This document shows positions 1 through 64,000 of a stretch of 64,000 nucleotides of DNA, one piece after another. Within the stretch, counting starts at the first letter, position 1, and each line of letters begins with the position of its first letter. The stretch spans positions 1 to 64,000 of the forward strand of contig CANQXF010000005.1 of assembly GCA_947627695.1 (NCBI GenBank), in the 5' to 3' direction. The notes beneath the pieces are model-generated. The model ran no database searches, had not been told where the DNA came from, and was given only the letters and a program-made list of their open reading frames with translations. Origin of the DNA: an uncultured Ruminiclostridium sp. Its GTDB lineage: Bacteria > Bacillota > Clostridia > Oscillospirales > Ruminococcaceae. The translations under genes and the position numbers were made by a program.

Positions 1-117
1 TTTCCACCACACTCTTTTATTTGAACCGAAGGTTATCTTATCCGGCGTCAGCGGTAAATTCTTCTCTGACCATTCAGAAATAAGCTCCGGATGAACGCTT
101 GCTAAACTGTTACTCAT
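1..117 (-). CDS. Zinc-ribbon domain protein, N-terminal fragment (window edge)
   Basis: Reading leftwards from an ATG at 117 there are 39 open codons running off the window. The peptide starts MSNSLASVHPELISEWS and ends with GSNKRVWWK. This matches the repeat unit of the 'probable zinc-ribbon' (DUF4379-type) family, in which 'PELxxEW...LTPDxxTxGSNKxVWWKC' precedes a Cys cluster. A purine-rich ribosome site (GGAAGGGGGTGG) sits just upstream of the ATG. Only the N-terminal part is seen, so the zinc ligands are outside the window. Function is unknown; such proteins are often near restriction or mobile-element genes, which fits the repeat-bearing spacer next to it. Confidence 0.6.
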   Translation of the reverse strand, partial: MSNSLASVHPELISEWSEKNLPLTPDKITFGSNKRVWWK

Positions 118-170
118 AGTATAACCACCCCTTCCTCTGTGATTATCCTCATTATATTGAGAATAACAGG

Positions 171-323
171 ATTGGTGTAGTTTGCGATGTAGTCCGAAAA
201 CTATGAGAAATGAAAGAAGCTCCTGAGAAGATGTAACTTCTCAGGAGCTGTGTGAAACTTAAAATTATGCGATTTTTTAGTCTCTGCACCGTTTTCAGCA
301 CCGATTGGTGTAAATTTGGTGTA
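171..323. repeat. Short GGTGTA direct repeats in the lysS-side spacer
   Basis: Three direct copies of ATTGGTGTA or ATTTGGTGTA lie at 171-179, 304-312 and 314-323, in the spacer between the zinc-ribbon fragment and lysS. Read on the minus strand they give repeated 'LHQ' codons like those at the 3' ends of many Firmicute tyrosine-recombinase genes. This could be the scar or boundary of an integrated element. No integrase body is in view, so this is only a suggestion. Confidence 0.3.
218..249. terminator. Perfect 13-bp inverted repeat
   Basis: AGCTCCTGAGAAG at 218-230 pairs perfectly with 237-249 around a 6-base loop. There is no immediate T-run on either side, although T6 occurs about 22 bases further right. 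It may be a terminator for a transcript arriving from lysS or a hairpin at the end of a mobile element. The rest of the 118-382 spacer shows no gene. Confidence 0.45.
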
Positions 324-352
324 AAGAGGTAAATTCATTCGGTTTAGAAAGT

Positions 353-381
353 CCCAAAAACCGCATAACCACTGGGTTTTT
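353..381 (-). terminator. Likely weak terminator of lysS
   Basis: Immediately after the lysS stop, AAAAACC (356-362) can pair with GGTTTTT (375-381) around a 12-base loop, so the minus-strand transcript would end in a T-rich arm. The stem is only 7 bp and the loop is long, so termination efficiency is uncertain. Confidence 0.4.
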
Positions 382-382
382 C

Positions 383-1909
383 TTATTTGTCGTTCGGTAA
401 GGACTTCATTGTCGGGAACAATAATACATCTCTTATGGACTTGCTGTCGGTGAGGAGCATTACAAGTCTGTCTACGCCCATTCCAAGGCCGCCTGTGGGG
501 GGAAGTCCGTATTCAAGGGCGGTGATGAAGTCTTCGTCTACCTGAGCGTTGTTGCCGCCCTCGCTGCGCTTCTTCTCCACCTGCTTTACGAAACGCTCCT
601 TCTGGTCGATAGGATCGTTCAGCTCGGAGAATGCGTTGCCGAATTCGCAGGCGTTGATGAAATACTCAAAGCGCTCGGTAAAAGCGGGGTTTGAGGGCTT
701 GCGCTTGGCAAGAGGGGAATTTTCAACGGGATAATCGTAAACGATGGTGGGCTGTATCAGCTTTTCCTCCACAAATTCCTCGAAAAGCGCTATCAGAACG
801 TCGCCCTTGGTGGCGGTGGGTTCTACTTCCACGTTCTTTGCCTTGGCGACGGCTCTTGCGGCTTCGTCGTCAGCCCAGTCGTTATAGTCGGCGTCGGCGT
901 ACTTCTTTACAGCTTCCACCATTGTAAGGCGAGCCCAAGGCTTTCCTATCTCTATGTCTGTTCCCTGATAGTTTACAGTATCGGTGCCGCATATCTTCTG
1001 GGCGATAGTTCTGTACATATTCTCTATCAGATCCATCATACCGAAATAATCGGTGTAAGCCTGATACATTTCAATAGATGTAAATTCAGGGTTGTGGGTG
1101 GCGTCCATTCCCTCGTTGCGGAAGATCCTTCCCACCTCGTAGACCTTGTCAAAGCCGCCCACGATAAGGCGCTTTAAGTAAAGCTCCGTTTCTATCCTCA
1201 AATACATATCAATGTCAAGGGCGTTGTGGTGAGTTACAAAGGGGCGGGCTGAGGCGCCTATCTCAAGAGTGTGGAGAACGGGGGTGTCCACCTCGATATA
1301 GCCTAAATTATCCAGATAGCTCCGTATCTCACGAAGAATTTGCGAACGGACGATAAAGGTGTCCTTCACCTCGGGATTGGCGATAAGGTCAAGATAACGC
1401 TTGCGGTAGCGCTCCTCCTTGTCCTTTAAGCCGTGCCACTTTTCGGGGAGGGGGAGCAGGGACTTTGACAGGAGAGTTATTTCCTTGGCGTGAACGGAAA
1501 TTTCGCCCCGCCTGGTGCGGAAAACGTAGCCCGTTACGCCCACGATGTCGCCCAGATCCCACTTTTTAAATTCCTTGAAGCTGTCCTCGCCCACATCGTC
1601 AATGCGGACGTAGACCTGCATACGGTCGCTGGAATCCCTTATATCTATGAAATTCGCCTTGCCCATATCGCGCCAGCTTGTAATTCTGCCTGCTACGGAC
1701 ACTGTTTCGTTTTCCAGCTTGTCAAAATCATCTCTTATCTGCTTGTTGAGGATAGAAACGGGGAACTTGGTTATCTCATAGGGATTTTTGCCGTTCGCCT
1801 TAAGCTCCGTCAGCTTTTCTATCCTTATCCTGTGCTGCTCGCTGAGCTGTTCCTCGTACTGCTCCTCGGTAAGCTGGGTATCGTTGTTTATATTCTGCTG
1901 TTCAGACAT
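383..1909 (-). CDS. lysS: Lysyl-tRNA synthetase, class II
   Basis: 508 residues, the usual length. It charges tRNA-Lys with lysine using ATP in the cytoplasm. An N-terminal OB-fold anticodon-binding domain (about 65-170, 'VAGRITSWRDMGKANFIDI') is followed by the class II catalytic core: motif 1 around 'RSYLDNLGYIEVDTPVL', motif 2 'VGRIFRNEGMDATHNPEF', and motif 3 'GLGMGVDRLVMLL' near the C-terminus. It lies 53 bases after greA in the same direction, so both are probably on the long ftsEX transcript; a greA-lysS pairing is common in Firmicutes. Identification is secure. Confidence 0.97.
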   Translation of the reverse strand: MSEQQNINNDTQLTEEQYEEQLSEQHRIRIEKLTELKANGKNPYEITKFPVSILNKQIRDDFDKLENETVSVAGRITSWRDMGKANFIDIRDSSDRMQVYVRIDDVGEDSFKEFKKWDLGDIVGVTGYVFRTRRGEISVHAKEITLLSKSLLPLPEKWHGLKDKEERYRKRYLDLIANPEVKDTFIVRSQILREIRSYLDNLGYIEVDTPVLHTLEIGASARPFVTHHNALDIDMYLRIETELYLKRLIVGGFDKVYEVGRIFRNEGMDATHNPEFTSIEMYQAYTDYFGMMDLIENMYRTIAQKICGTDTVNYQGTDIEIGKPWARLTMVEAVKKYADADYNDWADDEAARAVAKAKNVEVEPTATKGDVLIALFEEFVEEKLIQPTIVYDYPVENSPLAKRKPSNPAFTERFEYFINACEFGNAFSELNDPIDQKERFVKQVEKKRSEGGNNAQVDEDFITALEYGLPPTGGLGMGVDRLVMLLTDSKSIRDVLLFPTMKSLPNDK

Positions 1910-1962
1910 TGTTGTTACCTTTCTTTTTTTCTGTTATTTACACTTTTTCGGCAAAATAAGCT

Positions 1963-2439
1963 TTACTTGCCGATGTCCAGTATCTCAAATTTCAGTATTC
2001 CCACGGGAGCCTCAACGTCGATTATCTCGCCCTTTGTTCTGCCCATGCAGGCTCTGCCCACGGGAGATTCGTCGGAGATTTTTCCCTTTTTCATATCAAC
2101 TTCCTTTGAGCCTACTATGTGAAGCTCCATTTCCTCGCCTGTTTCCAGATCCTTAAGCACTACCTTGTTGCCTATATTGACGTGTTCGGTAGTGAGGTCG
2201 CTGGAATCAAGCACCTTTACGTTTTGCAGGGTCGCCTCTATCTCGGCTATTCTCGCTTCGATGATACCCTGCTCGTTTTTAGCTTCGTCATATTCGCTGT
2301 TCTCGGAAAGGTCGCCGAATGAAAGGGCTACCTTGATCTTATCCGCTATTTCGCGTCTTTTTACGCTTTTGAGATGCTCCAGCTCTTCTCTGAGCTCCTT
2401 AAGTCCTTCGCTGGTGAGTACGGTTTGTTTAGCTGCCAT
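1963..2439 (-). CDS. greA: Transcription elongation factor GreA
   Basis: 158 residues, full length. GreA enters the secondary channel of backtracked RNA polymerase and stimulates cleavage of the transcript 3' end. The N-terminal antiparallel coiled coil (residues about 1-75) carries the family signature around 'LSFGDLSENSEYDEAKNEQ', with the acidic tip residues that act at the polymerase active site. The C-terminal FKBP-like half contains 'SPVGRACMGRTKGEIIDVEAP'. A GGAGGA ribosome site precedes the ATG. It sits 59 bases after the S41-like gene and 53 before lysS. Confidence 0.96.
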   Translation of the reverse strand: MAAKQTVLTSEGLKELREELEHLKSVKRREIADKIKVALSFGDLSENSEYDEAKNEQGIIEARIAEIEATLQNVKVLDSSDLTTEHVNIGNKVVLKDLETGEEMELHIVGSKEVDMKKGKISDESPVGRACMGRTKGEIIDVEAPVGILKFEILDIGK

Positions 2440-2498
2440 TTGATTTGTCCTCCGTTTGATTTATTTATGTATTTTCAAGTATAAAAGCCTGCCGCGCT

Positions 2499-3698
2499 TT
2501 ATTCGTTGGGCACAGTCGAAAGGCTTTCCATTACTTCAAAGGCTTTGTTTATCTGCGGGTCCTGAGAGCCCTCTCCTGTGGGGGCAAAATCAGGGTCGCC
2601 TGTTTGCTCCACGGAAAAGTCCACCTTTACCCCTCCGTCAAGGGAAGTGGTGACTGACGGTGCGAGCTTTGCAATTGTTATCACAAGCGCAGTTCCGTCG
2701 GAAAGGTGTCGCATTTCCCTGACGTAGCCGTTTCCTGCCGTCTGCTTGCCTACCAGCTTTGCGCCCGCATGATCCCTCAGACTTACTGCGAAAAGCTCGG
2801 CTGCTCCCGATGTGTTTTCGTCCACAAGCACGGCAATTGGAACGGTCACTGTCGCTTCCTCCTCGGTCTCAAGGAATTTTGCCGCAGTGTCGTCCTTGTA
2901 GCGGACGTTTGCGATCAGATGAGGGGCGACGAATGGCTCAAGCATAGGCTTTAAGCAGTCGTATATCCCGCCGGTTCCACGCAAGTCTATTATATAGCCC
3001 TGTACGTTCTTGGTCTGAAAATCCTGTACCGCCGCAGTGAACTGCTCGTCTGTCTGACCGTTCAGGTCGGATATGCGGATATAGCCGTATCCTGAGACTT
3101 CCATGGCGGTCACGGATTTTATGGTAAAGGAACGGCGCACCACGGTAAGGTCTTTGGTTTCGCCGCTGCGCTGAACAGTCAGGCGCACATTGGTGTTCTC
3201 GTCGCCGTCAAGGGAGGTTATTGCCGCTTCAGCGCCCGCTTCAAGCACGTTCGTTCCGTCTACGGCGGTGATTATATCTCCCACCTGTATATCCATCGTT
3301 GAGGCGGGGGAGCTTTCGTATATCCTGTCAACACGGATATAGCCGCTTTCTTCCTTGCTCACCTCAAGTCCTGTGGAGATAAGGGAGCCGCTTTCAAGCT
3401 GTTCTCTTTTATATGCTTCGGAGGCGGTGAGATATTCCGCGCCCGCATCGTCCAGACCGTCAACGTAACCGCCTATTACGCTGTTTATCAGCGTGCTTTC
3501 GTTTATGTCGTAGTATGAGGCGCTCCTTACATAAGAGTCTATCTCCTGTATCTTGGAATATATCTCCTCACGCTGTGTGACTCCGCCGATACGCTGATTG
3601 AACATATTGGTAGAGACCGTTATGGTAACGACGTAGGTTATCGCGCAAGCAATTGCGATAAGGCTTATCATTACCCCTATTGAAAACTTTTTGTTCAT
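2499..3698 (-). CDS. S41 (C-terminal processing) peptidase family protein, active site degenerate
   Basis: 399 residues with an N-terminal membrane anchor (about 8-28), a PDZ domain (about 105-190, 'SPASTMDIQVGDIITAVDG') and an S41 core. S41 enzymes use a Ser-Lys dyad 25 residues apart, in 'TASA(S/A)E' and 'TFGKG'. Here the segments read TSGAAELF (296-303) and TAGNGYVRE (320-328), which places Gly298 and Asn323 at the catalytic Ser and Lys positions. Ser297 is next to the expected site, but no Lys replaces Asn323. I infer a pseudopeptidase, perhaps a PDZ scaffold or regulator. It is the last cell-envelope gene of the ftsEX-M23 run, 12 bases after the second M23 gene. Confidence 0.88.
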   Translation of the reverse strand: MNKKFSIGVMISLIAIACAITYVVTITVSTNMFNQRIGGVTQREEIYSKIQEIDSYVRSASYYDINESTLINSVIGGYVDGLDDAGAEYLTASEAYKREQLESGSLISTGLEVSKEESGYIRVDRIYESSPASTMDIQVGDIITAVDGTNVLEAGAEAAITSLDGDENTNVRLTVQRSGETKDLTVVRRSFTIKSVTAMEVSGYGYIRISDLNGQTDEQFTAAVQDFQTKNVQGYIIDLRGTGGIYDCLKPMLEPFVAPHLIANVRYKDDTAAKFLETEEEATVTVPIAVLVDENTSGAAELFAVSLRDHAGAKLVGKQTAGNGYVREMRHLSDGTALVITIAKLAPSVTTSLDGGVKVDFSVEQTGDPDFAPTGEGSQDPQINKAFEVMESLSTVPNE

Positions 3699-3710
3699 AC
3701 ACTGTTCCTT

Positions 3711-5033
3711 TTACGGCAAGGTCACATACCCGAAGGGATCCTGCGCTATGCCGTTTATTCTGACTTCAAAATGCAGGTGAGGTCCTGTGGACCAGCCCGT
3801 GCTTCCCACTGCGCCGATAACGTCGCCCTGCTGTACCTGCTGTCCCTCGTAAACGTAAAGGGCGGAGCAGTGCCCGTAAAGGGTGGAATAACCGTCGCCG
3901 TGGTCTATAACGATATATTTTCCGTAGCTGTAACCGGGTATGTAATCATTTTTTGCTTTTATTACCGTTCCCGCTTTTGACGCATAAATATCCGTGCCGT
4001 TTATGCCGCCGTCGCCTATGTCTATGCCCGAATGACTTCCGCCTCTCCACGGGTCATAGCCGAAATATGTGGTTATGTAATGAAAGTTCCGTCCTACCGG
4101 CCACATCCACTCGCCTACTTCATATTCCTGCTGGCTGTTTTGCTGAGCCTCTTGTATCATGCGCTGGATCTCAGCCTCGTATGCCTCAGCTTCCTCTTTG
4201 TTTATCTTTTTTTCGTTTTCAAGAGCCTGCTGTCTGTCCTCGTAATTGCTGATGGCGCTGCTGTACTGATTATACTCGCTGCTGTACTGATTGCTCAGCG
4301 CCTGCTCCTCGGACTGCTTGTTCTCAAGGTCCTGCTTTTCGTATTCAAGCTCGTCCTGCTCCGCCATAAGCGTACTGCGGTCGGAATCAAGCTGGGCAAC
4401 GTCGTTTTCCAGATCCTTTATCTTCTGCTCGGTATCGCTTATCGCCTGTTTCAGCTCGTCCATAAAGCGGGTGTTCTGCTGTGAGATGTTCACAAACAGC
4501 TTTGTCCTTACAAGCAGGTCGTAAATGTCGCTGGATTCGGACAAAACGGAGAAGATGTCCACGTTGTCGGTGACGTACATTGCGTGTACTATCTCGCCGA
4601 AACGCTTTAAATTTTCCTCGTTTTCAGCTTTAAGCCCGTCTATGTCCGTCTGCTTTGCGGATATCTCCGCTTCCTTGTCGGAAATGTTCTGTGAAAGAGT
4701 GTCTATCTCCGACTGCTTTTCCGCAATAGCCTCATTCTGATAGGAAATGAGGTAGTTGTAGTAATCTATAGTGTCCTTGGTATTTTGCAGCTTTTCCCAT
4801 GCAAGGTCCTGCAATTTTTCGTTTTCCGCTATCTCGCTGTCAAGTCCCGCAAGCTCGTTGTCTATTTGCTGATTGCGTTCCTCAAGCTGAGCCAGCATAT
4901 CCTCAAGATCGCTGACGCTGGAGGCGCTGACGCTTGCGGATTTTCCCGACGATGTTATTATACCGCAGGACAATCCCAGAATAATGGCGAAAGACGCAAG
5001 CTGCGTGATTTTTTTTACGGTTTTTCTTTTCAT
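3711..5033 (-). CDS. EnvC-like coiled-coil M23 murein hydrolase (second copy)
   Basis: 440 residues from the ATG at 5033, which has GAGGAAAAAACT in front; an in-frame GTG at 5060 lies inside the previous gene and is less likely. A signal peptide (about 1-33) is followed by a long Gln/Glu-rich coiled coil (about 40-300), then a LytM/M23 domain. The zinc ligands are visible as 'HSGIDIGDGG' (HxxxD) and 'GPHLHFEVR' (HxH), so unlike E. coli EnvC the site looks catalytically competent. This architecture (coiled coil plus hydrolase beside ftsEX) fits a peptidoglycan endopeptidase controlled by FtsEX. It is a close paralogue of the gene just upstream. Confidence 0.9.
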   Translation of the reverse strand: MKRKTVKKITQLASFAIILGLSCGIITSSGKSASVSASSVSDLEDMLAQLEERNQQIDNELAGLDSEIAENEKLQDLAWEKLQNTKDTIDYYNYLISYQNEAIAEKQSEIDTLSQNISDKEAEISAKQTDIDGLKAENEENLKRFGEIVHAMYVTDNVDIFSVLSESSDIYDLLVRTKLFVNISQQNTRFMDELKQAISDTEQKIKDLENDVAQLDSDRSTLMAEQDELEYEKQDLENKQSEEQALSNQYSSEYNQYSSAISNYEDRQQALENEKKINKEEAEAYEAEIQRMIQEAQQNSQQEYEVGEWMWPVGRNFHYITTYFGYDPWRGGSHSGIDIGDGGINGTDIYASKAGTVIKAKNDYIPGYSYGKYIVIDHGDGYSTLYGHCSALYVYEGQQVQQGDVIGAVGSTGWSTGPHLHFEVRINGIAQDPFGYVTLP

Positions 5034-5050
5034 AGTTTTTTCCTCGATAT

Positions 5051-6358
5051 TCAATACCACGGGTGATCAACGTAATTGAACGGGTCGTCGGCAACGCCGT
5101 CAACTCTCACTTCAAAATGCAGGTGAGGCCCCGTTGACCAGCCCGTGCTTCCCACTGCACCGATAACGTCACCCTGATTTACCTGCTGTCCCTCGTAAAC
5201 GTACAGTGCGGCGCAGTGTCCGTAAAGGGTGGAATAGCCGTCGCCGTGGTCGATGATTATGTACTTTCCGTAGCTTACGCCGTCAACGTCGTCGTTGAAC
5301 GCCTTTATCACCGTTCCGCTTTTTGAGGCGTATATGTCGGTCCAGAAAATGCCGCCGTCGCCTATATCTATGCCGCTGTGCCAGCGCCATTTGCCGTCCA
5401 GGTAATCGTCGCCGAAATCGGTGGTAATGTAGCCGAACTGCTGTCCCACAGGCCAGAGCCATTCGCCCTGCTGGTACTGCTGATCGCTGCCCTGCTGAGC
5501 CTGCCTGATCAGCTCCTGTATCTCCTCCTCAATGCGGGCTATCTCCTCCTCGTTGGCGTACTGCTCCTGATGAAGGTCGTCGATATTCTGCTGAAGGCTG
5601 CTCACCTTGTCGGAATAGTAATCATAATCCGCTTTGTATTCGTCGGCAAGCGTCTGCGCCGACTGTTTCTTCTGGTCAAGCTGTTCCTTTTCAGCCTGAA
5701 GCTCCTCCCTGCTGCTTATGAGCAGGGCACGGTCAGCTTCAAGCTGAGAAACGTCCTGTTCAAGCTGTTTTTCCTTTTGCTCCGCCTCGTCCATATCCTG
5801 CATAAGGCTGTCCATAAAGGCGCTGCTGTCACGGGCGATGTTGAAAAGCATTTTAGCTCTTATCAGCAGGTCGTAAAAGTCGGAAGCGTTCAGCAGGACG
5901 GACATATAATCAATGCCGCCGCTGACATAAAGGGCGTGCATTATCTCTCCGAAGCGGGCGAGATTCTCCTGATTTTCCTCACTGAGTCGTGCTACCTCCT
6001 GCTCCTTTTCCGCTATTTCCTGCTCCTTTGCAGAAATTTCGGCGTCAAGAGAGTCGATCTCCGTCTGCTTTTCGGCTATGAGAGCGTTCTGCTCGTAAAT
6101 CAGGTCGCTGTAAAGGGAAAGCAGTTCCTGCGCATTGGACAGCTTTTCAAGATAAAGCTGCTGCAATTCCTTGTTCTCGGCAATACTGCCGCTTGCGGAG
6201 GCGATAAGCTCATCTATCTCGTCGTTGCGCTGTTCGAGCTGCTGCTGTTTTTGCTCAAGCTCCTGCTGAGTCTGCTCTGCATAAACGGCGGGACTTAACA
6301 GCAAACCTGCCGCTGTAAACAGGGACAGCGCTTTTATAAAAAGTTTTCCTTTTTTCAT
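5051..6358 (-). CDS. EnvC-like coiled-coil M23 murein hydrolase (first copy)
   Basis: 435 residues from the ATG at 6358, two bases after the ftsX stop, with AAAGG inside the end of ftsX as ribosome site. It has a signal peptide (about 1-25), an extended coiled coil rich in Gln/Glu (about 28-290) and a C-terminal M23 domain with intact ligands in 'HSGIDIGDGG' and 'GPHLHFEVR'. The tight coupling to ftsEX suggests direct activation by the FtsX extracellular loop, as known for FtsEX-controlled hydrolases (EnvC, CwlO, PcsB, RipC). The C-terminal domains of the two copies are nearly the same, while the coiled coils have diverged. Confidence 0.91.
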   Translation of the reverse strand: MKKGKLFIKALSLFTAAGLLLSPAVYAEQTQQELEQKQQQLEQRNDEIDELIASASGSIAENKELQQLYLEKLSNAQELLSLYSDLIYEQNALIAEKQTEIDSLDAEISAKEQEIAEKEQEVARLSEENQENLARFGEIMHALYVSGGIDYMSVLLNASDFYDLLIRAKMLFNIARDSSAFMDSLMQDMDEAEQKEKQLEQDVSQLEADRALLISSREELQAEKEQLDQKKQSAQTLADEYKADYDYYSDKVSSLQQNIDDLHQEQYANEEEIARIEEEIQELIRQAQQGSDQQYQQGEWLWPVGQQFGYITTDFGDDYLDGKWRWHSGIDIGDGGIFWTDIYASKSGTVIKAFNDDVDGVSYGKYIIIDHGDGYSTLYGHCAALYVYEGQQVNQGDVIGAVGSTGWSTGPHLHFEVRVDGVADDPFNYVDHPWY

Positions 6359-6360
6359 AA

Positions 6361-7260
6361 CTATACCTTTAAGTGCTTGCCCATACTGAGGATAGTTCCG
6401 AAAGCGCCCAGAAATGCACCTGCAAGGCAGTTGAAGCCCAAAGCTATCCACATTATATCGTTAAACTGTATCACGTTCACAAGTCCCAATACCTCCCAGA
6501 TGGTGAGGTCACCTGCGAAGAAGGATACAAGAGATTCGTACGCCAGTTTTGTGAGCAGCCATGCGACTGCTCCCGAAATTATACCGATAAACATTCCCTC
6601 GATGAAGAATGGAAATTTTATGAAAAAGTTGGTGGCGCCAACGCTTTTCATTATCCCTATCTCCTTGCGGCGGACGAAAACGCTTGTCCTGGTGGAGTTG
6701 TACACGATGACGATACATACCACTATCAGCGCTATCAGGACTGCGCCGCCGATTATTGCAAGGGTAGTCCTCAGGCTCACAAGAACGGAGGCAAAGTCGT
6801 AGGGAGCGCTTACGCTTTCAACGCCCTCGATAGCTTCAAATGCGGCTCTCGCCTCGTCCATTTTGGAAATGTCGGAAAGGGTCACTCTGAAGGTGTCGGG
6901 CATGGGGTTTTCCGTAAGGGCGTCAAAAAGCTCGGAATATTCCTCCATTTTCGCTTTCTGGTCCTCCCACGCCTCTTCCTTGGAATAAAATACCACTTCC
7001 CCAACGTAGGACTGGGTTTTTATAGCGCTTTCCACCGAGTCAAGGCGAGCCTGGTCGGCGTCGCTGACGTATACAAGCACCTCGTTCTTTTCCTCGGCGC
7101 TTTCTATCACTATGTTTATGTCGGCGGCAACAAGCAGGCTGAGGCTTATCAGCAGAAGGCTCACCATGATTATGCAGAAGCTGGCAAAGGACATCATTCT
7201 GTTGCGCCATACGGAAACGACGCCCTGCTTCATCAGGTATGAAAAATTACTCCCCCTCAT
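6361..7260 (-). CDS. ftsX: Cell division protein FtsX (permease-like)
   Basis: 299 residues, typical length. It is the membrane half of FtsEX, which couples the divisome to extracellular wall hydrolases. The first transmembrane helix (about 20-45) is followed by an extracellular domain (about 50-165), then three helices; 'RRKEIGIMKSVGATNFFI' is the conserved cytoplasmic coupling segment. Its start overlaps the 3' end of ftsE by 14 bases, showing translational coupling. The next gene starts two bases after its stop. Confidence 0.95.
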   Translation of the reverse strand: MRGSNFSYLMKQGVVSVWRNRMMSFASFCIIMVSLLLISLSLLVAADINIVIESAEEKNEVLVYVSDADQARLDSVESAIKTQSYVGEVVFYSKEEAWEDQKAKMEEYSELFDALTENPMPDTFRVTLSDISKMDEARAAFEAIEGVESVSAPYDFASVLVSLRTTLAIIGGAVLIALIVVCIVIVYNSTRTSVFVRRKEIGIMKSVGATNFFIKFPFFIEGMFIGIISGAVAWLLTKLAYESLVSFFAGDLTIWEVLGLVNVIQFNDIMWIALGFNCLAGAFLGAFGTILSMGKHLKV

Positions 7261-7954
7261 CTTCGTCCTCCTCGCCCTCTATATAATCGTCAAAGGCAAC
7301 GGAACCGCTGCTGAGGTTGATTATCCTGCCGCCGAAATACTGCACGAGATCGTGCTCATGCGTTACCATTATGACGGTAGTTCCGCATTTGTTGATGTCC
7401 TTTAAAAGCTCAACCATTTCATAGGACAAGGCGGGGTCGATGTTTCCCGTAGGCTCGTCCGCTATGATAAGACCGGGGTCTATTGCAAATGCTCTTGCGA
7501 TAGCAACGCGCTGCTGCTCACCGCCCGAAAGTTGGGTGGGCTTTACCTTTGCTTTGTCCGCCAGTCTTACAAGATTAAGCACATAAGGCACTCTCTGGCG
7601 GATATATTTGTTTGATTTGTCGATAACTCTCAGAACGAAAGCTACGTTCTCATACACTGTCATATCGGGGATAAGGCGGAAATCCTGAAATATCATTCCC
7701 ACCGAGCGACGGAAGTAGGGCAGTTTTCTCTTTTTTATCTTGGAAAGATTGTAACCGTTGACAAAAACTCTTCCGTTCGTGGGGGTAAGCTCGCGGGTGA
7801 GCAGCTTTAAAAGCGTGCTTTTCCCTGCTCCGCTGTTTCCCACCACAAAGACGAATTCGCCGTCGTTTATGCGGATATTGACGTTGTGCAAAGCGTCTAC
7901 TCCGCCTTTTCCGCCGTCCTTGTAATGAACGTCTACATTCTTTAATTCAACCAT
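7247..7954 (-). CDS. ftsE: Cell division ATP-binding protein FtsE
   Basis: 235 residues from the ATG at 7954, which aligns with the family start '[11 protein letters not shown]'; the upstream extension is Pro/Gly-rich and unlikely. ABC ATPase motifs are intact: Walker A 'GNSGAGKST', Q-loop 'GMIFQDFRL', signature '[14 protein letters not shown]' and Walker B '[10 protein letters not shown]'. A short acidic C-terminal tail ([10 protein letters not shown]) extends past the usual end. It heads the ftsE-ftsX-M23-M23-S41 cluster. Confidence 0.95.
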
Positions 7955-8010
7955 ATATATAAATTTCCTTTTTGGTGCGGGGAATCCTTCCCCTTGGTCG
8001 GGTGCGTAAC

Positions 8011-8062
8011 TGCCGCAGGGCGGCACAAAGCGTCACGGCTCATCATTATGACAGCCGTGACG
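8011..8062. other. Two stem-loops between the CdaR-type gene and ftsE
   Basis: CGTCACGGCT (8031-8040) pairs perfectly with 8053-8062 over a 12-base loop, and TGCCGC (8011-8016) pairs with 8020-8025 over a 3-base loop. Neither is followed by a T-run on the minus strand, so they could be a Rho-type or attenuating boundary rather than a strong intrinsic terminator. Confidence 0.5.
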
Positions 8063-8071
8063 GAAATTTTG

Positions 8072-9157
8072 TCAGAATTTTACAGGCTCTGCGGACAGAT
8101 ACTTCTTGACCATAAGCGCTATCTTGAAGATTATGGCGTGGTCGAACTCTCTCAGGTCAAGACCTGTCAGCTTCTTTATCTTGTCCAGTCTGTAAACAAG
8201 GGTGTTTCTGTGAACGAACAGCTTGCGGCTGGTCTCGGATACGTTAAGGTTGTTCTCAAAGAAGCGCTGGATCGTGAAAAGCGTTTCGTGGTCCAGAGAT
8301 TCGATAGAGCCTTTCTTGAAAACTTCCTTCAGGAAGGTCTCGCAAAGGGTGGTAGGAAGATGGTAGATAAGCCTTGCGATACCCAGATTGTCGTAGCTTA
8401 CTATGTTCTTTTCGGTGTCGAATACCTTTCCAACCTCAAGAGCCATCTGAGCCTCCTTGAATGAGCGGGCAAGGTCCTTGACGCCTGTCACGGGAGTGCC
8501 TATACCGACGTTCACGCGGGTGAAGAACTCGCTGGAAAGGGTGTCGGAAATGGAGCGCGCCAGCTTTTCCAGATCCTTTACGTCGATCCCGTTCTTTATC
8601 TCCTTGACAAGAACTATGTCGTTCTCGGAAATGCTGAAGATGAAGTCCTTGTTCTTGTCGGGGAAAAGATTTTGTATAACGTCGTAGGCGGAAACATCGT
8701 TCGAAGTGATGATGTTTATGAGGAAAACGACGCGGTTGATGTCGGCGTTGAAGTGGAGCTCTCTCGACTTTATGCCGATGTCGCCGGGCAGGACGTTGTC
8801 AAGGATTATGTTCTTGATGAAGTTGTTGCGGTCGTATTTTTCATCGTAATACTGCTTTATGCCCGAAAGAGAGATGGCTATTATGGAGGCGTATTTCGCC
8901 GCAAGGTCGTCAGTGCCCTCCACAAATACTGCATAATCGGGTCTTACGTGAAGTCCGAAGGATTTGTAGGTGTATCCGTCGCGGACATATGTGTCGTGTG
9001 AATCGCTCACCTCAACTGCAAAAACGTCGTCGCTGCTGCCTATCTTGGTGAGGTCGCTGCAGGCAACTACCGTCGCATTCTCGTCGATAACGCCGATAAC
9101 GCGGTCGATAGCGTCCTTCATCTGATGTACTACGCCTTGAAATAATCTGTTTGACAT
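8072..9157 (-). CDS. CdaR/PucR-family transcriptional regulator
   Basis: 361 residues. The N-terminus ('LFQGVVHQMKDAIDRVIGVID') resembles the sugar-diacid-recognition domain of CdaR, the centre is a GGDEF-like region without an obvious cyclase motif, and the C-terminus (about 300-352, 'NVSETSRKLFVHRNTLVYRL') is the PucR-type helix-turn-helix. Such proteins activate carbohydrate-acid or nitrogen genes in response to small metabolites. No obvious target operon lies next to it; the divergent metG and the downstream ftsEX genes are housekeeping. It has its own promoter. Confidence 0.85.
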   Translation of the reverse strand: MSNRLFQGVVHQMKDAIDRVIGVIDENATVVACSDLTKIGSSDDVFAVEVSDSHDTYVRDGYTYKSFGLHVRPDYAVFVEGTDDLAAKYASIIAISLSGIKQYYDEKYDRNNFIKNIILDNVLPGDIGIKSRELHFNADINRVVFLINIITSNDVSAYDVIQNLFPDKNKDFIFSISENDIVLVKEIKNGIDVKDLEKLARSISDTLSSEFFTRVNVGIGTPVTGVKDLARSFKEAQMALEVGKVFDTEKNIVSYDNLGIARLIYHLPTTLCETFLKEVFKKGSIESLDHETLFTIQRFFENNLNVSETSRKLFVHRNTLVYRLDKIKKLTGLDLREFDHAIIFKIALMVKKYLSAEPVKF

Positions 9158-9290
9158 ATTCTCTTCCTCTTTCTTTGGAATTAGGCATACCGTCCGCAGG
9201 GTTGACTCTCCGTTTCACGGCGTCGGGGCGGATAAGGCTGCCGCTGTTTTGGGCGGAATATATACTTCCGCCATTTTTACATATACATTA

Positions 9291-9319
9291 ATTCTACTAT
9301 ATTTTAATAAAAAAATCAA
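9291..9319 (-). promoter_or_regulatory. Sigma-A promoter of the CdaR-type regulator
   Basis: On the minus strand TTGATT (9319-9314), a 17-base spacer and TAGAAT (9296-9291). A GGCGGAA/TTCCGCC hairpin lies about 20 bases downstream in the roughly 125-base leader (around 9253-9273). Confidence 0.65.
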
Positions 9320-9367
9320 GTCTTTTTTATGAAAAATGTAAATTTATGCGTTATTTTTTCTGTCATA

Positions 9368-9396
9368 TTGCCAAAAATTTCAAAAGGTGGTATAAT
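9368..9396 (+). promoter_or_regulatory. Sigma-A promoter for the leader ORF and metG
   Basis: TTGCCA (9368-9373), 17-base spacer, TATAAT (9391-9396). Transcription would start near 9403, giving a leader of about 125 bases before metG. It is back to back with the promoter of the regulator on the other strand. Confidence 0.75.
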
Positions 9397-9436
9397 AACA
9401 TCAGTATATTTAACACCTGAGGGAGGAAACTCTTTT

Positions 9437-9478
9437 ATGCGCGCAAACGTGTTTGAACTGCTGAAAGAACGAATGTGA
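9437..9478 (+). CDS. 13-residue leader ORF upstream of metG
   Basis: ATG at 9437 follows an excellent ribosome site (GGGAGGAAAC at 9421-9430) and encodes MRANVFELLKERM before TGA. It starts about 35 bases after the predicted transcription start and ends 52 bases before metG. The peptide resembles the N-terminus of tyrosyl-tRNA synthetases ('NVFxxLKERGFI'), so it could be a truncated tyrS remnant. It could also be a regulatory uORF; its last sense codon is Met, ahead of the methionyl-tRNA synthetase gene. Expression is likely from the signals; function is unknown. Confidence 0.5.
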   Translation: MRANVFELLKERM

Positions 9479-9530
9479 TGCGGGAATTATCACATAATTT
9501 TACATAAATGCAATAAGGAAGGACAAAACA

Positions 9531-11471
9531 ATGAGCAAGAAATTTTATATAACAACACCTATTTATTACCCCAGCGCTGCTCCCCATATCGGACACCTTT
9601 ACACCACGGTCGCCTGCGACGCTATCGCAAGGTTCAAGAGAATGCAGGGCTATGACGTTATGTTCCTGACAGGCACTGACGAACACGGTCAGAAGATCGA
9701 GCAGAAAGCAAAGGAAGCGGGCGTCACTCCAAAAGAGTATGTGGACGAGATAGCGGGAAAATTCCAGAAATTGTGGAAATACGTCAACGTCAGCTATGAC
9801 CGCTTTATAAGGACTACTGACGATTATCACGAGCAGTCTATCAAGAGGATATATGAAAAGCTGCTGGAAAAAGGCTATCTTTACAAGAGCGAATATAAGG
9901 GCAAATACTGTACGCCCTGCGAGAGCTTCTGGACGGAATCTCAGCTTGACTCTGAGGGAAAATGCCCCGAATGTCACCGTGAGGTGAAAGAAGCCACTGA
10001 GGAGGGGTATTTCTTCAAGCTGTCCGCTTTTTCAGATAAGCTGGAGGATTTGCTGACCAATACCGACTTCGTTCAGCCTGAGTGGAGGGCAAAAGAGCTT
10101 ATAAACAATTTCATAAAGCCGGGGCTTGAGGACGTGTGCGTTACAAGGACCAGCTTTAAATGGGGTATCAGTATCCCCTTTGACGAAAAGCATATAGCTT
10201 ATGTGTGGATAGACGCACTGTCAAACTATATCACCGCTTTGGGCTATGAAAACGACAGATACGACGATATGAAGGATTTCTGGCCTGCGGACGTGCATAT
10301 GGTGGCTAAGGATATTATGAGATTCCACGCGCTTATCTGGCCCGCTATGCTGATGGCTTTGGATCTGCCGATGCCTAAAAAGCTGTCGGTTCACGGATTT
10401 ATCAACTTCAACGGCGTCAAGATGAGCAAATCTATCGGAAACGTGGTAGACCCGTTCATACTGGGTGAAAGATACGGAGTTGATTCAATACGCTATCATA
10501 TACTGCGTGAAATGCCGTTCGGCTCGGACAGCGACTATTCCAACGAGATAATGATAAACCGCATAAACTATGACCTTGCCAACGATTTCGGCAACCTTGT
10601 ATCAAGAACGGTGGCGATGGTTGACAAATATTTCGGCGGCACGCTTCCCACAGACAGGCAGGAGGAAGAGCTGGACAAAGAGCTTATCGGAATGGCGGAG
10701 TCGCTCACTCCCTCCGTGGCAAAGCATATCGACGAAACAAAGCTGTCTGTTGCGCTGACGGAGATAATGGCGGTGGTCTCAAGGGCGAACAAGTATATTG
10801 ACGAAACTACTCCGTGGATATTGGCAAAGGACGAGGCGAACAGGGCAAGGCTGGCGACTGTGCTGTACAATCTGCTGGAAACTATCAGGATATGTACGGT
10901 GCTTCTGACGCCGTTTATGCCTACCGTTATGCCTAAGGCTCTGGAGCAGATAGGCGCAGACGAAAGCTGCACGGCGTATGAAACGCTGGAGAAGTTCGGA
11001 GCTTTGCCTGCCGACGTTACCGTTAAAAAGGGCGAGGTGCTGTTCCCAAGGCTTGACGTTGACACCGAGATAGAGTTCCTCAACTCTGTGGTCGCTCCAA
11101 ACGGAGGAAAGAAAGAGATAGTCGAGGACGAGGATCTGGACAAAGCGGGCATAATATCGATAGACGAATTCGCAAAGGTTAAGCTGAGAACGGCGGAGGT
11201 AGTTGCCTGCGAAAAGGTGAAGAAATCAAACAAGCTGCTGAAATTGCAGCTTGACGACGGCAGAGGCGGCAGACAGGTAGTTTCGGGGATCGCAAAATGG
11301 TATAAGCCCGAGGACCTGATCGGAAAGAAGATAGTTTTTGTTGCCAACCTTGCTCCCGCTAAGCTGTGCGGAGAAGAAAGCCAGGGAATGATACTCGCCT
11401 GCGACTGCGGCGAGGAAGTGAGAGTGCTGTTTATGGACGGGGACGTTCCCAACGGCAGCGTGGTAAGATAA
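9531..11471 (+). CDS. metG: Methionyl-tRNA synthetase
   Basis: 646 residues. It aminoacylates tRNA-Met. The class I signatures are present: HIGH as 'PHIGHLYT' near the N-terminus and KMSKS as 'VKMSKSIGN'. A zinc knuckle has two Cys pairs (CTPC and CPEC), an alpha-helical anticodon domain follows, and the C-terminus (about 540-646, 'EFAKVKLRTAEVVACEKVKKS') is the EMAP/Trbp111-like tRNA-binding dimerisation domain. AAGGAAGG precedes the ATG. Transcription comes from the promoter at 9368. Confidence 0.97.
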   Translation: MSKKFYITTPIYYPSAAPHIGHLYTTVACDAIARFKRMQGYDVMFLTGTDEHGQKIEQKAKEAGVTPKEYVDEIAGKFQKLWKYVNVSYDRFIRTTDDYHEQSIKRIYEKLLEKGYLYKSEYKGKYCTPCESFWTESQLDSEGKCPECHREVKEATEEGYFFKLSAFSDKLEDLLTNTDFVQPEWRAKELINNFIKPGLEDVCVTRTSFKWGISIPFDEKHIAYVWIDALSNYITALGYENDRYDDMKDFWPADVHMVAKDIMRFHALIWPAMLMALDLPMPKKLSVHGFINFNGVKMSKSIGNVVDPFILGERYGVDSIRYHILREMPFGSDSDYSNEIMINRINYDLANDFGNLVSRTVAMVDKYFGGTLPTDRQEEELDKELIGMAESLTPSVAKHIDETKLSVALTEIMAVVSRANKYIDETTPWILAKDEANRARLATVLYNLLETIRICTVLLTPFMPTVMPKALEQIGADESCTAYETLEKFGALPADVTVKKGEVLFPRLDVDTEIEFLNSVVAPNGGKKEIVEDEDLDKAGIISIDEFAKVKLRTAEVVACEKVKKSNKLLKLQLDDGRGGRQVVSGIAKWYKPEDLIGKKIVFVANLAPAKLCGEESQGMILACDCGEEVRVLFMDGDVPNGSVVR

Positions 11472-11542
11472 CTTAAGGAATTTATTCAGGTCAAACTAAA
11501 GGCGGGAGCCTTACAAAATACAGCAGAACGGAGAATGTGAAG

Positions 11543-14149
11543 ATGAAAAAGGTCAAAGCGATACCTGAGGTGGTGGACAGCGTTGAGGCGCTGGAAGCAA
11601 AGATAGCCCAGGTGAGAGCTGCGCAGGAGCTGTTTGCGGAATACACCCAGGAACAGGTGGACAGGATATTCCGCGCGGCGGCAGTGGCTGCCAATTCCCA
11701 AAGGATAAATCTGGCGAAAATGGCTGTCGAGGAAACGGGAATGGGCGTTGTGGAGGACAAGGTGATAAAAAATCACTACGCCTCCGAATATATTTACAAC
11801 ACCTACAAGAATACTCCCACGGTGGGCGTTATAGAAAAGGACGACAGCTTCGGCATCAAAAAAGTGGCGGAGCCTATCGGTCTTGTGGCGGCGGTAATTC
11901 CTACCACTAACCCCACTTCCACCGCTATTTTCAAGGCGCTTATCTGCCTGAAAACGAGAAACGGCATTATTTTCAGCCCTCACCCCAGAGCAAAGAAATG
12001 CACTATCGAGGCGGCTAAGGTGGTTCTGGAGGCGGCTGTTAAGGCGGGCGCTCCCGAAGGAATAATCGGGTGGATAGACGTGCCCTCCCTTGAACTTACC
12101 ACTACGATAATGAAAGAGGCGGATATAATCCTCGCTACCGGTGGTCCCGGAATGGTGAAGTCCGCTTACTCGTCAGGCAAGCCTGCTCTCGGCGTGGGCG
12201 CGGGAAATACTCCCGCAATAATCGACGAAAGCGCAGATATAAGGCTGGCGGTAAACTCCATTATCCATTCAAAGACCTTTGACAACGGTATGATATGCGC
12301 GTCTGAGCAGTCGGTCATCGTGTCCTCAAAGATATACGACAGCGTTAAGGCGGAATTCAAGGCGAGGGGCTGTCACTTCCTCACAAAGAAGGAGATAGAC
12401 CTGGTGCGCCATACAATGATAATCAACGGTGCGCTGAACAGCAAGATAGTTGGTCAGAAAGCGCCTAAAATAGCGGAGCTTTGCGGATTTTCCGTACCTG
12501 AGAATACGAAGGTCCTGATAGGCGAAGTCGAGAGCGTCGATCTCAGCGAGCCGTTCTCACACGAAAAGCTGTCGCCTGTGCTGGCTATGTACAAGGCTAA
12601 GAGCTTTGAAGAGGCTATGCAGAAGGCGGAAAGGCTTATTGCTGACGGCGGCTACGGTCACACCGCTTCTCTGTATATAAATACTGTTACTGAGACCGAA
12701 AAGACGGACGCTTACTTTGAGAGAATGAAGACCTGCCGTATTCTGGTGAACACTCCTTCCTCACACGGCGGCATAGGCGACCTTTACAACTTCAAGCTGC
12801 TGCCCTCGCTGACTTTGGGCTGCGGCACATGGGGCGGGAACTCCGTTTCCGAAAATGTGGGCGTAAAGCACCTGCTGAATGTTAAAACCGTCGCTGAGAG
12901 GAGAGAGAATATGCTGTGGTTCAGAGCGCCGCAAAAGGTTTACTTTAAGAAAGGCTGTCTGCCTGTTGCTCTTGATGAGCTGGGCAGCGTTATGGGAAAG
13001 AAAAAGGCGTTCCTTGTCACCGACTCTTTCCTGTTCAATAACGGCTATGCAAAGCCTGTTACAGACAAACTTCACGAAATGGGGATACAGTATTCCGCGT
13101 TCTCGGACGTTGAGCCTGACCCCACGCTTGACTGCGCTGTAAAGGGCGCAAAGCAGATGGCGAGCTTCCAGCCTGACGTTATCATTGCGCTGGGCGGCGG
13201 TTCGGCTATTGACGCCGCTAAGATAATGTGGGTGCTGTACGAACACCCCGAGGCGGACTTTGCGGATATGGCGATGAGGTTCATCGATATAAGAAAACGT
13301 ATCTATCCTTTCCCCAAAATGGGAGAAAAGGCGTACTTCGTGGCTATCCCCACCTCTGCGGGAACAGGCTCAGAGGTAACTCCCTTTGCAGTTATCACTG
13401 ACGGGGCAATAAAATATCCGCTGGCGGACTATGAGCTGCTGCCGAATATGGCGATAGTTGACGCCGACCTGATGATGAGTATGCCTAAGGGACTGACAAG
13501 CGCTTCGGGTATCGACGCGCTGACACATGCGCTGGAGGCGTATGTTTCGGTAATGGCTACGCCTTTCACAGACGGACTGGCGGAGCAGGCGGGCAGGCTG
13601 ATATTTGAAAATCTTCCCTCCTGCTATGAAAACGGAGCAAAAGACCCCAAGGCTATCGAAAATCAGGCTCACGCCTCTACCCTTGCGGGTATGGCGTTTG
13701 CAAACGCTTTCTTGGGCGTATGTCACTCAATGGCGCATAAGCTGGGGGCTTATCATCATATCGCTCACGGTATCGCAAACGCGCTGCTTATCGAGGACGT
13801 TATCCGTTACAACTGCGCTGAGGCTCCCGCAAAAATGGGGACGTTCTCCCAGTACGCTTATCCCAATGCAAAGGCAAAATACGCCGCTTTCTCAAAGGCT
13901 ATGGGATTTGCGGGCAAGAACGACGACGAGAGCGTTGAAAATCTGATAAAGGAAATAGGCAAGCTGAAAAAGAAAATCGGCATAAAGGCGACTATCAAGG
14001 ATTACGGCGTTGATGAAAAGGTATTCCTTGAAAAGCTGGACGAGATGACGGAACAGGCGTTCGACGACCAATGCACGGGCGCTAACCCCAGATACCCGCT
14101 TATGGAAGAGATAAAGGCGATGTATCTCAAGGCATATTACGGAAAGTGA
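11543..14149 (+). CDS. adhE: Bifunctional acetaldehyde-CoA/alcohol dehydrogenase
   Basis: 868 residues from the ATG at 11543 (GGAG about 10 bases ahead; an in-frame GTG at 11537 is too close). AdhE reduces acetyl-CoA to acetaldehyde and then ethanol with two NADH, the fermentative electron sink, and assembles into spirosomes. The N-terminal ALDH half has the catalytic Cys in 'FDNGMICASEQS'. The C-terminal iron-dependent ADH half (from about 455) shows 'IIALGGGSAIDAAK' for the nucleotide and His ligands in 'CHSMAHKLGAYHHIAHG'. It is 71 bases after metG in the same direction with no terminator seen between them. Confidence 0.97.
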   Translation: MKKVKAIPEVVDSVEALEAKIAQVRAAQELFAEYTQEQVDRIFRAAAVAANSQRINLAKMAVEETGMGVVEDKVIKNHYASEYIYNTYKNTPTVGVIEKDDSFGIKKVAEPIGLVAAVIPTTNPTSTAIFKALICLKTRNGIIFSPHPRAKKCTIEAAKVVLEAAVKAGAPEGIIGWIDVPSLELTTTIMKEADIILATGGPGMVKSAYSSGKPALGVGAGNTPAIIDESADIRLAVNSIIHSKTFDNGMICASEQSVIVSSKIYDSVKAEFKARGCHFLTKKEIDLVRHTMIINGALNSKIVGQKAPKIAELCGFSVPENTKVLIGEVESVDLSEPFSHEKLSPVLAMYKAKSFEEAMQKAERLIADGGYGHTASLYINTVTETEKTDAYFERMKTCRILVNTPSSHGGIGDLYNFKLLPSLTLGCGTWGGNSVSENVGVKHLLNVKTVAERRENMLWFRAPQKVYFKKGCLPVALDELGSVMGKKKAFLVTDSFLFNNGYAKPVTDKLHEMGIQYSAFSDVEPDPTLDCAVKGAKQMASFQPDVIIALGGGSAIDAAKIMWVLYEHPEADFADMAMRFIDIRKRIYPFPKMGEKAYFVAIPTSAGTGSEVTPFAVITDGAIKYPLADYELLPNMAIVDADLMMSMPKGLTSASGIDALTHALEAYVSVMATPFTDGLAEQAGRLIFENLPSCYENGAKDPKAIENQAHASTLAGMAFANAFLGVCHSMAHKLGAYHHIAHGIANALLIEDVIRYNCAEAPAKMGTFSQYAYPNAKAKYAAFSKAMGFAGKNDDESVENLIKEIGKLKKKIGIKATIKDYGVDEKVFLEKLDEMTEQAFDDQCTGANPRYPLMEEIKAMYLKAYYGK

Positions 14150-14160
14150 GGGAATGAGCT

Positions 14161-14910
14161 ATGAAACTGGATAACGTTATTGCGGTGAGAAAAGACAAGA
14201 CCGTTTACCGTGACGGAGATTTGACCATAAAGGTCTTTAACGAGAAATACTCAAAATCCGATATCCTCAACGAGGCGCTGAACCTTGCAAGAGTTGAGGA
14301 AACAGGGCTGAACGTTCCCAAGATACACGAGGTCGGCGTAGTCGAGGGAAAGTGGTGCATAGTCACTGATTATATCGAGGGAAAGACGCTTGCAAAGTGC
14401 TATGAGGAAAATCCCGAAAAGCTGGAGTATTATCTTGAGCTGTTTGTAAAAATTCAAATGGAGATACACAGTAAGAGAAGTCCTCTGCTCACAAAGCTGA
14501 AGGACAAAATGGCGAGAAAAATTTCACTCAGCGGACTGGACGCTACCACGAGATACGAGCTTTCCACAAGGCTGGACGGTATGCCTAAGCACGTCAAGCT
14601 GTGCCACGGGGACTTTATTCCCACAAATATAATCATTAAAAGCGACGGCACGCCGTTCATCATCGACTGGGCACACGCAACACAAGGCAACGCTAGCGCT
14701 GACGTTGCAAGGACATATTTGCAGTTCCACCTGAAAAACAATGCGGATATGGCGGAAAAATATCTGAATATGTTCTGCCTGATGAGCGATACGCCTAAAC
14801 AGTACGTTCAGCAGTGGATGCCTATCGTTGCCGCTTCACAGATGGCGAAGGGCAAGGAGGAGGAAAGAGAGTTCCTCACAAGATGGGCAAGCGTGTGTGA
14901 TTATGAATAA
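14161..14910 (+). CDS. APH/choline-kinase-like phosphotransferase
   Basis: 249 residues with a protein-kinase-like fold. The catalytic loop reads 'LCHGDFIPTN' (HGD followed by Asn) and the metal-binding segment 'PFIIDWAHA'. This subgroup of small-molecule kinases resembles the TIGR02172 family common in gut anaerobes, whose substrate is not known to me. Closeness to aminoglycoside phosphotransferases is not evidence of resistance. It starts 11 bases after the adhE stop, so it is co-transcribed and might act in fermentation or cofactor repair, but that is a guess. Confidence 0.82.
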   Translation: MKLDNVIAVRKDKTVYRDGDLTIKVFNEKYSKSDILNEALNLARVEETGLNVPKIHEVGVVEGKWCIVTDYIEGKTLAKCYEENPEKLEYYLELFVKIQMEIHSKRSPLLTKLKDKMARKISLSGLDATTRYELSTRLDGMPKHVKLCHGDFIPTNIIIKSDGTPFIIDWAHATQGNASADVARTYLQFHLKNNADMAEKYLNMFCLMSDTPKQYVQQWMPIVAASQMAKGKEEEREFLTRWASVCDYE

Positions 14911-14918
14911 GTAAATAT

Positions 14919-14953
14919 AAAAAACAGCTCCTTTGTAGGAGCTGTTTTTTTGT
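14919..14953. terminator. Strong bidirectional terminator
   Basis: AAAACAGCTCC (14921-14931) pairs with GGAGCTGTTTT around a 5-base loop and is followed by T7 on the plus strand, with A-rich sequence on the other side. It ends metG-adhE-phosphotransferase and also serves the converging lipoprotein remnant. Confidence 0.9.
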
Positions 14954-14959
14954 TTGTTT

Positions 14960-15311
14960 TAATCATACTCAGCCTGCAAGCCGTCGGGTATATCTGTCAC
15001 GCTCTGCTCTTTTAGCAGGATCGCGCCGCCGTCGGTGGTGAGCCAGCTTACAAGCCATTCTTCTGCGGGAAGGTCTTTATACCTGCTTATCCTGTTGTCT
15101 GTATCGCCGTTTACATAGCCTATCTGCTGGGAGCAGTCGCTTTTTGATACGACGCAGAAAGGAAAATACGTTCTGCCCTCCCAATAACGGTGAATTTTCC
15201 GTCCTGCTCCAATGAATGCATATTTATCAAATCATCGGGCTGAGTCTGAGCGCAGGAAGTAAAGGTCATAATAAAAATAACGGCAAATGCCATAGCAAAA
15301 AATTTCTTCAT
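14960..15311 (-). pseudogene. Frameshifted small lipoprotein
   Basis: The ATG at 15311 has a good AAAGGAG site and gives a lipoprotein signal (MKKFFAMAFAVIFIMTFTSC, Cys20). The frame stays open through 'EQDGKFT' and then enters a run ending in a stop near 15120. A second frame takes over exactly there: 'RYWEGRTYFPFCVVSKSDC' continues to '...GLQAEYD' and a TAA at 14960. Joining the frames near 15180-15190 gives one protein of about 116 residues with Trp-rich, folded-looking sequence. I see either a one-base indel mutation or a sequencing error. The family is not recognised. Confidence 0.7.
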
Positions 15312-15333
15312 AAGATTTCTCCTTTGTTTTTTA

Positions 15334-15362
15334 ATTATATCACAATGTATTAAAAAATACAA
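15334..15362 (-). promoter_or_regulatory. Sigma-A promoter of the lipoprotein remnant
   Basis: On the minus strand TTGTAT (15362-15357), 17-base spacer, TATAAT (15339-15334), 22 bases ahead of the ATG. An intact promoter suggests the gene was active recently or that the frameshift is an error. Confidence 0.65.
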
Positions 15363-15413
15363 TATTTTCCCAAAGGATATGAATATTTCAGCCTTTTAGC
15401 GGCACAATAACAA

Positions 15414-15421
15414 CATAAAAT
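15414..15421 (+). promoter_or_regulatory. Possible sporulation sigma (-10) element before the coat genes
   Basis: CATAAAAT at 15414-15421 fits the CATAnnnT -10 consensus shared by sigma-E and sigma-K, 20 bases upstream of the first coat ORF. I could not place a convincing -35 at the right spacing, so this is tentative. Confidence 0.3.
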
Positions 15422-15440
15422 TTCACTCAGGAGGTATTTT

Positions 15441-15614
15441 ATGACAAGCAAGGAATTACTTTATATCGAGGACGCGCTGGGACATGAGCAGTATTTTCAG
15501 TCCAAGTGCCAGCAGACCGCCGCACAGCTTCAGGACGGCGAGCTTAAGACCTGCGTTCAGCAGATGGCGCAAAAGCACAGTCAGATCTTTCAGAGCTTTT
15601 ACGGATTGCTTTAA
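15441..15614 (+). CDS. Small CotF-like spore coat protein (first of pair)
   Basis: 57 residues, with CAGGAGG ahead of the ATG. The peptide starts MTSKELLYIEDALGHEQ and continues with a helical Gln-rich run (KCQQTAAQL, QQMAQKHSQIFQSFYGLL). This corresponds to the short partner seen beside CotF-family coat proteins in Clostridia, a two-helix ferritin-like half. It ends 12 bases before the larger CotF protein. Assignment to the coat rests on this pairing. Confidence 0.7.
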   Translation: MTSKELLYIEDALGHEQYFQSKCQQTAAQLQDGELKTCVQQMAQKHSQIFQSFYGLL

Positions 15615-15626
15615 GGGGGTAAAAAT

Positions 15627-15872
15627 ATGAGCGACAAGAATTTGATGGAAGATATTTTACTGCTGGAAAAGGGCGTGTGCGACCTGTATATGCACGGCGC
15701 TATCGAGTCCTCCACGGGGAACGTGCACCAGGCGTTCAGCTCGGCGCTGACCCAATCCCTTTGTATGCAGGACGACCTTTACGGAAAGATGTCCCAAAAG
15801 GGCTGGTATCAGACGGAGCAGGTGGAGCAGAACAAAATAAATACTGTGAGAACAAAGTTCAGCGGTCAGTAA
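15627..15872 (+). CDS. CotF-family spore coat protein
   Basis: 81 residues. The sequence 'LLEKGVCDLYMHGAIESS' and 'NVHQAFSSALTQSLCMQD' then 'MSQKGWY' is the recognisable Coat_F (PF07875) signature found in small clostridial coat proteins. It forms a two-gene unit with the preceding short ORF and is closed by a strong terminator. It should be expressed in the mother cell late in sporulation. Confidence 0.85.
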   Translation: MSDKNLMEDILLLEKGVCDLYMHGAIESSTGNVHQAFSSALTQSLCMQDDLYGKMSQKGWYQTEQVEQNKINTVRTKFSGQ

Positions 15873-15888
15873 CGTTGAAAAAAGAAAA

Positions 15889-15924
15889 CCGCAGTCCGTT
15901 TTATCGGACTGCGGATCTTTTTAT
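15889..15924. terminator. Bidirectional terminator between the coat genes and the HD-GYP gene
   Basis: CCGCAGTCCG (15889-15898) pairs perfectly with 15905-15914 over a 6-base loop. T-rich sequence follows on the plus strand and an A-rich run precedes it, so converging transcripts from both sides can end here. Confidence 0.9.
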
Positions 15925-18902
15925 TTTTTGAACATTTCCTGCGGGTCGTAGGGCTTTGGCAGAAGGTCCATACAAGGTACTTTGCCCTCTTTGATAAGCT
16001 CCAGCATTATATCCACTATCTTGGGGTCGAACTGGGTGCCTGAGCCTTCTTTAAGCTCGTCTACGATAAGGTCGGTGTCCATATTGCCCTGATAACAGCG
16101 GACGCTTGACATAGCGTCGTAGGAGTCGGCAACACAGATTATCCTTGCGAAATAAGGTATCTCCTCGCCTTTCAGTCCCTCGTTGTAGCCCTTGCCGTCA
16201 TAGCGCTCGTGATGATAGCGGGCGCCGTCGCTGATACCGGGGAGGGAGGTGAAGTCCTTCAATATCTCGCCGCCGAAGGTGGGGTGCTGCATTATCAGCT
16301 TGCGCTCCTCGGGGGTGAGCTTGCCGGGTTTGTTGAGGATATAATCGGGTATTCCTATCTTTCCTATATCGTGGAGCAGGGCGATGTAATAAATGCGCTC
16401 CTGGTCCTCGGGGGACATTTTCAGCTTTTTGGCTATCTCAAGTGTGTAGCGGGCTACTCTTTCAGAGTGGCCTTTTGTGTATTCGTCCTTTGCGTCTATG
16501 GTGTTGGCGAAGGTCCTCATCGCCTGATTGATTATATCACGGTATTCCTGCTGACGGTGCTTAAGGCTCTCGGTCTTTACTCTCAGAATAATCACTACCA
16601 CCGCAAGGACAACAAGCAGGAAAGCGACCGCCATAAGTATCCAGAACCAAGGGCGTTCCCATGCCATATAATTCTTATGGACGGCTATCGATACGGTATT
16701 CAGCACCGTTTCGCCGTCGGGAGCAAGCACTTCCAGGCAGAACTGATAATCCCCGCCTGACAGGTTGGTGTAGCTGGCGCTGAGCTCACGGTCGTTGAGT
16801 GCGGTGTAGGCTTTGTCGTCAAAGCCGAGGAGCTGATACCTTACCGTTACGTCTCTGCCCGAAAATGACAGCGGCGCAAAGTAGAAGGTGAGACGGGTCA
16901 CCTGTCCGTCGATAACTACGCTTGCGGGAGCCTCAAAGGTCTTGTCGTCGGCGGTGACTCTGCTTATTACCGCCGCTATCTTGCTGTCTGTCTGCTGAAG
17001 GTCGGAGGTGTTGAGCAGTGATATGCCGTTGGAGGTGCAAAGGTACATAATGCCGTCCTTCAGGTCGTTCCAGGTGTTGGCGTTCATAGTTCCCGAAAGT
17101 CCGTAGGCAGTTCCCACCACGTTTACGGGAGTGTCCTTTCCCGACATAAGCTGAGCCTTATCCAGAATGTTTATGCCGTTGCTCTGCATAAGCCAAAGCT
17201 GATCGTCAACGATAGCTATATCAAAGATGCTTCCTGCGCTTTTGGGATAGTTGTCAAACATACGGAAATCTGCGCCGTCCCAGTAGTAGAGATTGTTCCC
17301 TGCGCTAATGAACAGGCCGTCGGTGTCGGTGTCCTGTATCATTCTCAGGACAACGCCAGCAGTCAGTCCCTGCTCAAAGCCGTACTGGGTGACAGTTCCG
17401 TCCTTGATGGCGTAAAAGCCCTGTCCGTCGCTCCCTGCGTACAGCGTGCCGTCCCTGCCCTCGCAAAGGCAGAGGATTATGGGATAGGAAAGTCCGTTTT
17501 CCTCAGTGTAGGTCTGAACGACTTTTTTATCCTTTAAAATATTCACGCCGTTCTGGGTGGACGCCGCTATACTGCCGTCGGAAAGCTCAAGTATCATTCT
17601 TATGCGGGTATCGGTCATTCCCTCCTCCTGCTTGAAAGAAGTGAACTCTCCGCTTTTCGGGTCGTAAAGCACAAGACCGTTGTTGTAATATGTTCCTATC
17701 CAGATATTTCCCTTGCTGTCGCAGAGGATATTTCTCACTCTGTCGCCATCAAGGGCATTTGTAAGGTCGTTTGTTACCTTGGAAAAATCCTTGTCGAGAA
17801 TGATAAGTCCCGTATCAGTGCCTATGTAATAGTTTCCGTCGGACGCCGCTTTTACCACGTTTATTGAAGTTTCGGACAAGCCCGCCTTTTCGTTGGGGTC
17901 GTAGTAAAGTCCGTCTATAAGCTGAATTACGCCGTAACTGCTGGAGGCTATCCACACGTTACCCTCGTAATCGAACGCAAGGGCGTTTGCGGCGGAGGTG
18001 TGTTCTGCGGCTATCTCGTGCCAGTCGCCGTCCTCGTCTATGTAGCCCACGCCGTTCAGCGCCGCCGCCCAGATATTGCCGTCAGCGCCCTCGCAGACAG
18101 TGTTGATGGTGGAGATGTTCCCTGTGGCGTATTCTGTGAGGGAGAAAGAATCGTCGGTGTATTCACCGTCCTTTAAATCAAGGCGGTAAATGTATTTATC
18201 GCTGGTGCCTATATAAATATTATGGGAATTATCGGAGCCCATACAGTAAAGGGGAGATTTGGTGAACTTTGAGGAGTCAAATTTGTATATCACCTTTCCG
18301 CCCTTTACGACAGCGGCTATGCCGTCGTCAAGGCAGATCCAGAGAGCGCCGTTTTTGTCGCAGACTATGTTGTACACGGTCATTCCCAGAAGCTCGTCGG
18401 TGACGGGGACAAGACTGCCGTTTTCCACCTTGGCAAGTCCCGAGGTGGTGCCTGCGTAAACGGTGCCGTTGTTGTCCTCCGCAAAGGTGCGCACGGACAA
18501 AAACTGCGTTCTGTCGGCGTGGGAAAGCAGTGTGAACTCGTTATTCTCAAAAAGATATACCCCAAGGTCGTTGGTCCCTACCCAGAGCCTTCCGCTGCCG
18601 TCCTCGTACAAGGCGCGAATGCTGGAGGACTCTATGCCACCCCAGTCGGAATAGTTTCTGAAAGTGGTGCCGTCGTAGCGGATAAGTCCGCCGTAGCTGC
18701 CTATCCACATATAGCCGTCGGAGGTCTGCAATACCGTGTTGGCTTCGCCTGTGGGGAGGCCGTTTGTTTCGTTGTATTCCCGTACTATGCGGTTTTGCAG
18801 GGTCGGCTCCTCGTACGCCTCCACGGAAACGGAAAATGCGGCAAACGTGAAAATAAGCGCCGTGGTCAACAGCAGAGCTGAGATTTTCTTTGATCTGTTC
18901 AT
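15921..18902 (-). CDS. Two-component-type propeller receptor with HD-GYP output
   Basis: 993 residues from the ATG at 18902, which starts a signal peptide (MNRSKKISALLLTTALIFTF). The in-frame ATG at 18980 lies only about 9 bases after the predicted transcription start. Fourteen or so 'DxxGxxWIGT' Reg_prop repeats form two extracellular beta-propellers (about 35-640). A Y_Y_Y domain (about 680-745), one membrane helix ('FWILMAVAFLLVVLAVVVIIL') and a cytoplasmic HD-GYP domain follow. The HD part ('LLHDIGKIG') is intact, but the GYP motif reads HHERYDGKGYN, with Asn for Pro. HD-GYP enzymes hydrolyse cyclic di-GMP; the propellers probably sense extracellular carbohydrate. Confidence 0.9.
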   Translation of the reverse strand: MNRSKKISALLLTTALIFTFAAFSVSVEAYEEPTLQNRIVREYNETNGLPTGEANTVLQTSDGYMWIGSYGGLIRYDGTTFRNYSDWGGIESSSIRALYEDGSGRLWVGTNDLGVYLFENNEFTLLSHADRTQFLSVRTFAEDNNGTVYAGTTSGLAKVENGSLVPVTDELLGMTVYNIVCDKNGALWICLDDGIAAVVKGGKVIYKFDSSKFTKSPLYCMGSDNSHNIYIGTSDKYIYRLDLKDGEYTDDSFSLTEYATGNISTINTVCEGADGNIWAAALNGVGYIDEDGDWHEIAAEHTSAANALAFDYEGNVWIASSSYGVIQLIDGLYYDPNEKAGLSETSINVVKAASDGNYYIGTDTGLIILDKDFSKVTNDLTNALDGDRVRNILCDSKGNIWIGTYYNNGLVLYDPKSGEFTSFKQEEGMTDTRIRMILELSDGSIAASTQNGVNILKDKKVVQTYTEENGLSYPIILCLCEGRDGTLYAGSDGQGFYAIKDGTVTQYGFEQGLTAGVVLRMIQDTDTDGLFISAGNNLYYWDGADFRMFDNYPKSAGSIFDIAIVDDQLWLMQSNGINILDKAQLMSGKDTPVNVVGTAYGLSGTMNANTWNDLKDGIMYLCTSNGISLLNTSDLQQTDSKIAAVISRVTADDKTFEAPASVVIDGQVTRLTFYFAPLSFSGRDVTVRYQLLGFDDKAYTALNDRELSASYTNLSGGDYQFCLEVLAPDGETVLNTVSIAVHKNYMAWERPWFWILMAVAFLLVVLAVVVIILRVKTESLKHRQQEYRDIINQAMRTFANTIDAKDEYTKGHSERVARYTLEIAKKLKMSPEDQERIYYIALLHDIGKIGIPDYILNKPGKLTPEERKLIMQHPTFGGEILKDFTSLPGISDGARYHHERYDGKGYNEGLKGEEIPYFARIICVADSYDAMSSVRCYQGNMDTDLIVDELKEGSGTQFDPKIVDIMLELIKEGKVPCMDLLPKPYDPQEMFKK

Positions 18903-18995
18903 CTGATACGCCGCCTGGACTGTCAGGCGTTTCTCCTTACTTTTGTGGAGTTTACACTCAGTAAATTCTGAACTGTACATAATTATACACTATAA

Positions 18996-19024
18996 ATTAT
19001 ATCAATGAAAACGAATTTTGTCAA
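18996..19024 (-). promoter_or_regulatory. Consensus sigma-A promoter of the HD-GYP receptor
   Basis: On the minus strand TTGACA (19024-19019), exactly 17 bases, TATAAT (19001-18996): a perfect consensus. The start near 18989 leaves a leader of about 85 bases containing AAGGAG and then a CGCCTG/CAGGCG hairpin just before the chosen ATG. Confidence 0.85.
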
Positions 19025-19050
19025 TAGAAAAAAGGGGTGCGGGCAAGCCA

Positions 19051-19084
19051 AAAAATTCCGCGTCCCAATGGACACGGAATTTTT
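19051..19084 (-). terminator. Terminator of the SLC13-like permease gene
   Basis: AAAAATTCCG and GTCC on the left pair with GGAC and CGGAATTTTT on the right around CAAT, with one mismatch. It overlaps the last bases of the permease gene and ends in a T-run on the minus strand. Confidence 0.8.
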
Positions 19085-20204
19085 AAAATCCTAAAAGGGG
19101 CTGGATTATAAAGGCGAAGATAAGCAGTATTATCAGCAATACAAAGTTCACGGCGGAAAAGACCAGCATATAACGCTTGTTATCGGCAGTTTTGCTCCTG
19201 CTGTAAAGCTGATAGGAGATAAGGCTGGCAAGGGACGCGACGGGCGTTCCCAGACCGCCTATGTCAACGCCTAAAAGCAGGGCTTTTGCGTTTTCGGTAA
19301 AGCCTGACAGCATTACTGCGGCAGGGACGTTGCTTATCACCTGGGACAAGAGGGCGGAAACTATCAGCTCCCTGCCCTGCATAATGGCGCTGAAAAAGAG
19401 ACGGATAGGCTCAATGCGGGCGATGTTACCAACGAAAATGAAAAAGCAGACGAAGGTGGCGAGCAAGGCGTAATCCACCTTGAGAAACAGTCTGACGTCG
19501 GCTATAAGGGCGAGGAGCGCAACTATGATAAGACATATCCAACCGGGGATAAGGCGGAGGACGGTGGCAATGCTGACAACGAACATAACGGCGTATATCG
19601 CCGCTTTAACAGGCGGGAGCTTTTCCGTCTGTACAGGCTCGGCTTTGCAGGGAGCAGAGGGGAGCAGAAAGACCAGCAGGGTGAGGAGAATGTAGCTGAA
19701 TATTCCCACAGGGAGCATTACCGTGAAAAATACGGTGATATCAAGGTCGTATTCGGCGTAGATGTAAAGGTTCTGCGGGTTTCCCACGGGGGTCATCATA
19801 CTGCCCAGATTTGCGGCGACGGTCTGTATCACTACTGAGGTGATAAGGCTTTTGCTGTCGTTTATGCGGGAGAACAGCATAAGCGTCAGCGGCACGAAAG
19901 TGATAAGGGCGACGTCGTTGGTAACAAGCATCGAGCTGAAAAAGCAGAGGTTCATCAGCAGAAGTCCCAGCTTTCGCACCGTTCCCGCGCGGTGGAGGAG
20001 CATTGAGGAAATGCGGTCGAAAAGCCCTATCCTGCGAAAACCCGCTACCGCCGTCATAAGGCAGAAAAGCAGGATAAGCACGTCGGTGTTTATGTAGGAG
20101 AGATAGGCGCTGTCGGGCGGGACGGCTATTGCGGACAATAGAGCCGCTAAAAAGGATATGAGAAGAACGAGGTGGCTTCTGCACCAGAAAAGAACGGTCT
20201 TCAT
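19083..20204 (-). CDS. SLC13/ArsB-superfamily anion permease
   Basis: 373 residues and about ten hydrophobic segments. Two hairpin motifs mark the ion-transporter superfamily: 'LVTNDVALITFVPLT' (about 90-105) and 'QVISNVPAAVMLSGFT' (about 295-310), with 'GSMMTPVGNPQNLYIY' between. Members exchange or import citrate, dicarboxylates, sulfate or arsenite with Na+ or H+. At 373 residues it is shorter than ArsB (about 430). The substrate cannot be told from sequence; no arsenic genes are nearby. It has its own promoter and terminator, so it is monocistronic. Confidence 0.82.
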   Translation of the reverse strand: MKTVLFWCRSHLVLLISFLAALLSAIAVPPDSAYLSYINTDVLILLFCLMTAVAGFRRIGLFDRISSMLLHRAGTVRKLGLLLMNLCFFSSMLVTNDVALITFVPLTLMLFSRINDSKSLITSVVIQTVAANLGSMMTPVGNPQNLYIYAEYDLDITVFFTVMLPVGIFSYILLTLLVFLLPSAPCKAEPVQTEKLPPVKAAIYAVMFVVSIATVLRLIPGWICLIIVALLALIADVRLFLKVDYALLATFVCFFIFVGNIARIEPIRLFFSAIMQGRELIVSALLSQVISNVPAAVMLSGFTENAKALLLGVDIGGLGTPVASLASLISYQLYSRSKTADNKRYMLVFSAVNFVLLIILLIFAFIIQPLLGF

Positions 20205-20247
20205 TTTTATGTAAAGGCTCCTTGAGCAGTGAAAATTTTACTTTATG

Positions 20248-20276
20248 ATTATAACGCTTTGTGTGAAATTTTGCAA
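20248..20276 (-). promoter_or_regulatory. Sigma-A promoter of the permease gene
   Basis: On the minus strand TTGCAA (20276-20271), 17-base spacer, TATAAT (20253-20248). AAGGAG follows about 13 bases before the ATG at 20204. The promoter lies just after the stop of the DUF3237 gene. Confidence 0.75.
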
Positions 20277-20284
20277 GGAAAATT

Positions 20285-20665
20285 TCAGGGCGCAAAAATT
20301 GATACGATAACACCGCCGTCAAAGGGGGATATTTCCGCTTTCAGTTTTGCCGCTTCAAATTTGGAAAGGGCTTTGCTGTCGGTGATAAGAGAGGGGGAAA
20401 AGCCGCTTTCAAAATCGCCGTTGTTTTCGATGAAAATGCGGCAGAAAGAGCCGTCTATGTCGGTTCCCTCAAGCATATAGCGGGCGGAAAGAAAGGTTTT
20501 TCCGCCGACGGTCTTCTGAGTATCCACGCCTGTCCCGATGATATTTCCGCTGAAATATTTTCCCGTTGCTTCTCCTGTAAAGGGGAGCAGGCAGACTTCG
20601 GCGGAGGTTCCCTTTACGGAGGCGGGAGCGCCTGTGTGTACTTTTATTTCAAACAGCTTTTCCAT
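20285..20665 (-). CDS. DUF3237 family protein
   Basis: 126 residues. The segment 'FSGNIIGTGVDTQ' followed by 'LSARYMLEGTDIDG' and 'CRIFIENNG' is the DUF3237 (PF11578) signature, a small beta-barrel family of unknown function found in many bacteria and fungi. A GAGGAG site precedes the ATG. It is expressed from its own promoter, divergently from the GH5 gene, and may be co-transcribed with the permease downstream. No catalytic residues can be assigned. Confidence 0.8.
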   Translation of the reverse strand: MEKLFEIKVHTGAPASVKGTSAEVCLLPFTGEATGKYFSGNIIGTGVDTQKTVGGKTFLSARYMLEGTDIDGSFCRIFIENNGDFESGFSPSLITDSKALSKFEAAKLKAEISPFDGGVIVSIFAP

Positions 20666-20699
20666 TTTTTACTCCTCTGTCTTATGATATTGCATAAAT

Positions 20700-20728
20700 A
20701 TTGTAGCATATTTTTGGCTGGCAGGCAA
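20700..20728 (-). promoter_or_regulatory. Sigma-A promoter of the DUF3237 gene
   Basis: On the minus strand TTGCCT (20728-20723), 17-base spacer, TACAAT (20705-20700). It lies 22 bases from the divergent GH5 promoter, so the two share about 75 bases of regulatory DNA. Confidence 0.65.
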
Positions 20729-20749
20729 CAGTTTCGTTTTCGTTCTCTA

Positions 20750-20778
20750 TTGCAAAAAAGCTGGGGATAATGTATAAT
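20750..20778 (+). promoter_or_regulatory. Sigma-A promoter of the GH5 gene
   Basis: TTGCAA (20750-20755), 17-base spacer, TATAAT (20773-20778). Transcription should begin near 20785, 30 bases before the ATG. The same transcript may continue into the aryl-acid operon because no terminator is seen before it. Confidence 0.75.
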
Positions 20779-20815
20779 GTAAAATGTAATATTGTATATT
20801 CAAGGAGAACAGGTC

Positions 20816-21973
20816 ATGCTTAAAAAAATCACAGCGCTGTTCATCAGCGCAGTAATGATGATATCTCTTGCCGCCTGCAATAACGAAAGCGGCGAAGTGC
20901 AGGACAGCGGAGAACAAAGCTCCTCCTCTTCAAGCGGAGAAGTCAGCGGTGGAAATGGCAGCGAAAGCGGCGACAGCCGTGTTTATATCGAGGGGACGGA
21001 TTTTTACGTCGGCGGGAAAAAGATATGGTTCAACGGCGTGAACACGCCCTGGGACAAGTGGAACGATTTCGGCGGCGGCTTTGACTATGATTTCTGGGAC
21101 ACGCATTTTGCCCAGCTTAAAGAGGCAGGGGTAAATGCCACGAGGATATGGATAAACTGCAACGGTCTGGTGGGCGTGCTTATAAACGAGGACGGCTCCT
21201 TCGGCTCGGTGACAGACAAGCATTGGAGCGATCTGGATTCCCTCTTTGAGCTTGCCGAGAAGCATAAAATTTACATAATGGCGACACTGCTCTCCTTTGA
21301 CCATTTCAAGGACTCAAATCAGGGCTATCAGAACTGGAGGAATATGATACAAAGCTCGGACAACATAGACGGCTTTGTGGACGGATACGTTATTCCCTTT
21401 GTGAAAAGATATGACGGCAACGACTATCTGTTCAGCATAGATCTGATGAACGAATCGGACTGGGTGTTTGAAAATCAGGAGTGCGGGCAGATTTCCTGGG
21501 ACAATATCTCAAATTTGTTTGCAAGATGTGCGGCGGGGATACACGAAAACTCGGACGTGCTGGTGACTGCGGGAATGGGTATCGTCAAGTACAACTCAGA
21601 CAGCTATGAGGGAAACAAGGTTTCAGACGAGTATCTGAAAAAGCTGTCGGGAAACGAAAATTCCTATCTGGATTTTTATTCTCCCCACTATTATGACTGG
21701 CAGAAGCAATGGTTCGGTTATCCCTTTGACAAGGCTCCGACGGCGTACAAGCTGGACGGCACTAAGCCTGCCGTTATAGGCGAATGTGTGGCAAGGGACG
21801 ACAAGGATCCCCTTGCGCAAAGGTATGAAAATGCATATGACAACGGTTGGAACGGCGTGTTTGCGTGGACGTCCAACGGGATAGACGGCTGCGGAGGGTT
21901 TGACGACGTGAAGCCTGCCGCACAGCATATGCTGGAAAAAGCAAAGGATATGATATTCCCAAACGGAAATTAA
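20816..21973 (+). CDS. GH5-family glycoside hydrolase, lipoprotein
   Basis: 385 residues from the ATG at 20816 (AAGGAG at 20802). A lipoprotein signal ends at Cys21 in 'SLAAC', followed by a Ser/Gly/Glu-rich linker (about 24-54) and a (beta/alpha)8 domain. GH5 catalytic acids are visible: acid/base Glu213 in 'DLMNESDW' and nucleophile Glu323 in 'AVIGECVA'. GH5 enzymes hydrolyse beta-mannan, cellulose or related glucans; the subfamily is not clear by eye, though a mannanase-like activity is plausible. It is membrane-anchored outside the cell, with no dockerin or CBM. Confidence 0.87.
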   Translation: MLKKITALFISAVMMISLAACNNESGEVQDSGEQSSSSSSGEVSGGNGSESGDSRVYIEGTDFYVGGKKIWFNGVNTPWDKWNDFGGGFDYDFWDTHFAQLKEAGVNATRIWINCNGLVGVLINEDGSFGSVTDKHWSDLDSLFELAEKHKIYIMATLLSFDHFKDSNQGYQNWRNMIQSSDNIDGFVDGYVIPFVKRYDGNDYLFSIDLMNESDWVFENQECGQISWDNISNLFARCAAGIHENSDVLVTAGMGIVKYNSDSYEGNKVSDEYLKKLSGNENSYLDFYSPHYYDWQKQWFGYPFDKAPTAYKLDGTKPAVIGECVARDDKDPLAQRYENAYDNGWNGVFAWTSNGIDGCGGFDDVKPAAQHMLEKAKDMIFPNGN

Positions 21974-21992
21974 ATGAAAGAGAGGTTGTTTT

Positions 21993-22388
21993 ATGCCTAC
22001 GTTGGACGAACTGAGAGAAAGATTTGAAAAGGACCGTTTCGCTATGGTGACGGGAGTCGAGATAAAGGAGGCGGAAGCGGGACGCGCGGTCTGCACGCTG
22101 AAGCTGCGCTCCGATCACCTTAACGCAAACGACACGCCTATGGGCGGAGCGATATTTACGCTGGCGGATTTTGCTTACGCGGTGGCTTCAAACGGCTTTA
22201 CGGAGCATATCATAGTTTCTCAGCACTGCTCAATAACTTTCCTGTCAACGGCAAAGGGAAAAGAGCTTATTGCGGAGGCAAAGTGCGTTAAGGCGGGGAG
22301 AAGCACCTGCCTTTATGAGGTGGAAGTAAAGGACGAGCTGGGAACATTCGTGGCGCACGCCACGGTGAACGGATTTACCGTTAAATAA
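21993..22388 (+). CDS. PaaI-type hotdog thioesterase
   Basis: 131 residues with a single hotdog domain. It should hydrolyse an acyl- or aryl-CoA to the free acid. The family motif normally reads 'HGGxxxxLAD'; here it is 'MGGAIFTLAD', with Met at the His position, which is a known variation in part of the family but may alter activity. First gene of the six-gene aryl-acid run; 19 bases after the GH5 stop and 17 before the ligase. GAGAGG precedes the ATG. Confidence 0.85.
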   Translation: MPTLDELRERFEKDRFAMVTGVEIKEAEAGRAVCTLKLRSDHLNANDTPMGGAIFTLADFAYAVASNGFTEHIIVSQHCSITFLSTAKGKELIAEAKCVKAGRSTCLYEVEVKDELGTFVAHATVNGFTVK

Positions 22389-22405
22389 ACAAAAAGGAGT
22401 TTCAG

Positions 22406-24043
22406 ATGGTCATTACGGAGCTACTGGAGCGCAACGCACGGCTTTACGGTCAGGAAACGGCGCTGGTGGAGCTAAGTCCTACGGAGGAAAGGGACAAGGC
22501 GGTGACCTGGCGGGAGGCGAGCCTTATCGAGAGCGCTCAGCCTGACAGCCCTTACCGCAGGGCGATAAGCTGGAAGGAATTTGACGGACTGGCAAACAAG
22601 TTTGCAAATCTGCTGCTTACAAGAAACGTGAAGAGAGATACCAAGATAGGTATTCTTATGATGAACAGCCTTGAATGGCTGCCCATTTACTTCGGTGTGC
22701 TGAAGGCGGGGTGCGTGGCGGTGCCGCTGAATTTCAGATATTCCAGCGATGAGATAAAATACTGTCTTGAACTGGCGGACGTGGAAGTACTGGTGTTCGG
22801 TCCTCAGTTTGTGGAGAGAATGGACGCTATCGCAGATAAATTGCCTGATGTTAAAATGATGTTCTTTGTGGGGCGGGACAAGCCTGATTACACTGAGGAC
22901 TGCTTTAAGCTGATGGGGTTCTGCTCCTCGGGTCCTCCACCTGTGGCGCTTACCGAAAGCGATAATGCGGCGATATACTTTTCTTCGGGAACAACGGGAT
23001 TCCCCAAGGCTATACTTCACGACCACCTGTCGCTGTACAGCTCCTGCGAAACGGAACAGGCGCACCACGGTCAGACAAGAGAGGACGTGTTCCTTTGTAT
23101 TCCGCCGCTTTATCATACGGGAGCGAAAATGCACTGGTTCGGAAGTCTTATTTCGGGGAGCAAGGCGGTTTTGCTGAGAGGGGTAAAGCCCCAGTGGATA
23201 CTGAGAGCCGTTACCGAGGAAAAATGCACTATCGTGTGGCTGTTAGTGCCCTGGGCGCAGGATCTGCTGGACGCTGTCGACGCGGGAAAGGTGAATTTAA
23301 GCGATTATCTGTTGGATCAGTGGAGGCTTATGCATATAGGCGCACAGCCCGTTCCGCCCAGCCTTATACACCGCTGGATAAAGGTGTTCCCCAATCATCA
23401 GTATGATACGAATTACGGGCTGAGTGAATCTATCGGTCCCGGGTGCGTTCATCTTGGGGTTGAAAATATACATAAGGTGGGCGCTATCGGAAAGGCGGGC
23501 TACCGCTGGGAAACAAGGATAGTGGACGAGCAGGGCAAGGACGTTAAGCAGGGCGAGATAGGCGAGCTTGCTGTAAAAGGGCGGGGCGTTATGCTTTGCT
23601 ACTACAAAAATCCCGAGGCTACCAATGAGATTTTAAAGGACGGCTGGCTGTTCACGGGAGATATGGCGAGAGAGGACGAGGACGGGTTCATTTACCTTGT
23701 GGACAGGAAAAAGGACGTTGTTATTTCGGGAGGAGAGAACCTTTATCCCGTGCAGATAGAGGATTTTCTGAGAAAATACGACAAGATAAAGGACGCCGCA
23801 GTTATTGGTATGCCCGATCAGAGGCTGGGCGAAATTGCCGCCGCGATAATTGAAATAAAAGAGGGCTTTGACTGTACGGAGGAGGAAATAAACGAGTTCT
23901 GCAGCGAGCTGCCGAGATATAAGCGCCCTCGTAAGATAATCTTCGACAAAGTCCCCCGAAACGCTACGGGGAAGATAGAAAAGCCTGCGCTGAGAGAAAA
24001 ATACTGCGGCGGCAGACTGGTTGAGGAAGAAAGCAGGTCATAA
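22406..24043 (+). CDS. AMP-forming acyl/aryl-CoA ligase
   Basis: 545 residues of the ANL superfamily. The core motifs are complete: 'YFSSGTTGFPKAI' (P-loop), 'YGLSES', 'GWLFTGDMA', 'VDRKKDVVISGGENLYP' and the catalytic Lys in 'PRNATGKIEKPAL'. It makes acyl-CoA from an acid, ATP and CoA. Substrate is unknown; its place before iorA and with paaK points to an aryl-carboxylic acid. AAGGAG precedes the ATG. There is an unusual 'VTWREASLIESAQPDSPY' stretch near residues 33-50. Confidence 0.88.
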   Translation: MVITELLERNARLYGQETALVELSPTEERDKAVTWREASLIESAQPDSPYRRAISWKEFDGLANKFANLLLTRNVKRDTKIGILMMNSLEWLPIYFGVLKAGCVAVPLNFRYSSDEIKYCLELADVEVLVFGPQFVERMDAIADKLPDVKMMFFVGRDKPDYTEDCFKLMGFCSSGPPPVALTESDNAAIYFSSGTTGFPKAILHDHLSLYSSCETEQAHHGQTREDVFLCIPPLYHTGAKMHWFGSLISGSKAVLLRGVKPQWILRAVTEEKCTIVWLLVPWAQDLLDAVDAGKVNLSDYLLDQWRLMHIGAQPVPPSLIHRWIKVFPNHQYDTNYGLSESIGPGCVHLGVENIHKVGAIGKAGYRWETRIVDEQGKDVKQGEIGELAVKGRGVMLCYYKNPEATNEILKDGWLFTGDMAREDEDGFIYLVDRKKDVVISGGENLYPVQIEDFLRKYDKIKDAAVIGMPDQRLGEIAAAIIEIKEGFDCTEEEINEFCSELPRYKRPRKIIFDKVPRNATGKIEKPALREKYCGGRLVEEESRS

Positions 24044-24083
24044 GAGCGCAGACAAAAGAAATAAATTTTTCAGGAGTTATGAT

Positions 24084-25829
24084 ATGAAAACCTTATTGCT
24101 GGGCAACGAGGCGGTTGCCAGAGGATTATATGAGGCGGGGTGCGGGTTCGTTTCAAGCTATCCCGGAACGCCGAGCACGGAGATAACCGAAGCCGCCGCA
24201 AGGTACAAGGAAATTTATGCGGAATGGGCGCCTAACGAAAAGGTAGCTATGGAATCCGCTTTCGGCGCAAGTCTTGCGGGAAAAAGGAGCTTCTGCGGAA
24301 TGAAACACGTGGGGCTGAACGTTGCCGCTGACCCGCTGTTTACCATATCCTACACGGGCGTTAACGGAGGAATGATAATCGGCGTTGCGGACGACGCAGG
24401 TATGCATTCCTCACAGAATGAGCAGGATTCAAGGCACTATGCAAAGGCGGCAAAGCTGCCTATGCTGGAGCCTGCGGACAGCAGTGACGCTTTGAAATTC
24501 ACAAAGCTGGCGTATCAGCTTTCGGAGGAATTTGACACACCTGTTATTATGAAAATGTGTACCAGAGTTTCTCACTCCCAAAGCGTTGTGGAAACGGGGG
24601 AGAGAATGGAGCCTGATGTAAAGGCTTATGAAAAGAACGCCGCAAAGTACATAATGATGCCGGGAAACGCAAAGCGCCGTCACCCTGTGGTGGAGGAAAG
24701 GCTTGAAAAGCTGGCGCAGTGGGCGGAAACGGCGGAGATAAACCGTGTTGAGGAGGGCGAAAGCTGTGAAATGGGATTTATCGCTTCCTCGACCTCGTAC
24801 CAGTACGTCAAGGAGGTTTTCGGGGACAGATACCCTGTGCTTAAGCTGGGTATGGTGTGGCCAATGCCGAAGAATAAAATCACGGAATTTGCCGCAAGGG
24901 TGGACAGGCTGATAGTTGTGGAGGAGCTGGACGGCTTTATCGAGGATTTCTGCCGCAGTATCGGGCTTGAGCCTGAGGGAAAGGAGCTGTTCCCGCTTAT
25001 TGACGAGCTTAGTCAGAATTTAGTGGCGGAAAGGCTCGGCGAGGAATACGGAAGCGGGATAAAGTTGAACGAAAACATTCCGCAAAGACCGCCTGTTATG
25101 TGCGCAGGCTGTCCGCACAGGGGGCTGTTTTACGTCCTTGCAAAAAATAAGCTGACGGTGTGCGGGGATATTGGCTGTTACACGCTGGGGGCGGTTCCTC
25201 CTCTGGCGGCGATTGATACGACTATCTGTATGGGAGCGTCGGTTTCGGGACTGCACGGCTTCAACAAGGTGAACGGCGGGAACGGAAGCGGAAAGACGGT
25301 AGCGGTAATAGGCGATTCCACTTTCATACATTCGGGCGTTACGGGACTTATCAACGTGGCGTACAATGAGTCAAATTCCACCGTTATCATACTGGACAAC
25401 TCAATAACAGGTATGACGGGGCACCAGCAAAATCCTACCACGGGATATAATTTGAAGGGCGATCCCTGCACAAAGATAGATCTGGAGAACCTTTGCCGTG
25501 CTGTGGGAATAAAGAGGGTGAGGGTCGTGGATCCTTACGACCTTGAGGAATGCGACAAGGCGGTGAAGGAGGAGCTTGCGGCGGAGGAGCCGTCGGTAAT
25601 CATCTCAAGGCGACCCTGCGCACTGCTGAAATACGTTAAGCACAACGGTCCGATAACGGCGGACACTGACAAGTGTGTGGGCTGTAAATCCTGTATGAAG
25701 ATAGGCTGTCCCGCTGTCAGCGTAAGCGGCGGAAAGGTGCATATCGACAACACCCTTTGCACAGGCTGCGGGGTATGCGGTCAGCTTTGCAAATTCGGCG
25801 TGCTGAACGGCAAGGAGGTGCAGGCATAA
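24084..25829 (+). CDS. iorA: Indolepyruvate ferredoxin oxidoreductase, alpha subunit
   Basis: 581 residues from the ATG at 24084 (CAGGAG 8 bases ahead), which matches the family start 'MKTLLLGNEAVARG'. It oxidises aryl-pyruvates with CoA to aryl-acetyl-CoA and CO2, reducing ferredoxin, or runs in reverse. The pyrimidine half leads, then the TPP half with 'GDIGCYTLGAVPP' and 'VIGDSTFIHSGVTGL'. The C-terminus carries ferredoxin-like Cys sets 'CVGCKSCMKIGCP' and 'CTGCGVCGQLC'. Its stop overlaps the iorB start by one base. Confidence 0.95.
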   Translation: MKTLLLGNEAVARGLYEAGCGFVSSYPGTPSTEITEAAARYKEIYAEWAPNEKVAMESAFGASLAGKRSFCGMKHVGLNVAADPLFTISYTGVNGGMIIGVADDAGMHSSQNEQDSRHYAKAAKLPMLEPADSSDALKFTKLAYQLSEEFDTPVIMKMCTRVSHSQSVVETGERMEPDVKAYEKNAAKYIMMPGNAKRRHPVVEERLEKLAQWAETAEINRVEEGESCEMGFIASSTSYQYVKEVFGDRYPVLKLGMVWPMPKNKITEFAARVDRLIVVEELDGFIEDFCRSIGLEPEGKELFPLIDELSQNLVAERLGEEYGSGIKLNENIPQRPPVMCAGCPHRGLFYVLAKNKLTVCGDIGCYTLGAVPPLAAIDTTICMGASVSGLHGFNKVNGGNGSGKTVAVIGDSTFIHSGVTGLINVAYNESNSTVIILDNSITGMTGHQQNPTTGYNLKGDPCTKIDLENLCRAVGIKRVRVVDPYDLEECDKAVKEELAAEEPSVIISRRPCALLKYVKHNGPITADTDKCVGCKSCMKIGCPAVSVSGGKVHIDNTLCTGCGVCGQLCKFGVLNGKEVQA

Positions 25830-26401
25830 TGAAAACGATGAATATGATGATAGTCGGTGTAGGCGGTCAGGGAACACTGCTTGCAAGCAAGCTGCTGGGA
25901 CGTATGCTCCTTAGCAAGGGCTTTGACGTGAAGGTGAGCGAGGTACACGGAATGAGCCAGAGAGGCGGCTCGGTGGTAACCTATGTAAGATGGGGGGACA
26001 AGGTCTATTCCCCCATAATCGATAAGGGGCAAGCGGATATCATACTTTCCTTTGAATTGCTGGAGGCGGCAAGGTGGACGGAATATCTTAAGCCTGACGG
26101 AATGATGATCACAAATACTCAGCAGATAAATCCCATGCCTGTCATAACAGGGGCGGCGGAGTATCCTCGGGGGCTTGAAGAAAAAATGAAAGCGGCGGGG
26201 ATTCAGCTTGACGCTGTGGACGCTCTTTCTCTTGCCGAGCAGGCGGGGAGCAGTAAGGCGGTGAACATCGTGCTTATGGGGCGGCTTTCAAAATGGTTCG
26301 ATTTCAGCGAGGAGGAATGGTTGAAAGCCGTTGAGGAAAGCGTTCCGCCGAAGTTCCTGGAAATGAATCTGAAAGCGTTCAGGCTGGGAAGAAACGGGTG
26401 A
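25829..26401 (+). CDS. iorB: Indolepyruvate ferredoxin oxidoreductase, beta subunit
   Basis: 190 residues from the ATG at 25829 in a TAATG overlap with iorA. The gamma-type domain starts 'MNMMIVGVGGQGTLLASK' and includes 'EVHGMSQRGGSVVTYVRWG', both conserved in the family. It is the partner needed for the IOR heterodimer or heterotetramer that handles CoA and closes the active site. GAGGTGCAGG lies upstream as the ribosome site inside iorA. Confidence 0.95.
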   Translation: MKTMNMMIVGVGGQGTLLASKLLGRMLLSKGFDVKVSEVHGMSQRGGSVVTYVRWGDKVYSPIIDKGQADIILSFELLEAARWTEYLKPDGMMITNTQQINPMPVITGAAEYPRGLEEKMKAAGIQLDAVDALSLAEQAGSSKAVNIVLMGRLSKWFDFSEEEWLKAVEESVPPKFLEMNLKAFRLGRNG

Positions 26402-26446
26402 ATTTTGCGGCACGTCCGCACAACATAAATTTAAAGGAGAATTTTT

Positions 26447-27745
26447 ATGGAGCGTTACTATCAACCTGAAATCGAATGCGCCTCACGGGAACAGATTTTA
26501 AGCTGGCAGAACGAACGTCTGGTGAAACAGGTGCGAAACGTATGGGACCACGTTCCCTACTATCGCAAAAAGATGGAGGAAAATGGCGTTTCTCCCGACG
26601 ATATCAAGGGCGTTGAGGATCTGCACAAGCTGCCGTTCCTCACAAAGGACGACCTGAGAGAGGCGTATCCTTACGGCTTGCTGGCAAAGCCGCTGGGGGA
26701 CTGCGTTCGCATACAGTCCACCTCAGGCACTACGGGAAAAAGAGTAGTTGCTTTTTACACGCAACACGACCTTGACCTGTGGGAGGACTGCTGCGCAAGG
26801 GCGATAATGGCGGCAGGCGGGACCAACGAGGACGTTTGCCACGTTTGCTACGGGTACGGGCTGTTTACAGGCGGTCCCGGACTTAACGGAGGAAGTCACA
26901 GGGTGGGCTGTCTGACGCTGCCTATGTCCTCGGGCAATACCGAAAGACAATTGCAGTTTATGGTAGACCTGGGTTCCACCATACTCTGCTGTACGCCGTC
27001 TTATGCCGCTTATCTTGCGGAAAGCGCAATCGAACACGGCGTGAGGGACAAGCTGAAGCTGAAAGCGGGCATCTTCGGCGCTGAGGCGTGGAGCGAGGAA
27101 ATGCGGCAGGATATTCAGAACAAGCTGGGGATAAAGGCTTACGATATTTACGGTCTGACGGAAATTTCAGGTCCCGGCGTCAGCTTTGAATGCTCGGAGC
27201 AGACGGGTATGCATATAAACGAGGACCATTTTATCGCTGAGATAATCGACCCCAACACGGGGGAAGTTCTTCCCGACGGGACTAAGGGTGAGCTTGTCTT
27301 TACCTCTATCACAAAAGAGGCGTTCCCGCTACTGCGCTACCGCACGAGGGACATTTGCGTTCTCACAAGGGAAAAATGCTCCTGCGGGCGCACTCACGTC
27401 AAGATGAGCAAGCCTATGGGAAGAAGCGACGATATGCTGATAATCAAGGGAGTGAACGTGTTCCCGTCGCAAATCGAAACAGTGCTTATGGAACAGGGCT
27501 ATCCCGCAAACTATCAGATAATCGTGGACAGAGTAAATCATTCGGATACTCTTGAGGTCCAAGTTGAGATGACCCCCGAAAGGTTCTCGGACAATCTGGG
27601 CAAGATAACCGAAATGGAAAAGGAGCTTGTGGCGGCGCTGAAGGCTATGCTGGGCATTTATGCGAAGGTGACGCTGGTCGCTCCCAAATCCATCACAAGG
27701 AGCGAGGGCAAGGCGGTTCGTGTTATCGACAAGCGCAAAATTTAA
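26447..27745 (+). CDS. paaK: Phenylacetate-CoA ligase
   Basis: 432 residues, full PaaK length. It converts phenylacetate (or a related aryl-acetate), ATP and CoA to the CoA thioester. The P-loop is 'IQSTSGTTGKRVV', followed by 'YDIYGLTEISGPG', 'RTRDICVL', a Cys pair in 'CSCGRTH', and 'GRSDDMLIIKGVNVFPSQIE'. AAGGAG precedes the ATG. Together with IorAB this gives a route between aryl acids and aromatic 2-oxoacids. Confidence 0.94.
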   Translation: MERYYQPEIECASREQILSWQNERLVKQVRNVWDHVPYYRKKMEENGVSPDDIKGVEDLHKLPFLTKDDLREAYPYGLLAKPLGDCVRIQSTSGTTGKRVVAFYTQHDLDLWEDCCARAIMAAGGTNEDVCHVCYGYGLFTGGPGLNGGSHRVGCLTLPMSSGNTERQLQFMVDLGSTILCCTPSYAAYLAESAIEHGVRDKLKLKAGIFGAEAWSEEMRQDIQNKLGIKAYDIYGLTEISGPGVSFECSEQTGMHINEDHFIAEIIDPNTGEVLPDGTKGELVFTSITKEAFPLLRYRTRDICVLTREKCSCGRTHVKMSKPMGRSDDMLIIKGVNVFPSQIETVLMEQGYPANYQIIVDRVNHSDTLEVQVEMTPERFSDNLGKITEMEKELVAALKAMLGIYAKVTLVAPKSITRSEGKAVRVIDKRKI

Positions 27746-27757
27746 GGAGGAAAGGCT

Positions 27758-28171
27758 ATGACAGTAAATCAAATCTCTGTATTTCTGGAAAACCGCACGG
27801 GACAGCTTGCGGATATAACCGCCGTGCTGTCGGAAAATCAAATCGACCTGAGAGCGATAAGTATGGCTGAAACAGCTTCCTACGGCGTTTTGCGGCTTAT
27901 CGTGGACGACCCGCAGAAGGCTTCCGCCGTACTGCTGGAAAAGGGATTTATCATCACGATGACGCCTGTGGAGGCGGTGCTGGTCCCCGACCGCCCGGGC
28001 GGACTGAGCGAGCTGTTGGCGGCAGTGTCAAGGGCTGATATAGGGCTTGAATATATGTACTCCGTATTGGACAGAGGCAGCAACGCATATATGATACTGA
28101 AAACAGGCGACAACGCAAAGCTGGCGGAAGTGCTGGAGAATAACGGGTTCAGAACGGTTCCTGAGCAATGA
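27758..28171 (+). CDS. Tandem ACT-domain amino-acid-binding protein
   Basis: 137 residues made of two ACT repeats: 'QISVFLENRTGQLADITAVL' and 'AVLVPDRPGGLSELLAAV'. Stand-alone ACT proteins of this type regularly close paaK-IOR operons in anaerobes. They probably sense an aromatic amino acid. The RBS is AAGGAGG and the gene starts 12 bases after paaK. It has no catalytic or DNA-binding domain, so any control would be by protein contact. Confidence 0.85.
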   Translation: MTVNQISVFLENRTGQLADITAVLSENQIDLRAISMAETASYGVLRLIVDDPQKASAVLLEKGFIITMTPVEAVLVPDRPGGLSELLAAVSRADIGLEYMYSVLDRGSNAYMILKTGDNAKLAEVLENNGFRTVPEQ

Positions 28172-28180
28172 TGAAATTAT

Positions 28181-28217
28181 AAAAAATAAACACGGTTTTT
28201 ACCGTGTTTATTTTTTT
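28181..28217. terminator. Strong bidirectional terminator
   Basis: AAATAAACACGGT pairs with ACCGTGTTTATTT over a T4 loop, flanked by A-runs on one side and T-runs on the other. It ends the aryl-acid operon and the converging TetM-Rae1 gene. Confidence 0.92.
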
Positions 28218-30802
28218 CACTTTTTCAAACGGTTCATCTCAATGTATTCCCGTATCGCTTTTTCAGCCTCTTTTACTTCCTCGTGAAGCTCGGAAGCGGA
28301 AACACGGAAAGCGCCGCTGCCGAAGATAACGCTTTGCTCTGCTCCGTCGGAGGTGGCGACGCGTACCTTGCTGTTTTTGGCAAGGTCGTGGGAAAGGCGC
28401 TCTATATAAGCGTCGGCGGTTTCGTTTTCCTTGGTGTAGACTATGCTGACGTTGCCTGCGGTCTGGTTTTCCCTCACCTCGCCTTTCACCTTGTAAGCGT
28501 CAAAGACGAGGATAAGCTCACAGCGGGTGAAGCCCTGGTAGTTGCAGAGAATGTTGATAAGGCGATTCCTTGCGATGTCAAGGCTTTTTTCCGCCTCGGC
28601 GCGAAGCTCCTCCCAGGCGAAAATTATGTTGTAGCCGTCAACGATAAGATATTCGGGACCTGTTTTCACGGGTATGCGGCTTTTGTATTTTATCGGCTTT
28701 TCCGCAGGGCGCATAGCTTTGCGGCGGTCACGGTCGATCTTTCCGTAGGTGCGCTCGAATATCTCAAGCAGCTCCTTGTCCTCCGCCGCCCGATCAACGT
28801 AGCTTTCAGCACGGCGATATGAAAGGATACGGCGCTGTTCCTCACGGGCGGTCTTAAGGCAGGAGGGCAGGTGCATATACTCGCTCACCTTGTCCCAGCG
28901 GACGTTAAAGCCTGCTCCGTGGGCGCAGAAGATCGAGTCAGCGGAATTTTCGATATCACCGTCGCAGTTGTAGTTTATCTCCCTTATCACCTCGTCGGCG
29001 TCGGCGCACTCAGTGTATCCGCCGAAGGAAAAGAACAGCTTTCCTCTGCCGCTTGTGTAGCCTGACAGCTCTCGCTGGTAGCCGCTTATTTTTGCGGCGG
29101 GGCAGGTGCCTTTTATCACGGCGTTTTCGCCCTCAGTGTATGGAGTTTCAAAATTTCCGTTCATTCGGCGTATGTCGGTGAGTGCTCTGCCTGAACAGTC
29201 CTGAGGGAGTATCAGGGTGAAATTGCAGTAGGGCTCAAGGAGTATGCTTTTTGCACTGCGAAGTCCCTGACGAACTGCTCTGTAAACCGCTTGACGGAAG
29301 TCCCCGCCCTCGGTGTGCTTCAGGTGGGAACGCCCTGAGCAGAGGGTTATTTTTATATCGGTTATAGGGGAGCCTGTGAGTACGCCAAGATGAGTTTTTT
29401 CAGCAAGGTGAGTGAGGACAAGGTTCTGAAAGCTGCGGTCGAGGACATTGTCGCTGCATAAATTGTCAAATTGCAATCCCGAGCCTCTCGGCAGGGGTTC
29501 AAGGAGCAGATGTACCTCAGCATAGTGGCGGAGAGGCTCATAATGTCCAACGCCCTCAACAGGTGCGGCTATGGTTTCCTTGTAGGCGACCTTTCCCTGT
29601 CCGAAATCTACTTTTATTCCAAATCTTTCCTCGATCATTCCGCGGAGAATTTCCAGCTGTACCTCTCCCATAAGTCGGACAAATATTTTCCCCACGGCGC
29701 TGTTCCATATAACGTGGAGCGCGGGGTCTTCCTCCTCAAGGCGCTTTAAATTTTCCAGCAGCTTGTACACGTCGGCGTCGGCAGGCGGCTCCACGGAATA
29801 GGTCATCACAGGCTCAAGAACTGGGGAAAAGGAGTTTTCCTCAGCGCCAAGTCCCTGTCCCGCATACGAAAAGGAAAGCCCTGTCACGGCGCAGATACTT
29901 CCTGCGGGAACGCTGTCAGCGGTGGTGTATTTGTTTCCCGTATAAAGGCGTATCTCGTTTATTTTTTCGGCGTGAAGCTCGCCGTCGGAGCCGATATATT
30001 CTATCTGCTCACGGACGCTGAGAGAGCCGCCTGTGATCTTAAGTGAGGAAAGGCGCTTGCCCTTGTCGTCGGAGGAAATTTTGTAAATAACTGCGCCAAA
30101 TTCTAAGCGGCGGGGCGGCTCCTGCGCAAAGCGGTCAAGCAGGCTCATAAGCTCCTCTATTCCCTGCATTTTAAGGGCTGATCCGAAAATACAAGGGAAA
30201 ATATGGCGCTTTGCAACGGCGGCGGCTATGGTATTGTCGGCGGCTTTCCCGCTGTCAAGATACTCCTCTGCAATGTCGTCGTCCAGCATGGCACATTCCT
30301 CAAAAAATCTTTCCGAAGAGGTGTCGGTAAAATCCACGCAGGAAAAGGCAAGGCGGGTCTTTATATCCTCAAGAGCCCTTTGCCCGTCGGCGTGGGGCAT
30401 ATCCATCTTGTTTATGAAAATAAAGGCGGGAACTCCGTATTCGTCCAACAGGCGCCATATCGTTTCGGTGTGGCTCTGAACGCCGTCGGTGCCGCTTATC
30501 ACGATTATCGCAAAGTCCAGCGCCTGAAAGGTGCGCTCGGTCTCAGCGGAAAAGTCGACGTGACCGGGCGTGTCCAGCAGGGTGTAGGTTCCGCCGTTTA
30601 TCTCAAATTCCGCACGGTGAGCGAACACGGTTATGCCCCTCGTCTTTTCGGCTTTGTCGGTGTCAAGGCAGGAGCTTCTGTCGTCAACTCTTCCCCGCTT
30701 CCTCGTTTCTCCTGCGGCAAAAAGCAGGGCTTCGGAAAGAGTGGTCTTTCCTGCGTCAACGTGAGCAGTTATTCCTAAAACGACGCGCTTTTTCTGTTCC
30801 GT
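28217..30802 (-). CDS. EF-G/TetM-like ribosome GTPase fused to a Rae1 (YacP) NYN endonuclease
   Basis: 861 residues from an ACG at 30802. Residues 1-690 follow the tetracycline ribosomal-protection/EF-G plan: G1 'AHVDAGKTT' (13-21), G3 'DTPGH' (77-81), G4 'NKMD' (131-134), then domains II-V ending 'LSGYTSGRGKLFFSF'. Residues 717-861 are a YacP/Rae1-type NYN nuclease: 'YLIVDGYNII', 'LVFDAY', 'NETADAYIE' and 'VATSDGAEQ' hold the acidic residues. Rae1 cuts mRNA in the ribosomal A site in B. subtilis; TetM-like GTPases act there too. I infer a ribosome-targeted mRNA-cleavage or rescue factor. Tetracycline protection cannot be concluded. Confidence 0.88.
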   Translation of the reverse strand, partial: TEQKKRVVLGITAHVDAGKTTLSEALLFAAGETRKRGRVDDRSSCLDTDKAEKTRGITVFAHRAEFEINGGTYTLLDTPGHVDFSAETERTFQALDFAIIVISGTDGVQSHTETIWRLLDEYGVPAFIFINKMDMPHADGQRALEDIKTRLAFSCVDFTDTSSERFFEECAMLDDDIAEEYLDSGKAADNTIAAAVAKRHIFPCIFGSALKMQGIEELMSLLDRFAQEPPRRLEFGAVIYKISSDDKGKRLSSLKITGGSLSVREQIEYIGSDGELHAEKINEIRLYTGNKYTTADSVPAGSICAVTGLSFSYAGQGLGAEENSFSPVLEPVMTYSVEPPADADVYKLLENLKRLEEEDPALHVIWNSAVGKIFVRLMGEVQLEILRGMIEERFGIKVDFGQGKVAYKETIAAPVEGVGHYEPLRHYAEVHLLLEPLPRGSGLQFDNLCSDNVLDRSFQNLVLTHLAEKTHLGVLTGSPITDIKITLCSGRSHLKHTEGGDFRQAVYRAVRQGLRSAKSILLEPYCNFTLILPQDCSGRALTDIRRMNGNFETPYTEGENAVIKGTCPAAKISGYQRELSGYTSGRGKLFFSFGGYTECADADEVIREINYNCDGDIENSADSIFCAHGAGFNVRWDKVSEYMHLPSCLKTAREEQRRILSYRRAESYVDRAAEDKELLEIFERTYGKIDRDRRKAMRPAEKPIKYKSRIPVKTGPEYLIVDGYNIIFAWEELRAEAEKSLDIARNRLINILCNYQGFTRCELILVFDAYKVKGEVRENQTAGNVSIVYTKENETADAYIERLSHDLAKNSKVRVATSDGAEQSVIFGSGAFRVSASELHEEVKEAEKAIREYIEMNRLKK

Positions 30803-30808
30803 TTTTAT

Positions 30809-30815
30809 CCCTCCT
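30809..30815 (-). promoter_or_regulatory. Ribosome site that fixes the ACG start
   Basis: AGGAGGG on the minus strand (30815-30809). From AGGAGG (30815-30810) to the ACG at 30802 there are 7 bases, the ideal spacing. The next in-frame near-start, ATA at 30808, is too close. No ATG, GTG or TTG lies in frame between the transcription start and the Walker A motif. Confidence 0.7.
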
Positions 30816-30833
30816 TTTCCAAATCCTGCTTTT

Positions 30834-30862
30834 ATTATACAGTATATTTTGCGGATTGGCAA
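30834..30862 (-). promoter_or_regulatory. Sigma-A promoter of the TetM-Rae1 gene
   Basis: On the minus strand TTGCCA (30862-30857), 17-base spacer, TATAAT (30839-30834). Transcription should begin near 30827. The in-frame ATG at 30955 is therefore upstream of the transcript. Confidence 0.8.
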
Positions 30863-30900
30863 GCAAAAAATAAGCAGCCTGCTTTTCAGGCTGCTTATTC
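30863..30900 (-). terminator. Terminator of the Cys-repeat surface protein gene
   Basis: ATAAGCAGCCTG (30870-30881) pairs perfectly with 30887-30898 over a 5-base loop, with T6 after it on the minus strand. It abuts the next promoter directly. Confidence 0.88.
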
Positions 30901-30911
30901 GTTTTATCTTT

Positions 30912-33900
30912 TTACTTTCTGTTTTTCTTGGATATTCCCAGAACGGTAACTGCAAGTGCTGTAACTACAAAAGGAATTACAGGGAGAGTGCTTCCCGTTG
31001 CGGGGGGAACATCGTTATCTGTGGTATCGTCAGGCTTTGTTGTGTCGTCAGGCGGTGTGGCTATCTCATCTTCAACGTAAACCACTGCGTAAGCAGAGAA
31101 TTTGTCGGTGAGGAAGGTGATGGTCGCGGGGTCGTCGTCGATATCCGCGAGTATTTCCGCCTTGCCGTCGTGTACTCTTACAACAGCGTACGTTTTGCCG
31201 CCCAAAAGATCTTCAGGAATTGCTAAGGTTATCTTTACCGCCTTTGAAAGCTGGGTTACTATGGTGGCGGTGCTGTCAACGTACTTGGTGATGTCTATTT
31301 CAAGATACTGTCCGAGAACGTAATCTTCGCCGATCAGCTCTTCGGCAAGCTGCTTGTCGCTGTCGGAAACGGAGTCTGTTCCGTCCTTTACGGAAAGAAC
31401 AACCTTTATGTCCGCACCCTCGTCTCTTGCCGCCTTGTCCTCATCGGTGAGAACAGCGTCCTCAAGGTCCTTTATTTCCTCATCTGTCATTTCAACAGAG
31501 GGAGCGTTTTCATCAGTTTCAGGCACAAATTCAAGGTCGCCCTGTGTAGCGGGGATAACTTCGCCTTTTTCAAGAGTCTCTCCGCAAACCTCACATACAA
31601 CGTCGCCTGTGTAGCCGTCCTCGGTAGGAGTTGCAGGCTTCTCGCCAACAAGCTCTGAGGAGGGAGTGTGATGTCCCGGTGCGGGAATAGCGCGGCTGTC
31701 CTTGACTGCGTCGCAGTTCTTGCAGTGAATGGATTCGCTGCCGTCGGTAAGGCAGGTCATTTCCTTATCCACCGTGTAGTGGTCTTCCCAGTCGTGTCCG
31801 TTTGCCGCAAGTCCCTTGGTTTCGGTAACTCCGCAGACTTTACAAGTCCTCTGCTGTGTTCCCTCGTCGTCACAATCTGGGCTGTCTATGGTTTCCCATT
31901 CGCCCCAATCATGTCCGAGGGCGGGGATAACTTCGCTGTCCTTGGTAGCGGAGCAGCTTACGCAGTGGATAGACTGGCTTCCCTCTGTGGTGCAGGTGGG
32001 TTCTACGTCAACGGTTGCGTGGTCTTCCCAGGTATGGCCGTTTGCTTCAAGTCCCTTGGTTTCGGTAACGCCGCAGACCTTACAAGTCCTCTGCTGTGTT
32101 CCCTCGTCGTCGCAGTCGGGGCTTTCGATTGTTTCCCACTCGCCCCACTCGTGTCCGAGGGCGGGGATAACTTCGCTGTCCTTAGTTGCTGAGCAGTTTA
32201 TGCAGTGGATAGACTGGCTTCCCTCTGTGGTGCAGGTTGGCGCTACGTCAACGGTTGCGTGGTCTTCCCAGGTGTGACCATTTGCCGCAAGTCCCTTGGT
32301 CTCGGTAACGCCGCAGACTTTACAAGTTCTCTGCTGTGTTCCCTCATCGTCGCAGTCGGGGCTGTCTATGGTTTCCCATTCGCCCCAGTCGTGACCGAGG
32401 GCTGGGATAACTTCGCTGTCCTTAGTTGCAGAGCAGTTTACACAGTGGATAGACTGGCTGCCCTCTGTGGTGCAGGTGGGTGCTACGTCAACTGTTGCGT
32501 GGTCTTCCCAGGTATGGCCGTTTGCTTCAAGTCCCTTGGTTTCGGTAACGCCGCAGACTTTACAAGTTCTCTGCTGTGTTCCCTCGTCGTCGCAGTCAGG
32601 GCTTTCGATTGTTTCCCATTCGCCCCAGTCGTGTCCGAGGGCGGGGATAACCTCGCTGTCCTTAGTTGCAGAACAGTTTACGCAGTGGATAGACTGGCTG
32701 CCCTCTGTGGTGCAGGTGGGTTCTACGTCAACGGTTGCGTGGTCTTCCCATGTATGGCCGTTTGCTTCAAGTCCCTTGGTTTCGGTAACGCCGCAGACCT
32801 TACAAGTTCTCTGCTGTGTTCCCTCGTCGTCGCAATCGGGGCTTTCTATCGTTTCCCATTCGCCCCAGTCATGTCCGAGAGCAGGGATGATTTCACTGTC
32901 CTTGGTAGCGGAGCAGTTTACGCAGTGGATAGACTGGCTGCCCTCTGTGGTGCAGGTGGGTGCTACGTCAACGGTCGCATGATCTTCCCATGTATGGCCG
33001 TTTGCTTCAAGTCCCTTGGTTTCGGTAACGCCGCAGACCTTGCAAGTCCTCTGTTGTGTTCCCTCGTCGTCGCAGTCGGGGCTGTCTACGGTTTCCCACT
33101 CGCCCCAGTCGTGACCGAGGGCGGGAACGACTTCGCTGTCCTTGGTAGCAGAGCAGTTTACGCAGTGGATAGACTGGCTTCCCTCTGTGGTGCAGGTGGG
33201 TTCTACGTCAACGGTTACGTGGTCTTCCCAGGTATGGCCATTTGCTTCAAGTCCCTTGGTTTCGGTAACGCCGCAGACCTTACAAGTTCTCTGCTGTGTT
33301 CCCTCATCGTCGCAATCAGGGCTGTCTATGGTTTCCCATTCGCCCCAGTCGTGTCCGAGGGCGGGAACGACTTCGCTGTCCTTGGTGGCAGAGCAGTTTA
33401 CGCAGTGGATAGACTGGCTGCCTTCTGTGGTGCAGGTAGGTTCAATATCGACAGTTGCGTGGTCTTCCCATGTGTGTCCGTTTGCCGCAAGTCCGTTGGT
33501 TTCCTTTATACCGCAGACTTTACAAGTTCTCTGCTGTGTTCCCTCGTCGTCGCAGTCGGGGCTTTCAACAGTTTCCCATTCGCCCCAGTCGTGTCCGAGG
33601 GCGGGGATAATTTCGCTGTCCTTAGTTGCTGAGCAGTTTATGCAGTGGATAGACTGGCTTCCCTCTGTGGTGCAGGTGGGCGCTACGTCAACGGTTGCGT
33701 GGTCTTCCCATGTATGGCCGTTTGCTTCAAGTCCCTTGGTTTCGGTAACGCCGCAGACTTTACAAGTTCTCTGCTGTGTTCCCTCATCGTCGCAATCAGG
33801 GCTGTCTATGGTTTCCCATTCGCCCCAGTCATGTCCGAGGGCGGGGATAACCTCGCTGTCCTTTGTAGCGTCGCAGTTTACGCAGTGGATAGACTTGCTT

Positions 33901-36900
33901 CCGTCTGTGGTGCAGGTGGGAGCCTTGTCTATTGTGTATTCCTCATTCCACTTGTGTCCTGACGCAAGAAGTCCTCTTGTCTCGGTGGCGGAGCAAACCT
34001 TGCAGGTGCGCTGTTCGGTTCCTTCATCGTCGCAATCAGACATCTTTATGACAGTCCACTCGCTCCAGTCGTGACCGAGGGCAGGAATGACCTCACTGTC
34101 CTTGGTAACGCTGCAGTTTACGCAATGAACGGACTTGCTTCCCTCTGTGGTGCAGCTGGGCTCAACGTCGACTGTTGCGTGATCCGCCCAGGTGTGACCG
34201 TTTGCTTCAAGTCCTCTGGTTTCGGTAACGCCGCATACGGTGCAGCTGTGTTGCTGAGTGCCGCTGTCGTCACAGTCGGGGCTTTCTACGGTTTCCCATT
34301 CGCCCCAGGTGTGGCCTGCGGGGGAAACGACAAAGGGTACTCTGTGAAGCTCCTCTCTGCAATTTTTGCAGTAGATGACTTCATCATAGCTGCCGCCTTC
34401 AGTGCAGGTGGCTAATTTTTCGTTTTCCTTTACAGGATCGTCGTGGGCGTGTTCCTTTGCGGGAATGACACGCTGTTCCTTTACTGCGCCGCATACTGAG
34501 CAGCGGATAGATTCGCTGCCTTCGGTGGTGCAGGTAGGCTCTTTATCAATTGTGTAATCGGTATTCCACTTGTGGTCAGTGTTGGTTGAGCCTCTTTGCT
34601 CAACATGTCCGCAAACGGAACATTCGTGCTGCATAACGCCTGAGGGAAGCTCATTCCATTCGCCGTAGGTATGACCTAAAGCGGGTATTACCTCAGGATT
34701 TCTGAGAGTTTCGCCACATTCCTGGCAGACGTAGCAGTGGATAACTCTTCCGTCTGCGGTACAGGTAGCGGACTTTTCGATCTCATCTGTGGGTTCGCCG
34801 AATGTGTGTTCCTTTGCGGGAATAACTTCCTGATCCTTCGTCTGGTCGCAGTTTTTGCAGTGAACGGACTGACTGCCCTCTGAGGTGCAGGTAGGAGCAG
34901 AGTCGATCGTGGGATGATCCTCCCAGTCGTGACCGTTGGGGTCAAGATTCTTTGTTTCAGTCAATCCGCATCTGCTGCAAGTTCTCTTCTGGCTGCCGCT
35001 GTCGCTGCAGTTGGGAGATTCCACCGTTTCCCAATCCTTCCAGTTATGACCGAGTGGAGTAATCTGTCTTAATTCCGTCTGATATTTGCCGCCGCATTCT
35101 TTGCAGCAGATGAATAAATATTCAAGACCGGGCTCGGTGCAGGTGGGATGTGTGATCTGTTCGGTTATTTTATACCACACTGTATGTCCGCCTTTAAGGG
35201 TAACGGTGCGTGTGACGGTATTTCCCGCCTTGTCGGTGACGGTTATAACATATTGCTTAGGTTCGCCTGTGGTGTTCTCTATCTTGTAGCTTGACTGAAG
35301 CTGATTTACAGGTGCGGAAGTATCAACGGAAACGATAGAAGGTCCGTCCTCAACGCCGGGATCGCCCTGAGCGCTGCTGTCGAACAAAACCTCTCCGTTG
35401 ACTTCGATCTTTGCTACTGCTCCGTTGTCGGTCACGGAAAATACTGCGTCAGCACAGTATTCGCCGTTGTCGGCTACGCCCGTGATAACGGGGCTGTCAA
35501 AGTCGATCATAATACCTGTGGTGCTGGCGTAGGAGGAATTTCCCACCTCGTCAGTGACCTTGACGTATACTATCGCCTTTTGCTGATCTTTAAGATAAAT
35601 GCTGTCCTTGTATTCCTCCCAGAGGATCCCTTTTTCAAGGTCTTCGTCAGCTATTTTTTTATCGTTTATGTAATAGGATATCGTCAACTTGTCATTGACG
35701 TCATCGTCCGAGGCTGTTACACTTATTGTCTGAGGTTCGTTGAAATAAAGGTCGAAGGTGGGATTTTCGTGAAGAGCAGCCCATTTGTGCTCGCCCATCT
35801 CTATTAGTATAGTGGGGGCGGTGATGTCGAGGTAGACAGCTTCGTATGTCCTGTCGCCTGTGCTGCCGGTTTTGATAGTTATCTCAGAGGCTTCGCCTGT
35901 GGAGTCGTCTTCCTGTGAGGAAGTCCAGCCGACGAATCTGTACCCCTCTTTTTCGGGAGAAGGCAGGGTTATGTCTTCTGAAGTGACGTCGTAGGCTCTT
36001 GTGTACTTGTTGTCTTCTTTTTTCCAATCATCGCCTTTGATAACGCCGCCTTTGGTTTCAAGGGTTATGGTGTATTCTATGGGAGTTCTTTCGCTGTAAA
36101 GGGAAATGTCTTCGGTTACTGTGTCGCTGTCGAAGTTCCATTCGGTTGAATGATCCTCATCCTTAAACCATCTGTCACCTGAGGAATACCCCTTATCAGA
36201 ATATTCCACCTTTGGGACGGTCAGGTGTTTGCCTTTGTTTGCAAAGTCTACAGCAACCGGTATTTCACCCAGCATATAGGTTACCTTGTATACCCTGTTT
36301 TCATCTTTGCCTATTTCAAGAACTGGAGCAGCATCTCCGCCTTCACCCAGCTTCTGAGTCCAAATGACGGTTTCCTGTCCGTTCTGAAGTCCCCACGCCG
36401 CAGAGCCGCTTTTCAGTTCATCAGTGGTGAGGCCGTAAACGGTGTCGCTTTTGCCGCTGAGTATTGCAATAGAGGTATTGCTTTTGTTGAAATAGCAGTT
36501 TTCAACCTTTCCCGCTGTGCCGACAAGTCCTGCAATTGCGCTGAAGGAGCCGCTGCCCTTTACATCAGCATAGCAGTTTTTGATAGTGCCGTCGCATACA
36601 CCCGCGATACCGCCTACCGAGAAAGAGCCGCTGACATTTCCGGCGATAAGGCAGTTCTCTATGGTGCCGTCGTTCATACCGCAGATGATCCCGACAAAAA
36701 AGCCGGGTATATCGATGTTGCCCTTAACGCTCAGATTTTTTATTGTACCGTCGTTCTTGCCGAACAGTCCGAATGTGTACAGACGTCCGGAGTCGAATGT
36801 ATTGCTTTTGTTGTTTATGGTTAATCCTGATATTGTGTGTCCTTGTCCGTCAAAAACGCCTTTAAAAGATATAGTTTTTGACGAGTCAGACGAGCTTGAC

Positions 36901-37232
36901 GTGGAATAATAACCGCTTGAATTTCTGCCGATAGGATACCAGACAGTACCACTGTCCAGCGTGATATTATCGGTCAGCTTGTAATGAGCCTCCGAATATT
37001 TTCCGTCGGTATCGTTTTTGTTAATTGCATCTCTCATATTCTCAAGGTCTTTTTGATCCTTGATAACATAAGGATCTTCAGCTGTTCCTTTGCCGGTCAG
37101 TGAGAATGTAAAACTCTCCTCAACGGCAGCTTCGGCATGATGCGTCAGACTACCTGCGGGGATAGCAGCAAGCGCTAACGCTGAGGCCGTGATAATGCTG
37201 ATGATACGTTTAAACTTGTTGCCTGATAACAT
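30912..37232 (-). CDS. Giant sortase-anchored surface protein with Cys-rich tandem repeats
   Basis: 2106 residues. After a signal peptide (about 1-35), GLUG-like repeats occur at about 140-255 ('GLFGKNDGTIKNLSV', 'GGIAGVCDGTIKNC'). InlB-type B-repeats (about 320-475) and an Ig-like region follow. Then comes a long array of about 40-residue units, each Cys-x8-Cys-x2-Cys plus a later 'GH' (about 700-1880), which could be metal-binding. A C-terminal domain ends in a sorting signal 'VPPATGS', a hydrophobic helix and KKNRK. PPxTG resembles signals used by the C. difficile-type class B sortase. No sortase lies in the window. Ligand and function are unknown; it is exported and wall-anchored by prediction. 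Confidence 0.85.
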   Translation of the reverse strand: MLSGNKFKRIISIITASALALAAIPAGSLTHHAEAAVEESFTFSLTGKGTAEDPYVIKDQKDLENMRDAINKNDTDGKYSEAHYKLTDNITLDSGTVWYPIGRNSSGYYSTSSSSDSSKTISFKGVFDGQGHTISGLTINNKSNTFDSGRLYTFGLFGKNDGTIKNLSVKGNIDIPGFFVGIICGMNDGTIENCLIAGNVSGSFSVGGIAGVCDGTIKNCYADVKGSGSFSAIAGLVGTAGKVENCYFNKSNTSIAILSGKSDTVYGLTTDELKSGSAAWGLQNGQETVIWTQKLGEGGDAAPVLEIGKDENRVYKVTYMLGEIPVAVDFANKGKHLTVPKVEYSDKGYSSGDRWFKDEDHSTEWNFDSDTVTEDISLYSERTPIEYTITLETKGGVIKGDDWKKEDNKYTRAYDVTSEDITLPSPEKEGYRFVGWTSSQEDDSTGEASEITIKTGSTGDRTYEAVYLDITAPTILIEMGEHKWAALHENPTFDLYFNEPQTISVTASDDDVNDKLTISYYINDKKIADEDLEKGILWEEYKDSIYLKDQQKAIVYVKVTDEVGNSSYASTTGIMIDFDSPVITGVADNGEYCADAVFSVTDNGAVAKIEVNGEVLFDSSAQGDPGVEDGPSIVSVDTSAPVNQLQSSYKIENTTGEPKQYVITVTDKAGNTVTRTVTLKGGHTVWYKITEQITHPTCTEPGLEYLFICCKECGGKYQTELRQITPLGHNWKDWETVESPNCSDSGSQKRTCSRCGLTETKNLDPNGHDWEDHPTIDSAPTCTSEGSQSVHCKNCDQTKDQEVIPAKEHTFGEPTDEIEKSATCTADGRVIHCYVCQECGETLRNPEVIPALGHTYGEWNELPSGVMQHECSVCGHVEQRGSTNTDHKWNTDYTIDKEPTCTTEGSESIRCSVCGAVKEQRVIPAKEHAHDDPVKENEKLATCTEGGSYDEVIYCKNCREELHRVPFVVSPAGHTWGEWETVESPDCDDSGTQQHSCTVCGVTETRGLEANGHTWADHATVDVEPSCTTEGSKSVHCVNCSVTKDSEVIPALGHDWSEWTVIKMSDCDDEGTEQRTCKVCSATETRGLLASGHKWNEEYTIDKAPTCTTDGSKSIHCVNCDATKDSEVIPALGHDWGEWETIDSPDCDDEGTQQRTCKVCGVTETKGLEANGHTWEDHATVDVAPTCTTEGSQSIHCINCSATKDSEIIPALGHDWGEWETVESPDCDDEGTQQRTCKVCGIKETNGLAANGHTWEDHATVDIEPTCTTEGSQSIHCVNCSATKDSEVVPALGHDWGEWETIDSPDCDDEGTQQRTCKVCGVTETKGLEANGHTWEDHVTVDVEPTCTTEGSQSIHCVNCSATKDSEVVPALGHDWGEWETVDSPDCDDEGTQQRTCKVCGVTETKGLEANGHTWEDHATVDVAPTCTTEGSQSIHCVNCSATKDSEIIPALGHDWGEWETIESPDCDDEGTQQRTCKVCGVTETKGLEANGHTWEDHATVDVEPTCTTEGSQSIHCVNCSATKDSEVIPALGHDWGEWETIESPDCDDEGTQQRTCKVCGVTETKGLEANGHTWEDHATVDVAPTCTTEGSQSIHCVNCSATKDSEVIPALGHDWGEWETIDSPDCDDEGTQQRTCKVCGVTETKGLAANGHTWEDHATVDVAPTCTTEGSQSIHCINCSATKDSEVIPALGHEWGEWETIESPDCDDEGTQQRTCKVCGVTETKGLEANGHTWEDHATVDVEPTCTTEGSQSIHCVSCSATKDSEVIPALGHDWGEWETIDSPDCDDEGTQQRTCKVCGVTETKGLAANGHDWEDHYTVDKEMTCLTDGSESIHCKNCDAVKDSRAIPAPGHHTPSSELVGEKPATPTEDGYTGDVVCEVCGETLEKGEVIPATQGDLEFVPETDENAPSVEMTDEEIKDLEDAVLTDEDKAARDEGADIKVVLSVKDGTDSVSDSDKQLAEELIGEDYVLGQYLEIDITKYVDSTATIVTQLSKAVKITLAIPEDLLGGKTYAVVRVHDGKAEILADIDDDPATITFLTDKFSAYAVVYVEDEIATPPDDTTKPDDTTDNDVPPATGSTLPVIPFVVTALAVTVLGISKKNRK
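31741..34380 (-). repeat. Eleven-unit 240-bp tandem repeat inside the surface protein gene
   Basis: The same start, CCCTCgTCGTCgCAgTCgGG, recurs at 31861, 32101, 32341, 32581, 32821, 33061, 33301, 33541 and 33781, and in diverged form at 34021 and 34261: an exact 240-bp period with no indel. Each unit encodes 80 residues, two half-repeats with Cys-x8-Cys-x2-Cys. The first nine (30.9-kb side) are nearly identical; those toward the N-terminus drift. This is recent unit amplification, and copy number may vary between strains or be misassembled. Confidence 0.95.
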
Positions 37233-37306
37233 CTTGTTCCGTCTCCTTTTTCTTTATTACAGTAGAGCGCTGAAACCCTTTATTTCAGCGCATTTGCCGC
37301 AAGTTG

Positions 37307-37335
37307 ATTATAACATTTTTAAGGCGCTTTGTCAA
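37307..37335 (-). promoter_or_regulatory. Consensus sigma-A promoter of the Cys-repeat protein gene
   Basis: On the minus strand TTGACA (37335-37330), 17-base spacer, TATAAT (37312-37307). The short leader contains a 9-bp hairpin at 37267-37291 (GCGCTGAAA/TTTCAGCGC) and an AAGGAG site before the ATG at 37232. Confidence 0.85.
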
Positions 37336-37370
37336 CAGAAAAAGCGGCTGAAAATGACAATTCAGCCGTC
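37336..37370 (-). terminator. Terminator of the hydrogenase-sensor operon
   Basis: CGGCTGAA (37345-37352) pairs with TTCAGCCG (37361-37368), and a T5 run follows on the minus strand. It separates the PHP gene from the promoter of the surface protein gene. Confidence 0.82.
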
Positions 37371-37428
37371 TTTTGTATATTTTTATATTTGCTGTCACAG
37401 ATTCTGTCACATAAATGTAATTTATGCA

Positions 37429-38145
37429 CTATATTTTTGACAGCGCCGACAAAATGCCCTTTGCGTCGGCGGTGTCCACCTCTATCTTGTTGTTGGGGAG
37501 GGAAATGTTTTCCAGCATATGCGCGTCGGAATCGAAGATAACTCTGCAATCGCCTATGTAGGGGTATTTTGCCGTGAGATTTTCCACCGCTTCTGGGTAC
37601 TTTATCTCCACGCAGTCAAAGCCTGCGTCAGGGGGAACGTCGCCCAGCGTGTTTATCAGGCTGAACGCCTTGCGGTCGATGTGGGCGGGTATCATTATCC
37701 CGCCGTAGCTTTTCACCAGCGGCTTTACCGAATAAAAATCAATGTCGGTGGCGTTGATGAGGCAGATGTCCTCAATAGCTACAGTTTCGTCCTCGGTGTT
37801 TTTCACAAGCTGGTTGCCGTATATCTCAGGCTTGTTTTTTATGGGCATTATGCGTTCGTGAACGTATTTGTCAAACTCCATGGCGTTGTCCAGGGCGGGA
37901 AACAGGCACAGGACGTGTATTTCCTCCTGAGTGGTAAGCTCCATTCCAGCTATGGGTATCAGCTCCGCCGCCTTTGCCGCTTCGAAAAATGCAGGGCAGT
38001 TCTTACAGGAATTGTGGTCGGTGAGCGCCGCCGTGTCAAGTCCCAGCATTTTCGCAAGCATTGCGATGTTCACGGGGGTGGATTCGTCGTCGCCGCAAGG
38101 GGACAGGCAGGAGTGTATGTGAAAATCGTAAAATAATTCAGGCAT
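37429..38145 (-). CDS. PHP-domain phosphoesterase
   Basis: 238 residues. The metal-binding PHP signatures are visible: 'DFHIHSCLSPCG' at the N-terminus, 'LTDHNSCKNCPAF', 'PIAGMELTTQEEIHV', 'PAHIDR' and 'FDSDAHML'. PHP proteins hydrolyse phosphate esters or nucleotides; related stand-alone ones act on histidinol phosphate or AMP, but the substrate here is unknown. The start overlaps the end of the DRTGG gene by 8 bases, so it is the translationally coupled last gene of the hydrogenase cluster. Confidence 0.85.
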   Translation of the reverse strand: MPELFYDFHIHSCLSPCGDDESTPVNIAMLAKMLGLDTAALTDHNSCKNCPAFFEAAKAAELIPIAGMELTTQEEIHVLCLFPALDNAMEFDKYVHERIMPIKNKPEIYGNQLVKNTEDETVAIEDICLINATDIDFYSVKPLVKSYGGIMIPAHIDRKAFSLINTLGDVPPDAGFDCVEIKYPEAVENLTAKYPYIGDCRVIFDSDAHMLENISLPNNKIEVDTADAKGILSALSKI

Positions 38146-38464
38146 TTTCCTTCACCAGAAGCGCCGCCTCAAATACGGGCAGGTCGGTTTTCAGAACGTT
38201 TATTCCCTGCGCCTTTGCTTTTTGCAGCATTACCTCGTCCGCCGCCGCACCCTCGGCAAGTATAATGCAGCTCATATCCGCAAGAGACGCCACCGCCGCG
38301 GCGTTGACGTTTCCCATAACAGTGACCCATGCGCAGGAGGAGGGGGCTCTGCTCATAACTATACTAAGCAGGTCGCAGCAGTAAATTTTTTCTATCTCTC
38401 TTGACAGATCGCCTTCAACAAGGAGCTGAAAGCCGCTTTTGTCAAGCAATTCCTTGACCGTCAT
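38138..38464 (-). CDS. DRTGG-domain protein (second in cluster)
   Basis: 108 residues with the DRTGG-type Rossmann-like fold: 'MTVKELLDKSGFQLLVEGD' at the N-terminus, then 'SSCAWVTVMGNVNAAAVASL' and 'INVLKTDLPVFEAALLV' at the end. In other bacteria the domain occurs in phosphotransacetylase and CBS-domain proteins and is thought to bind ligand. It follows the hydrogenase gene by 17 bases and overlaps the PHP gene. Role unknown; its partner is probably the hydrogenase-like protein. Confidence 0.8.
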   Translation of the reverse strand: MTVKELLDKSGFQLLVEGDLSREIEKIYCCDLLSIVMSRAPSSCAWVTVMGNVNAAAVASLADMSCIILAEGAAADEVMLQKAKAQGINVLKTDLPVFEAALLVKENA

Positions 38465-38481
38465 AAATTTCTTTCCTTTCG

Positions 38482-39774
38482 TCAGCTGTCTATTCCACTC
38501 AATTCGCCTGAAAATTCGTGGAGGAATTTTCTCAGAATATGTATGCAGTCCTTTTCCTTTGCCTTGCCCTGGGCTACATCCTCCGCAAAGGCGCGGCAGG
38601 TGGGCGCTCCGCAGCAGCCGCAGTCAAGTCCGGGCAGCTTTGCGGTAAGCTCGTCTACCTTTTGCATTATGCTTATGGATTCCTCAAGGCTGCTGCCCAG
38701 CTTGAACACGGGCATATACTGTATCTTTTCCTCCAAAAAGGCTTTGGGCGGCACTTCCCCGCCTAAGTGAGAGCCTGAAACGGGCAGGTATTTTCTCAGC
38801 ACGTTCAGCTTTACCTTTGCAAGGTAGGGATTTTCCACCGCAAGAACTCCTCCCACACAGCCGCCTGAGCAGGCGTTCAGCTCAATAAAGGCAAGATTTT
38901 GCAGCTTGTCGTCCTCAAGGTCCTCAAGCACTCTTAGCACGTTTTCGATACCGTCGGCGGAAAGGTAGTTGTCGCGGAGTATTCCTCCCGCTTCGCCGCC
39001 GCTTCTGCCCCAGCTGACGCCGATCTTCCCAGCCTCAGGCTCGCCCTTGTAGCTGCTTTCGTCGCCGTTTTTGTAAACGTCCTTCATCAGCGGGAGCAGC
39101 TTGGGGTATATCTCGCTCATGGCGATAACGCCGTCTATCTCGCTTTTGCTGTTGGCAAGAGGGCTGTTTATGGCAGTGACCTTTGCGGGACAGGGAGTGA
39201 TGAAGATAACGCCTATCTTCTCGCTGGGAAGTCCCGTTTCCTTCATAGCCTTTTCCCTTGCCATAGCCGCCGCAAGCTCCACAGGGGCGTTCAGCGGGGA
39301 AATTTTATCTATGAGATTGGGAAAACGGACCCGTATGAGCCTTACGATAGAGGGACAGGCGGAGGAGATGAGGGGAAGCTCCACCTTGTTTTCAGCTATC
39401 AGCTTTCGTGTCATTTCTGATACCATTTCAGCCGCCGCCGCTACCTCAAAAACTGCGTCAAAGCCGAATTTCAGGAGCGCCGCCAGCACGATGCTCTTGT
39501 CGTCAAGATTGTTGAACTGAGCGTACAGTGACGGCGGGGGCAGGACTATCTTGTACTCGTATTTGTCCATTACGCTTATGGGGTCGTAAATGGCTTTTTT
39601 GGCGTGATGAGGACATATCCTTATACATTCGCCGCAGTCTATGCAAAATTCTTTTGTTATGCTCGCCTTGCCGCCTCTTACTCTTATCGCCTGCGTGGGA
39701 CAGCGTTTCAGACAGTTTATGCAGCCCATGCAAAGGTCGGGGTCAAGGTTTACCGAGTGGAAAAAGGTATCCAT
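38482..39774 (-). CDS. Sensory-type [FeFe]-hydrogenase (HydS-like, group C/D)
   Basis: 430 residues. Two ferredoxin [4Fe-4S] motifs lie at Cys15/18/21/25 and Cys44/47/50/54, then the H-cluster domain. Its ligands are kept: Cys140 ('SSACP'), Cys195 with Lys198 ('TPCPAK'), Cys302 and Cys306 ('NACSGGC'). The Cys used for proton transfer in catalytic enzymes (first Cys of TSCCP) is Ala139, and both Met contacts (MPC, MAC) are Thr193 and Asn300. Such changes mark the slow, putatively sensory groups, e.g. T. maritima HydS. A C-terminal Fe-S motif (Cys385/388/393/410) follows. I infer H2 or redox sensing rather than bulk catalysis. Confidence 0.88.
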   Translation of the reverse strand: MDTFFHSVNLDPDLCMGCINCLKRCPTQAIRVRGGKASITKEFCIDCGECIRICPHHAKKAIYDPISVMDKYEYKIVLPPPSLYAQFNNLDDKSIVLAALLKFGFDAVFEVAAAAEMVSEMTRKLIAENKVELPLISSACPSIVRLIRVRFPNLIDKISPLNAPVELAAAMAREKAMKETGLPSEKIGVIFITPCPAKVTAINSPLANSKSEIDGVIAMSEIYPKLLPLMKDVYKNGDESSYKGEPEAGKIGVSWGRSGGEAGGILRDNYLSADGIENVLRVLEDLEDDKLQNLAFIELNACSGGCVGGVLAVENPYLAKVKLNVLRKYLPVSGSHLGGEVPPKAFLEEKIQYMPVFKLGSSLEESISIMQKVDELTAKLPGLDCGCCGAPTCRAFAEDVAQGKAKEKDCIHILRKFLHEFSGELSGIDS

Positions 39775-39805
39775 ATAATCACCCTTTCTCTCTTGGTCTC
39801 AGCGT

Positions 39806-40228
39806 TCAGGAGAGGTTGAACTCCATAGTTACGGTGGTGCCTTTTCCTACCTCGGACTGAACGTCGATATTATCAGAGTATTTTTTCATATTGGGAAGTC
39901 CCATACCTGCACCAAAGCCCAGCGAACGCACGTCGTCAGGCGCAGTGGTATAGCCCTCCTGCATTGCCAGCGCCACATCGGGGATACCTTTGCCTGTATC
40001 GGATATGACTATGGTTATCTTCTGGGAATCTATGGTGACGGCTATCTTTCCGCCGCCGCCGTGAATGACGCAGTTTATCTCTCCCTCATAGGTAGCTATC
40101 GCCACGTTTCTCACAACGTTGGGAGCAATTCCTATCTGCTTCAGTTTATTTTTTATGGCGGAGCTTGCTTCACCAGCTCTGGTGAAGTCCTCCCCCGAAA
40201 CCTCATAATTCAGAACTATCGGAGTCAT
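39806..40228 (-). CDS. Anti-sigma-type GHKL ATPase
   Basis: 140 residues from the ATG at 40228 in an ATGA overlap with the upstream DRTGG gene. It is a single HATPase_c domain like SpoIIAB or RsbW: N-box 'ATYEGEINCVIHGGGG', G1 'ISDTGKGIPD' and G2 'LGFGAGMGLPNM'. These proteins phosphorylate anti-sigma antagonists or act as small histidine-kinase-like partners. No sigma factor or antagonist (STAS) gene is adjacent, so the target is unknown. Genes of this type regularly sit before HydS-like hydrogenases in Clostridia. Confidence 0.87.
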   Translation of the reverse strand: MTPIVLNYEVSGEDFTRAGEASSAIKNKLKQIGIAPNVVRNVAIATYEGEINCVIHGGGGKIAVTIDSQKITIVISDTGKGIPDVALAMQEGYTTAPDDVRSLGFGAGMGLPNMKKYSDNIDVQSEVGKGTTVTMEFNLS

Positions 40229-40572
40229 TTTGCATGACCTCCAAGCCCGTTGGTATACAGTATCCCGCACGCCTCAAACATACGAAGGTCGGTGGACAGT
40301 ATGGCTATGTTCATCTCCTCCGCAAGGCTTATAACGGATTCGTCAGGAGTTTTTCCCCTGACAAAAACTATGCAGATTATGTCCATCATCTCGGCTGTCC
40401 TGATGACCTGAGGGTTCATCAGTCCCGTGAGAAGCACAGCCTGATCCTTGACGAACGCCAGCACGTCGCTCATCATATCGGAGCCGCAGGCGGTATGTAC
40501 CTCGCTTCCCAGAAGCTCCTCGCCGGAAAGCACCTTTGCGTCCAGAAGATTTTTAATGTCGTTGATAGTCAT
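40225..40572 (-). CDS. DRTGG-domain protein (first in cluster)
   Basis: 115 residues from the ATG at 40572; an in-frame GTG at 40581 is an alternative start. 'INDIKNLLDAKVLSGEELLG' then 'AVLLTGLMNPQVIRTAEMMD' and 'MNIAILSTDLRMFEACGILY' match the DRTGG-type fold and are similar to the second DRTGG protein in the cluster. As first gene of the operon, with a palindrome in its leader, it may be a ligand-binding sensor subunit. Two paralogous DRTGG genes flank the hydrogenase and its ATPase. Confidence 0.8.
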   Translation of the reverse strand: MTINDIKNLLDAKVLSGEELLGSEVHTACGSDMMSDVLAFVKDQAVLLTGLMNPQVIRTAEMMDIICIVFVRGKTPDESVISLAEEMNIAILSTDLRMFEACGILYTNGLGGHAK

Positions 40573-40607
40573 AAGAGTCACCGTTCCTTAATTTACGTTT
40601 TTTACAA

Positions 40608-40619
40608 GTCCCATGGGAC
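40608..40619. promoter_or_regulatory. Perfect 12-bp palindrome in the hydrogenase-operon leader
   Basis: GTCCCATGGGAC lies about 17-28 bases downstream of the predicted transcription start of the hydrogenase-sensor operon. It is the right size and place for a dimeric repressor to block elongation or initiation. It does not match the Rex site TTGTTAAnnnnTTAACAA. It could also fold as a short RNA hairpin. Confidence 0.5.
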
Positions 40620-40642
40620 GTTTTTGTGTATGATACATTGAT

Positions 40643-40671
40643 ATTGTAACATAAAACTTGATATTTGTAAA
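40643..40671 (-). promoter_or_regulatory. Sigma-A promoter of the hydrogenase-sensor operon
   Basis: On the minus strand TTTACA (40671-40666), 17-base spacer, TACAAT (40648-40643). Transcription should begin near 40636, about 64 bases before the first gene. Confidence 0.7.
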
Positions 40672-40723
40672 GAGCAGAAAAAATTATTGTTAACGGTGGA
40701 AAATTTTGGGCAGAAAGCACATA

Positions 40724-40752
40724 TTGACAGGAGGAGAGGCGTATTGTATAAT
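40724..40752 (+). promoter_or_regulatory. Consensus sigma-A promoter of a tiny transcription unit
   Basis: TTGACA (40724-40729), 17-base spacer, TATAAT (40747-40752): a perfect consensus, pointing away from the hydrogenase operon. It drives only the 16-codon ORF before a terminator. Confidence 0.82.
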
Positions 40753-40778
40753 TTTAAAAAAGCTCGGAGGGAAAAGTT

Positions 40779-40829
40779 ATGAAAGAAATGATAACGCTTT
40801 GCGGGGAAATCAACGGCTCTGAAAAATAA
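40779..40829 (+). CDS. 16-residue ORF with strong expression signals
   Basis: ATG at 40779 after CGGAGGG encodes MKEMITLCGEINGSEK and stops at TAA. The transcript would run from about 40759 to the terminator at 40880, about 120 bases. No family is recognised. It could be a small protein with one Cys, a leader left over from a deleted gene, or an sRNA with a nonfunctional ORF. The neighbouring genes concern H2 sensing and sporulation, but no link can be shown. Confidence 0.5.
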   Translation: MKEMITLCGEINGSEK

Positions 40830-40842
40830 ATTTTCTGAATAA

Positions 40843-40880
40843 AACAAAAATCGCTCTGCTTACCCGCAGAGCTATTTTTA
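40843..40880. terminator. Bidirectional terminator
   Basis: GCTCTGC (40853-40859) pairs with GCAGAGC (40866-40872), flanked by A5 on the left and T5 on the right. It ends the 16-codon unit on the plus strand and yaaL-bofA on the minus strand. Confidence 0.82.
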
Positions 40881-40883
40881 TTA

Positions 40884-41135
40884 CTAAAGCCAAAGTCCCA
40901 GCGCCGTTATCATAATTGCTCCCGGCACGCCCAGAACGGCGCTTATCAGCACCGTCACGAGATTTACCGCTATGCCGCTGCCCGAAAAGCCTGTCAGCAG
41001 CGCTGAAAGGACAAGCGAGACTATCCCCAGTCCCGAATTTATCAGCATTGTTTTTATAGGCTTTTTCTGTCTGCCGCAGAGATAAAGATATGTAAGGGCA
41101 AGCGCCGCACCCAGTATCATCATCAGAACGTCCAT
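40884..41135 (-). CDS. bofA: BofA-family sporulation regulator (pro-sigma-K processing inhibitor)
   Basis: 83 residues, very hydrophobic, with two or three membrane segments and the family ending 'AVNLVTVLISAVLGVPGAIMITAL'. In B. subtilis BofA with SpoIVFA holds the M50 protease SpoIVFB inactive in the forespore outer membrane until sigma-K processing. The preceding yaaL-type gene preserves the Bacillus order. A sigma-E-like promoter lies upstream. An M50 protease gene is also in the window at 58.4 kb, but whether it is the partner is unknown. Confidence 0.85.
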   Translation of the reverse strand: MDVLMMILGAALALTYLYLCGRQKKPIKTMLINSGLGIVSLVLSALLTGFSGSGIAVNLVTVLISAVLGVPGAIMITALGLWL

Positions 41136-41162
41136 TTTTTCACCTTCCTTGATTTTGCGCCT

Positions 41163-41378
41163 TTACAGCCTGTCTGTATAATCTATCCTTATTCCCTTTT
41201 CCCTCGCCCTTTTCAGAAGATAGGCATAGCGGGACTGGAGGGCGCGCTGTTCGTATATTACAGCCTCTATCACCTCGTCCTCCGTTGCCATATTGAAAAG
41301 CTGCTCGTTTTTCACTATCATCTGACTGAGCTGACGCAGTTCCTCAAGTATATCAGTGCTTTCCCTGCTCATCAACAT
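41163..41378 (-). CDS. yaaL: YaaL-type (DUF2508) small protein
   Basis: 71 residues with 'EAVIYEQRALQSRYAYLLKRAREKGI', matching the DUF2508/YaaL family, a small helical protein encoded next to bofA in Bacillus. AAGGCGG is 7 bases before the ATG; a second in-frame ATG follows at 41372. Function is unknown. It is 27 bases before bofA in the same direction. Confidence 0.75.
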   Translation of the reverse strand: MLMSRESTDILEELRQLSQMIVKNEQLFNMATEDEVIEAVIYEQRALQSRYAYLLKRAREKGIRIDYTDRL

Positions 41379-41420
41379 TTTAACACCGCCTTGTCCGCTT
41401 TGGGAATATTCAGATGTTAA

Positions 41421-41449
41421 AATATATGAAGGTGAGCTTTCGGATATTA
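41421..41449 (-). promoter_or_regulatory. Sigma-E-type promoter of yaaL-bofA
   Basis: On the minus strand TAATATC (41449-41443), 14-base spacer, CATATATT (41428-41421), close to the sigma-E consensus KMATATT-N14/15-CATACAHT. It lies 42 bases ahead of the yaaL ATG. In B. subtilis bofA is sigma-E-controlled, which supports the call. Confidence 0.65.
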
Positions 41450-41483
41450 CAAAAGATCCGCAAAGAAAATCTTTGCGGATCTG
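41449..41483 (-). terminator. Terminator of clpX
   Basis: AGATCCGCAAAGA (41454-41466) pairs perfectly with 41470-41482 over a 3-base loop. T4 follows on the minus strand and T6 on the plus strand. It is placed right after the clpX stop and abuts the sigma-E-like -35 box of yaaL. Confidence 0.9.
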
Positions 41484-41487
41484 TTTT

Positions 41488-42783
41488 TTAACTTGCGTTC
41501 TTTTTGGGATTTTTGTTTATCAGGCTCTTGCGCTTGCCTGCGGTTTTAAGGGGCTGAGTTCCCTCACGGACGTTTTCTGCGGTGACTGTCACCTTTGTTA
41601 TCTTTTCGTCGGAGGGTGCTTCAAACATCGTCTGGGACAGGACCTCCTCAACTATCGAGCGAAGTCCTCTTGCGCCTGTTTTGCGTTCGATAGCTTTTTT
41701 CGCTATCTCGTGGAGCGCCTCGTCCTCGATCTCCAGTTCGATTCCGTCCAGGCCGAACATATAGATATACTGCTTTATTACGGCGTTTTTCGGCTCTACC
41801 AGTATTCTCACCAAAGCGTCCTCGTCAAGCTGGTCAAGAACGGTGATTATGGGAAGTCTGCCCACAAGCTCGGGGATTATGCCGTACTTTACCAAATCCT
41901 CGGGGGATACCTGATGATATACGTTGGTAAGGTCGCTGTCCTTTTTCTTGGTCTCAGCGCCAAAGCCCAGCGTTGAGGAGCTTATGCGGGAGAGAATGGT
42001 CTTTTCTATCCCCTCGAATGCGCCGCCGCAGATAAACAGGATATTTCTCGTGTCTATCTGGATAAATTCCTGATTAGGGAATTTTCTTCCGCCCTGGGGA
42101 GGAACGTTGGAGACGGTTCCCTCCACTATCTTCAAAAGCGCCTGCTGTACGCCCTCGCCGCTTACGTCACGGGTTATTGAAACATTTTCGGAACGGCGGG
42201 ATATCTTGTCTATCTCGTCGATGTAGATTATTCCCTTTTCAGCCGCCTCTATGTCAAAGTCCGCCGCCTGTATCAGACGGAGGAGAACGTTCTCAACGTC
42301 CTCGCCGACGTAGCCCGCCTGAGTGAGCGTTGTGGCGTCGGCTATCGCAAAGGGAACGTTCAGTATTTTCGCAAGAGTCTGTGCCAGCAGCGTCTTTCCG
42401 AGACCTGTGGGTCCCAGCAAAAGCACGTTGCTCTTTTGCAGCTCTATCTCCTTTTCCTTCTCCTTGTCGTTCTGGGAAAGGATACGCTTGTAATGATTGT
42501 ACACGGCGACGGAAAGGACTTTTTTCGCCTCGTCCTGACCGATAACGTACTGGTCGAGTATCTCCTTTATCTGGGCGGGCTTTAACAATTCGTTCTTTTT
42601 CGGCTTGCCGTTTGACCAGCGGGGGTCGCTTATGCTGCTTTCCTCATAGCCGGGAATGTCCCCCTCTTCAAGCAGCATATTGTAGGAGGCTATCACGCAT
42701 TCGTTGCAGATAACTCCGTTTTTGCCCACCAGCATTCTGGTGACGTAGCCCTCTGTCTTACCGCAGAAATTGCATTTCAACAT
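41488..42783 (-). CDS. clpX: ATP-dependent unfoldase ClpX
   Basis: 431 residues. The N-terminal zinc-binding domain has Cys pairs in 'CNFCGKTEG' and 'ICNECV'. The AAA+ core has Walker A '[11 protein letters not shown]', pore loop 'GYVGEDVE', Walker B 'IIYIDEIDK', sensor II '[10 protein letters not shown]', and an LGF loop for ClpP docking. It unfolds tagged proteins for ClpP. The order tig-clpP-clpX is the classical bacterial one. A Lys-rich tail (KKNPKKNAS) ends the protein. Confidence 0.97.
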
Positions 42784-42806
42784 TTTTCAGATAATTCCTT
42801 CTTAAA

Positions 42807-43400
42807 TCAGCGTTTGTCGTAGATCTTATCCACTATGCCGTATTCAAGCGCTTCCTGAGCAGTCATATAATGATCGCGGTCAGTGTCTGCGATTATCCTT
42901 TCAAGTGGCTGACCCGTCATTTCGGAAAGCATACGGTTCATCTTGTCCTTGACGTAGATTATGTGCTTTGCAACGATGTCGATGTCGGAAGCCTGCGCCC
43001 TGCCCGTTCCGCCTGAGGGCTGATGGATAAGCACCTCGGAATTGGGTAGGCAGATACGCTTGCCCTTAGTTCCCGCCGCAAGCAGGAATGCTCCCATTGA
43101 CGCCGCCATTCCCATACAAATGGTGGAAACGTCACACTTGATATACTGCATCGTATCGTAAATTGCCATACCGTCTGTGATAGAACCGCCGGGACTGTTG
43201 ATGTAAAGCTGTATGTCCTTTTCGGGGTCCTGTCCCTCAAGGAAAAGCAATTGTGCGACCACAAGGCTTGCGGTCACAGAGTTTACTTCCTCGTGGAGCA
43301 TTACAATTCTGTCGTTGAGCAGTCTTGAAAAAATGTCGTAGGCTCTTTCCCCGTTGCCCGTCTGCTCTATGACGGTGGGTACAAGGCTCATATAATCCAT
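42807..43400 (-). CDS. clpP: ATP-dependent Clp protease proteolytic subunit
   Basis: 197 residues. The serine protease triad is visible: Ser in '[14 protein letters not shown]', His in 'VLIHQPSGG' and the later Asp ('TDRDHYMTA' region). It forms the double-ring chamber that degrades proteins fed by ClpX. It sits 23 bases before clpX and 26 bases after tig, so the three form one operon. Confidence 0.97.
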
Positions 43401-43426
43401 ATGCCGTTCCTTTCTGTCGATAAAAA

Positions 43427-44704
43427 TTATGCTTTTACGCTGTCCTTTACAAGATTAAAGGCTTTTTCCACCTTTACGTCCTCGCCGAGAGCTTCTGCGG
43501 AAATGAGCTTCTTTACCTGCTCAACCTCCATTTTGTGTTCTTCTGCAAGGTCGGCGTAGTGCTTTTCCAGCTCTTCCTCAGTCGCCTCGATGTTCTCAAG
43601 GGCGGCTATCTTTTCAAGGGCAAGTCTGAGCTTTACTCTCTTTACAGCGGAATCACGGAAGTTCTCCCTGAACTGCTCTATGGTGGAGCCGGTGTATTTG
43701 AGATAATCCTTTATGGTTATACCCTGGTATCTGTTGTTGTACTCCCAGTCGCGGAGCATATCGTTGATGGTGTTTTCGTACATAGCGTCGGGTATCTCAC
43801 CCTCTACCTTTTCGATAAGAGCGTTGTTGATGTCGGTCTCAAACTTCATATCAGCGGAACGCTCTGCCTGTTCCTCCAGCTTTTTCTTCTGGTCGGCTTT
43901 CAGCTCGTCAAGAGTGTCGAACTCGCTTACGTCCTTTACAAATTCGTCGTCAAGGTCAGGCAGCTCCTTGCCCTTTATCTCGTGGAGAAGGCACTTGAAC
44001 ACTGCGGGCTTGCCTGCAAGCTCCTCGGCGTTGTAGTCTTCGGGGAAGGTCACGTTCACGTCAAAGGCTTCGCCGATGTTCTTTCCCTCTATCTGCTCCT
44101 CAAAGCCGGGGATAAATCTGCCGCTGCCAAGCTCAAGACTGAACTTCTCCGCCTTGCCGCCCTCGAAAGCCTTGTCGTCCACAAAGCCCTCAAAGTCAAA
44201 CACAACGGTGTCGCCCTTTTGTGCGGCTCTGTCGTCGATGTCGATTATGCGGGCGTTTCTGTCGCGCATAGCTTCGATAGACTTGTCAACGTCCTCATCG
44301 GTAACAGTTTTGACCTCTTTTGCTATATTTAATCCTTTGTAGTCGGAAATATTTATTTCGGGCTTGGTGGTAAATTCCGCCTTGAAGGAAACGCCCTCCT
44401 CCTTGCCGACGGCGGTGACTTCTATCTTGGGCATATCAACAACGTCAAGTCCCAGCTCCTTTATAACGTCGTCAATGGTGCTTCTGTAAATGGCGTTTAT
44501 GGCGTCGTCATAGAAAACGCCCTCGCCGTAATGAGTTTCGATCATCTTTCTGGTGGCTTTGCCCTTGCGGAAGCCGGGAACGGTTATGTTCTTTCTCTTT
44601 TTGAGAAACGCTTCCTGTACCGCAGCCTCAAATTCCTCGGGGCTGTTCTTGAATTCCACCTCTACGGTGTTGGTCGCTGTTTTGTTGTTGCTGATTATTT
44701 CCAT
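43427..44704 (-). CDS. tig: Trigger factor
   Basis: 425 residues from the ATG at 44704, with GGAGGAAAATAAA ahead; a GTG-type extension upstream is less likely. It is the ribosome-bound chaperone and peptidyl-prolyl isomerase. The ribosome-binding loop is '[15 protein letters not shown]', the FKBP domain starts near '[22 protein letters not shown]', and the C-terminal helical arms follow. It heads the tig-clpP-clpX operon. Confidence 0.96.
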
Positions 44705-44736
44705 TTTATTTTCCTCCGTTTTTACAGTCAAATTAT

Positions 44737-44765
44737 ATTATAGCATATTATTATCGGATTTTCAA
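44737..44765 (-). promoter_or_regulatory. Sigma-A promoter of tig-clpP-clpX
   Basis: On the minus strand TTGAAA (44765-44760), 17-base spacer, TATAAT (44742-44737), about 33 bases upstream of the tig ATG. I see no CIRCE (TTAGCACTC-N9-GAGTGCTAA) element nearby. Confidence 0.75.
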
Positions 44766-44802
44766 CTGTTTGTGAAAAAAAGATGAGCTAAATTTCGAAT
44801 AA

Positions 44803-44845
44803 TATCAAAACAGGGTTTCTGCGTGAACAGGAACCCTGTTTCAAC
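44803..44845 (-). terminator. Terminator of the pilin-like adhesin gene
   Basis: AACAGGGTTTCTG (44809-44821) pairs with CAGGAACCCTGTT (44828-44840), 13 bp with one wobble, over a 6-base loop. T4 follows on the minus strand. It lies about 90 bases after the adhesin stop. Confidence 0.82.
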
Positions 44846-44933
44846 CTTTTGTCGGGAACGACAGTTTCAAAATCACAGCGCTTTTCGTCAAAAAGCGACA
44901 ATTTCAATATCCGCGTTCAGCTTTAAAGCATTG

Positions 44934-47900
44934 TCAGCCGCGCTGCTCTTCGCGCCCCGTCTTTTTTCTTCTGACGTACCACACTGCGATGAGCATAATG
45001 GACGCAGCAGCCATGATCGACGCGCCAAGGACAACGAACGTACCCGTACCGCTGCCGCCGGCGGACGGCAATTCTTTTATCTCGCCGTTGACGAACACAA
45101 GAGTGGGATCAAGATTTGTATTGGAAATAGTGTTTGTGACTGGAGTCGTGCCGCTAAGAACAGTTCCTCCACTATCTTCAACACGCAGGAACACATAATC
45201 ATCCGTCGGATTGTCAATTTCGCTGACAGTATACTCTGTATCAGTCGGAATATCGGCAAAAACAACGCTTTCCCCGTCTTTCAGCGTAAATTCATATGTC
45301 AGTGTGTTGTCGTCTGATGATTCAGGCTTAACTTCAGCGCCGTCTTTTGTTGCAGTTATTTTATAGTCTTTTTCAGGAGTCATGGATTTGCCATATGTGA
45401 AAACTACGCTGAACGTAAAATCTTCTTTACATGGGGCATTGTTGCTGACAACTTTTTTCTCTACGGTAAGCGTACTGCTCAAAACGTTTTCAAAGGGGAT
45501 AGTTACACCGCCTGTTTTGGTGTAATCGGTATCGGCAGGTGTTTCACCACTCACAATGTGAGCATAAGTAGCAACAAGATGATTTTCTGTCTTTTCGCTG
45601 CTGCCGCCGGGAGGTGTAATTTTAGGTATTACCGTAATAAATAAGTCCATGTTTGGCTCACGACAATACATACCATCCGTTGCTTCTTCCTTAATGGTAA
45701 ATCTGTATCGTGTTTCTTCTTTCAACGCGCCTGTATTGTTTATTATAATTTCACCCAGGTCCAACGTTTTTTCGTTTTTAGTTTCATCTCCCGATGAATA
45801 GCTGAGAGTTGCTGTGTAAGAGCCGTCTGAGTTTTTAACGTCATCAGGCATAGGCATAGTTAATATTCCACTATCTATTGCAGCTTTTGTGGCGGCATCA
45901 GGTGTTATATTAAATTTGAATTCATCTCCGTCTTGCCATGTTCTGCCGATGATCTTTTTGGAAATTCTGAGATCAAATTCAGTGCCAAAGTAGTTGTTAA
46001 CAAATTCAATATCTGTGCCTTTCGTTGTGTCGACGTTGGTCAGCTTCATCGTACCGTCTCCGTTATCTTCAACTTTAACAGTAATGGTATATTTACCAAG
46101 CACAGTGTCATCATCAACGGTTTCTGTGACGGTAAAGGCATATTCTCCCGCCTCTGTGAAAGTGATATAATCAAAATGGGCTGAATAGCTGTTATCCTTT
46201 TCCAATGTAGATGTACTTGTAATATTAATAGTAGGACCAACTTCTACTTTGGGACCGCTATCTTGTACAATTGTAAAGGAGAATTTGTCATAAACAGTCC
46301 AAGTCCTGTTCAACGTCTTTATGATATTAGGAGCCCACGTGTGGCTGGCGCTGTACTTGTTGTTGATGGTCATGGTGTGACCGTCGGCAGATTTATTTTC
46401 ATGAGATTCTGTCTTTTTTATCAGTTTATCATAACCACCTGACGGCATGCCTGTTGAATCTGTATATTGTATCAGTTGTTTGCTTTCAGTAAGGTACCAC
46501 CATGTGACTGTTTTGTCACCATCCTTTGTTATTCCAGGATTCCACTCAGCTTCAGTCACAACCGATTGAACAGTCTTGCAGTCAGCGACTAAATTGTCAG
46601 GATCCTTGGAACCCTTATACAGGTTGAGATCCATCTCGTCAATGATACCGTCTTCTTCCTCGCTGTCAGTTCCCTCACTGCCCTCTTCTGTATTTCTCAA
46701 AATAATTTCAAGGTAGTAGACAGTATCATCATAGGTGATACCGTCCAACACTTTGTCGTCATTTACTCCTGCCGGAATGTCCTCCTTTATTTCGAGCAAA
46801 TACGTAACGGGAAGCGTTTTTATTGTGTAGTTCCCCATATCTTTTTCAGGCGGATATTCCTGACCGTCGTTCTTGCTCGGATCCCATGGCTCTTTCGTTG
46901 TTTTGTCTACATACTGAACAGGGAAAACAATATCCTTGAACGTAAATGAGCCAAATTCCCATTTTGTATGATCAGTTTTCGTAAACGTGTGAGTCCATCC
47001 TGAGGTACCATCGGCTAATGTGGTTAATGTAAAATCACTGCCGGCTGTACCGTTGATCACGAGATTGCCGTTTTTTATTGCATTCTGCGTTTCGGTATCC
47101 TCGCCGGACACACTCACTGTAAATTTGTCATCTTCATTCCAGTCGCCAGGTCTGTCAAAGGTCTTTTCGATCGCATAGGTCGTGGACTGTTTTGCGGGAG
47201 CGGGAGCGTATTTGTTCGTAAACAGAGGGCTGCTGCCTGCGAAAATCTGTGAAAGACTTGAAGGATCAGTAGTATCCCTGTAAGTGATAGAAGAAACTTC
47301 TGCAACAAGATGTGAATTATCTTTCTCCATGGGCGTCCCTGTTGCAACGCCTGTGTTTAATTCACGCGTTACGTTTATCTTGATAGTGTACTCAAGAGGG
47401 GATTTTGTCAGCGTGTCATCGCCCGCAATGTTGATGTCATTTTCCTTGATCGTGAAGGTATATACACCTGCCATCGGGAATTCTTCATCGTAGAATGCGG
47501 CAGTAGCAGATTCATCTTTACCATCAACAAGAAGAGGAGCTGATGCTTTTCGGTCGGGGTATTCAAATGTGTATTCGTGATTATTGATGTCTGTTGCCGT
47601 ATACTTGTAAAAATCATTTGTATAACTTATTTCGACTGTGTTTTTATCTCCACTTTCTTGGAAATGTTGTGCAAATTTTCCAAGAGCACCTATGATGGCA
47701 GCTTCATCAGCATAATCTGATTTCAGTATCTCCTGTTCTTTTTGGTCAATTATAATACCGTCTGCTTCACTAATATTACCTATGCTGCTATCAAAAGCGT
47801 TAGATATGTTAAAGGAAAATGAATCCGCATCAATTCCGGCAGAGCTATCTGCACCCTGCCATGACCTGCCTTCAATTTGCTTTATGATACTGAAATTCTT

Positions 47901-50900
47901 ATCAGCAGGCGCATTACCGATATTAAGAAGTGCATAGTTGCTTTCAAATACAGAATAAATGCCGCTGTCTTCTTCGTCTTTTGAAAGTTTCTCGTTTTCC
48001 GCTTTTACAACGTAAAATTCATTCAGAATACGATAACCGGCAGGCGCATACATTTCACGGACAACATAATCCTTTGATGAATCAAGTCCGGGGAAAGCGA
48101 TACGGCCGTTTGACCTTGTGGTATCAGAGCCGACCTGGAGTTTGTTCAATTCAGATATGTTGTTTGCTTCTACAAGCTTTTTGATGTCATCGACAGTCTT
48201 ACCACTAGGCAGCTCATAAACGCGGAACGTAGCGCCTTGCAGGGCATTAGTTTCGTCTACTGTATCGTGATATTTGAATATTTCTATCGTGCCGGGTTTC
48301 TCAGCGTTTGTAATGGTGACAGAGATGGTATCGGAACCGAAATTGCGGTCAATGACTGCTTTATACGGGGAATCTTCTTCATCAAGCGGATCTCCCCAAG
48401 TCAGCTTGTCAAGCAGAGATAAATCAGGTATGTTTGAAAAGCTCTCAACTTTTGATCCTGTTGTATTGTTAAATTCATCAACGATTTTGTTCAGTGATGC
48501 AAGATCTGCCTGATAAGATTTGCCGACAAAGGTTGTGTATTTTCCTGATGAGGCGTTATATTCAAATGTGTGTTTATAAATATATCCGTCCTTTATATAA
48601 TATTCAGAATCAACATAGTAATTGTCAACAGCACCGTTTTCATCTACTGAATGAGGGTACGTGTAGGTATACTGCCAGGAATTGATTGCTGACAAAACAG
48701 GATATGCATAGGTTTTTACGGTATTGCTGCTTTGCAGCTTATAGCAGACCTTGTATGCAACGGCGTCGGGGTGCGACTTTTCCGGCTCGTCCCATACCTT
48801 TTTGAATTCAAGAGTCTGATCTAAGGTTTCGTAATAGTAACCGACGTCGACTGCGCAGACGGTGTGAGTGGTATTGGGATCGCCGGAGCAGGTTATTGTT
48901 GTAGGATCAACGCCGGTGCCGCCGACAACGATGTGCTGTACTTCTGTGCCTTTATAAGTTGACTGTTGATTCATCCCAGTATTGCCTGCTTTAGTATAGC
49001 TCTTGTCAGCGTAATAACCATATGGTTTGGTTTCGTTATTTGTTGTATTCTTTTGTGTTTGAGCTTGAGCAAATATATTTCCACTCTTCAATTCATAATT
49101 GTTTCCGGGAGATTTGACTTCGTATATGTATTCCGTGCCTGCAGCTGGATCATAATTTAACCCTGTAAATTTATATGAGCCGTCGCCTGTGGTCTGAGCG
49201 GTTTCGACAAGTTCATATAACGTTGTTTTATACAAATCAAAATTACTTTCATTGACTTCGGTCAAGGAATTATCAGTGTTATAAGCAACATATTTTTTCT
49301 TTGAATCATATGTGCTATCACTGCTTTTTTTGTAAAGATTCAACGTAACGTCTTTCAGCATATAATCACCGACGGCGCTCATGCTGTCATATTTTCCGTT
49401 TCCATCAGCGTCAAAGAATACACGACCGGTGAGCTCAAGGAAATTATCTTCGAGCTTCTTTATCGTGATTTCCTGCTCCGTTGCTGTTGATGTCGCAGGC
49501 TTTGCAGGTACAAATGTCCAGAAATTAGCTATACCATAGTCGGAGGTACTGCTATTTCCACCACTACTGGTTGTTTTGCCGACAGGGAGTTCTTTCGAGT
49601 CAAGGTAATAGATCATATCTTTTTGTTCTTGGCTCGGCGTTACTATTAGAGCCCCATGCTCATCAAAATAATTAATAACATTTGTGGTGTGGCTATGGTC
49701 GCCTACACGGATCTTTAAATCATCACCAATACTGCTTATATAACCTTTTCCGACGAGGTAGTTTCTAGCTGCATATTCGCCGCCGCTAGTATTTACATTA
49801 GTATATTCGAAATATCTTCGAGCAGACGTTGACGTAAGACCGGCAAAAAAACTTTTTGCTACATTTACTTCACTTTCAGAATATGCAGCAGTAGGGGTTA
49901 TCTTTTCACCGTAGTAGATAGCTGAATCGTCATAGTAGATTACATTTCGGGTATAGTCATAAATATTTTTGGGGGTTGTTTCTGCAGTTTTCAGATCACT
50001 GTCAAGCTGATTCCCTTCTTTGTCATAGATATGGCTCATTCTTGTGAATGTAATACCGCCGTTTGCCAATTCCATATCTATTATAGGGAAATGTATCTCT
50101 CCCGCCTTGGTGGTAACGGTAAAGGCAATGTCATTTATATCATACTTACCCGGTGGTATTACTTTACCATTACCGTCCTTACCGTTCCAGAAAAAATAGT
50201 TTCTGGAATGTGGCGTAACGGCTTTTGAAATTTCAACGGGAGCATATTTCTCATCTTCTAACTCTCCTTTAAATTCAAGGCGCAACGTAGCAGTCGTCGC
50301 TTCCTCTACGTCAAAGACAAAATATCCGCCCTGACCTTCGTAAGCGCCGGGAATTGTGTTTCCATCATCATCCTGTATCGTACTAACAAAGCTCAGATTG
50401 GTCGCAGGGTCGGGCTGAACAGCCTTTTCGTACAGTCTGCCCTCCAGCTGATCGTCAGGATACTCCAAAAAGATGTAATAGCTTTTAAGCATATCGGTAT
50501 CCTTGGTGCCCGGATACCTGAATTCCACGCCCATTTCATTAAATAAATTAGTATTATATATATCCTTTACCGATTTATAAATAATATCGCCGTTAGTGCT
50601 GTCAGGGTCATAAATTCCCTTGTTGTTGGAGAAGAAGTTATAGGTATACGGTGATATGTTATTAAACTGCATTTTGTAGATGTAGCTGTCTTTGGTTAGA
50701 ATATAATATGCATCTTTTACTCCGGTGCTGCCAGAAGGTCCCATTTCCATAGAGAGAAAGTCAGCATAAGTACGTCCATGCTGTTCCACTCCGCTTTCAT
50801 CAAACACGGTCAGGTTCAATGCAGCGATCCAACCGCCTATATCATTGCCGTTATACGTATGCCCATTTGCAGATGACGGCATATTTAAAGCATTTCTCGG

Positions 50901-51611
50901 AACATTTACGCCGGTTTTTCCGCCTTTATCATGCGAGTGAAATTCAAAAGTATACACGCCTGTTTCAGTAACGGTGTAGGTATATGGAGTATATGTATAA
51001 GTTGTTGTACCTCCTGTGCCGTCATCAAATTCAGCTTCACCAATAAACTTACCGTCTACCTTGTGCATATTCAGCGCGGCAAATTCAACGCCGGGATTTT
51101 CAATAAAACCGGTCTGGACAAAGCCTTCTTCAGTTTCGCCGGATTCAGTATCAGCCTTATATCTGATGTCGATAGGGTGTTTCACGCCTTTCAGGTCGGT
51201 CATAACCACATCAACAGAACCTTTATCTTTTGTGTTTGTAGTAAGACCAAAATTTATATCAATTTTTGAGTCTGCCACACTTGAACCGATACAGATAGTA
51301 TCTCCCTCAAAAGCGTAAACGTGGAAAATAGTTCTGTAATTCACGCCGCCAAAGCTGCTATCCCTACAAGCATAAAGCGGGCGAGCGGCATTGTTAACGT
51401 AATCATTATCATTTTCCCATCTATATAATAATGTTTCGTTAGCATATTCATCCGGGTCAGAAGCGCTTGGCGCAGATTCTGCGCTTACGCTTCCGGCAAA
51501 AGCGAAAAAGGACAGCAGATCGATCTCCGCCACCACCGACAAAGCCATGCTAAAGCTCAGGATAAGCGAGAGTGCGCGTTGAAGCAATGAGTATGACCTG
51601 CATTTTTTCAT
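44934..51611 (-). CDS. Giant pilin-like, sortase-anchored adhesin (FctA/SdrD-type domains)
   Basis: 2225 residues from the ATG at 51611 (GGAGG 8 bases ahead). A signal peptide (about 1-45) precedes a large N-terminal region with an FlgD-like Ig fold ('FFWNGKDGNGKVIPPGKYDI'), then an SdrD-type B domain ('LTGRVFFDADGNGKYDSM') and SpaA/Cna-B folds ('YVVREMYAPAGYRI'). At least four Spy0128/FctA-like isopeptide domains follow ('IEGRSWQGADS', 'TFDRPGDWNEDDKF', 'TLNRTWTVYDKF', 'IIGRTWQDGDEF'). It ends LPSAGGSGTG, a hydrophobic helix and RRKK: a sortase signal. Domain type suggests a pilus backbone or stalk with internal cross-links. The DNA looks AT-richer than its neighbours. Confidence 0.87.
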   Translation of the reverse strand: MKKCRSYSLLQRALSLILSFSMALSVVAEIDLLSFFAFAGSVSAESAPSASDPDEYANETLLYRWENDNDYVNNAARPLYACRDSSFGGVNYRTIFHVYAFEGDTICIGSSVADSKIDINFGLTTNTKDKGSVDVVMTDLKGVKHPIDIRYKADTESGETEEGFVQTGFIENPGVEFAALNMHKVDGKFIGEAEFDDGTGGTTTYTYTPYTYTVTETGVYTFEFHSHDKGGKTGVNVPRNALNMPSSANGHTYNGNDIGGWIAALNLTVFDESGVEQHGRTYADFLSMEMGPSGSTGVKDAYYILTKDSYIYKMQFNNISPYTYNFFSNNKGIYDPDSTNGDIIYKSVKDIYNTNLFNEMGVEFRYPGTKDTDMLKSYYIFLEYPDDQLEGRLYEKAVQPDPATNLSFVSTIQDDDGNTIPGAYEGQGGYFVFDVEEATTATLRLEFKGELEDEKYAPVEISKAVTPHSRNYFFWNGKDGNGKVIPPGKYDINDIAFTVTTKAGEIHFPIIDMELANGGITFTRMSHIYDKEGNQLDSDLKTAETTPKNIYDYTRNVIYYDDSAIYYGEKITPTAAYSESEVNVAKSFFAGLTSTSARRYFEYTNVNTSGGEYAARNYLVGKGYISSIGDDLKIRVGDHSHTTNVINYFDEHGALIVTPSQEQKDMIYYLDSKELPVGKTTSSGGNSSTSDYGIANFWTFVPAKPATSTATEQEITIKKLEDNFLELTGRVFFDADGNGKYDSMSAVGDYMLKDVTLNLYKKSSDSTYDSKKKYVAYNTDNSLTEVNESNFDLYKTTLYELVETAQTTGDGSYKFTGLNYDPAAGTEYIYEVKSPGNNYELKSGNIFAQAQTQKNTTNNETKPYGYYADKSYTKAGNTGMNQQSTYKGTEVQHIVVGGTGVDPTTITCSGDPNTTHTVCAVDVGYYYETLDQTLEFKKVWDEPEKSHPDAVAYKVCYKLQSSNTVKTYAYPVLSAINSWQYTYTYPHSVDENGAVDNYYVDSEYYIKDGYIYKHTFEYNASSGKYTTFVGKSYQADLASLNKIVDEFNNTTGSKVESFSNIPDLSLLDKLTWGDPLDEEDSPYKAVIDRNFGSDTISVTITNAEKPGTIEIFKYHDTVDETNALQGATFRVYELPSGKTVDDIKKLVEANNISELNKLQVGSDTTRSNGRIAFPGLDSSKDYVVREMYAPAGYRILNEFYVVKAENEKLSKDEEDSGIYSVFESNYALLNIGNAPADKNFSIIKQIEGRSWQGADSSAGIDADSFSFNISNAFDSSIGNISEADGIIIDQKEQEILKSDYADEAAIIGALGKFAQHFQESGDKNTVEISYTNDFYKYTATDINNHEYTFEYPDRKASAPLLVDGKDESATAAFYDEEFPMAGVYTFTIKENDINIAGDDTLTKSPLEYTIKINVTRELNTGVATGTPMEKDNSHLVAEVSSITYRDTTDPSSLSQIFAGSSPLFTNKYAPAPAKQSTTYAIEKTFDRPGDWNEDDKFTVSVSGEDTETQNAIKNGNLVINGTAGSDFTLTTLADGTSGWTHTFTKTDHTKWEFGSFTFKDIVFPVQYVDKTTKEPWDPSKNDGQEYPPEKDMGNYTIKTLPVTYLLEIKEDIPAGVNDDKVLDGITYDDTVYYLEIILRNTEEGSEGTDSEEEDGIIDEMDLNLYKGSKDPDNLVADCKTVQSVVTEAEWNPGITKDGDKTVTWWYLTESKQLIQYTDSTGMPSGGYDKLIKKTESHENKSADGHTMTINNKYSASHTWAPNIIKTLNRTWTVYDKFSFTIVQDSGPKVEVGPTINITSTSTLEKDNSYSAHFDYITFTEAGEYAFTVTETVDDDTVLGKYTITVKVEDNGDGTMKLTNVDTTKGTDIEFVNNYFGTEFDLRISKKIIGRTWQDGDEFKFNITPDAATKAAIDSGILTMPMPDDVKNSDGSYTATLSYSSGDETKNEKTLDLGEIIINNTGALKEETRYRFTIKEEATDGMYCREPNMDLFITVIPKITPPGGSSEKTENHLVATYAHIVSGETPADTDYTKTGGVTIPFENVLSSTLTVEKKVVSNNAPCKEDFTFSVVFTYGKSMTPEKDYKITATKDGAEVKPESSDDNTLTYEFTLKDGESVVFADIPTDTEYTVSEIDNPTDDYVFLRVEDSGGTVLSGTTPVTNTISNTNLDPTLVFVNGEIKELPSAGGSGTGTFVVLGASIMAAASIMLIAVWYVRRKKTGREEQRG

Positions 51612-51690
51612 AGTAAATACCTCCACATTTCTGCTTACATACCGAAGCATTTATGCGTGCAATCCCTTAAATTGCAAAATATTGACAAAA

Positions 51691-51706
51691 GCGGTGTGGA
51701 CACCGC
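51691..51706. promoter_or_regulatory. Inverted repeat in the adhesin leader
   Basis: GCGGTGTGGACACCGC is a 6-bp stem with a 4-base loop or a 16-bp near-palindrome, about 55-70 bases after the predicted start of the adhesin transcript. It could be an operator or an RNA hairpin. Confidence 0.4.
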
Positions 51707-51765
51707 AAAACAGCGTATTTTCAGGCAATATACCAAAACAGAGTATAAAACTCCATTCTTGTATT

Positions 51766-51794
51766 ATTATAGCAAAATGAAGTAAAGAAGTCAA
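51766..51794 (-). promoter_or_regulatory. Sigma-A promoter of the adhesin gene
   Basis: On the minus strand TTGACT (51794-51789), 17-base spacer, TATAAT (51771-51766). The leader to the ATG at 51611 is about 150 bases, long for this genome, and carries the inverted repeat at 51691. Nothing else is seen in the 51612-51956 spacer besides this and the next terminator. Confidence 0.78.
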
Positions 51795-51860
51795 TAAAAA
51801 TACAAGTTCAAAAATTCATCAAAATGCACAAAATATTTATGCAGAAGCAGTCTGCGGACA

Positions 51861-51903
51861 TAAAAAGCGGCGGCTTCACCTTTTGTGAAATGCCGTCCGC
51901 TGA
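51861..51903 (-). terminator. Terminator of the metallophosphoesterase gene
   Basis: AGCGGnCGGC and GTGAA arms around 51866-51901 pair with two small mismatches. The minus strand then runs into T5. It lies about 55 bases after the stop of the metallophosphoesterase. Confidence 0.7.
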
Positions 51904-51956
51904 AAATGTTTGTATTTATAATGCTGAAAGTGCTTGAATGGTAATTTTTATGTGTT

Positions 51957-52646
51957 TTATTTTACCAGAACGGGGGTAAAATCCACGCAGTCGCACGACG
52001 CAATATGATAAGTTATCCCGTCCTGCTCGCCGATAAAGGCTTTTTTTCTTGCCGCGCCGTGAACGTGTCCGTAATAGCAGTCCTTTATCCCGTGCTTCTG
52101 CATTACCTCGGTTATGTAATAATTCTTCTCCTCGCCAAAAATAGGGGGGTAATGAATAAAAACCACAGGCGTTCCGCCCAGCTTTTCCCCTTGGGATAGG
52201 GACATTTCCAGTCTGCCTGCCTCGCGGTTCAGAAGTTTTACGTCAAAGGGCTCGCCGTCGTCGTTTATCCAGCCTCTCGTACCGCATATCGCTATTCCGT
52301 CCGCAAAATAGGCGTTGTTGTGAAGTATCTTTATCCTGTCAAAGCCGCTGCTTTCGAGAAAAGCGTCCATTTTTGCCTTGGTGGTCCACCAGTAGTCGTG
52401 ATTCCCCTTTATGAAAATTTTATTGCCGTGAAGCTCGTTGTTGATGAAAGCAAAATCTTTTTGGGTGTTCTGTAAGGACATCGCCCAGGAAATGTCGCCG
52501 TTTATCACAACGGTGTCCTCCTCCGTCACAAGGGAGTTCCAGTTTTCTTTAAGCCTTTCAACGTGGTTGCTCCAGCCTTTGAATATGTCCATAGGCTTAT
52601 CCGTACCAAAGGACAGGTGCAGGTCGCCTAAAACGTATAAACTCAA
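51957..52646 (-). CDS. Calcineurin-like metallophosphoesterase
   Basis: 229 residues. The metal-binding motifs are complete: 'VLGDLHLSFG', 'VINGDISWAM', 'IKGNHDYWW', 'VFIHYPP' and 'YYGHVHG'. It is a cytoplasmic phosphoesterase with no signal peptide; the natural substrate is unknown. The gene starts 9 bases after the thrC stop, so it is co-transcribed with it. It ends at its own terminator. Confidence 0.88.
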   Translation of the reverse strand: MSLYVLGDLHLSFGTDKPMDIFKGWSNHVERLKENWNSLVTEEDTVVINGDISWAMSLQNTQKDFAFINNELHGNKIFIKGNHDYWWTTKAKMDAFLESSGFDRIKILHNNAYFADGIAICGTRGWINDDGEPFDVKLLNREAGRLEMSLSQGEKLGGTPVVFIHYPPIFGEEKNYYITEVMQKHGIKDCYYGHVHGAARKKAFIGEQDGITYHIASCDCVDFTPVLVK

Positions 52647-52655
52647 CTTATCACC

Positions 52656-54146
52656 TTACTTTTTCAGGAAGTCAAGCACTGCCTTGGGCATTTCGGAACG
52701 GTCAATTACGCCCTTGAAACGCACCGCCTTGTTCTTTGTGGCGGCAAGAGGCTGAGGTATCGTCGTGCCTGTCATCTCTTCCAGTTTTTCGATTATCGCA
52801 AATTCGTCAAGCCCTGCGGCGTCGCCCTTTAAGGCGTCAAACACCGCCGCGCCGAATTTATAGGGATTTGCGGTGGAGGCTATCAGTGTCTTGGTGTTGT
52901 CGCCGGTGGCTTTTTTGTAGTCGTTATATACCTTGTAGGCAACGGCGGTGTGAGTGTCCATAAGGTAGGAATAGCTGTCAAAGCAGTCCTTTATCGCCGC
53001 CTTGGTTTCCCGGTCGTTGCAGCAGCCTGCGCAGAAAAGCTCCTGTATCTTTGCTTTGACGTCGTCGGTGACCTCATATCTTCCCTCGGTCTTGAGAGAG
53101 GTGAACCATTTGTTGATAAGCTGTGTGTTCTCACCTGAAAGATGATACAACAGGCGTTCAAGGTTGCTGGAGATGAGGATATCCATTGAGGGGGAAACGG
53201 TGGTGTAAAAGGGTCTGTTGCGGTCGTAAACGCCTGTGTTTATGAAATCCGTCAGGATATTGTTTGCGTTGGAGGCGCATATCAGCTTGTTTACTGGAAG
53301 TCCCATTTCCTTGGCGTAGTAGGCGGCAAGAATGTTGCCGAAGTTGCCTGTGGGGACTACTATGTTTATCTTCTCGCCGTACTCTATTTCGCCGTTCTTA
53401 ACAAGCTCGGCGTAGGCGGAGATGTAGTAAACTATCTGAGGGGAAAGTCTGCCCCAGTTTATTGAATTGGCGCTGGAAAGGACTATGTTCGCACTGTCAA
53501 GCTGTTCTATTATATCCTTATCGGTGAAAATTGCCTTTACGCCGTTCTGGCAGTCGTCAAAGTTGCCCTTTACGGCGCAGACGAACACGTTATTTCCCTC
53601 CTGAGTAGCCATCTGGCGCTTTTGCATATCGCTGACGCCGTCCTCGGGGTAGAAAACGGTTATGGTAGTTCCCTCCACGTCTTTAAAGCCCTCAAGGGCG
53701 GCTTTTCCTGTGTCGCCAGAGGTCGCTACGAGAATTGCTATATCCTTGTCGGGAATGGTCTTTTTTGCGGAGGTGGTGAGCAGATAGGGCAGAATTTGCA
53801 GAGCCATATCCTTGAATGCGCAGGTGGGACCGTGCCACAGCTCAAGAACGTAAGTTCCCTGCAAAAGGTGGGATATCTCCGCAATATTTTCCGTGTCGAA
53901 ATTGTCGGCGTAGGCGTTGTTCACGCAATAGCGTATTTCCTCGTCGGTAAAATCTGTCAAAAACAGCTTGAAAATATCAAAGGCTCTGTCGGCGTAGGAT
54001 TTTTCGCAGAGTGCTTTCACAAAATCCCTGTCTATCTTCGGCAGGCTCTCTGGAACGAAAAGTCCTCCCTCGGGGGACAAGCCCTGAGCTATCGCCTGAG
54101 CGCTGGTAATGCTGACGTTGTTGTTTCTGGTGCTTTTATAGTTCAT
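52656..54146 (-). CDS. thrC: Threonine synthase
   Basis: 496 residues, long ThrC class. It converts O-phosphohomoserine to threonine with PLP. The N-terminus 'MNYKSTRNNNVSITSAQAIAQGLSPEGGLFVPE' region is typical, and the PLP Lys is in 'GPTCAFKDMALQ'; 'LVATSGDTGKAALEGF' binds the phosphate. 17 bases separate it from the preceding yraN. No other threonine-pathway gene is adjacent. Confidence 0.96.
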   Translation of the reverse strand: MNYKSTRNNNVSITSAQAIAQGLSPEGGLFVPESLPKIDRDFVKALCEKSYADRAFDIFKLFLTDFTDEEIRYCVNNAYADNFDTENIAEISHLLQGTYVLELWHGPTCAFKDMALQILPYLLTTSAKKTIPDKDIAILVATSGDTGKAALEGFKDVEGTTITVFYPEDGVSDMQKRQMATQEGNNVFVCAVKGNFDDCQNGVKAIFTDKDIIEQLDSANIVLSSANSINWGRLSPQIVYYISAYAELVKNGEIEYGEKINIVVPTGNFGNILAAYYAKEMGLPVNKLICASNANNILTDFINTGVYDRNRPFYTTVSPSMDILISSNLERLLYHLSGENTQLINKWFTSLKTEGRYEVTDDVKAKIQELFCAGCCNDRETKAAIKDCFDSYSYLMDTHTAVAYKVYNDYKKATGDNTKTLIASTANPYKFGAAVFDALKGDAAGLDEFAIIEKLEEMTGTTIPQPLAATKNKAVRFKGVIDRSEMPKAVLDFLKK

Positions 54147-54163
54147 ATTTTCCGTCCTTTCAG

Positions 54164-54553
54164 CTATATATCCATAGCGGTAAAATCCGACTTATAATAC
54201 TCTATCTCCAATATCTGCGGGTATTTTTCATTTGTAACAGTGACGTATGCCACGTCAAATCGTGTGTACAGATCAAGCTCCGTATGCTCGCTCATATATT
54301 CCTCGGCGGTGAGGATAATGCGGCGCTTTTTCCCTTTGTTGACCGCGCCCGTTCCGTCCTCGAGTGCGCCGAATTTGCGGGTCTTGACCTCAACAAATGC
54401 GGCGGTGTCGCCGTCTTTCGCTATAATATCTATCTCGCCGCACCGCTTTCGGTAGTTTCTGGCAAGTATCTCGCAGCCCTGCTTTTCAAGATATTCGCAT
54501 ACTGCGTCCTCGCCCGCTTTGCCTCTGGCGGCGCTTTTCTCGTTGCCGTACAT
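54164..54553 (-). CDS. yraN: YraN/UPF0102 family nuclease-fold protein
   Basis: 129 residues. 'AARGKAGEDAVCEYLEKQG' and 'RNYRKRCGEIDIIAKDG' followed by 'AFVEVKTRK' carry the acidic-Lys (E-x-K) motif of the restriction-endonuclease-like UPF0102 family. It immediately follows rnhB, one base apart, as in many bacteria. The exact activity is not established. Confidence 0.9.
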   Translation of the reverse strand: MYGNEKSAARGKAGEDAVCEYLEKQGCEILARNYRKRCGEIDIIAKDGDTAAFVEVKTRKFGALEDGTGAVNKGKKRRIILTAEEYMSEHTELDLYTRFDVAYVTVTNEKYPQILEIEYYKSDFTAMDI

Positions 54554-54554
54554 A

Positions 54555-55220
54555 TCACTTTCCGCCTTTGTATTCGGGGAATTTTCCCAGCTTTGCCTCC
54601 TGCTTTTTCAGAAACGAACGCCTGTGAACGGGGGTAACGCCGTACTTTTGCAGGGCGGCGATGTGTGCCGCAGTGCCGTAGCCTTTGTGGGCGGAAAAGC
54701 CGTATTCGGGATATTCCCTGTCAAGCTCTTTCATATAGCGGTCACGGCTCACCTTGGCAAGAATACTTGCGGCGGCTATGCTGGCGGATTTGCCGTCGCC
54801 CTTTACTACGGTCTCAGTCCGGCAAGGGAGTGGAGGAAGCATGTTTCCGTCCACAAGGGCAAGGGCAGGCGCTGTCTGCAAGCCCTGAAACGCCCTTTCC
54901 ATAGCAAGAAATGTAGCTTGGAGAATATTAAACTGCTCTATCTCCTCCGCCTCGGCGTAAGCGATCGAATATGCAGACGCCTTGGAGATTATCTCATCAA
55001 AAAGCTGTTCTCGCTTTGATTCGGACAGCTTTTTGCTGTCGTCAAGTCCCTCTATGAAAACGTTGTCGTCAAAAATCACCGCCGCAGCGTAGACTCTGCC
55101 CACCCACGGACCTCGTCCCGCCTCGTCGATACCGCATATAATGCCATTTTCGGCTCGTTTTATCTTATCAAATGCAAAGCGCTCCTCACATTGGAGGTGT
55201 TTCAAGAGTGATCTTTCCAA
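54555..55220 (-). CDS. rnhB: Ribonuclease HII
   Basis: 221 residues if started at the TTG at 55220, which has AGGAG 8 bases ahead and gives a normal N-terminus; an ATG at 55262 inside ylqF has no such site. It removes ribonucleotides from RNA-DNA hybrids. Catalytic acids lie in 'GIDEAGRGP', 'LDDSKKL' and 'ALVDGN'. It overlaps the end of ylqF by 35 bases and adjoins yraN. Confidence 0.93.
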   Translation of the reverse strand: MERSLLKHLQCEERFAFDKIKRAENGIICGIDEAGRGPWVGRVYAAAVIFDDNVFIEGLDDSKKLSESKREQLFDEIISKASAYSIAYAEAEEIEQFNILQATFLAMERAFQGLQTAPALALVDGNMLPPLPCRTETVVKGDGKSASIAAASILAKVSRDRYMKELDREYPEYGFSAHKGYGTAAHIAALQKYGVTPVHRRSFLKKQEAKLGKFPEYKGGK

Positions 55221-56037
55221 TTTTACCGCTCCTGTAATCGTCAAGTAATGCCGCCGCCGCACGCTCGGTATCAGGCTCTCCCCCCGATACCAGCATACCT
55301 CTCGCCTTTGCTATAAGCTCGGTGGCTCTGCCGTGGTCAAAGTCTGTTCCATAACGCTCTTTCAGGCTGGCGGGATAATGTTCGCTCAGGTAATGTCCCA
55401 GACTGTCCGCAAGGGCTTCCACGTCTATAACGTCGTCCTTTATCGCTCCCGTGAAGGCGAGCCTTTCGGCGGCGTCCTTGTCGTCAAATTTCGGCCAGAG
55501 GATACCGGGAGTGTCAAGAAGCTCCACCTCTTTGTCGATAGTTACCCACTGCTTTCCTCGTGTAACGCCGGGACGGTCGCCTACCGCTGTTTTTTTGGAA
55601 TTTGCCATTCGGTTGATGAAGGAGGATTTTCCCACGTTGGGTATTCCCACCACCATAACGCGCAGGGCTTTTCCTATCATTCCCTTTGCTCTGCGCCTTT
55701 CCAGCAGGTCGGCAAGCTGTTTTTTCAGCATGGGGACAAAGTTTTTTATCCCCTTGCCGCTTCGGCAGTCGCAGCAAAGCACACCGAAGCCTTGTTTTTT
55801 ATAATATTCACGCCAGCGGGAGGTCATCTCCTCGTCGGCGTAGTCGCATTTATTCAGTATGATAATTCGGGGCTTGTCCTTTATAAGCTCGTTCAGGACA
55901 GGATTTCGGCTGGATTCGGGTATTCTGCTGTCAACTATCTCGGCGACTGCGTCCACCAGCTTTATGTCCGCCTCTATCATACGGCGGGTCTTGGTCATAT
56001 GACCGGGGAACCACTGGATATTCCCTTCGTAACTCAT
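55186..56037 (-). CDS. ylqF: Ribosome biogenesis GTPase YlqF/RbgA
   Basis: 283 residues. It is a circularly permuted GTPase for late 50S assembly: G4 'LNKCDYAD' comes before G1 'GIPNVGKSSFINRM' and G3 'DTPGIL'. The N-terminal 'IQWFPGHMTKTRRMI' is diagnostic. The C-terminal helical domain includes 'GRATELIAKARGMLVSGG'. The rplS-lepB-ylqF-rnhB order is the Bacillus arrangement. Confidence 0.95.
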   Translation of the reverse strand: MSYEGNIQWFPGHMTKTRRMIEADIKLVDAVAEIVDSRIPESSRNPVLNELIKDKPRIIILNKCDYADEEMTSRWREYYKKQGFGVLCCDCRSGKGIKNFVPMLKKQLADLLERRRAKGMIGKALRVMVVGIPNVGKSSFINRMANSKKTAVGDRPGVTRGKQWVTIDKEVELLDTPGILWPKFDDKDAAERLAFTGAIKDDVIDVEALADSLGHYLSEHYPASLKERYGTDFDHGRATELIAKARGMLVSGGEPDTERAAAALLDDYRSGKIGKITLETPPM

Positions 56038-56039
56038 TT

Positions 56040-56675
56040 TTATAAAGCTCCTATCCTGTCAAAGGGGAGAATGCGGAACAACGCCTTTCCCACCACATAT
56101 TTCATATCGATACAGCCCACGTATACCTCGGTTTCACCGTCGTCTGCCCAGCGGCTGTCGGTGGAGTGATTGCGGTTGTCGCCAAGAACGAATATGCAGT
56201 TTTCCTCAACAGTATGGGGATAGGTCAGGTTGCCCCTGCTGTATTTGTCTATCTTCTCCGCCGCATATTCCTCCTCAAGAGGCTCGCCGTTGCGGTATAC
56301 CGTTCCATCTTCGTCAATGTCGATAACGTCGCCTGCAAAGCCGATGACACGCTTTACTATCAGGTTTCCCCGATCGCTTTTTTCCTTTATCCCTGTCGCC
56401 CAGATAACTGCAACGTCGCCGTAATCCAGATCGTATAAAAGGGGAGATACGACTATTTTGTCGTTTTCCTGGAGGGTGGGTCGCATAGAAATGCCCATAA
56501 TAACGTTCGTCCTTAATATCAGGGTGAAAAACAGGACAGTTGCAAGCACTGCTTCGAGCATAGACTGGAGCCATATATATGCGGTATTCGCAAAATCTTT
56601 TCGCTTGCTTTTCGGGGAGATATGGGGATTTTCATTGTCAAAGGAATATTCCGTGCCGTATCGTGGGGTATTCAT
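56040..56675 (-). CDS. Signal peptidase I (second copy)
   Basis: 211 residues. One membrane helix (about 35-58) is followed by the catalytic domain: Ser in 'GISMRPTL' and Lys in 'IVKRVIGFAGD', plus 'LGDNRNHSTDSR'. It cleaves signal peptides on the outer face of the membrane. It lies 21 bases after a longer paralogue, and ylqF starts 2 bases after its stop. Two tandem enzymes may divide substrates, including the very large surface proteins in this window. Confidence 0.93.
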   Translation of the reverse strand: MNTPRYGTEYSFDNENPHISPKSKRKDFANTAYIWLQSMLEAVLATVLFFTLILRTNVIMGISMRPTLQENDKIVVSPLLYDLDYGDVAVIWATGIKEKSDRGNLIVKRVIGFAGDVIDIDEDGTVYRNGEPLEEEYAAEKIDKYSRGNLTYPHTVEENCIFVLGDNRNHSTDSRWADDGETEVYVGCIDMKYVVGKALFRILPFDRIGAL

Positions 56676-56696
56676 TCAGCGCCTTTCATTAGCGGA

Positions 56697-57605
56697 TTAC
56701 TGCAAAAAGCCGAAGGAGTTGAACGGGAAAATGGAGAACACTGCTCTGCCCGCAATATACTTGCGGTCGATAAAGCCTATCTCGCTGAAAAGGCGGCTGT
56801 CCTTGGAATTGTTGCGGTTGTCGCCCATAACGAAATAGCTGTTTTCGGGAACGGTATATTCCTGCCCGTTTACCATTTCCAAATTGCGGTGAGTGAGGTC
56901 CAGTATGGTGTGCCCGTCCTCGTATATCTTGCCGCCTGAGGTTTCGGTCTTCAGCGCTTCGCCGTTGCGGTAAACCACGCCGTTGTCAAAGTCTATCTTT
57001 ATCGTATCGCCGGGAAGTCCGATGACACGCTTTACTATCGGTTTTCCTCCGTCAAGCCTGGGTGCCTGCACTATGACTACGTCATTGTAAGAGGGAGTGT
57101 AGAAAAGGTCGGTGACTATCAGCTTTTGTCCGCCTGTAAGAGTTGGGAGCATAGATTCGCCGTCCACCGTATTCACTCTGACAACGAAGGTGAACAGCAA
57201 AACGATGATAAGCACTGCCATAAGAATACTTTCCAGCCAGTCGAAAACCTCTCCTGCGGCGGTGTGGGCGCTCTTTACGTTTTCTATCCTCTGCTCTGCC
57301 TTTTGCTCAGCCTCTTTCTGAAGCTCGATATGGCGGGTGCTTTTCACTTCGATGGGCGTTATCGCCTCCATCGCCTTTTTCTCGTCAAAGTCGGAGCTTA
57401 TGGATTTCTTATATTGCTCAAGGTCGTCGATGGAGTCCATCTTCACCTCTTCCTCCTGCTTGGGCTTGCGCTTCAGCGCTCCCAGATCAAGGGGAGGAGG
57501 GGCGTCGGGGTCGTCCTCGCCGCCTTGCATTTTCTTCATATATTCTTCTATGTCGTCAATGGAATCCATTGAGTCCTGCGCTTTTTTATCTTTTTCTTCC
57601 TGCAT
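56697..57605 (-). CDS. Signal peptidase I with long acidic cytoplasmic extension
   Basis: 302 residues. The catalytic part is intact: Ser in 'DGESMLPTL', Lys in 'IVKRVIGLPGD', and 'MGDNRNNSKDSR'. Before the membrane helix (about 124-145) there is an unusual 120-residue charged cytoplasmic region. Within it, 'MDSIDDIEEYMKK' (about 13-25) and 'MDSIDDLEQYKKS' (about 56-68) are two copies of one short motif. That motif could dock a cytoplasmic partner. Confidence 0.92.
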   Translation of the reverse strand: MQEEKDKKAQDSMDSIDDIEEYMKKMQGGEDDPDAPPPLDLGALKRKPKQEEEVKMDSIDDLEQYKKSISSDFDEKKAMEAITPIEVKSTRHIELQKEAEQKAEQRIENVKSAHTAAGEVFDWLESILMAVLIIVLLFTFVVRVNTVDGESMLPTLTGGQKLIVTDLFYTPSYNDVVIVQAPRLDGGKPIVKRVIGLPGDTIKIDFDNGVVYRNGEALKTETSGGKIYEDGHTILDLTHRNLEMVNGQEYTVPENSYFVMGDNRNNSKDSRLFSEIGFIDRKYIAGRAVFSIFPFNSFGFLQ

Positions 57606-57643
57606 GATTTTTTCCTTTCACAAAGGGCAGACAAAAAGAAAAA

Positions 57644-57713
57644 CTGCATTGCATGCGGCTTTTCGTAAGTGAAGCGTGACTGCCGCACCAGTAAGCCGAA
57701 ATATGCAATGCAG
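57644..57713 (-). terminator. Long structured element between rplS and the signal peptidase gene
   Basis: CTGCATTGCAT (57644-57654) pairs perfectly with ATGCAATGCAG (57703-57713), enclosing a second, inner GC-rich stem. T5CT5 follows on the minus strand. It is a large terminator or attenuator that would reduce signal-peptidase expression relative to rplS. Confidence 0.65.
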
Positions 57714-57735
57714 CTGTCTGTCCGTTGCCTTGCGA

Positions 57736-58080
57736 TCAGTTGAATTTGCTCTTGATCTTGGCAGCCTTGCCGACTCTGTCTCTGAGGTAATACAGCTTGG
57801 CTCTGCGAACCTTACCTGTTCTTACTACCTCCACCTTTTCAACAGCGGGAGCGTGAAGAGGGAATACTCTCTCAACTCCGCAGCCGTGAGCCACTCTGCG
57901 TACTGTGAAGGTCTCGGAGATACCGCCGTGCTTCTTGGCGATAACGGTGCCTTCGTAAACCTGGATACGGGTCTTGTTTCCTTCCGTGATCCTTACGTGA
58001 ACCCTTACGGTGTCGCCTACCTCAAAAGAGGGAGCGTCCGTCTTGATGCTGTCCTGTGCAATAAGTTTCAGTGCATCCAT
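57736..58080 (-). CDS. rplS: 50S ribosomal protein L19
   Basis: 114 residues, full length. '[22 protein letters not shown]' and '[23 protein letters not shown]' are diagnostic. CAGGAGG precedes the ATG. It has a long structured leader and a separate promoter. Confidence 0.97.
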
Positions 58081-58266
58081 TTTTAAATTCCTCCTGTTTC
58101 TTCAGACGATCATGCGTGATAATATGATAAAAACGGTTTTTCCGCAAAAGTAAGGAGTCGGGTCCATCGGCTCCCCGCAGCGGATCGTCAATAGTGAGCG
58201 CATAAGCGCTACTCACGTTGCTTTCGCAACGGATAATGATTTTTTTGCCGCATTATGGGCGGCGAC
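58081..58266 (-). ncRNA. Structured 5' leader of rplS
   Basis: About 185 untranslated bases with several hairpins. CGTTGC-GAAA-GCAACG has a GNRA tetraloop (near 58215-58230), GTGAG...AGCGC-TTAT-GCGCT-CAC follows, and a GGAG/CTCC stem (near 58153-58175) comes next. Ribosomal-protein leaders, including one for L19 in low-GC Gram-positives, autoregulate this operon. I cannot check whether this one matches that Rfam model. Confidence 0.5.
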
Positions 58267-58272
58267 TTATTG

Positions 58273-58301
58273 ATTATAGCATTTTTTCATCGTAAATGCA
58301 A
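58273..58301 (-). promoter_or_regulatory. Sigma-A promoter of rplS
   Basis: On the minus strand TTGCAT (58301-58296), 17-base spacer, TATAAT (58278-58273). The start near 58266 defines the leader. The rest of the spacer up to 58400 shows nothing else. Confidence 0.78.
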
Positions 58302-58400
58302 GAGTATTATGTGAAATTTGTAAAAAATTTCATTTACGGCGGCGAAATAAGCCGTGCGTTGTGGAAAATGCACTCTAAAGTGCGTTTCAACAATATGATA

Positions 58401-58985
58401 TTAGCATTTTTCGCTCCATAAGTCAACAAGAAAAATGTAGACCAGCGTTATCGCCGCCGTTTTGTTCAGAACGCCTGTCACAAGGAGGAACGCTGCTCCT
58501 GCCCCTGCAAGCGTCAGGGCGGTAAGCTCTGTAACTTTCATAAACCGCTGAGCCTTGTCAAAGGGCAGGATCGCATTAAGCAGGCGTTCAAGCAGCTTTT
58601 TGCCGTCAAGGTCGCCTATGGGGAGGAGGTTCATTATCCCCACGCAAAGGTTCGACACGGCGAAAACAAGGCGGTAGATACTGTTTCCCGCAGAAAAGTA
58701 AAATATGGTGAAAAGAATGAAATTCACAAGACAGCCCGCCGCAAGAACGGGGACGGACGCCTCTTTCCGCTGTTTTATGCAGATACCGCCGCCGCTGAAC
58801 ACAAGGGCTTTCGGTACGTCGCCTGAGATGAGCATTACCGCAAGATGTCCCGCCTCGTGGCAAAGGCAGGACATAAGGCAGAGCAGACCGTAACCGCTTT
58901 TGTCAAGGGCGAGGATAATTCCCACCGCCGCAAAAAAGGAAAAGCGAAAGACAAGCTCCACGCCGAAAAAGCGCAGGCTCACCAT
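58401..58985 (-). CDS. M50 site-2 metalloprotease (SpoIVFB-like)
   Basis: 194 residues from the ATG at 58985, which overlaps the stop of the preceding small gene; a GTG at 58982 would give a GTGA overlap. The zinc site 'CLCHEAGHLAVM' (HExxH) and the third-ligand region 'NLLPIGDLDGKKLLE' are visible among four or five membrane helices. It cuts a membrane substrate in the bilayer. SpoIVFB, which processes pro-sigma-K and is inhibited by BofA, is of this type, but the identity is not proven. No SpoIVFA-type gene is next to it. Confidence 0.85.
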   Translation of the reverse strand: MVSLRFFGVELVFRFSFFAAVGIILALDKSGYGLLCLMSCLCHEAGHLAVMLISGDVPKALVFSGGGICIKQRKEASVPVLAAGCLVNFILFTIFYFSAGNSIYRLVFAVSNLCVGIMNLLPIGDLDGKKLLERLLNAILPFDKAQRFMKVTELTALTLAGAGAAFLLVTGVLNKTAAITLVYIFLVDLWSEKC

Positions 58986-59206
58986 AGAAACAGTCTGCGA
59001 AAATACAGCAGAATGTTTTCGTAAAGCGGCTGGGACAGCATTTCGGACAGCTTTATCAGCAGGCATATCCCCGCCGAGGTGCAAAGCTGAAAGATGATTA
59101 TGTCCCGCAGGCGTTTTCTTTTCACAGGCTTGGGGTCGGTGAAAAAGGCTTGCTCCTCGGTCTGAGGGGGCTGTATGGGCTTTTCTTCAACAAATGTTTC
59201 CTGCAT
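58979..59206 (-). CDS. Small single-pass membrane protein
   Basis: 75 residues. A Pro/Glu-rich N-terminal half (QETFVEEKPIQPPQTEEQ) and a basic KPVKRKRLRD are followed by one hydrophobic segment ('IIIFQLCTSAGICLLIKL') and a short tail 'YENILLYFRRLFLW'. The overlap with the M50 gene suggests it is a partner of that protease, perhaps playing the role of SpoIVFA; there is no sequence similarity to prove it. AGGAAGAA precedes the ATG. Confidence 0.6.
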   Translation of the reverse strand: MQETFVEEKPIQPPQTEEQAFFTDPKPVKRKRLRDIIIFQLCTSAGICLLIKLSEMLSQPLYENILLYFRRLFLW

Positions 59207-59296
59207 TTTAATATTCTTCCTTTCATTTTTTGTAAAATTCCTTATGATATGCTTATGCGGAAAAATAAAAATAAATGCGGGGCATACGACGGAAAT

Positions 59297-59328
59297 GAAA
59301 AAAGGGAGCTGTAAAGCCGCCCCTTTTT
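59297..59328 (-). terminator. Terminator of spoVM
   Basis: AAAGGG (59301-59306) pairs with CCCTTT (59321-59326) with an imperfect inner stem. T6 follows on the minus strand. It lies just after the spoVM stop. Confidence 0.55.
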
Positions 59329-59335
59329 CCGATAT

Positions 59336-59419
59336 TCAGTTGTCCGTTTTTTTAATTCCGAAAAACAGCCTTAAAAATCCCGCTAAAAATCTCGGACTTT
59401 TTACCACCACTATCTTCAT
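59336..59419 (-). CDS. spoVM: Stage V sporulation protein M
   Basis: 27 residues starting MKIVVVKSPRFLAGFLRLFF and ending KKTDN, with a superb GGGAGG site 6 bases before the ATG. The amphipathic-helix pattern matches SpoVM (B. subtilis MKFYTIKLPKFLGG...). SpoVM senses positive membrane curvature on the forespore and anchors SpoIVA for coat assembly. The position near rsgA, prkC and prpC is the conserved one. It is too short for ordinary gene callers. Confidence 0.9.
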   Translation of the reverse strand: MKIVVVKSPRFLAGFLRLFFGIKKTDN

Positions 59420-59456
59420 ATGTACCTCCCTTTCTATTTGCGGGCTTTCGCCCTTT

Positions 59457-59609
59457 TCAACGCTTCAGCAGCCATATTCCAGCCGCCGCAAGCGCTATTG
59501 CCAGCAGAATAAGGGTGAACTTGGCGGACAAAAGGCAAAGGCATATCAGCGCCGCCCCGAACAGAACGGCGGACAGCTTGAAATTGTTGGAGCACCTTCT
59601 CCGTTTCAT
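59457..59609 (-). CDS. Small two-helix membrane protein upstream of spoVM
   Basis: 50 residues from an ATG at 59609 with AAAAGG just before it and an AAAGGCGG a little further. The peptide is MKRRRCSNNFKLSAVLFGAA, then two hydrophobic runs (about 13-28 and 32-46) and a C-terminal LLKR. A short GGGC-GAAA-GCCC hairpin follows, then spoVM 37 bases later. It is probably co-transcribed with spoVM and may be a sporulation protein. Family not recognised. Confidence 0.6.
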   Translation of the reverse strand: MKRRRCSNNFKLSAVLFGAALICLCLLSAKFTLILLAIALAAAGIWLLKR

Positions 59610-59684
59610 ACCTTTTCACCGCCTTTGTGTTATTTTATTCCAAAGGGGGAAATTGTGTGAATTTTTTGGGGGAGATGGTGAGGT

Positions 59685-59699
59685 GGGTGGGAGGGTGGG
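59685..59699 (+). other. Canonical G-quadruplex motif
   Basis: GGGTGGGAGGGTGGG, four G3 tracts with one-base loops, in a very G-rich stretch (59670-59745). It lies upstream of the small membrane-protein/spoVM unit and on the template strand for that unit. The rest of the 59610-59787 spacer holds no clear gene. Confidence 0.6.
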
Positions 59700-59787
59700 C
59701 GATGGCGGGAAAATGGGAGGCAGGCGGCAAAAGTGGGGAGAGGTGACGCTCGTTCGCAAGTCAGCAGGAAGATTTGAGCCGAGAAAG

Positions 59788-59825
59788 TGAAAGAGAGGAG
59801 CAGGCGTTTTCCTGCTCCTCTTTTT
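59788..59825 (-). terminator. Terminator after rsgA
   Basis: GAGGAGCAGG (59795-59804) pairs perfectly with 59811-59820 over a 6-base loop. The T-run is stronger on the plus strand than on the minus, so efficiency on the rsgA side is unsure. Confidence 0.7.
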
Positions 59826-59839
59826 AGTTAGTACAACTG

Positions 59840-60721
59840 TTATTCATAGGTATTTTCCCGTTCCACTGCCTCGGCGTAAAGTCTGCAATAGCTTTCGTAG
59901 CGGGAACGAGGTATTTCGCCGTCGTTTACCGCTTGTCTGAGAGCGCAGCTTTCCTCTTTTATGTGGGCGCAGTCCTTGAAGCGGCATTTGCCGATATAGG
60001 GAGAAAATTCGCGGAAACAGCCTGCAAGCTGTTCTGAGGGGATATCTCCGTAGCGGCTCACTTCAACGGTTGAAAAGCCGGGGGTGTCCGCTATCAGCGT
60101 TCCGCCGTTCAAGCGGTAAAATCTCACTTCTCTTGTGGTGTGCTTTCCTCTGCCCAGCTTTTTGCTTATCTGAGAGGTCTTATGTTTGGCGGAGGGGAAT
60201 ATTCTGTTCATCAGGCTGGATTTTCCCACGCCTGTATTTCCTATCAAGGCGGTGGTCTTGCCGCTGACGTATGACAGCAGCCCGTCTGTTCCGCTGCCGT
60301 CAAGGTTATTTACGCAAAAGGTCTTGTAGCCTGCGGCGGAATATATTTTTTCATATTCCGACGGGTCGGAAAGGTCGGTCTTGGTGAAGACGAAAACCGT
60401 TTCTATCCCCTTGCTCTCAAATATCGCCGTCAGCTTATCCAATACGAAAAATGCGGGGGACGGCTCTTTGCAGGAGGCTACAAGCAATACTGCGTCCAGA
60501 TTTGCAAGAGGAGGGCGTATCAGCAGGTTTTTCCTGGGGAGGACGTCGGTTATCACCGCTTGCGAGTCCTGCTCGTACAAAAGCTCCACGTAATCCCCAG
60601 AAACAGGCTTTATCCCCTTCTGACGGAAAACGCCCCTGCTTCTGGCAGGAACGTCTCCGTTTGGAGTTTCCACGGTGTAAAGACCGCCTGTAACTCCGAT
60701 TATTCTGTTTTTTTCAGGCAT
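59840..60721 (-). CDS. rsgA: Ribosome small subunit-dependent GTPase RsgA
   Basis: 293 residues. An OB-fold N-terminus is followed by a circularly permuted GTPase: G4 'FTKTDL', G1 'GNTGVGKSSLMN', G3 'DTPGF', and a C-terminal zinc site with Cys/His in 'GKCRFKDCAHIKEESC'. It helps final 30S maturation. It lies 6 bases after prkC, and the same neighbourhood is conserved in Firmicutes. Confidence 0.95.
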   Translation of the reverse strand: MPEKNRIIGVTGGLYTVETPNGDVPARSRGVFRQKGIKPVSGDYVELLYEQDSQAVITDVLPRKNLLIRPPLANLDAVLLVASCKEPSPAFFVLDKLTAIFESKGIETVFVFTKTDLSDPSEYEKIYSAAGYKTFCVNNLDGSGTDGLLSYVSGKTTALIGNTGVGKSSLMNRIFPSAKHKTSQISKKLGRGKHTTREVRFYRLNGGTLIADTPGFSTVEVSRYGDIPSEQLAGCFREFSPYIGKCRFKDCAHIKEESCALRQAVNDGEIPRSRYESYCRLYAEAVERENTYE

Positions 60722-60727
60722 TTACGG

Positions 60728-62899
60728 TTATTCCTCTCCGCCTTCTTCAGCGGGCGGTTCTTCTGTCTCGGGAGGTTCGGTATCGGGAGAGGTTTCCGAG
60801 GTGTCGGAAACGGGAGGTTCAGTTACAGGCGGCTCGGTCTCCACATTCAGCAGTTCTCTGAATACGTTGCTGTTCAGGTTGGTCTCTTTCTTTACAGGAG
60901 TAACGTCAAAGTCCACCTTTGCTTCTATAAGCTGTGCGGATTTTCCTGTAGCTATGCTCTCTACCTTGATGACGTAGGAGTGTTGTCCTGTGCCGCTGAA
61001 TTCCCAAAGTATCTTCTTGCTTATGGCAAGGTCTCTTACCTCTGTCTTATCGGACTGCAAAACTCCGTCGATATAGTACGTGAAGCGGAATTCACCTGTG
61101 GTATCTTCGTTAATGGTGAGGGAGATGGACGAGCTCTTTGTTGCCGCCTCGCCGTTGCTTACCAGAATAGTCACTACCGTGTCCTTTTCAACGGGGGTAT
61201 TGGGTTCGATGCTCTGGCTGATGACTCTGCCCTTTTCCACGCTGCCGTCCTCGCTGGGACCGTATTCCACAACAAGTATTATGTCGTTGCGCTCTGCGTT
61301 GCTCTGGGCGGTGGCTTCCATAAGTCCTCTGAAATCAGGAACTATCGTTCCTGTGGGAGAGGGTCCCTGACTTACATATATAGTTACCATACTTCCCACC
61401 TCAACACGGGTCCTTGCGGGCGGATCTGTCCTGATAACATAGTTGTTGGGTATGGTATCGTTGGCTTCCCACAAAACCGTGGTCTGGAAGCCCTGGTTCC
61501 TCAGCTGGGCGACTGCTTCCTCTCTCGGACGGGAGCTGAATTCGTCTATCTCCTCCATACGAGGTCCGAGGCTGACGGTAACGCCTATTTGCTGAGTGGA
61601 TTTTATAGTGGTGCCTTCGCCTATGCTCTGGCGGATTATCTGTCCCTCGGGTGCGGCGTCATGCTCGCTGGTGATGTCTATGCTGAGATTGGGGTAGGTC
61701 TGCTCAACCTGCTCCACGGTCATTCCCACAAGGTTGGGAACGGTCACCTCAACTTCCGTTGACTGCTGCGGCTGGGGCACAGTGTCGTTGGCTATCTTGA
61801 ACACGACTATTGCCGCCACTATAACGAACACCGCAGTCACCGCAAACAGCACTGACAACAGCGGCGAACGCCTTGGTGAGGGCTCGTCGTCCTCCTCTTC
61901 CTCCTCGTCATCATCTGGTTCTGTCGGCTGGGCGGGAGTGTATCCGTGCTCCTCCTTCTTGGAGGGAGTCAGCACGGGAGTATGCTCGGCGCTGTTTTCG
62001 GCGGGAGTCACCTTGTCAAAATACTTGGTGGTCTCGTCAGATGAAAAATACTTATATTCAAAGACAATGCTGGGATTTTGCTTGAACTCGTCGATGTCCT
62101 TTATCATTTCGCCCGCCGTCTGGTAACGCTTGGAGGGCTCCTTCTGCATTGCCTTTTCGGTTATCTCCTCCAGTCCCTCGGGAATGTCGGGGTTTATCTC
62201 GGACATTTTCTTCGCCTGGGACTGCATATGCATAAGGGCGATAGCAACAGGTCCGTCGCCATCAAAGGGCTTTTTCCCCGACAGCATTTCATACATCATA
62301 ACGCCAACGGAGTAAATGTCGCTGCGCTCGTCGGTGACGTCGCCTCTCGCCTGCTCGGGGCTGATGTAATGAACAGAGCCTATCGCCTTTTCGGACATGG
62401 TTTTGTCAGTCTCGCGATTAAAGCGGGCGATGCCGAAATCCATCACCTTTATCGTGCCGTCGGCAAGGAGCATAACGTTCTGGGGCTTAATATCACGGTG
62501 GACTATTCCCCTGTCGTGAGCGTGCTGGAGCGCCTTTAGTATCTGAAGTGTGAAATGCACTACGTCCTTCCACTTCAGAACGCCGTTCTTTGCGATGTAA
62601 TCAGTGAGGGTTATGCCGTCGATGTATTCCATCACGATAAATTGCAGCTTGTCGGTAAAGCCCACGTCAAATATCTTCACGATATTGGGGTGGGAAAGGA
62701 GAGCTATCGCCTTGGACTCGTTCCTGAAGCGGCGGATAAAGTCCTCGCTGCCGATAAACTCGGTCTTGAGTATCTTTACCGCAACTATCCTGTCCTCGGT
62801 TATATCTCTGGCCTTGTAAATATCCGCCATTCCGCCCATTCCGATAAGCTCCAGCAGCTCGTATCTGCCGTCGAGCTTTTTGCCGATATTATTGTCCAT
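60728..62899 (-). CDS. prkC: PASTA-domain Ser/Thr protein kinase PrkC/StkP
   Basis: 723 residues from the ATG at 62899; longer starts would overlap prpC. The kinase domain (13-275) has Lys42, 'HRDIKPQN' (134-141) and 'DFGIARF'. A Glu/Asp-rich segment (330-339) and a membrane helix (346-369) follow. Three PASTA repeats ('VTVPNLVGMTVEQVEQ...') occupy about 386-590, then a beta-rich region and a Thr/Pro/Glu-rich tail. It binds muropeptides or lipid II outside and phosphorylates division and wall proteins. The adjacent prpC reverses it. Confidence 0.94.
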   Translation of the reverse strand: MDNNIGKKLDGRYELLELIGMGGMADIYKARDITEDRIVAVKILKTEFIGSEDFIRRFRNESKAIALLSHPNIVKIFDVGFTDKLQFIVMEYIDGITLTDYIAKNGVLKWKDVVHFTLQILKALQHAHDRGIVHRDIKPQNVMLLADGTIKVMDFGIARFNRETDKTMSEKAIGSVHYISPEQARGDVTDERSDIYSVGVMMYEMLSGKKPFDGDGPVAIALMHMQSQAKKMSEINPDIPEGLEEITEKAMQKEPSKRYQTAGEMIKDIDEFKQNPSIVFEYKYFSSDETTKYFDKVTPAENSAEHTPVLTPSKKEEHGYTPAQPTEPDDDEEEEEDDEPSPRRSPLLSVLFAVTAVFVIVAAIVVFKIANDTVPQPQQSTEVEVTVPNLVGMTVEQVEQTYPNLSIDITSEHDAAPEGQIIRQSIGEGTTIKSTQQIGVTVSLGPRMEEIDEFSSRPREEAVAQLRNQGFQTTVLWEANDTIPNNYVIRTDPPARTRVEVGSMVTIYVSQGPSPTGTIVPDFRGLMEATAQSNAERNDIILVVEYGPSEDGSVEKGRVISQSIEPNTPVEKDTVVTILVSNGEAATKSSSISLTINEDTTGEFRFTYYIDGVLQSDKTEVRDLAISKKILWEFSGTGQHSYVIKVESIATGKSAQLIEAKVDFDVTPVKKETNLNSNVFRELLNVETEPPVTEPPVSDTSETSPDTEPPETEEPPAEEGGEE

Positions 62900-62978
62900 T
62901 TCGTTATCCGCTTTCTCCGCACGTTCAGATTTATCCTCGGCTCTCCCCGTGCGGCGGGTGAGCCTGTTCAAATCAAGA

Positions 62979-63713
62979 TCAGCACTGCAAAAGGGCAACG
63001 GTGACGTTGTCGCGTCCGCCGTTCGCCAAAGCGTAATCTATAAGCATATCACAGCATTTCTGCACGGGATTGTTCACGATTATACCTGCTATCTCCGCAT
63101 CGTCCCCGTAGGAGTGAAGTCCGTCGGAGCAAAGAAGCAGGTGATGTCCCGCCTCAAGGTCTATCTCAAAATAATCGGGGGTTATGTCACGGGACGCTCC
63201 CACTGCTCTTGTGATACGGCTGCGCAGGGGGTGGGTCCTGCTTTCCTCCTCGGTTATCCTGCCCTGCTCGATAAGGCGGCGTATCTCGGTGTGGTCCTTG
63301 GTTATCTGCTGCATATTCCTGTCAAATATATGATAGCAACGGCTGTCGCCCACATTTATTATGTACGCTCTTTGCTCATATACGACTGCCGCAACGCAGG
63401 TTGTACCCATTCCTCTCTTGTCAGGCTCGCTGTTGGAACGGTCGTAGACAAGACTGTTTGCGGCGGTGACTGAGGTGATAAGCAGGTTTCTTATGAAATT
63501 GCGGTTGTTGCTTACACGAAAACCGTCCTTTATCCTGCTGCTCATCAGGTCGACTGTCATCTGGCTGGCACAGCTCCCCGCATTCTCACCGCCCATTCCG
63601 TCGCAAACTACCAATGCAACGGCTTCGTCGTTCTCACCGATAGTCTGCGCCCAGACTCTGTCCTGATTTTCGTCACGGCAAAGCCCTATATCCGTTTTGG
63701 TAAAGAATTTCAA
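62979..63713 (-). CDS. prpC: PP2C-type protein phosphatase PrpC/Stp
   Basis: 244 residues. Metal-binding motifs are complete: 'TDIGLCRDENQDRV', 'VCDGMGGENAG', 'NVGDSRCY', 'LCSDGLHSY' and 'GGRDNVTVA'. It dephosphorylates PrkC and its targets. It lies between rlmN and prkC as in B. subtilis. The ribosome site AAGGAG precedes the ATG. Confidence 0.95.
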   Translation of the reverse strand: MKFFTKTDIGLCRDENQDRVWAQTIGENDEAVALVVCDGMGGENAGSCASQMTVDLMSSRIKDGFRVSNNRNFIRNLLITSVTAANSLVYDRSNSEPDKRGMGTTCVAAVVYEQRAYIINVGDSRCYHIFDRNMQQITKDHTEIRRLIEQGRITEEESRTHPLRSRITRAVGASRDITPDYFEIDLEAGHHLLLCSDGLHSYGDDAEIAGIIVNNPVQKCCDMLIDYALANGGRDNVTVALLQC

Positions 63714-63758
63714 GTTAAATTCTCCTTTTTATATTTCAAATATCATTTATTTTCAAAA

Positions 63759-64000
63759 TCACATATTGTCACGCCTGAGCTGTCCGCAGGCGGCCTCGAT
63801 GTCGGCGCCCAGTGTTCTGCGAACCGTGGCGTTTATCCCGCCGTCACAAAGGCGCTTGCAAAATTCTGCCGCTTTCGGGCTTTTGCTGTAGCCGCCCTCC
63901 CGTATCTCGTTTATGGGGATAAGGTTGACGTGGCACACGCCCAGCGGCTTTAACAAGGCTATCAGCTTATCCGCTGTGTCCTTGTCGTCGTTCACGTCTT
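63759..64000 (-). CDS. rlmN: 23S rRNA/tRNA methyltransferase RlmN, C-terminal part (window edge)
   Basis: 80 codons are in the window. 'DVNDDKDTADKLIALLK' corresponds to the GVND motif of RlmN, followed by 'CHVNLIPINEI' and the C-terminal Cys in 'RRTLGADIEAACGQLR'. RlmN is a radical-SAM enzyme that methylates A2503 of 23S rRNA and A37 of some tRNAs. The CxxxCxxC motif lies outside the window. Position next to prpC is the conserved one. Confidence 0.92.
   Translation of the reverse strand, partial: DVNDDKDTADKLIALLKPLGVCHVNLIPINEIREGGYSKSPKAAEFCKRLCDGGINATVRRTLGADIEAACGQLRRDNM

Follow-up and report, generated by a model that had tools for sequence, protein, structure and literature searches.

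An EF-G-like translation GTPase fused to a Rae1-type NYN nuclease in Clostridia, and its relation to the separate rae1 gene

The window, a stretch of 64,000 nucleotides from an uncultured Ruminiclostridium sp., carries on its minus strand a gene in which an EF-G-like translation GTPase continues, through a linker, into a nuclease domain of the Rae1/YacP type. The frame runs from 30802 to 28217 with zero internal stops and Pfam places a series of domains along it, which bears out the proposal of an earlier sequence-only reading that GTPase and NYN nuclease share a single frame. On one side of the gene lie 2-oxoacid-oxidoreductase-like (POR), AMP-binding and ACT-domain genes. From the upstream end of the gene to its downstream end, the features are:

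30868..30900, minus strand: terminator-like hairpin of the upstream gene (from the sequence)
30834..30862, minus strand: promoter-like TTGCCA-17-TATAAT, 11 of 12 consensus positions matched (consensus match only)
30810..30815, minus strand: AGGAGG ribosome-binding site, 7 nt before the ACG (from the sequence)
30800..30802, minus strand: probable ACG start codon, 12 codons before AHVD in the window and in two relatives, L031 (= L242) and L239
28217..30802, minus strand: fusion coding region, 861 aa from the ACG codon, stop included (open frame and Pfam)
30122..30790, minus strand: GTP-binding domain GTP_EFTU, aa 5-227 (Pfam 8.5e-51), with AHVDAGKTT, DTPGH and NKMD intact
29858..30100, minus strand: EF-G domain II (EF-G_D2), aa 235-315 (Pfam 24.5 bits, just below the cut-off of 27)
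29600..29815, minus strand: EF-G domain III (EFG_III), aa 330-401 (Pfam)
29249..29596, minus strand: EF-G domain IV (EFG_IV), aa 403-518 (Pfam)
29294..29335, minus strand: tip of domain IV, GRSHLKHTEGGDFR, aa 490-503; H.KHT[ED]GGDF in 79 of 79 fusions, differing from tet(M) and tet(W)
29000..29242, minus strand: EF-G domain V (EFG_C), aa 521-601 (Pfam)
28859..28972, minus strand: C-terminal extension of the GTPase with FCAHGAG...W..V..YMH, aa 611-648, where NYN-less relatives stop
28652..28858, minus strand: linker with conserved EL..IF.RTYG element, aa 649-717 (60-107 aa long in 79 fusions)
28232..28648, minus strand: Rae1/YacP NYN nuclease domain (NYN_YacP), aa 719-857, with D722, D768, D797 and D819 (Pfam 6.2e-50)
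28181..28216, no strand assigned: inverted repeat with T-runs between the fusion and a convergent ACT-domain gene (from the sequence)

The same reading had called the first part a full five-domain translation GTPase, and the Pfam series agrees: the EF-G-like layout is complete with intact GTP motifs, domain II scoring slightly under its own cut-off. The DGYN, FDAY, ETAD and TSD acidic motifs that it had noted in the nuclease part are likewise all present. We assessed conservation in 79 fusions, namely that of the window and 78 of 80 fetched relatives that passed a selection pattern which included D722; the two relatives dropped by the pattern also retain the motifs, and one of them is a gene broken into two frames. 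Aligning 64 full-length fusions shows the main GTP motifs, H81 of DTPGH among them, to be invariant. Against L031, the nearest relative used for this comparison (98% identical; the same genome as G213/L242), dN/dS is 0.048 for the GTPase, 0.057 for the linker and 0.061 for the nuclease, so that all three parts alike are under strong purifying selection. An assembly accident is ruled out as the source of the joined frame, since 105 of the 247 genomes of the order carry the fusion.

Several observations on the sequence point to ACG as the probable start codon. One common start codon, TTG (30860-30862), is all that the frame offers between the hairpin of the upstream gene and the conserved N-terminus; it precedes the ACG by 20 codons. 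Both in the window and in L031, which has the same ACG and TTG, this TTG falls within the -35 box of the promoter-like site, and a codon inside that hexamer would not be transcribed from that promoter. In L239, a more distant relative in the same genus, the distance from ACG to AHVD is again 12 codons; the frame is closed by a stop 11 codons ahead of that ACG, and between this stop and AHVD there is no in-frame ATG, GTG or TTG. L238, a relative of L239, has ATG GAA GAA instead, placed one codon upstream of where L239 has ACG GAA GAA. The promoter-like site is to be read against its background, one such site being found where shuffled sequence gives a mean of 1.6; it ends 31 nt before the ACG, and its use would yield a 5' leader of ~25 nt, so short that an attenuator does not fit. 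A search of the window for RNA leaders returned zero Rfam matches at gathering scores. Nor did we find a conserved operon or partner gene, as the commonest neighbour cluster besides the fusion occurs in only 11 of 80 loci.

Judged by NCBIfam cut-off, domain-IV tip and tree position, the fusion is not a Tet(M)-type protein, and the identification as TetM in the sequence-only reading is not borne out. The NCBIfam family tet_protect is its best match, but at 405.5 bits it stays far under the cut-off of 775, which the controls tet(M) (878.6 bits) and tet(W) (819.2 bits) pass. Tet(M), Tet(O) and Tet(W) share the five-domain layout and are ~28-30% identical over the GTPase of the fusion, whereas the C-terminal extension, the linker and the nuclease are extras of the fusion. 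At the tip of domain IV the window has SHLKHTEGGDF, in contrast to YYSPVSTPADF in both tet(M) and tet(W). Other tips, also unlike that of tet(M), occur in G705, G868 and G247, fusion genomes at a greater distance; the deviating forms, GHNKYTD... in family f164 and GKHTEPPDF in G247, mean that the H.KHTEGGDF tip is not universal. A tree of 82 rows groups the 78 members of the subfamily to the exclusion of tet(M), tet(W) and two EF-G rows, with a support of 91 that is not starred. Identity with EF-G was rejected as well (293.6 bits against a TIGR00484 cut-off of 659.4), and because the source genome encodes four further proteins with EFG_C, of which two align as EF-G-like, the fusion is not its EF-G. 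The subfamily is marked by an extension after domain V, FC..G.G...W...MH. NYN-less relatives in Bacilli and some Clostridia belong to the same subfamily and have a related tip and this type of ending, at which they stop, at ~650 aa, without the linker or nuclease of the fusion. One of them, from L. salivarius (WP_052757141), is labelled as TetM/TetW/TetO/TetS family. A candidate zinc site formed by C599, C626, H628 and H644 was discarded, the place of H628 being often lysine in the Bacilli forms and arginine in one fusion.

Atkinson 2015 (BMC Genomics, PMC4342817) describes clostridial Tet proteins of ten Clostridiales species that acquired a YacP-like NYN RNase domain, and suggests that they might act in drug resistance. 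Our fusion, too, joins a YacP-like NYN domain to a Tet-like GTPase, and it is almost certainly of the same family. Under that proposal, the protein would protect the cell from tetracycline or another drug by using its RNase activity, which is in keeping with the Tet-like layout, with tet_protect as the best NCBIfam match and with one full-length fusion in a record labelled plasmid. Such a role is nevertheless improbable in our view, given the sub-cut-off score, the different tip and the separate position on the tree, as well as the lack of any neighbour gene common to more than 11 of the 80 loci. The antibiotic response envisaged by the sequence-only reading is not supported either, in light of the same score and tip and of a leader that leaves too little room for an attenuator, provided that the promoter-like site is active.

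The nuclease part matches Rae1. Its NYN_YacP domain scores 169.9 bits against a Pfam cut-off of 24.6 and aligns with residues 3-138 of the 181 of Bacillus subtilis Rae1/YacP (PDB 5mq8, 5mq9; E 1.9e-28), with DGYN, FDA, ETAD and TSD retained. The acids D722, D768, D797 and D819, which Rae1 shares, do not vary in any of the 79 aligned fusions, D722 being part of the selection pattern. In the genome search the domain covers Pfam positions 1-147 of 166, and it is thus without the end of the model, as are the other matches listed for the order, none of which reaches position 166; in many other Clostridia, fused domains run to 164-166. Whereas Rae1 is a separate protein of ~170 aa, the fused NYN is the tail of a GTPase and is located elsewhere, not a small protein of its own in the rlmB-sigH slot described below. 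The linker that attaches it is ~70 aa long in the window (median 75 in the 79 fusions), and 63 of the 79 match the strict pattern of the EL..IF.RTYG element. PMC6613710 and PMC12320835 describe Rae1 as an endonuclease that cuts mRNA in the A site, with an access that may rise when ribosomes stall.

A search for the same fusion across Clostridia found it to be widespread, both in the order and in many families of the class. Among the 247 genomes of the order, the GTPase is present in 112 and PF05991 in 105, all of which are among the 112. The other seven GTPase genomes are without the NYN part and without any PF05991 match, which indicates that the GTPase does not need the nuclease, and 135 genomes have neither, so that the fusion is dispensable. 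No separate Rae1 was found in the source genome, whose one PF05991 match is the fusion gene, nor is there a standalone Rae1 in any of the 247 genomes, which makes exclusion within the order uninformative. Across the class, PF05991 occurs in 250 of 393 genomes; among the 150 matches listed, 81 are fused, 65 are standalone and four are apparently cut by contig ends. Family counts of the two kinds refer to these 150 listed matches and per-genome match counts are complete; in some genomes only the first 7-11 candidates were scored. In a sample of the phylum, PF05991 is found in 163 of 299 genomes and the GTPase in 21, of which 18 are fused and three NYN-less. The GTPase exceeds the threshold in 49 of 378 Bacilli genomes, 48 of them clear and all of these NYN-less, and among 39 Clostridia with a separate Rae1, seven also have an NYN-less GTPase and 32 have no GTPase.

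NYN-less forms exist, so the GTPase must also do something by itself. It could be that the nuclease does the job of Rae1 alone, that the GTPase is an independent EF-G-like helper for stuck ribosomes and that fusion is simply a handy way of expressing the two together. The NYN-less GTPases of Bacilli, of the seven Clostridia with a separate Rae1 and of the seven genomes of the order fit such an arrangement, as does G447, in which a lone NYN of the fused type, grouping with fused NYNs with weak support, lies away from the rlmB-sigH slot and accompanies a separate NYN-less GTPase. However, the conserved linker element and the presence of the fusion in so many families of Clostridia suggest that the joined state matters, and we consider it unlikely that the two halves work independently. 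On the other hand, Bacilli show no Rosetta-stone signal that would link the two: Rae1 accompanies 44 of 46 NYN-less GTPases there, against 33 of 34 controls. Two further Bacilli positives for the GTPase, G791 and G814, have Rae1 in the phylum sample.

A genome with the fusion hardly ever has an intact separate rae1 as well. Among the 250 class genomes with PF05991, G517 is the only one with both. More than one PF05991 match was recorded in five of the 250 (G363, G414, G446, G517 and G597): in the first three the additional match does not reach the family cut-off, and G597 has, besides the fusion, rae1 pieces matching residues 6-38 and 104-162. In the phylum sample, two matches occur only in G816 (of 163), both standalone, and no genome has both kinds. 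Individual families can hold both fused and standalone kinds, as seen for f39, f40, f45 and f64 among the matches listed and for f150 in the phylum sample.

The position of the separate gene helps to interpret this pattern. In eight standalone genomes, examined from 11 listed for families f39, f40, f64 and f150, rae1 always adjoins sigH, and in six of them rlmB lies within the fetched stretch, directly upstream in five and ~1.9 kb upstream in G317. Standalone rae1 sits by rlmB, and often by mrnC, both rRNA genes by function. In six of eight fusion genomes (families f39, f40, f44, f64, f68 and f150), sigH comes after rlmB and the space between the two has no rae1 match; the other two (f27 and f45) have no rlmB by sigH. 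The intact rae1 of G517 occupies the same rlmB-rae1-sigH slot, and the rae1 pieces of G597 also lie in the slot. On the strength of a slot without rae1 in fusion genomes and of the near-exclusion, we propose DISPLACEMENT of Rae1, in which the fusion most likely displaced the separate protein. Although it is possible that rae1 was lost before the fusion arrived, G517 and G597 look like in-between steps of replacement. G517 also illustrates that fusion and rae1 are able to coexist.

The gene neighbours of standalone rae1, together with an early proposal for YacP quoted in PMC4342817, could be taken to mean that the NYN part trims rRNA or tRNA and not mRNA. We find this quite improbable, because Rae1 is described as an endonuclease of A-site mRNA and the fused domain retains the Rae1 motifs. 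A ribosomal GTPase with an RNase could likewise act as a toxin-like or anti-phage effector that stops translation by cutting mRNA, and homologues are found in two unannotated faecal phage records; zero PADLOC matches, the lack of a widely conserved partner gene, the strong purifying selection and the apparent replacement of a housekeeping gene nonetheless make such an effector very improbable indeed.

Phylogenies of the two parts are compatible with a common history. A single origin of the fusion is not rejected by the NYN tree (68 rows; p-AU 0.593) or by the GTPase tree (82 rows; p-AU 0.461), both built from selected rows and with weak deep forks. One NYN-less form of the family, L187, and the Lactobacillaceae-like forms fall among the fused ones on the GTPase tree with weak support, which suggests that these lost the NYN later. 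A motif-pattern filter removed five of the 90 loci L137-L226 (L152, L154, L156, L157 and L213), which are absent from the trees; in three of the genomes from which these loci come, the fusion has a different tip.

The sequence-only reading knew of no characterised example. In terms of function this agrees with our literature searches, which found no functional test of the fusion; the architecture, by contrast, has been in print since 2015, as PMC4342817 makes clear. Relative to the ten species and the resistance guess given there, the distribution described here is far wider, the GTPase is assigned outside the Tet(M) type, and the displacement of rae1 is deduced from gene slots. Within searches whose scope ended short of Condon 2018, a work on Rae1 distribution that may describe the fusion, we did not find the separation from the Tet(M) type, the wide range, the rae1 slot pattern or the ACG start in print.

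Our best inference for the role of the fusion at the ribosome is that it is probably a quality-control factor, in which a docking EF-G/Tet-like GTPase carries a tethered Rae1 nuclease that cuts the mRNA of paused ribosomes. The near-exclusion and the slot pattern suggest that the fusion stands in for the separate Rae1. In such a factor, the GTPase part would dock on the ribosome and recruit the tethered nuclease, which would cut mRNA in or near the A site of paused ribosomes. Since an EF-G-like domain IV would itself fill the A site, domain IV and nuclease would be expected to act in turn, or the linker may give the nuclease access to the mRNA once GTP has been hydrolysed. GTPase without NYN and Rae1 without GTPase both occur, which speaks against the two being strictly needed together.

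More tentatively, one could imagine a GTP-driven rescue cycle within one protein, with the ACG start holding down its level. The EF-G-like body would enter a paused ribosome and the H.KHTEGGDF tip would probe or clear the A site; hydrolysis would then swing the body out and the tethered nuclease would cut the exposed codon, readying the ribosome for rescue. The non-standard start codon of infC holds down the level of IF3, and the ACG might restrain the fusion in a similar manner through start-codon stringency.

Our comparison also suggests that some Firmicutes genes labelled as tetracycline resistance of the TetM family are something else (one label was checked, that of L133), and such mislabelled genes would matter for counts of resistance genes. 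Fusion and separate Rae1 offer a testable pair for the question of how Rae1 is brought to the right ribosomes, and the lineages in which Rae1 was fused and the separate gene dropped point to the GTPase as its natural delivery or partner factor.

The start codon of the fusion gene is probably the ACG at window positions 30800-30802 on the minus strand, a reading that draws on sequence comparison, in which this candidate is common to the window, the locus of a 98% identical relative (L031) and a more distant genome of the same genus (L239). Inspection of the L239 reading frame found no ATG, GTG or TTG in frame after the upstream stop, and L238, a relative of L239, has an ATG instead, one codon farther upstream. 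The window and L031 also share a TTG within the -35 box, which is less likely to be the start.

Upstream of the fusion lies a predicted surface protein, a relative of which also precedes the fusion in L031:
window 30912-37232, minus strand: predicted surface protein of 2106 aa; its numerous repeats, such as ETKGLEANGHTWEDH, contain cysteine and are nearly identical, and its C-terminal tail is hydrophobic

Three further loci carry rae1, the nuclease or the GTPase in other arrangements:
L233 (genome G597), 3198-3490: broken rae1 within the rlmB-sigH slot
L232 (genome G447), 4790-5359: stand-alone protein of 190 aa formed by an NYN domain of the fused type
L133 (L. salivarius plasmid pR1), 5983-7917: relative that lacks the NYN domain, labelled TetM/TetW/TetO/TetS family

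G597 combines the fusion with its broken rae1, and G447 also encodes an NYN-less GTPase, separately and elsewhere in the genome from the lone NYN, whose neighbours look by eye like aspartyl-tRNA-synthetase and gatCAB genes. Despite its label, the plasmid protein scores 272 bits against a family cut-off of 1100; an rpsN gene adjoins it.

Full-length fusion homologues also occur in MT835563.1 (52% identity) and MT835514.1 (47% identity), unannotated faecal 'Bacteriophage sp.' records, and these are possibly host DNA adjoining prophages. Since the fusions at the more distant loci L152, L154 and L157 have another domain-IV tip (GHNKYTD... or GKHTEPPDF), this tip is variable among distant members.
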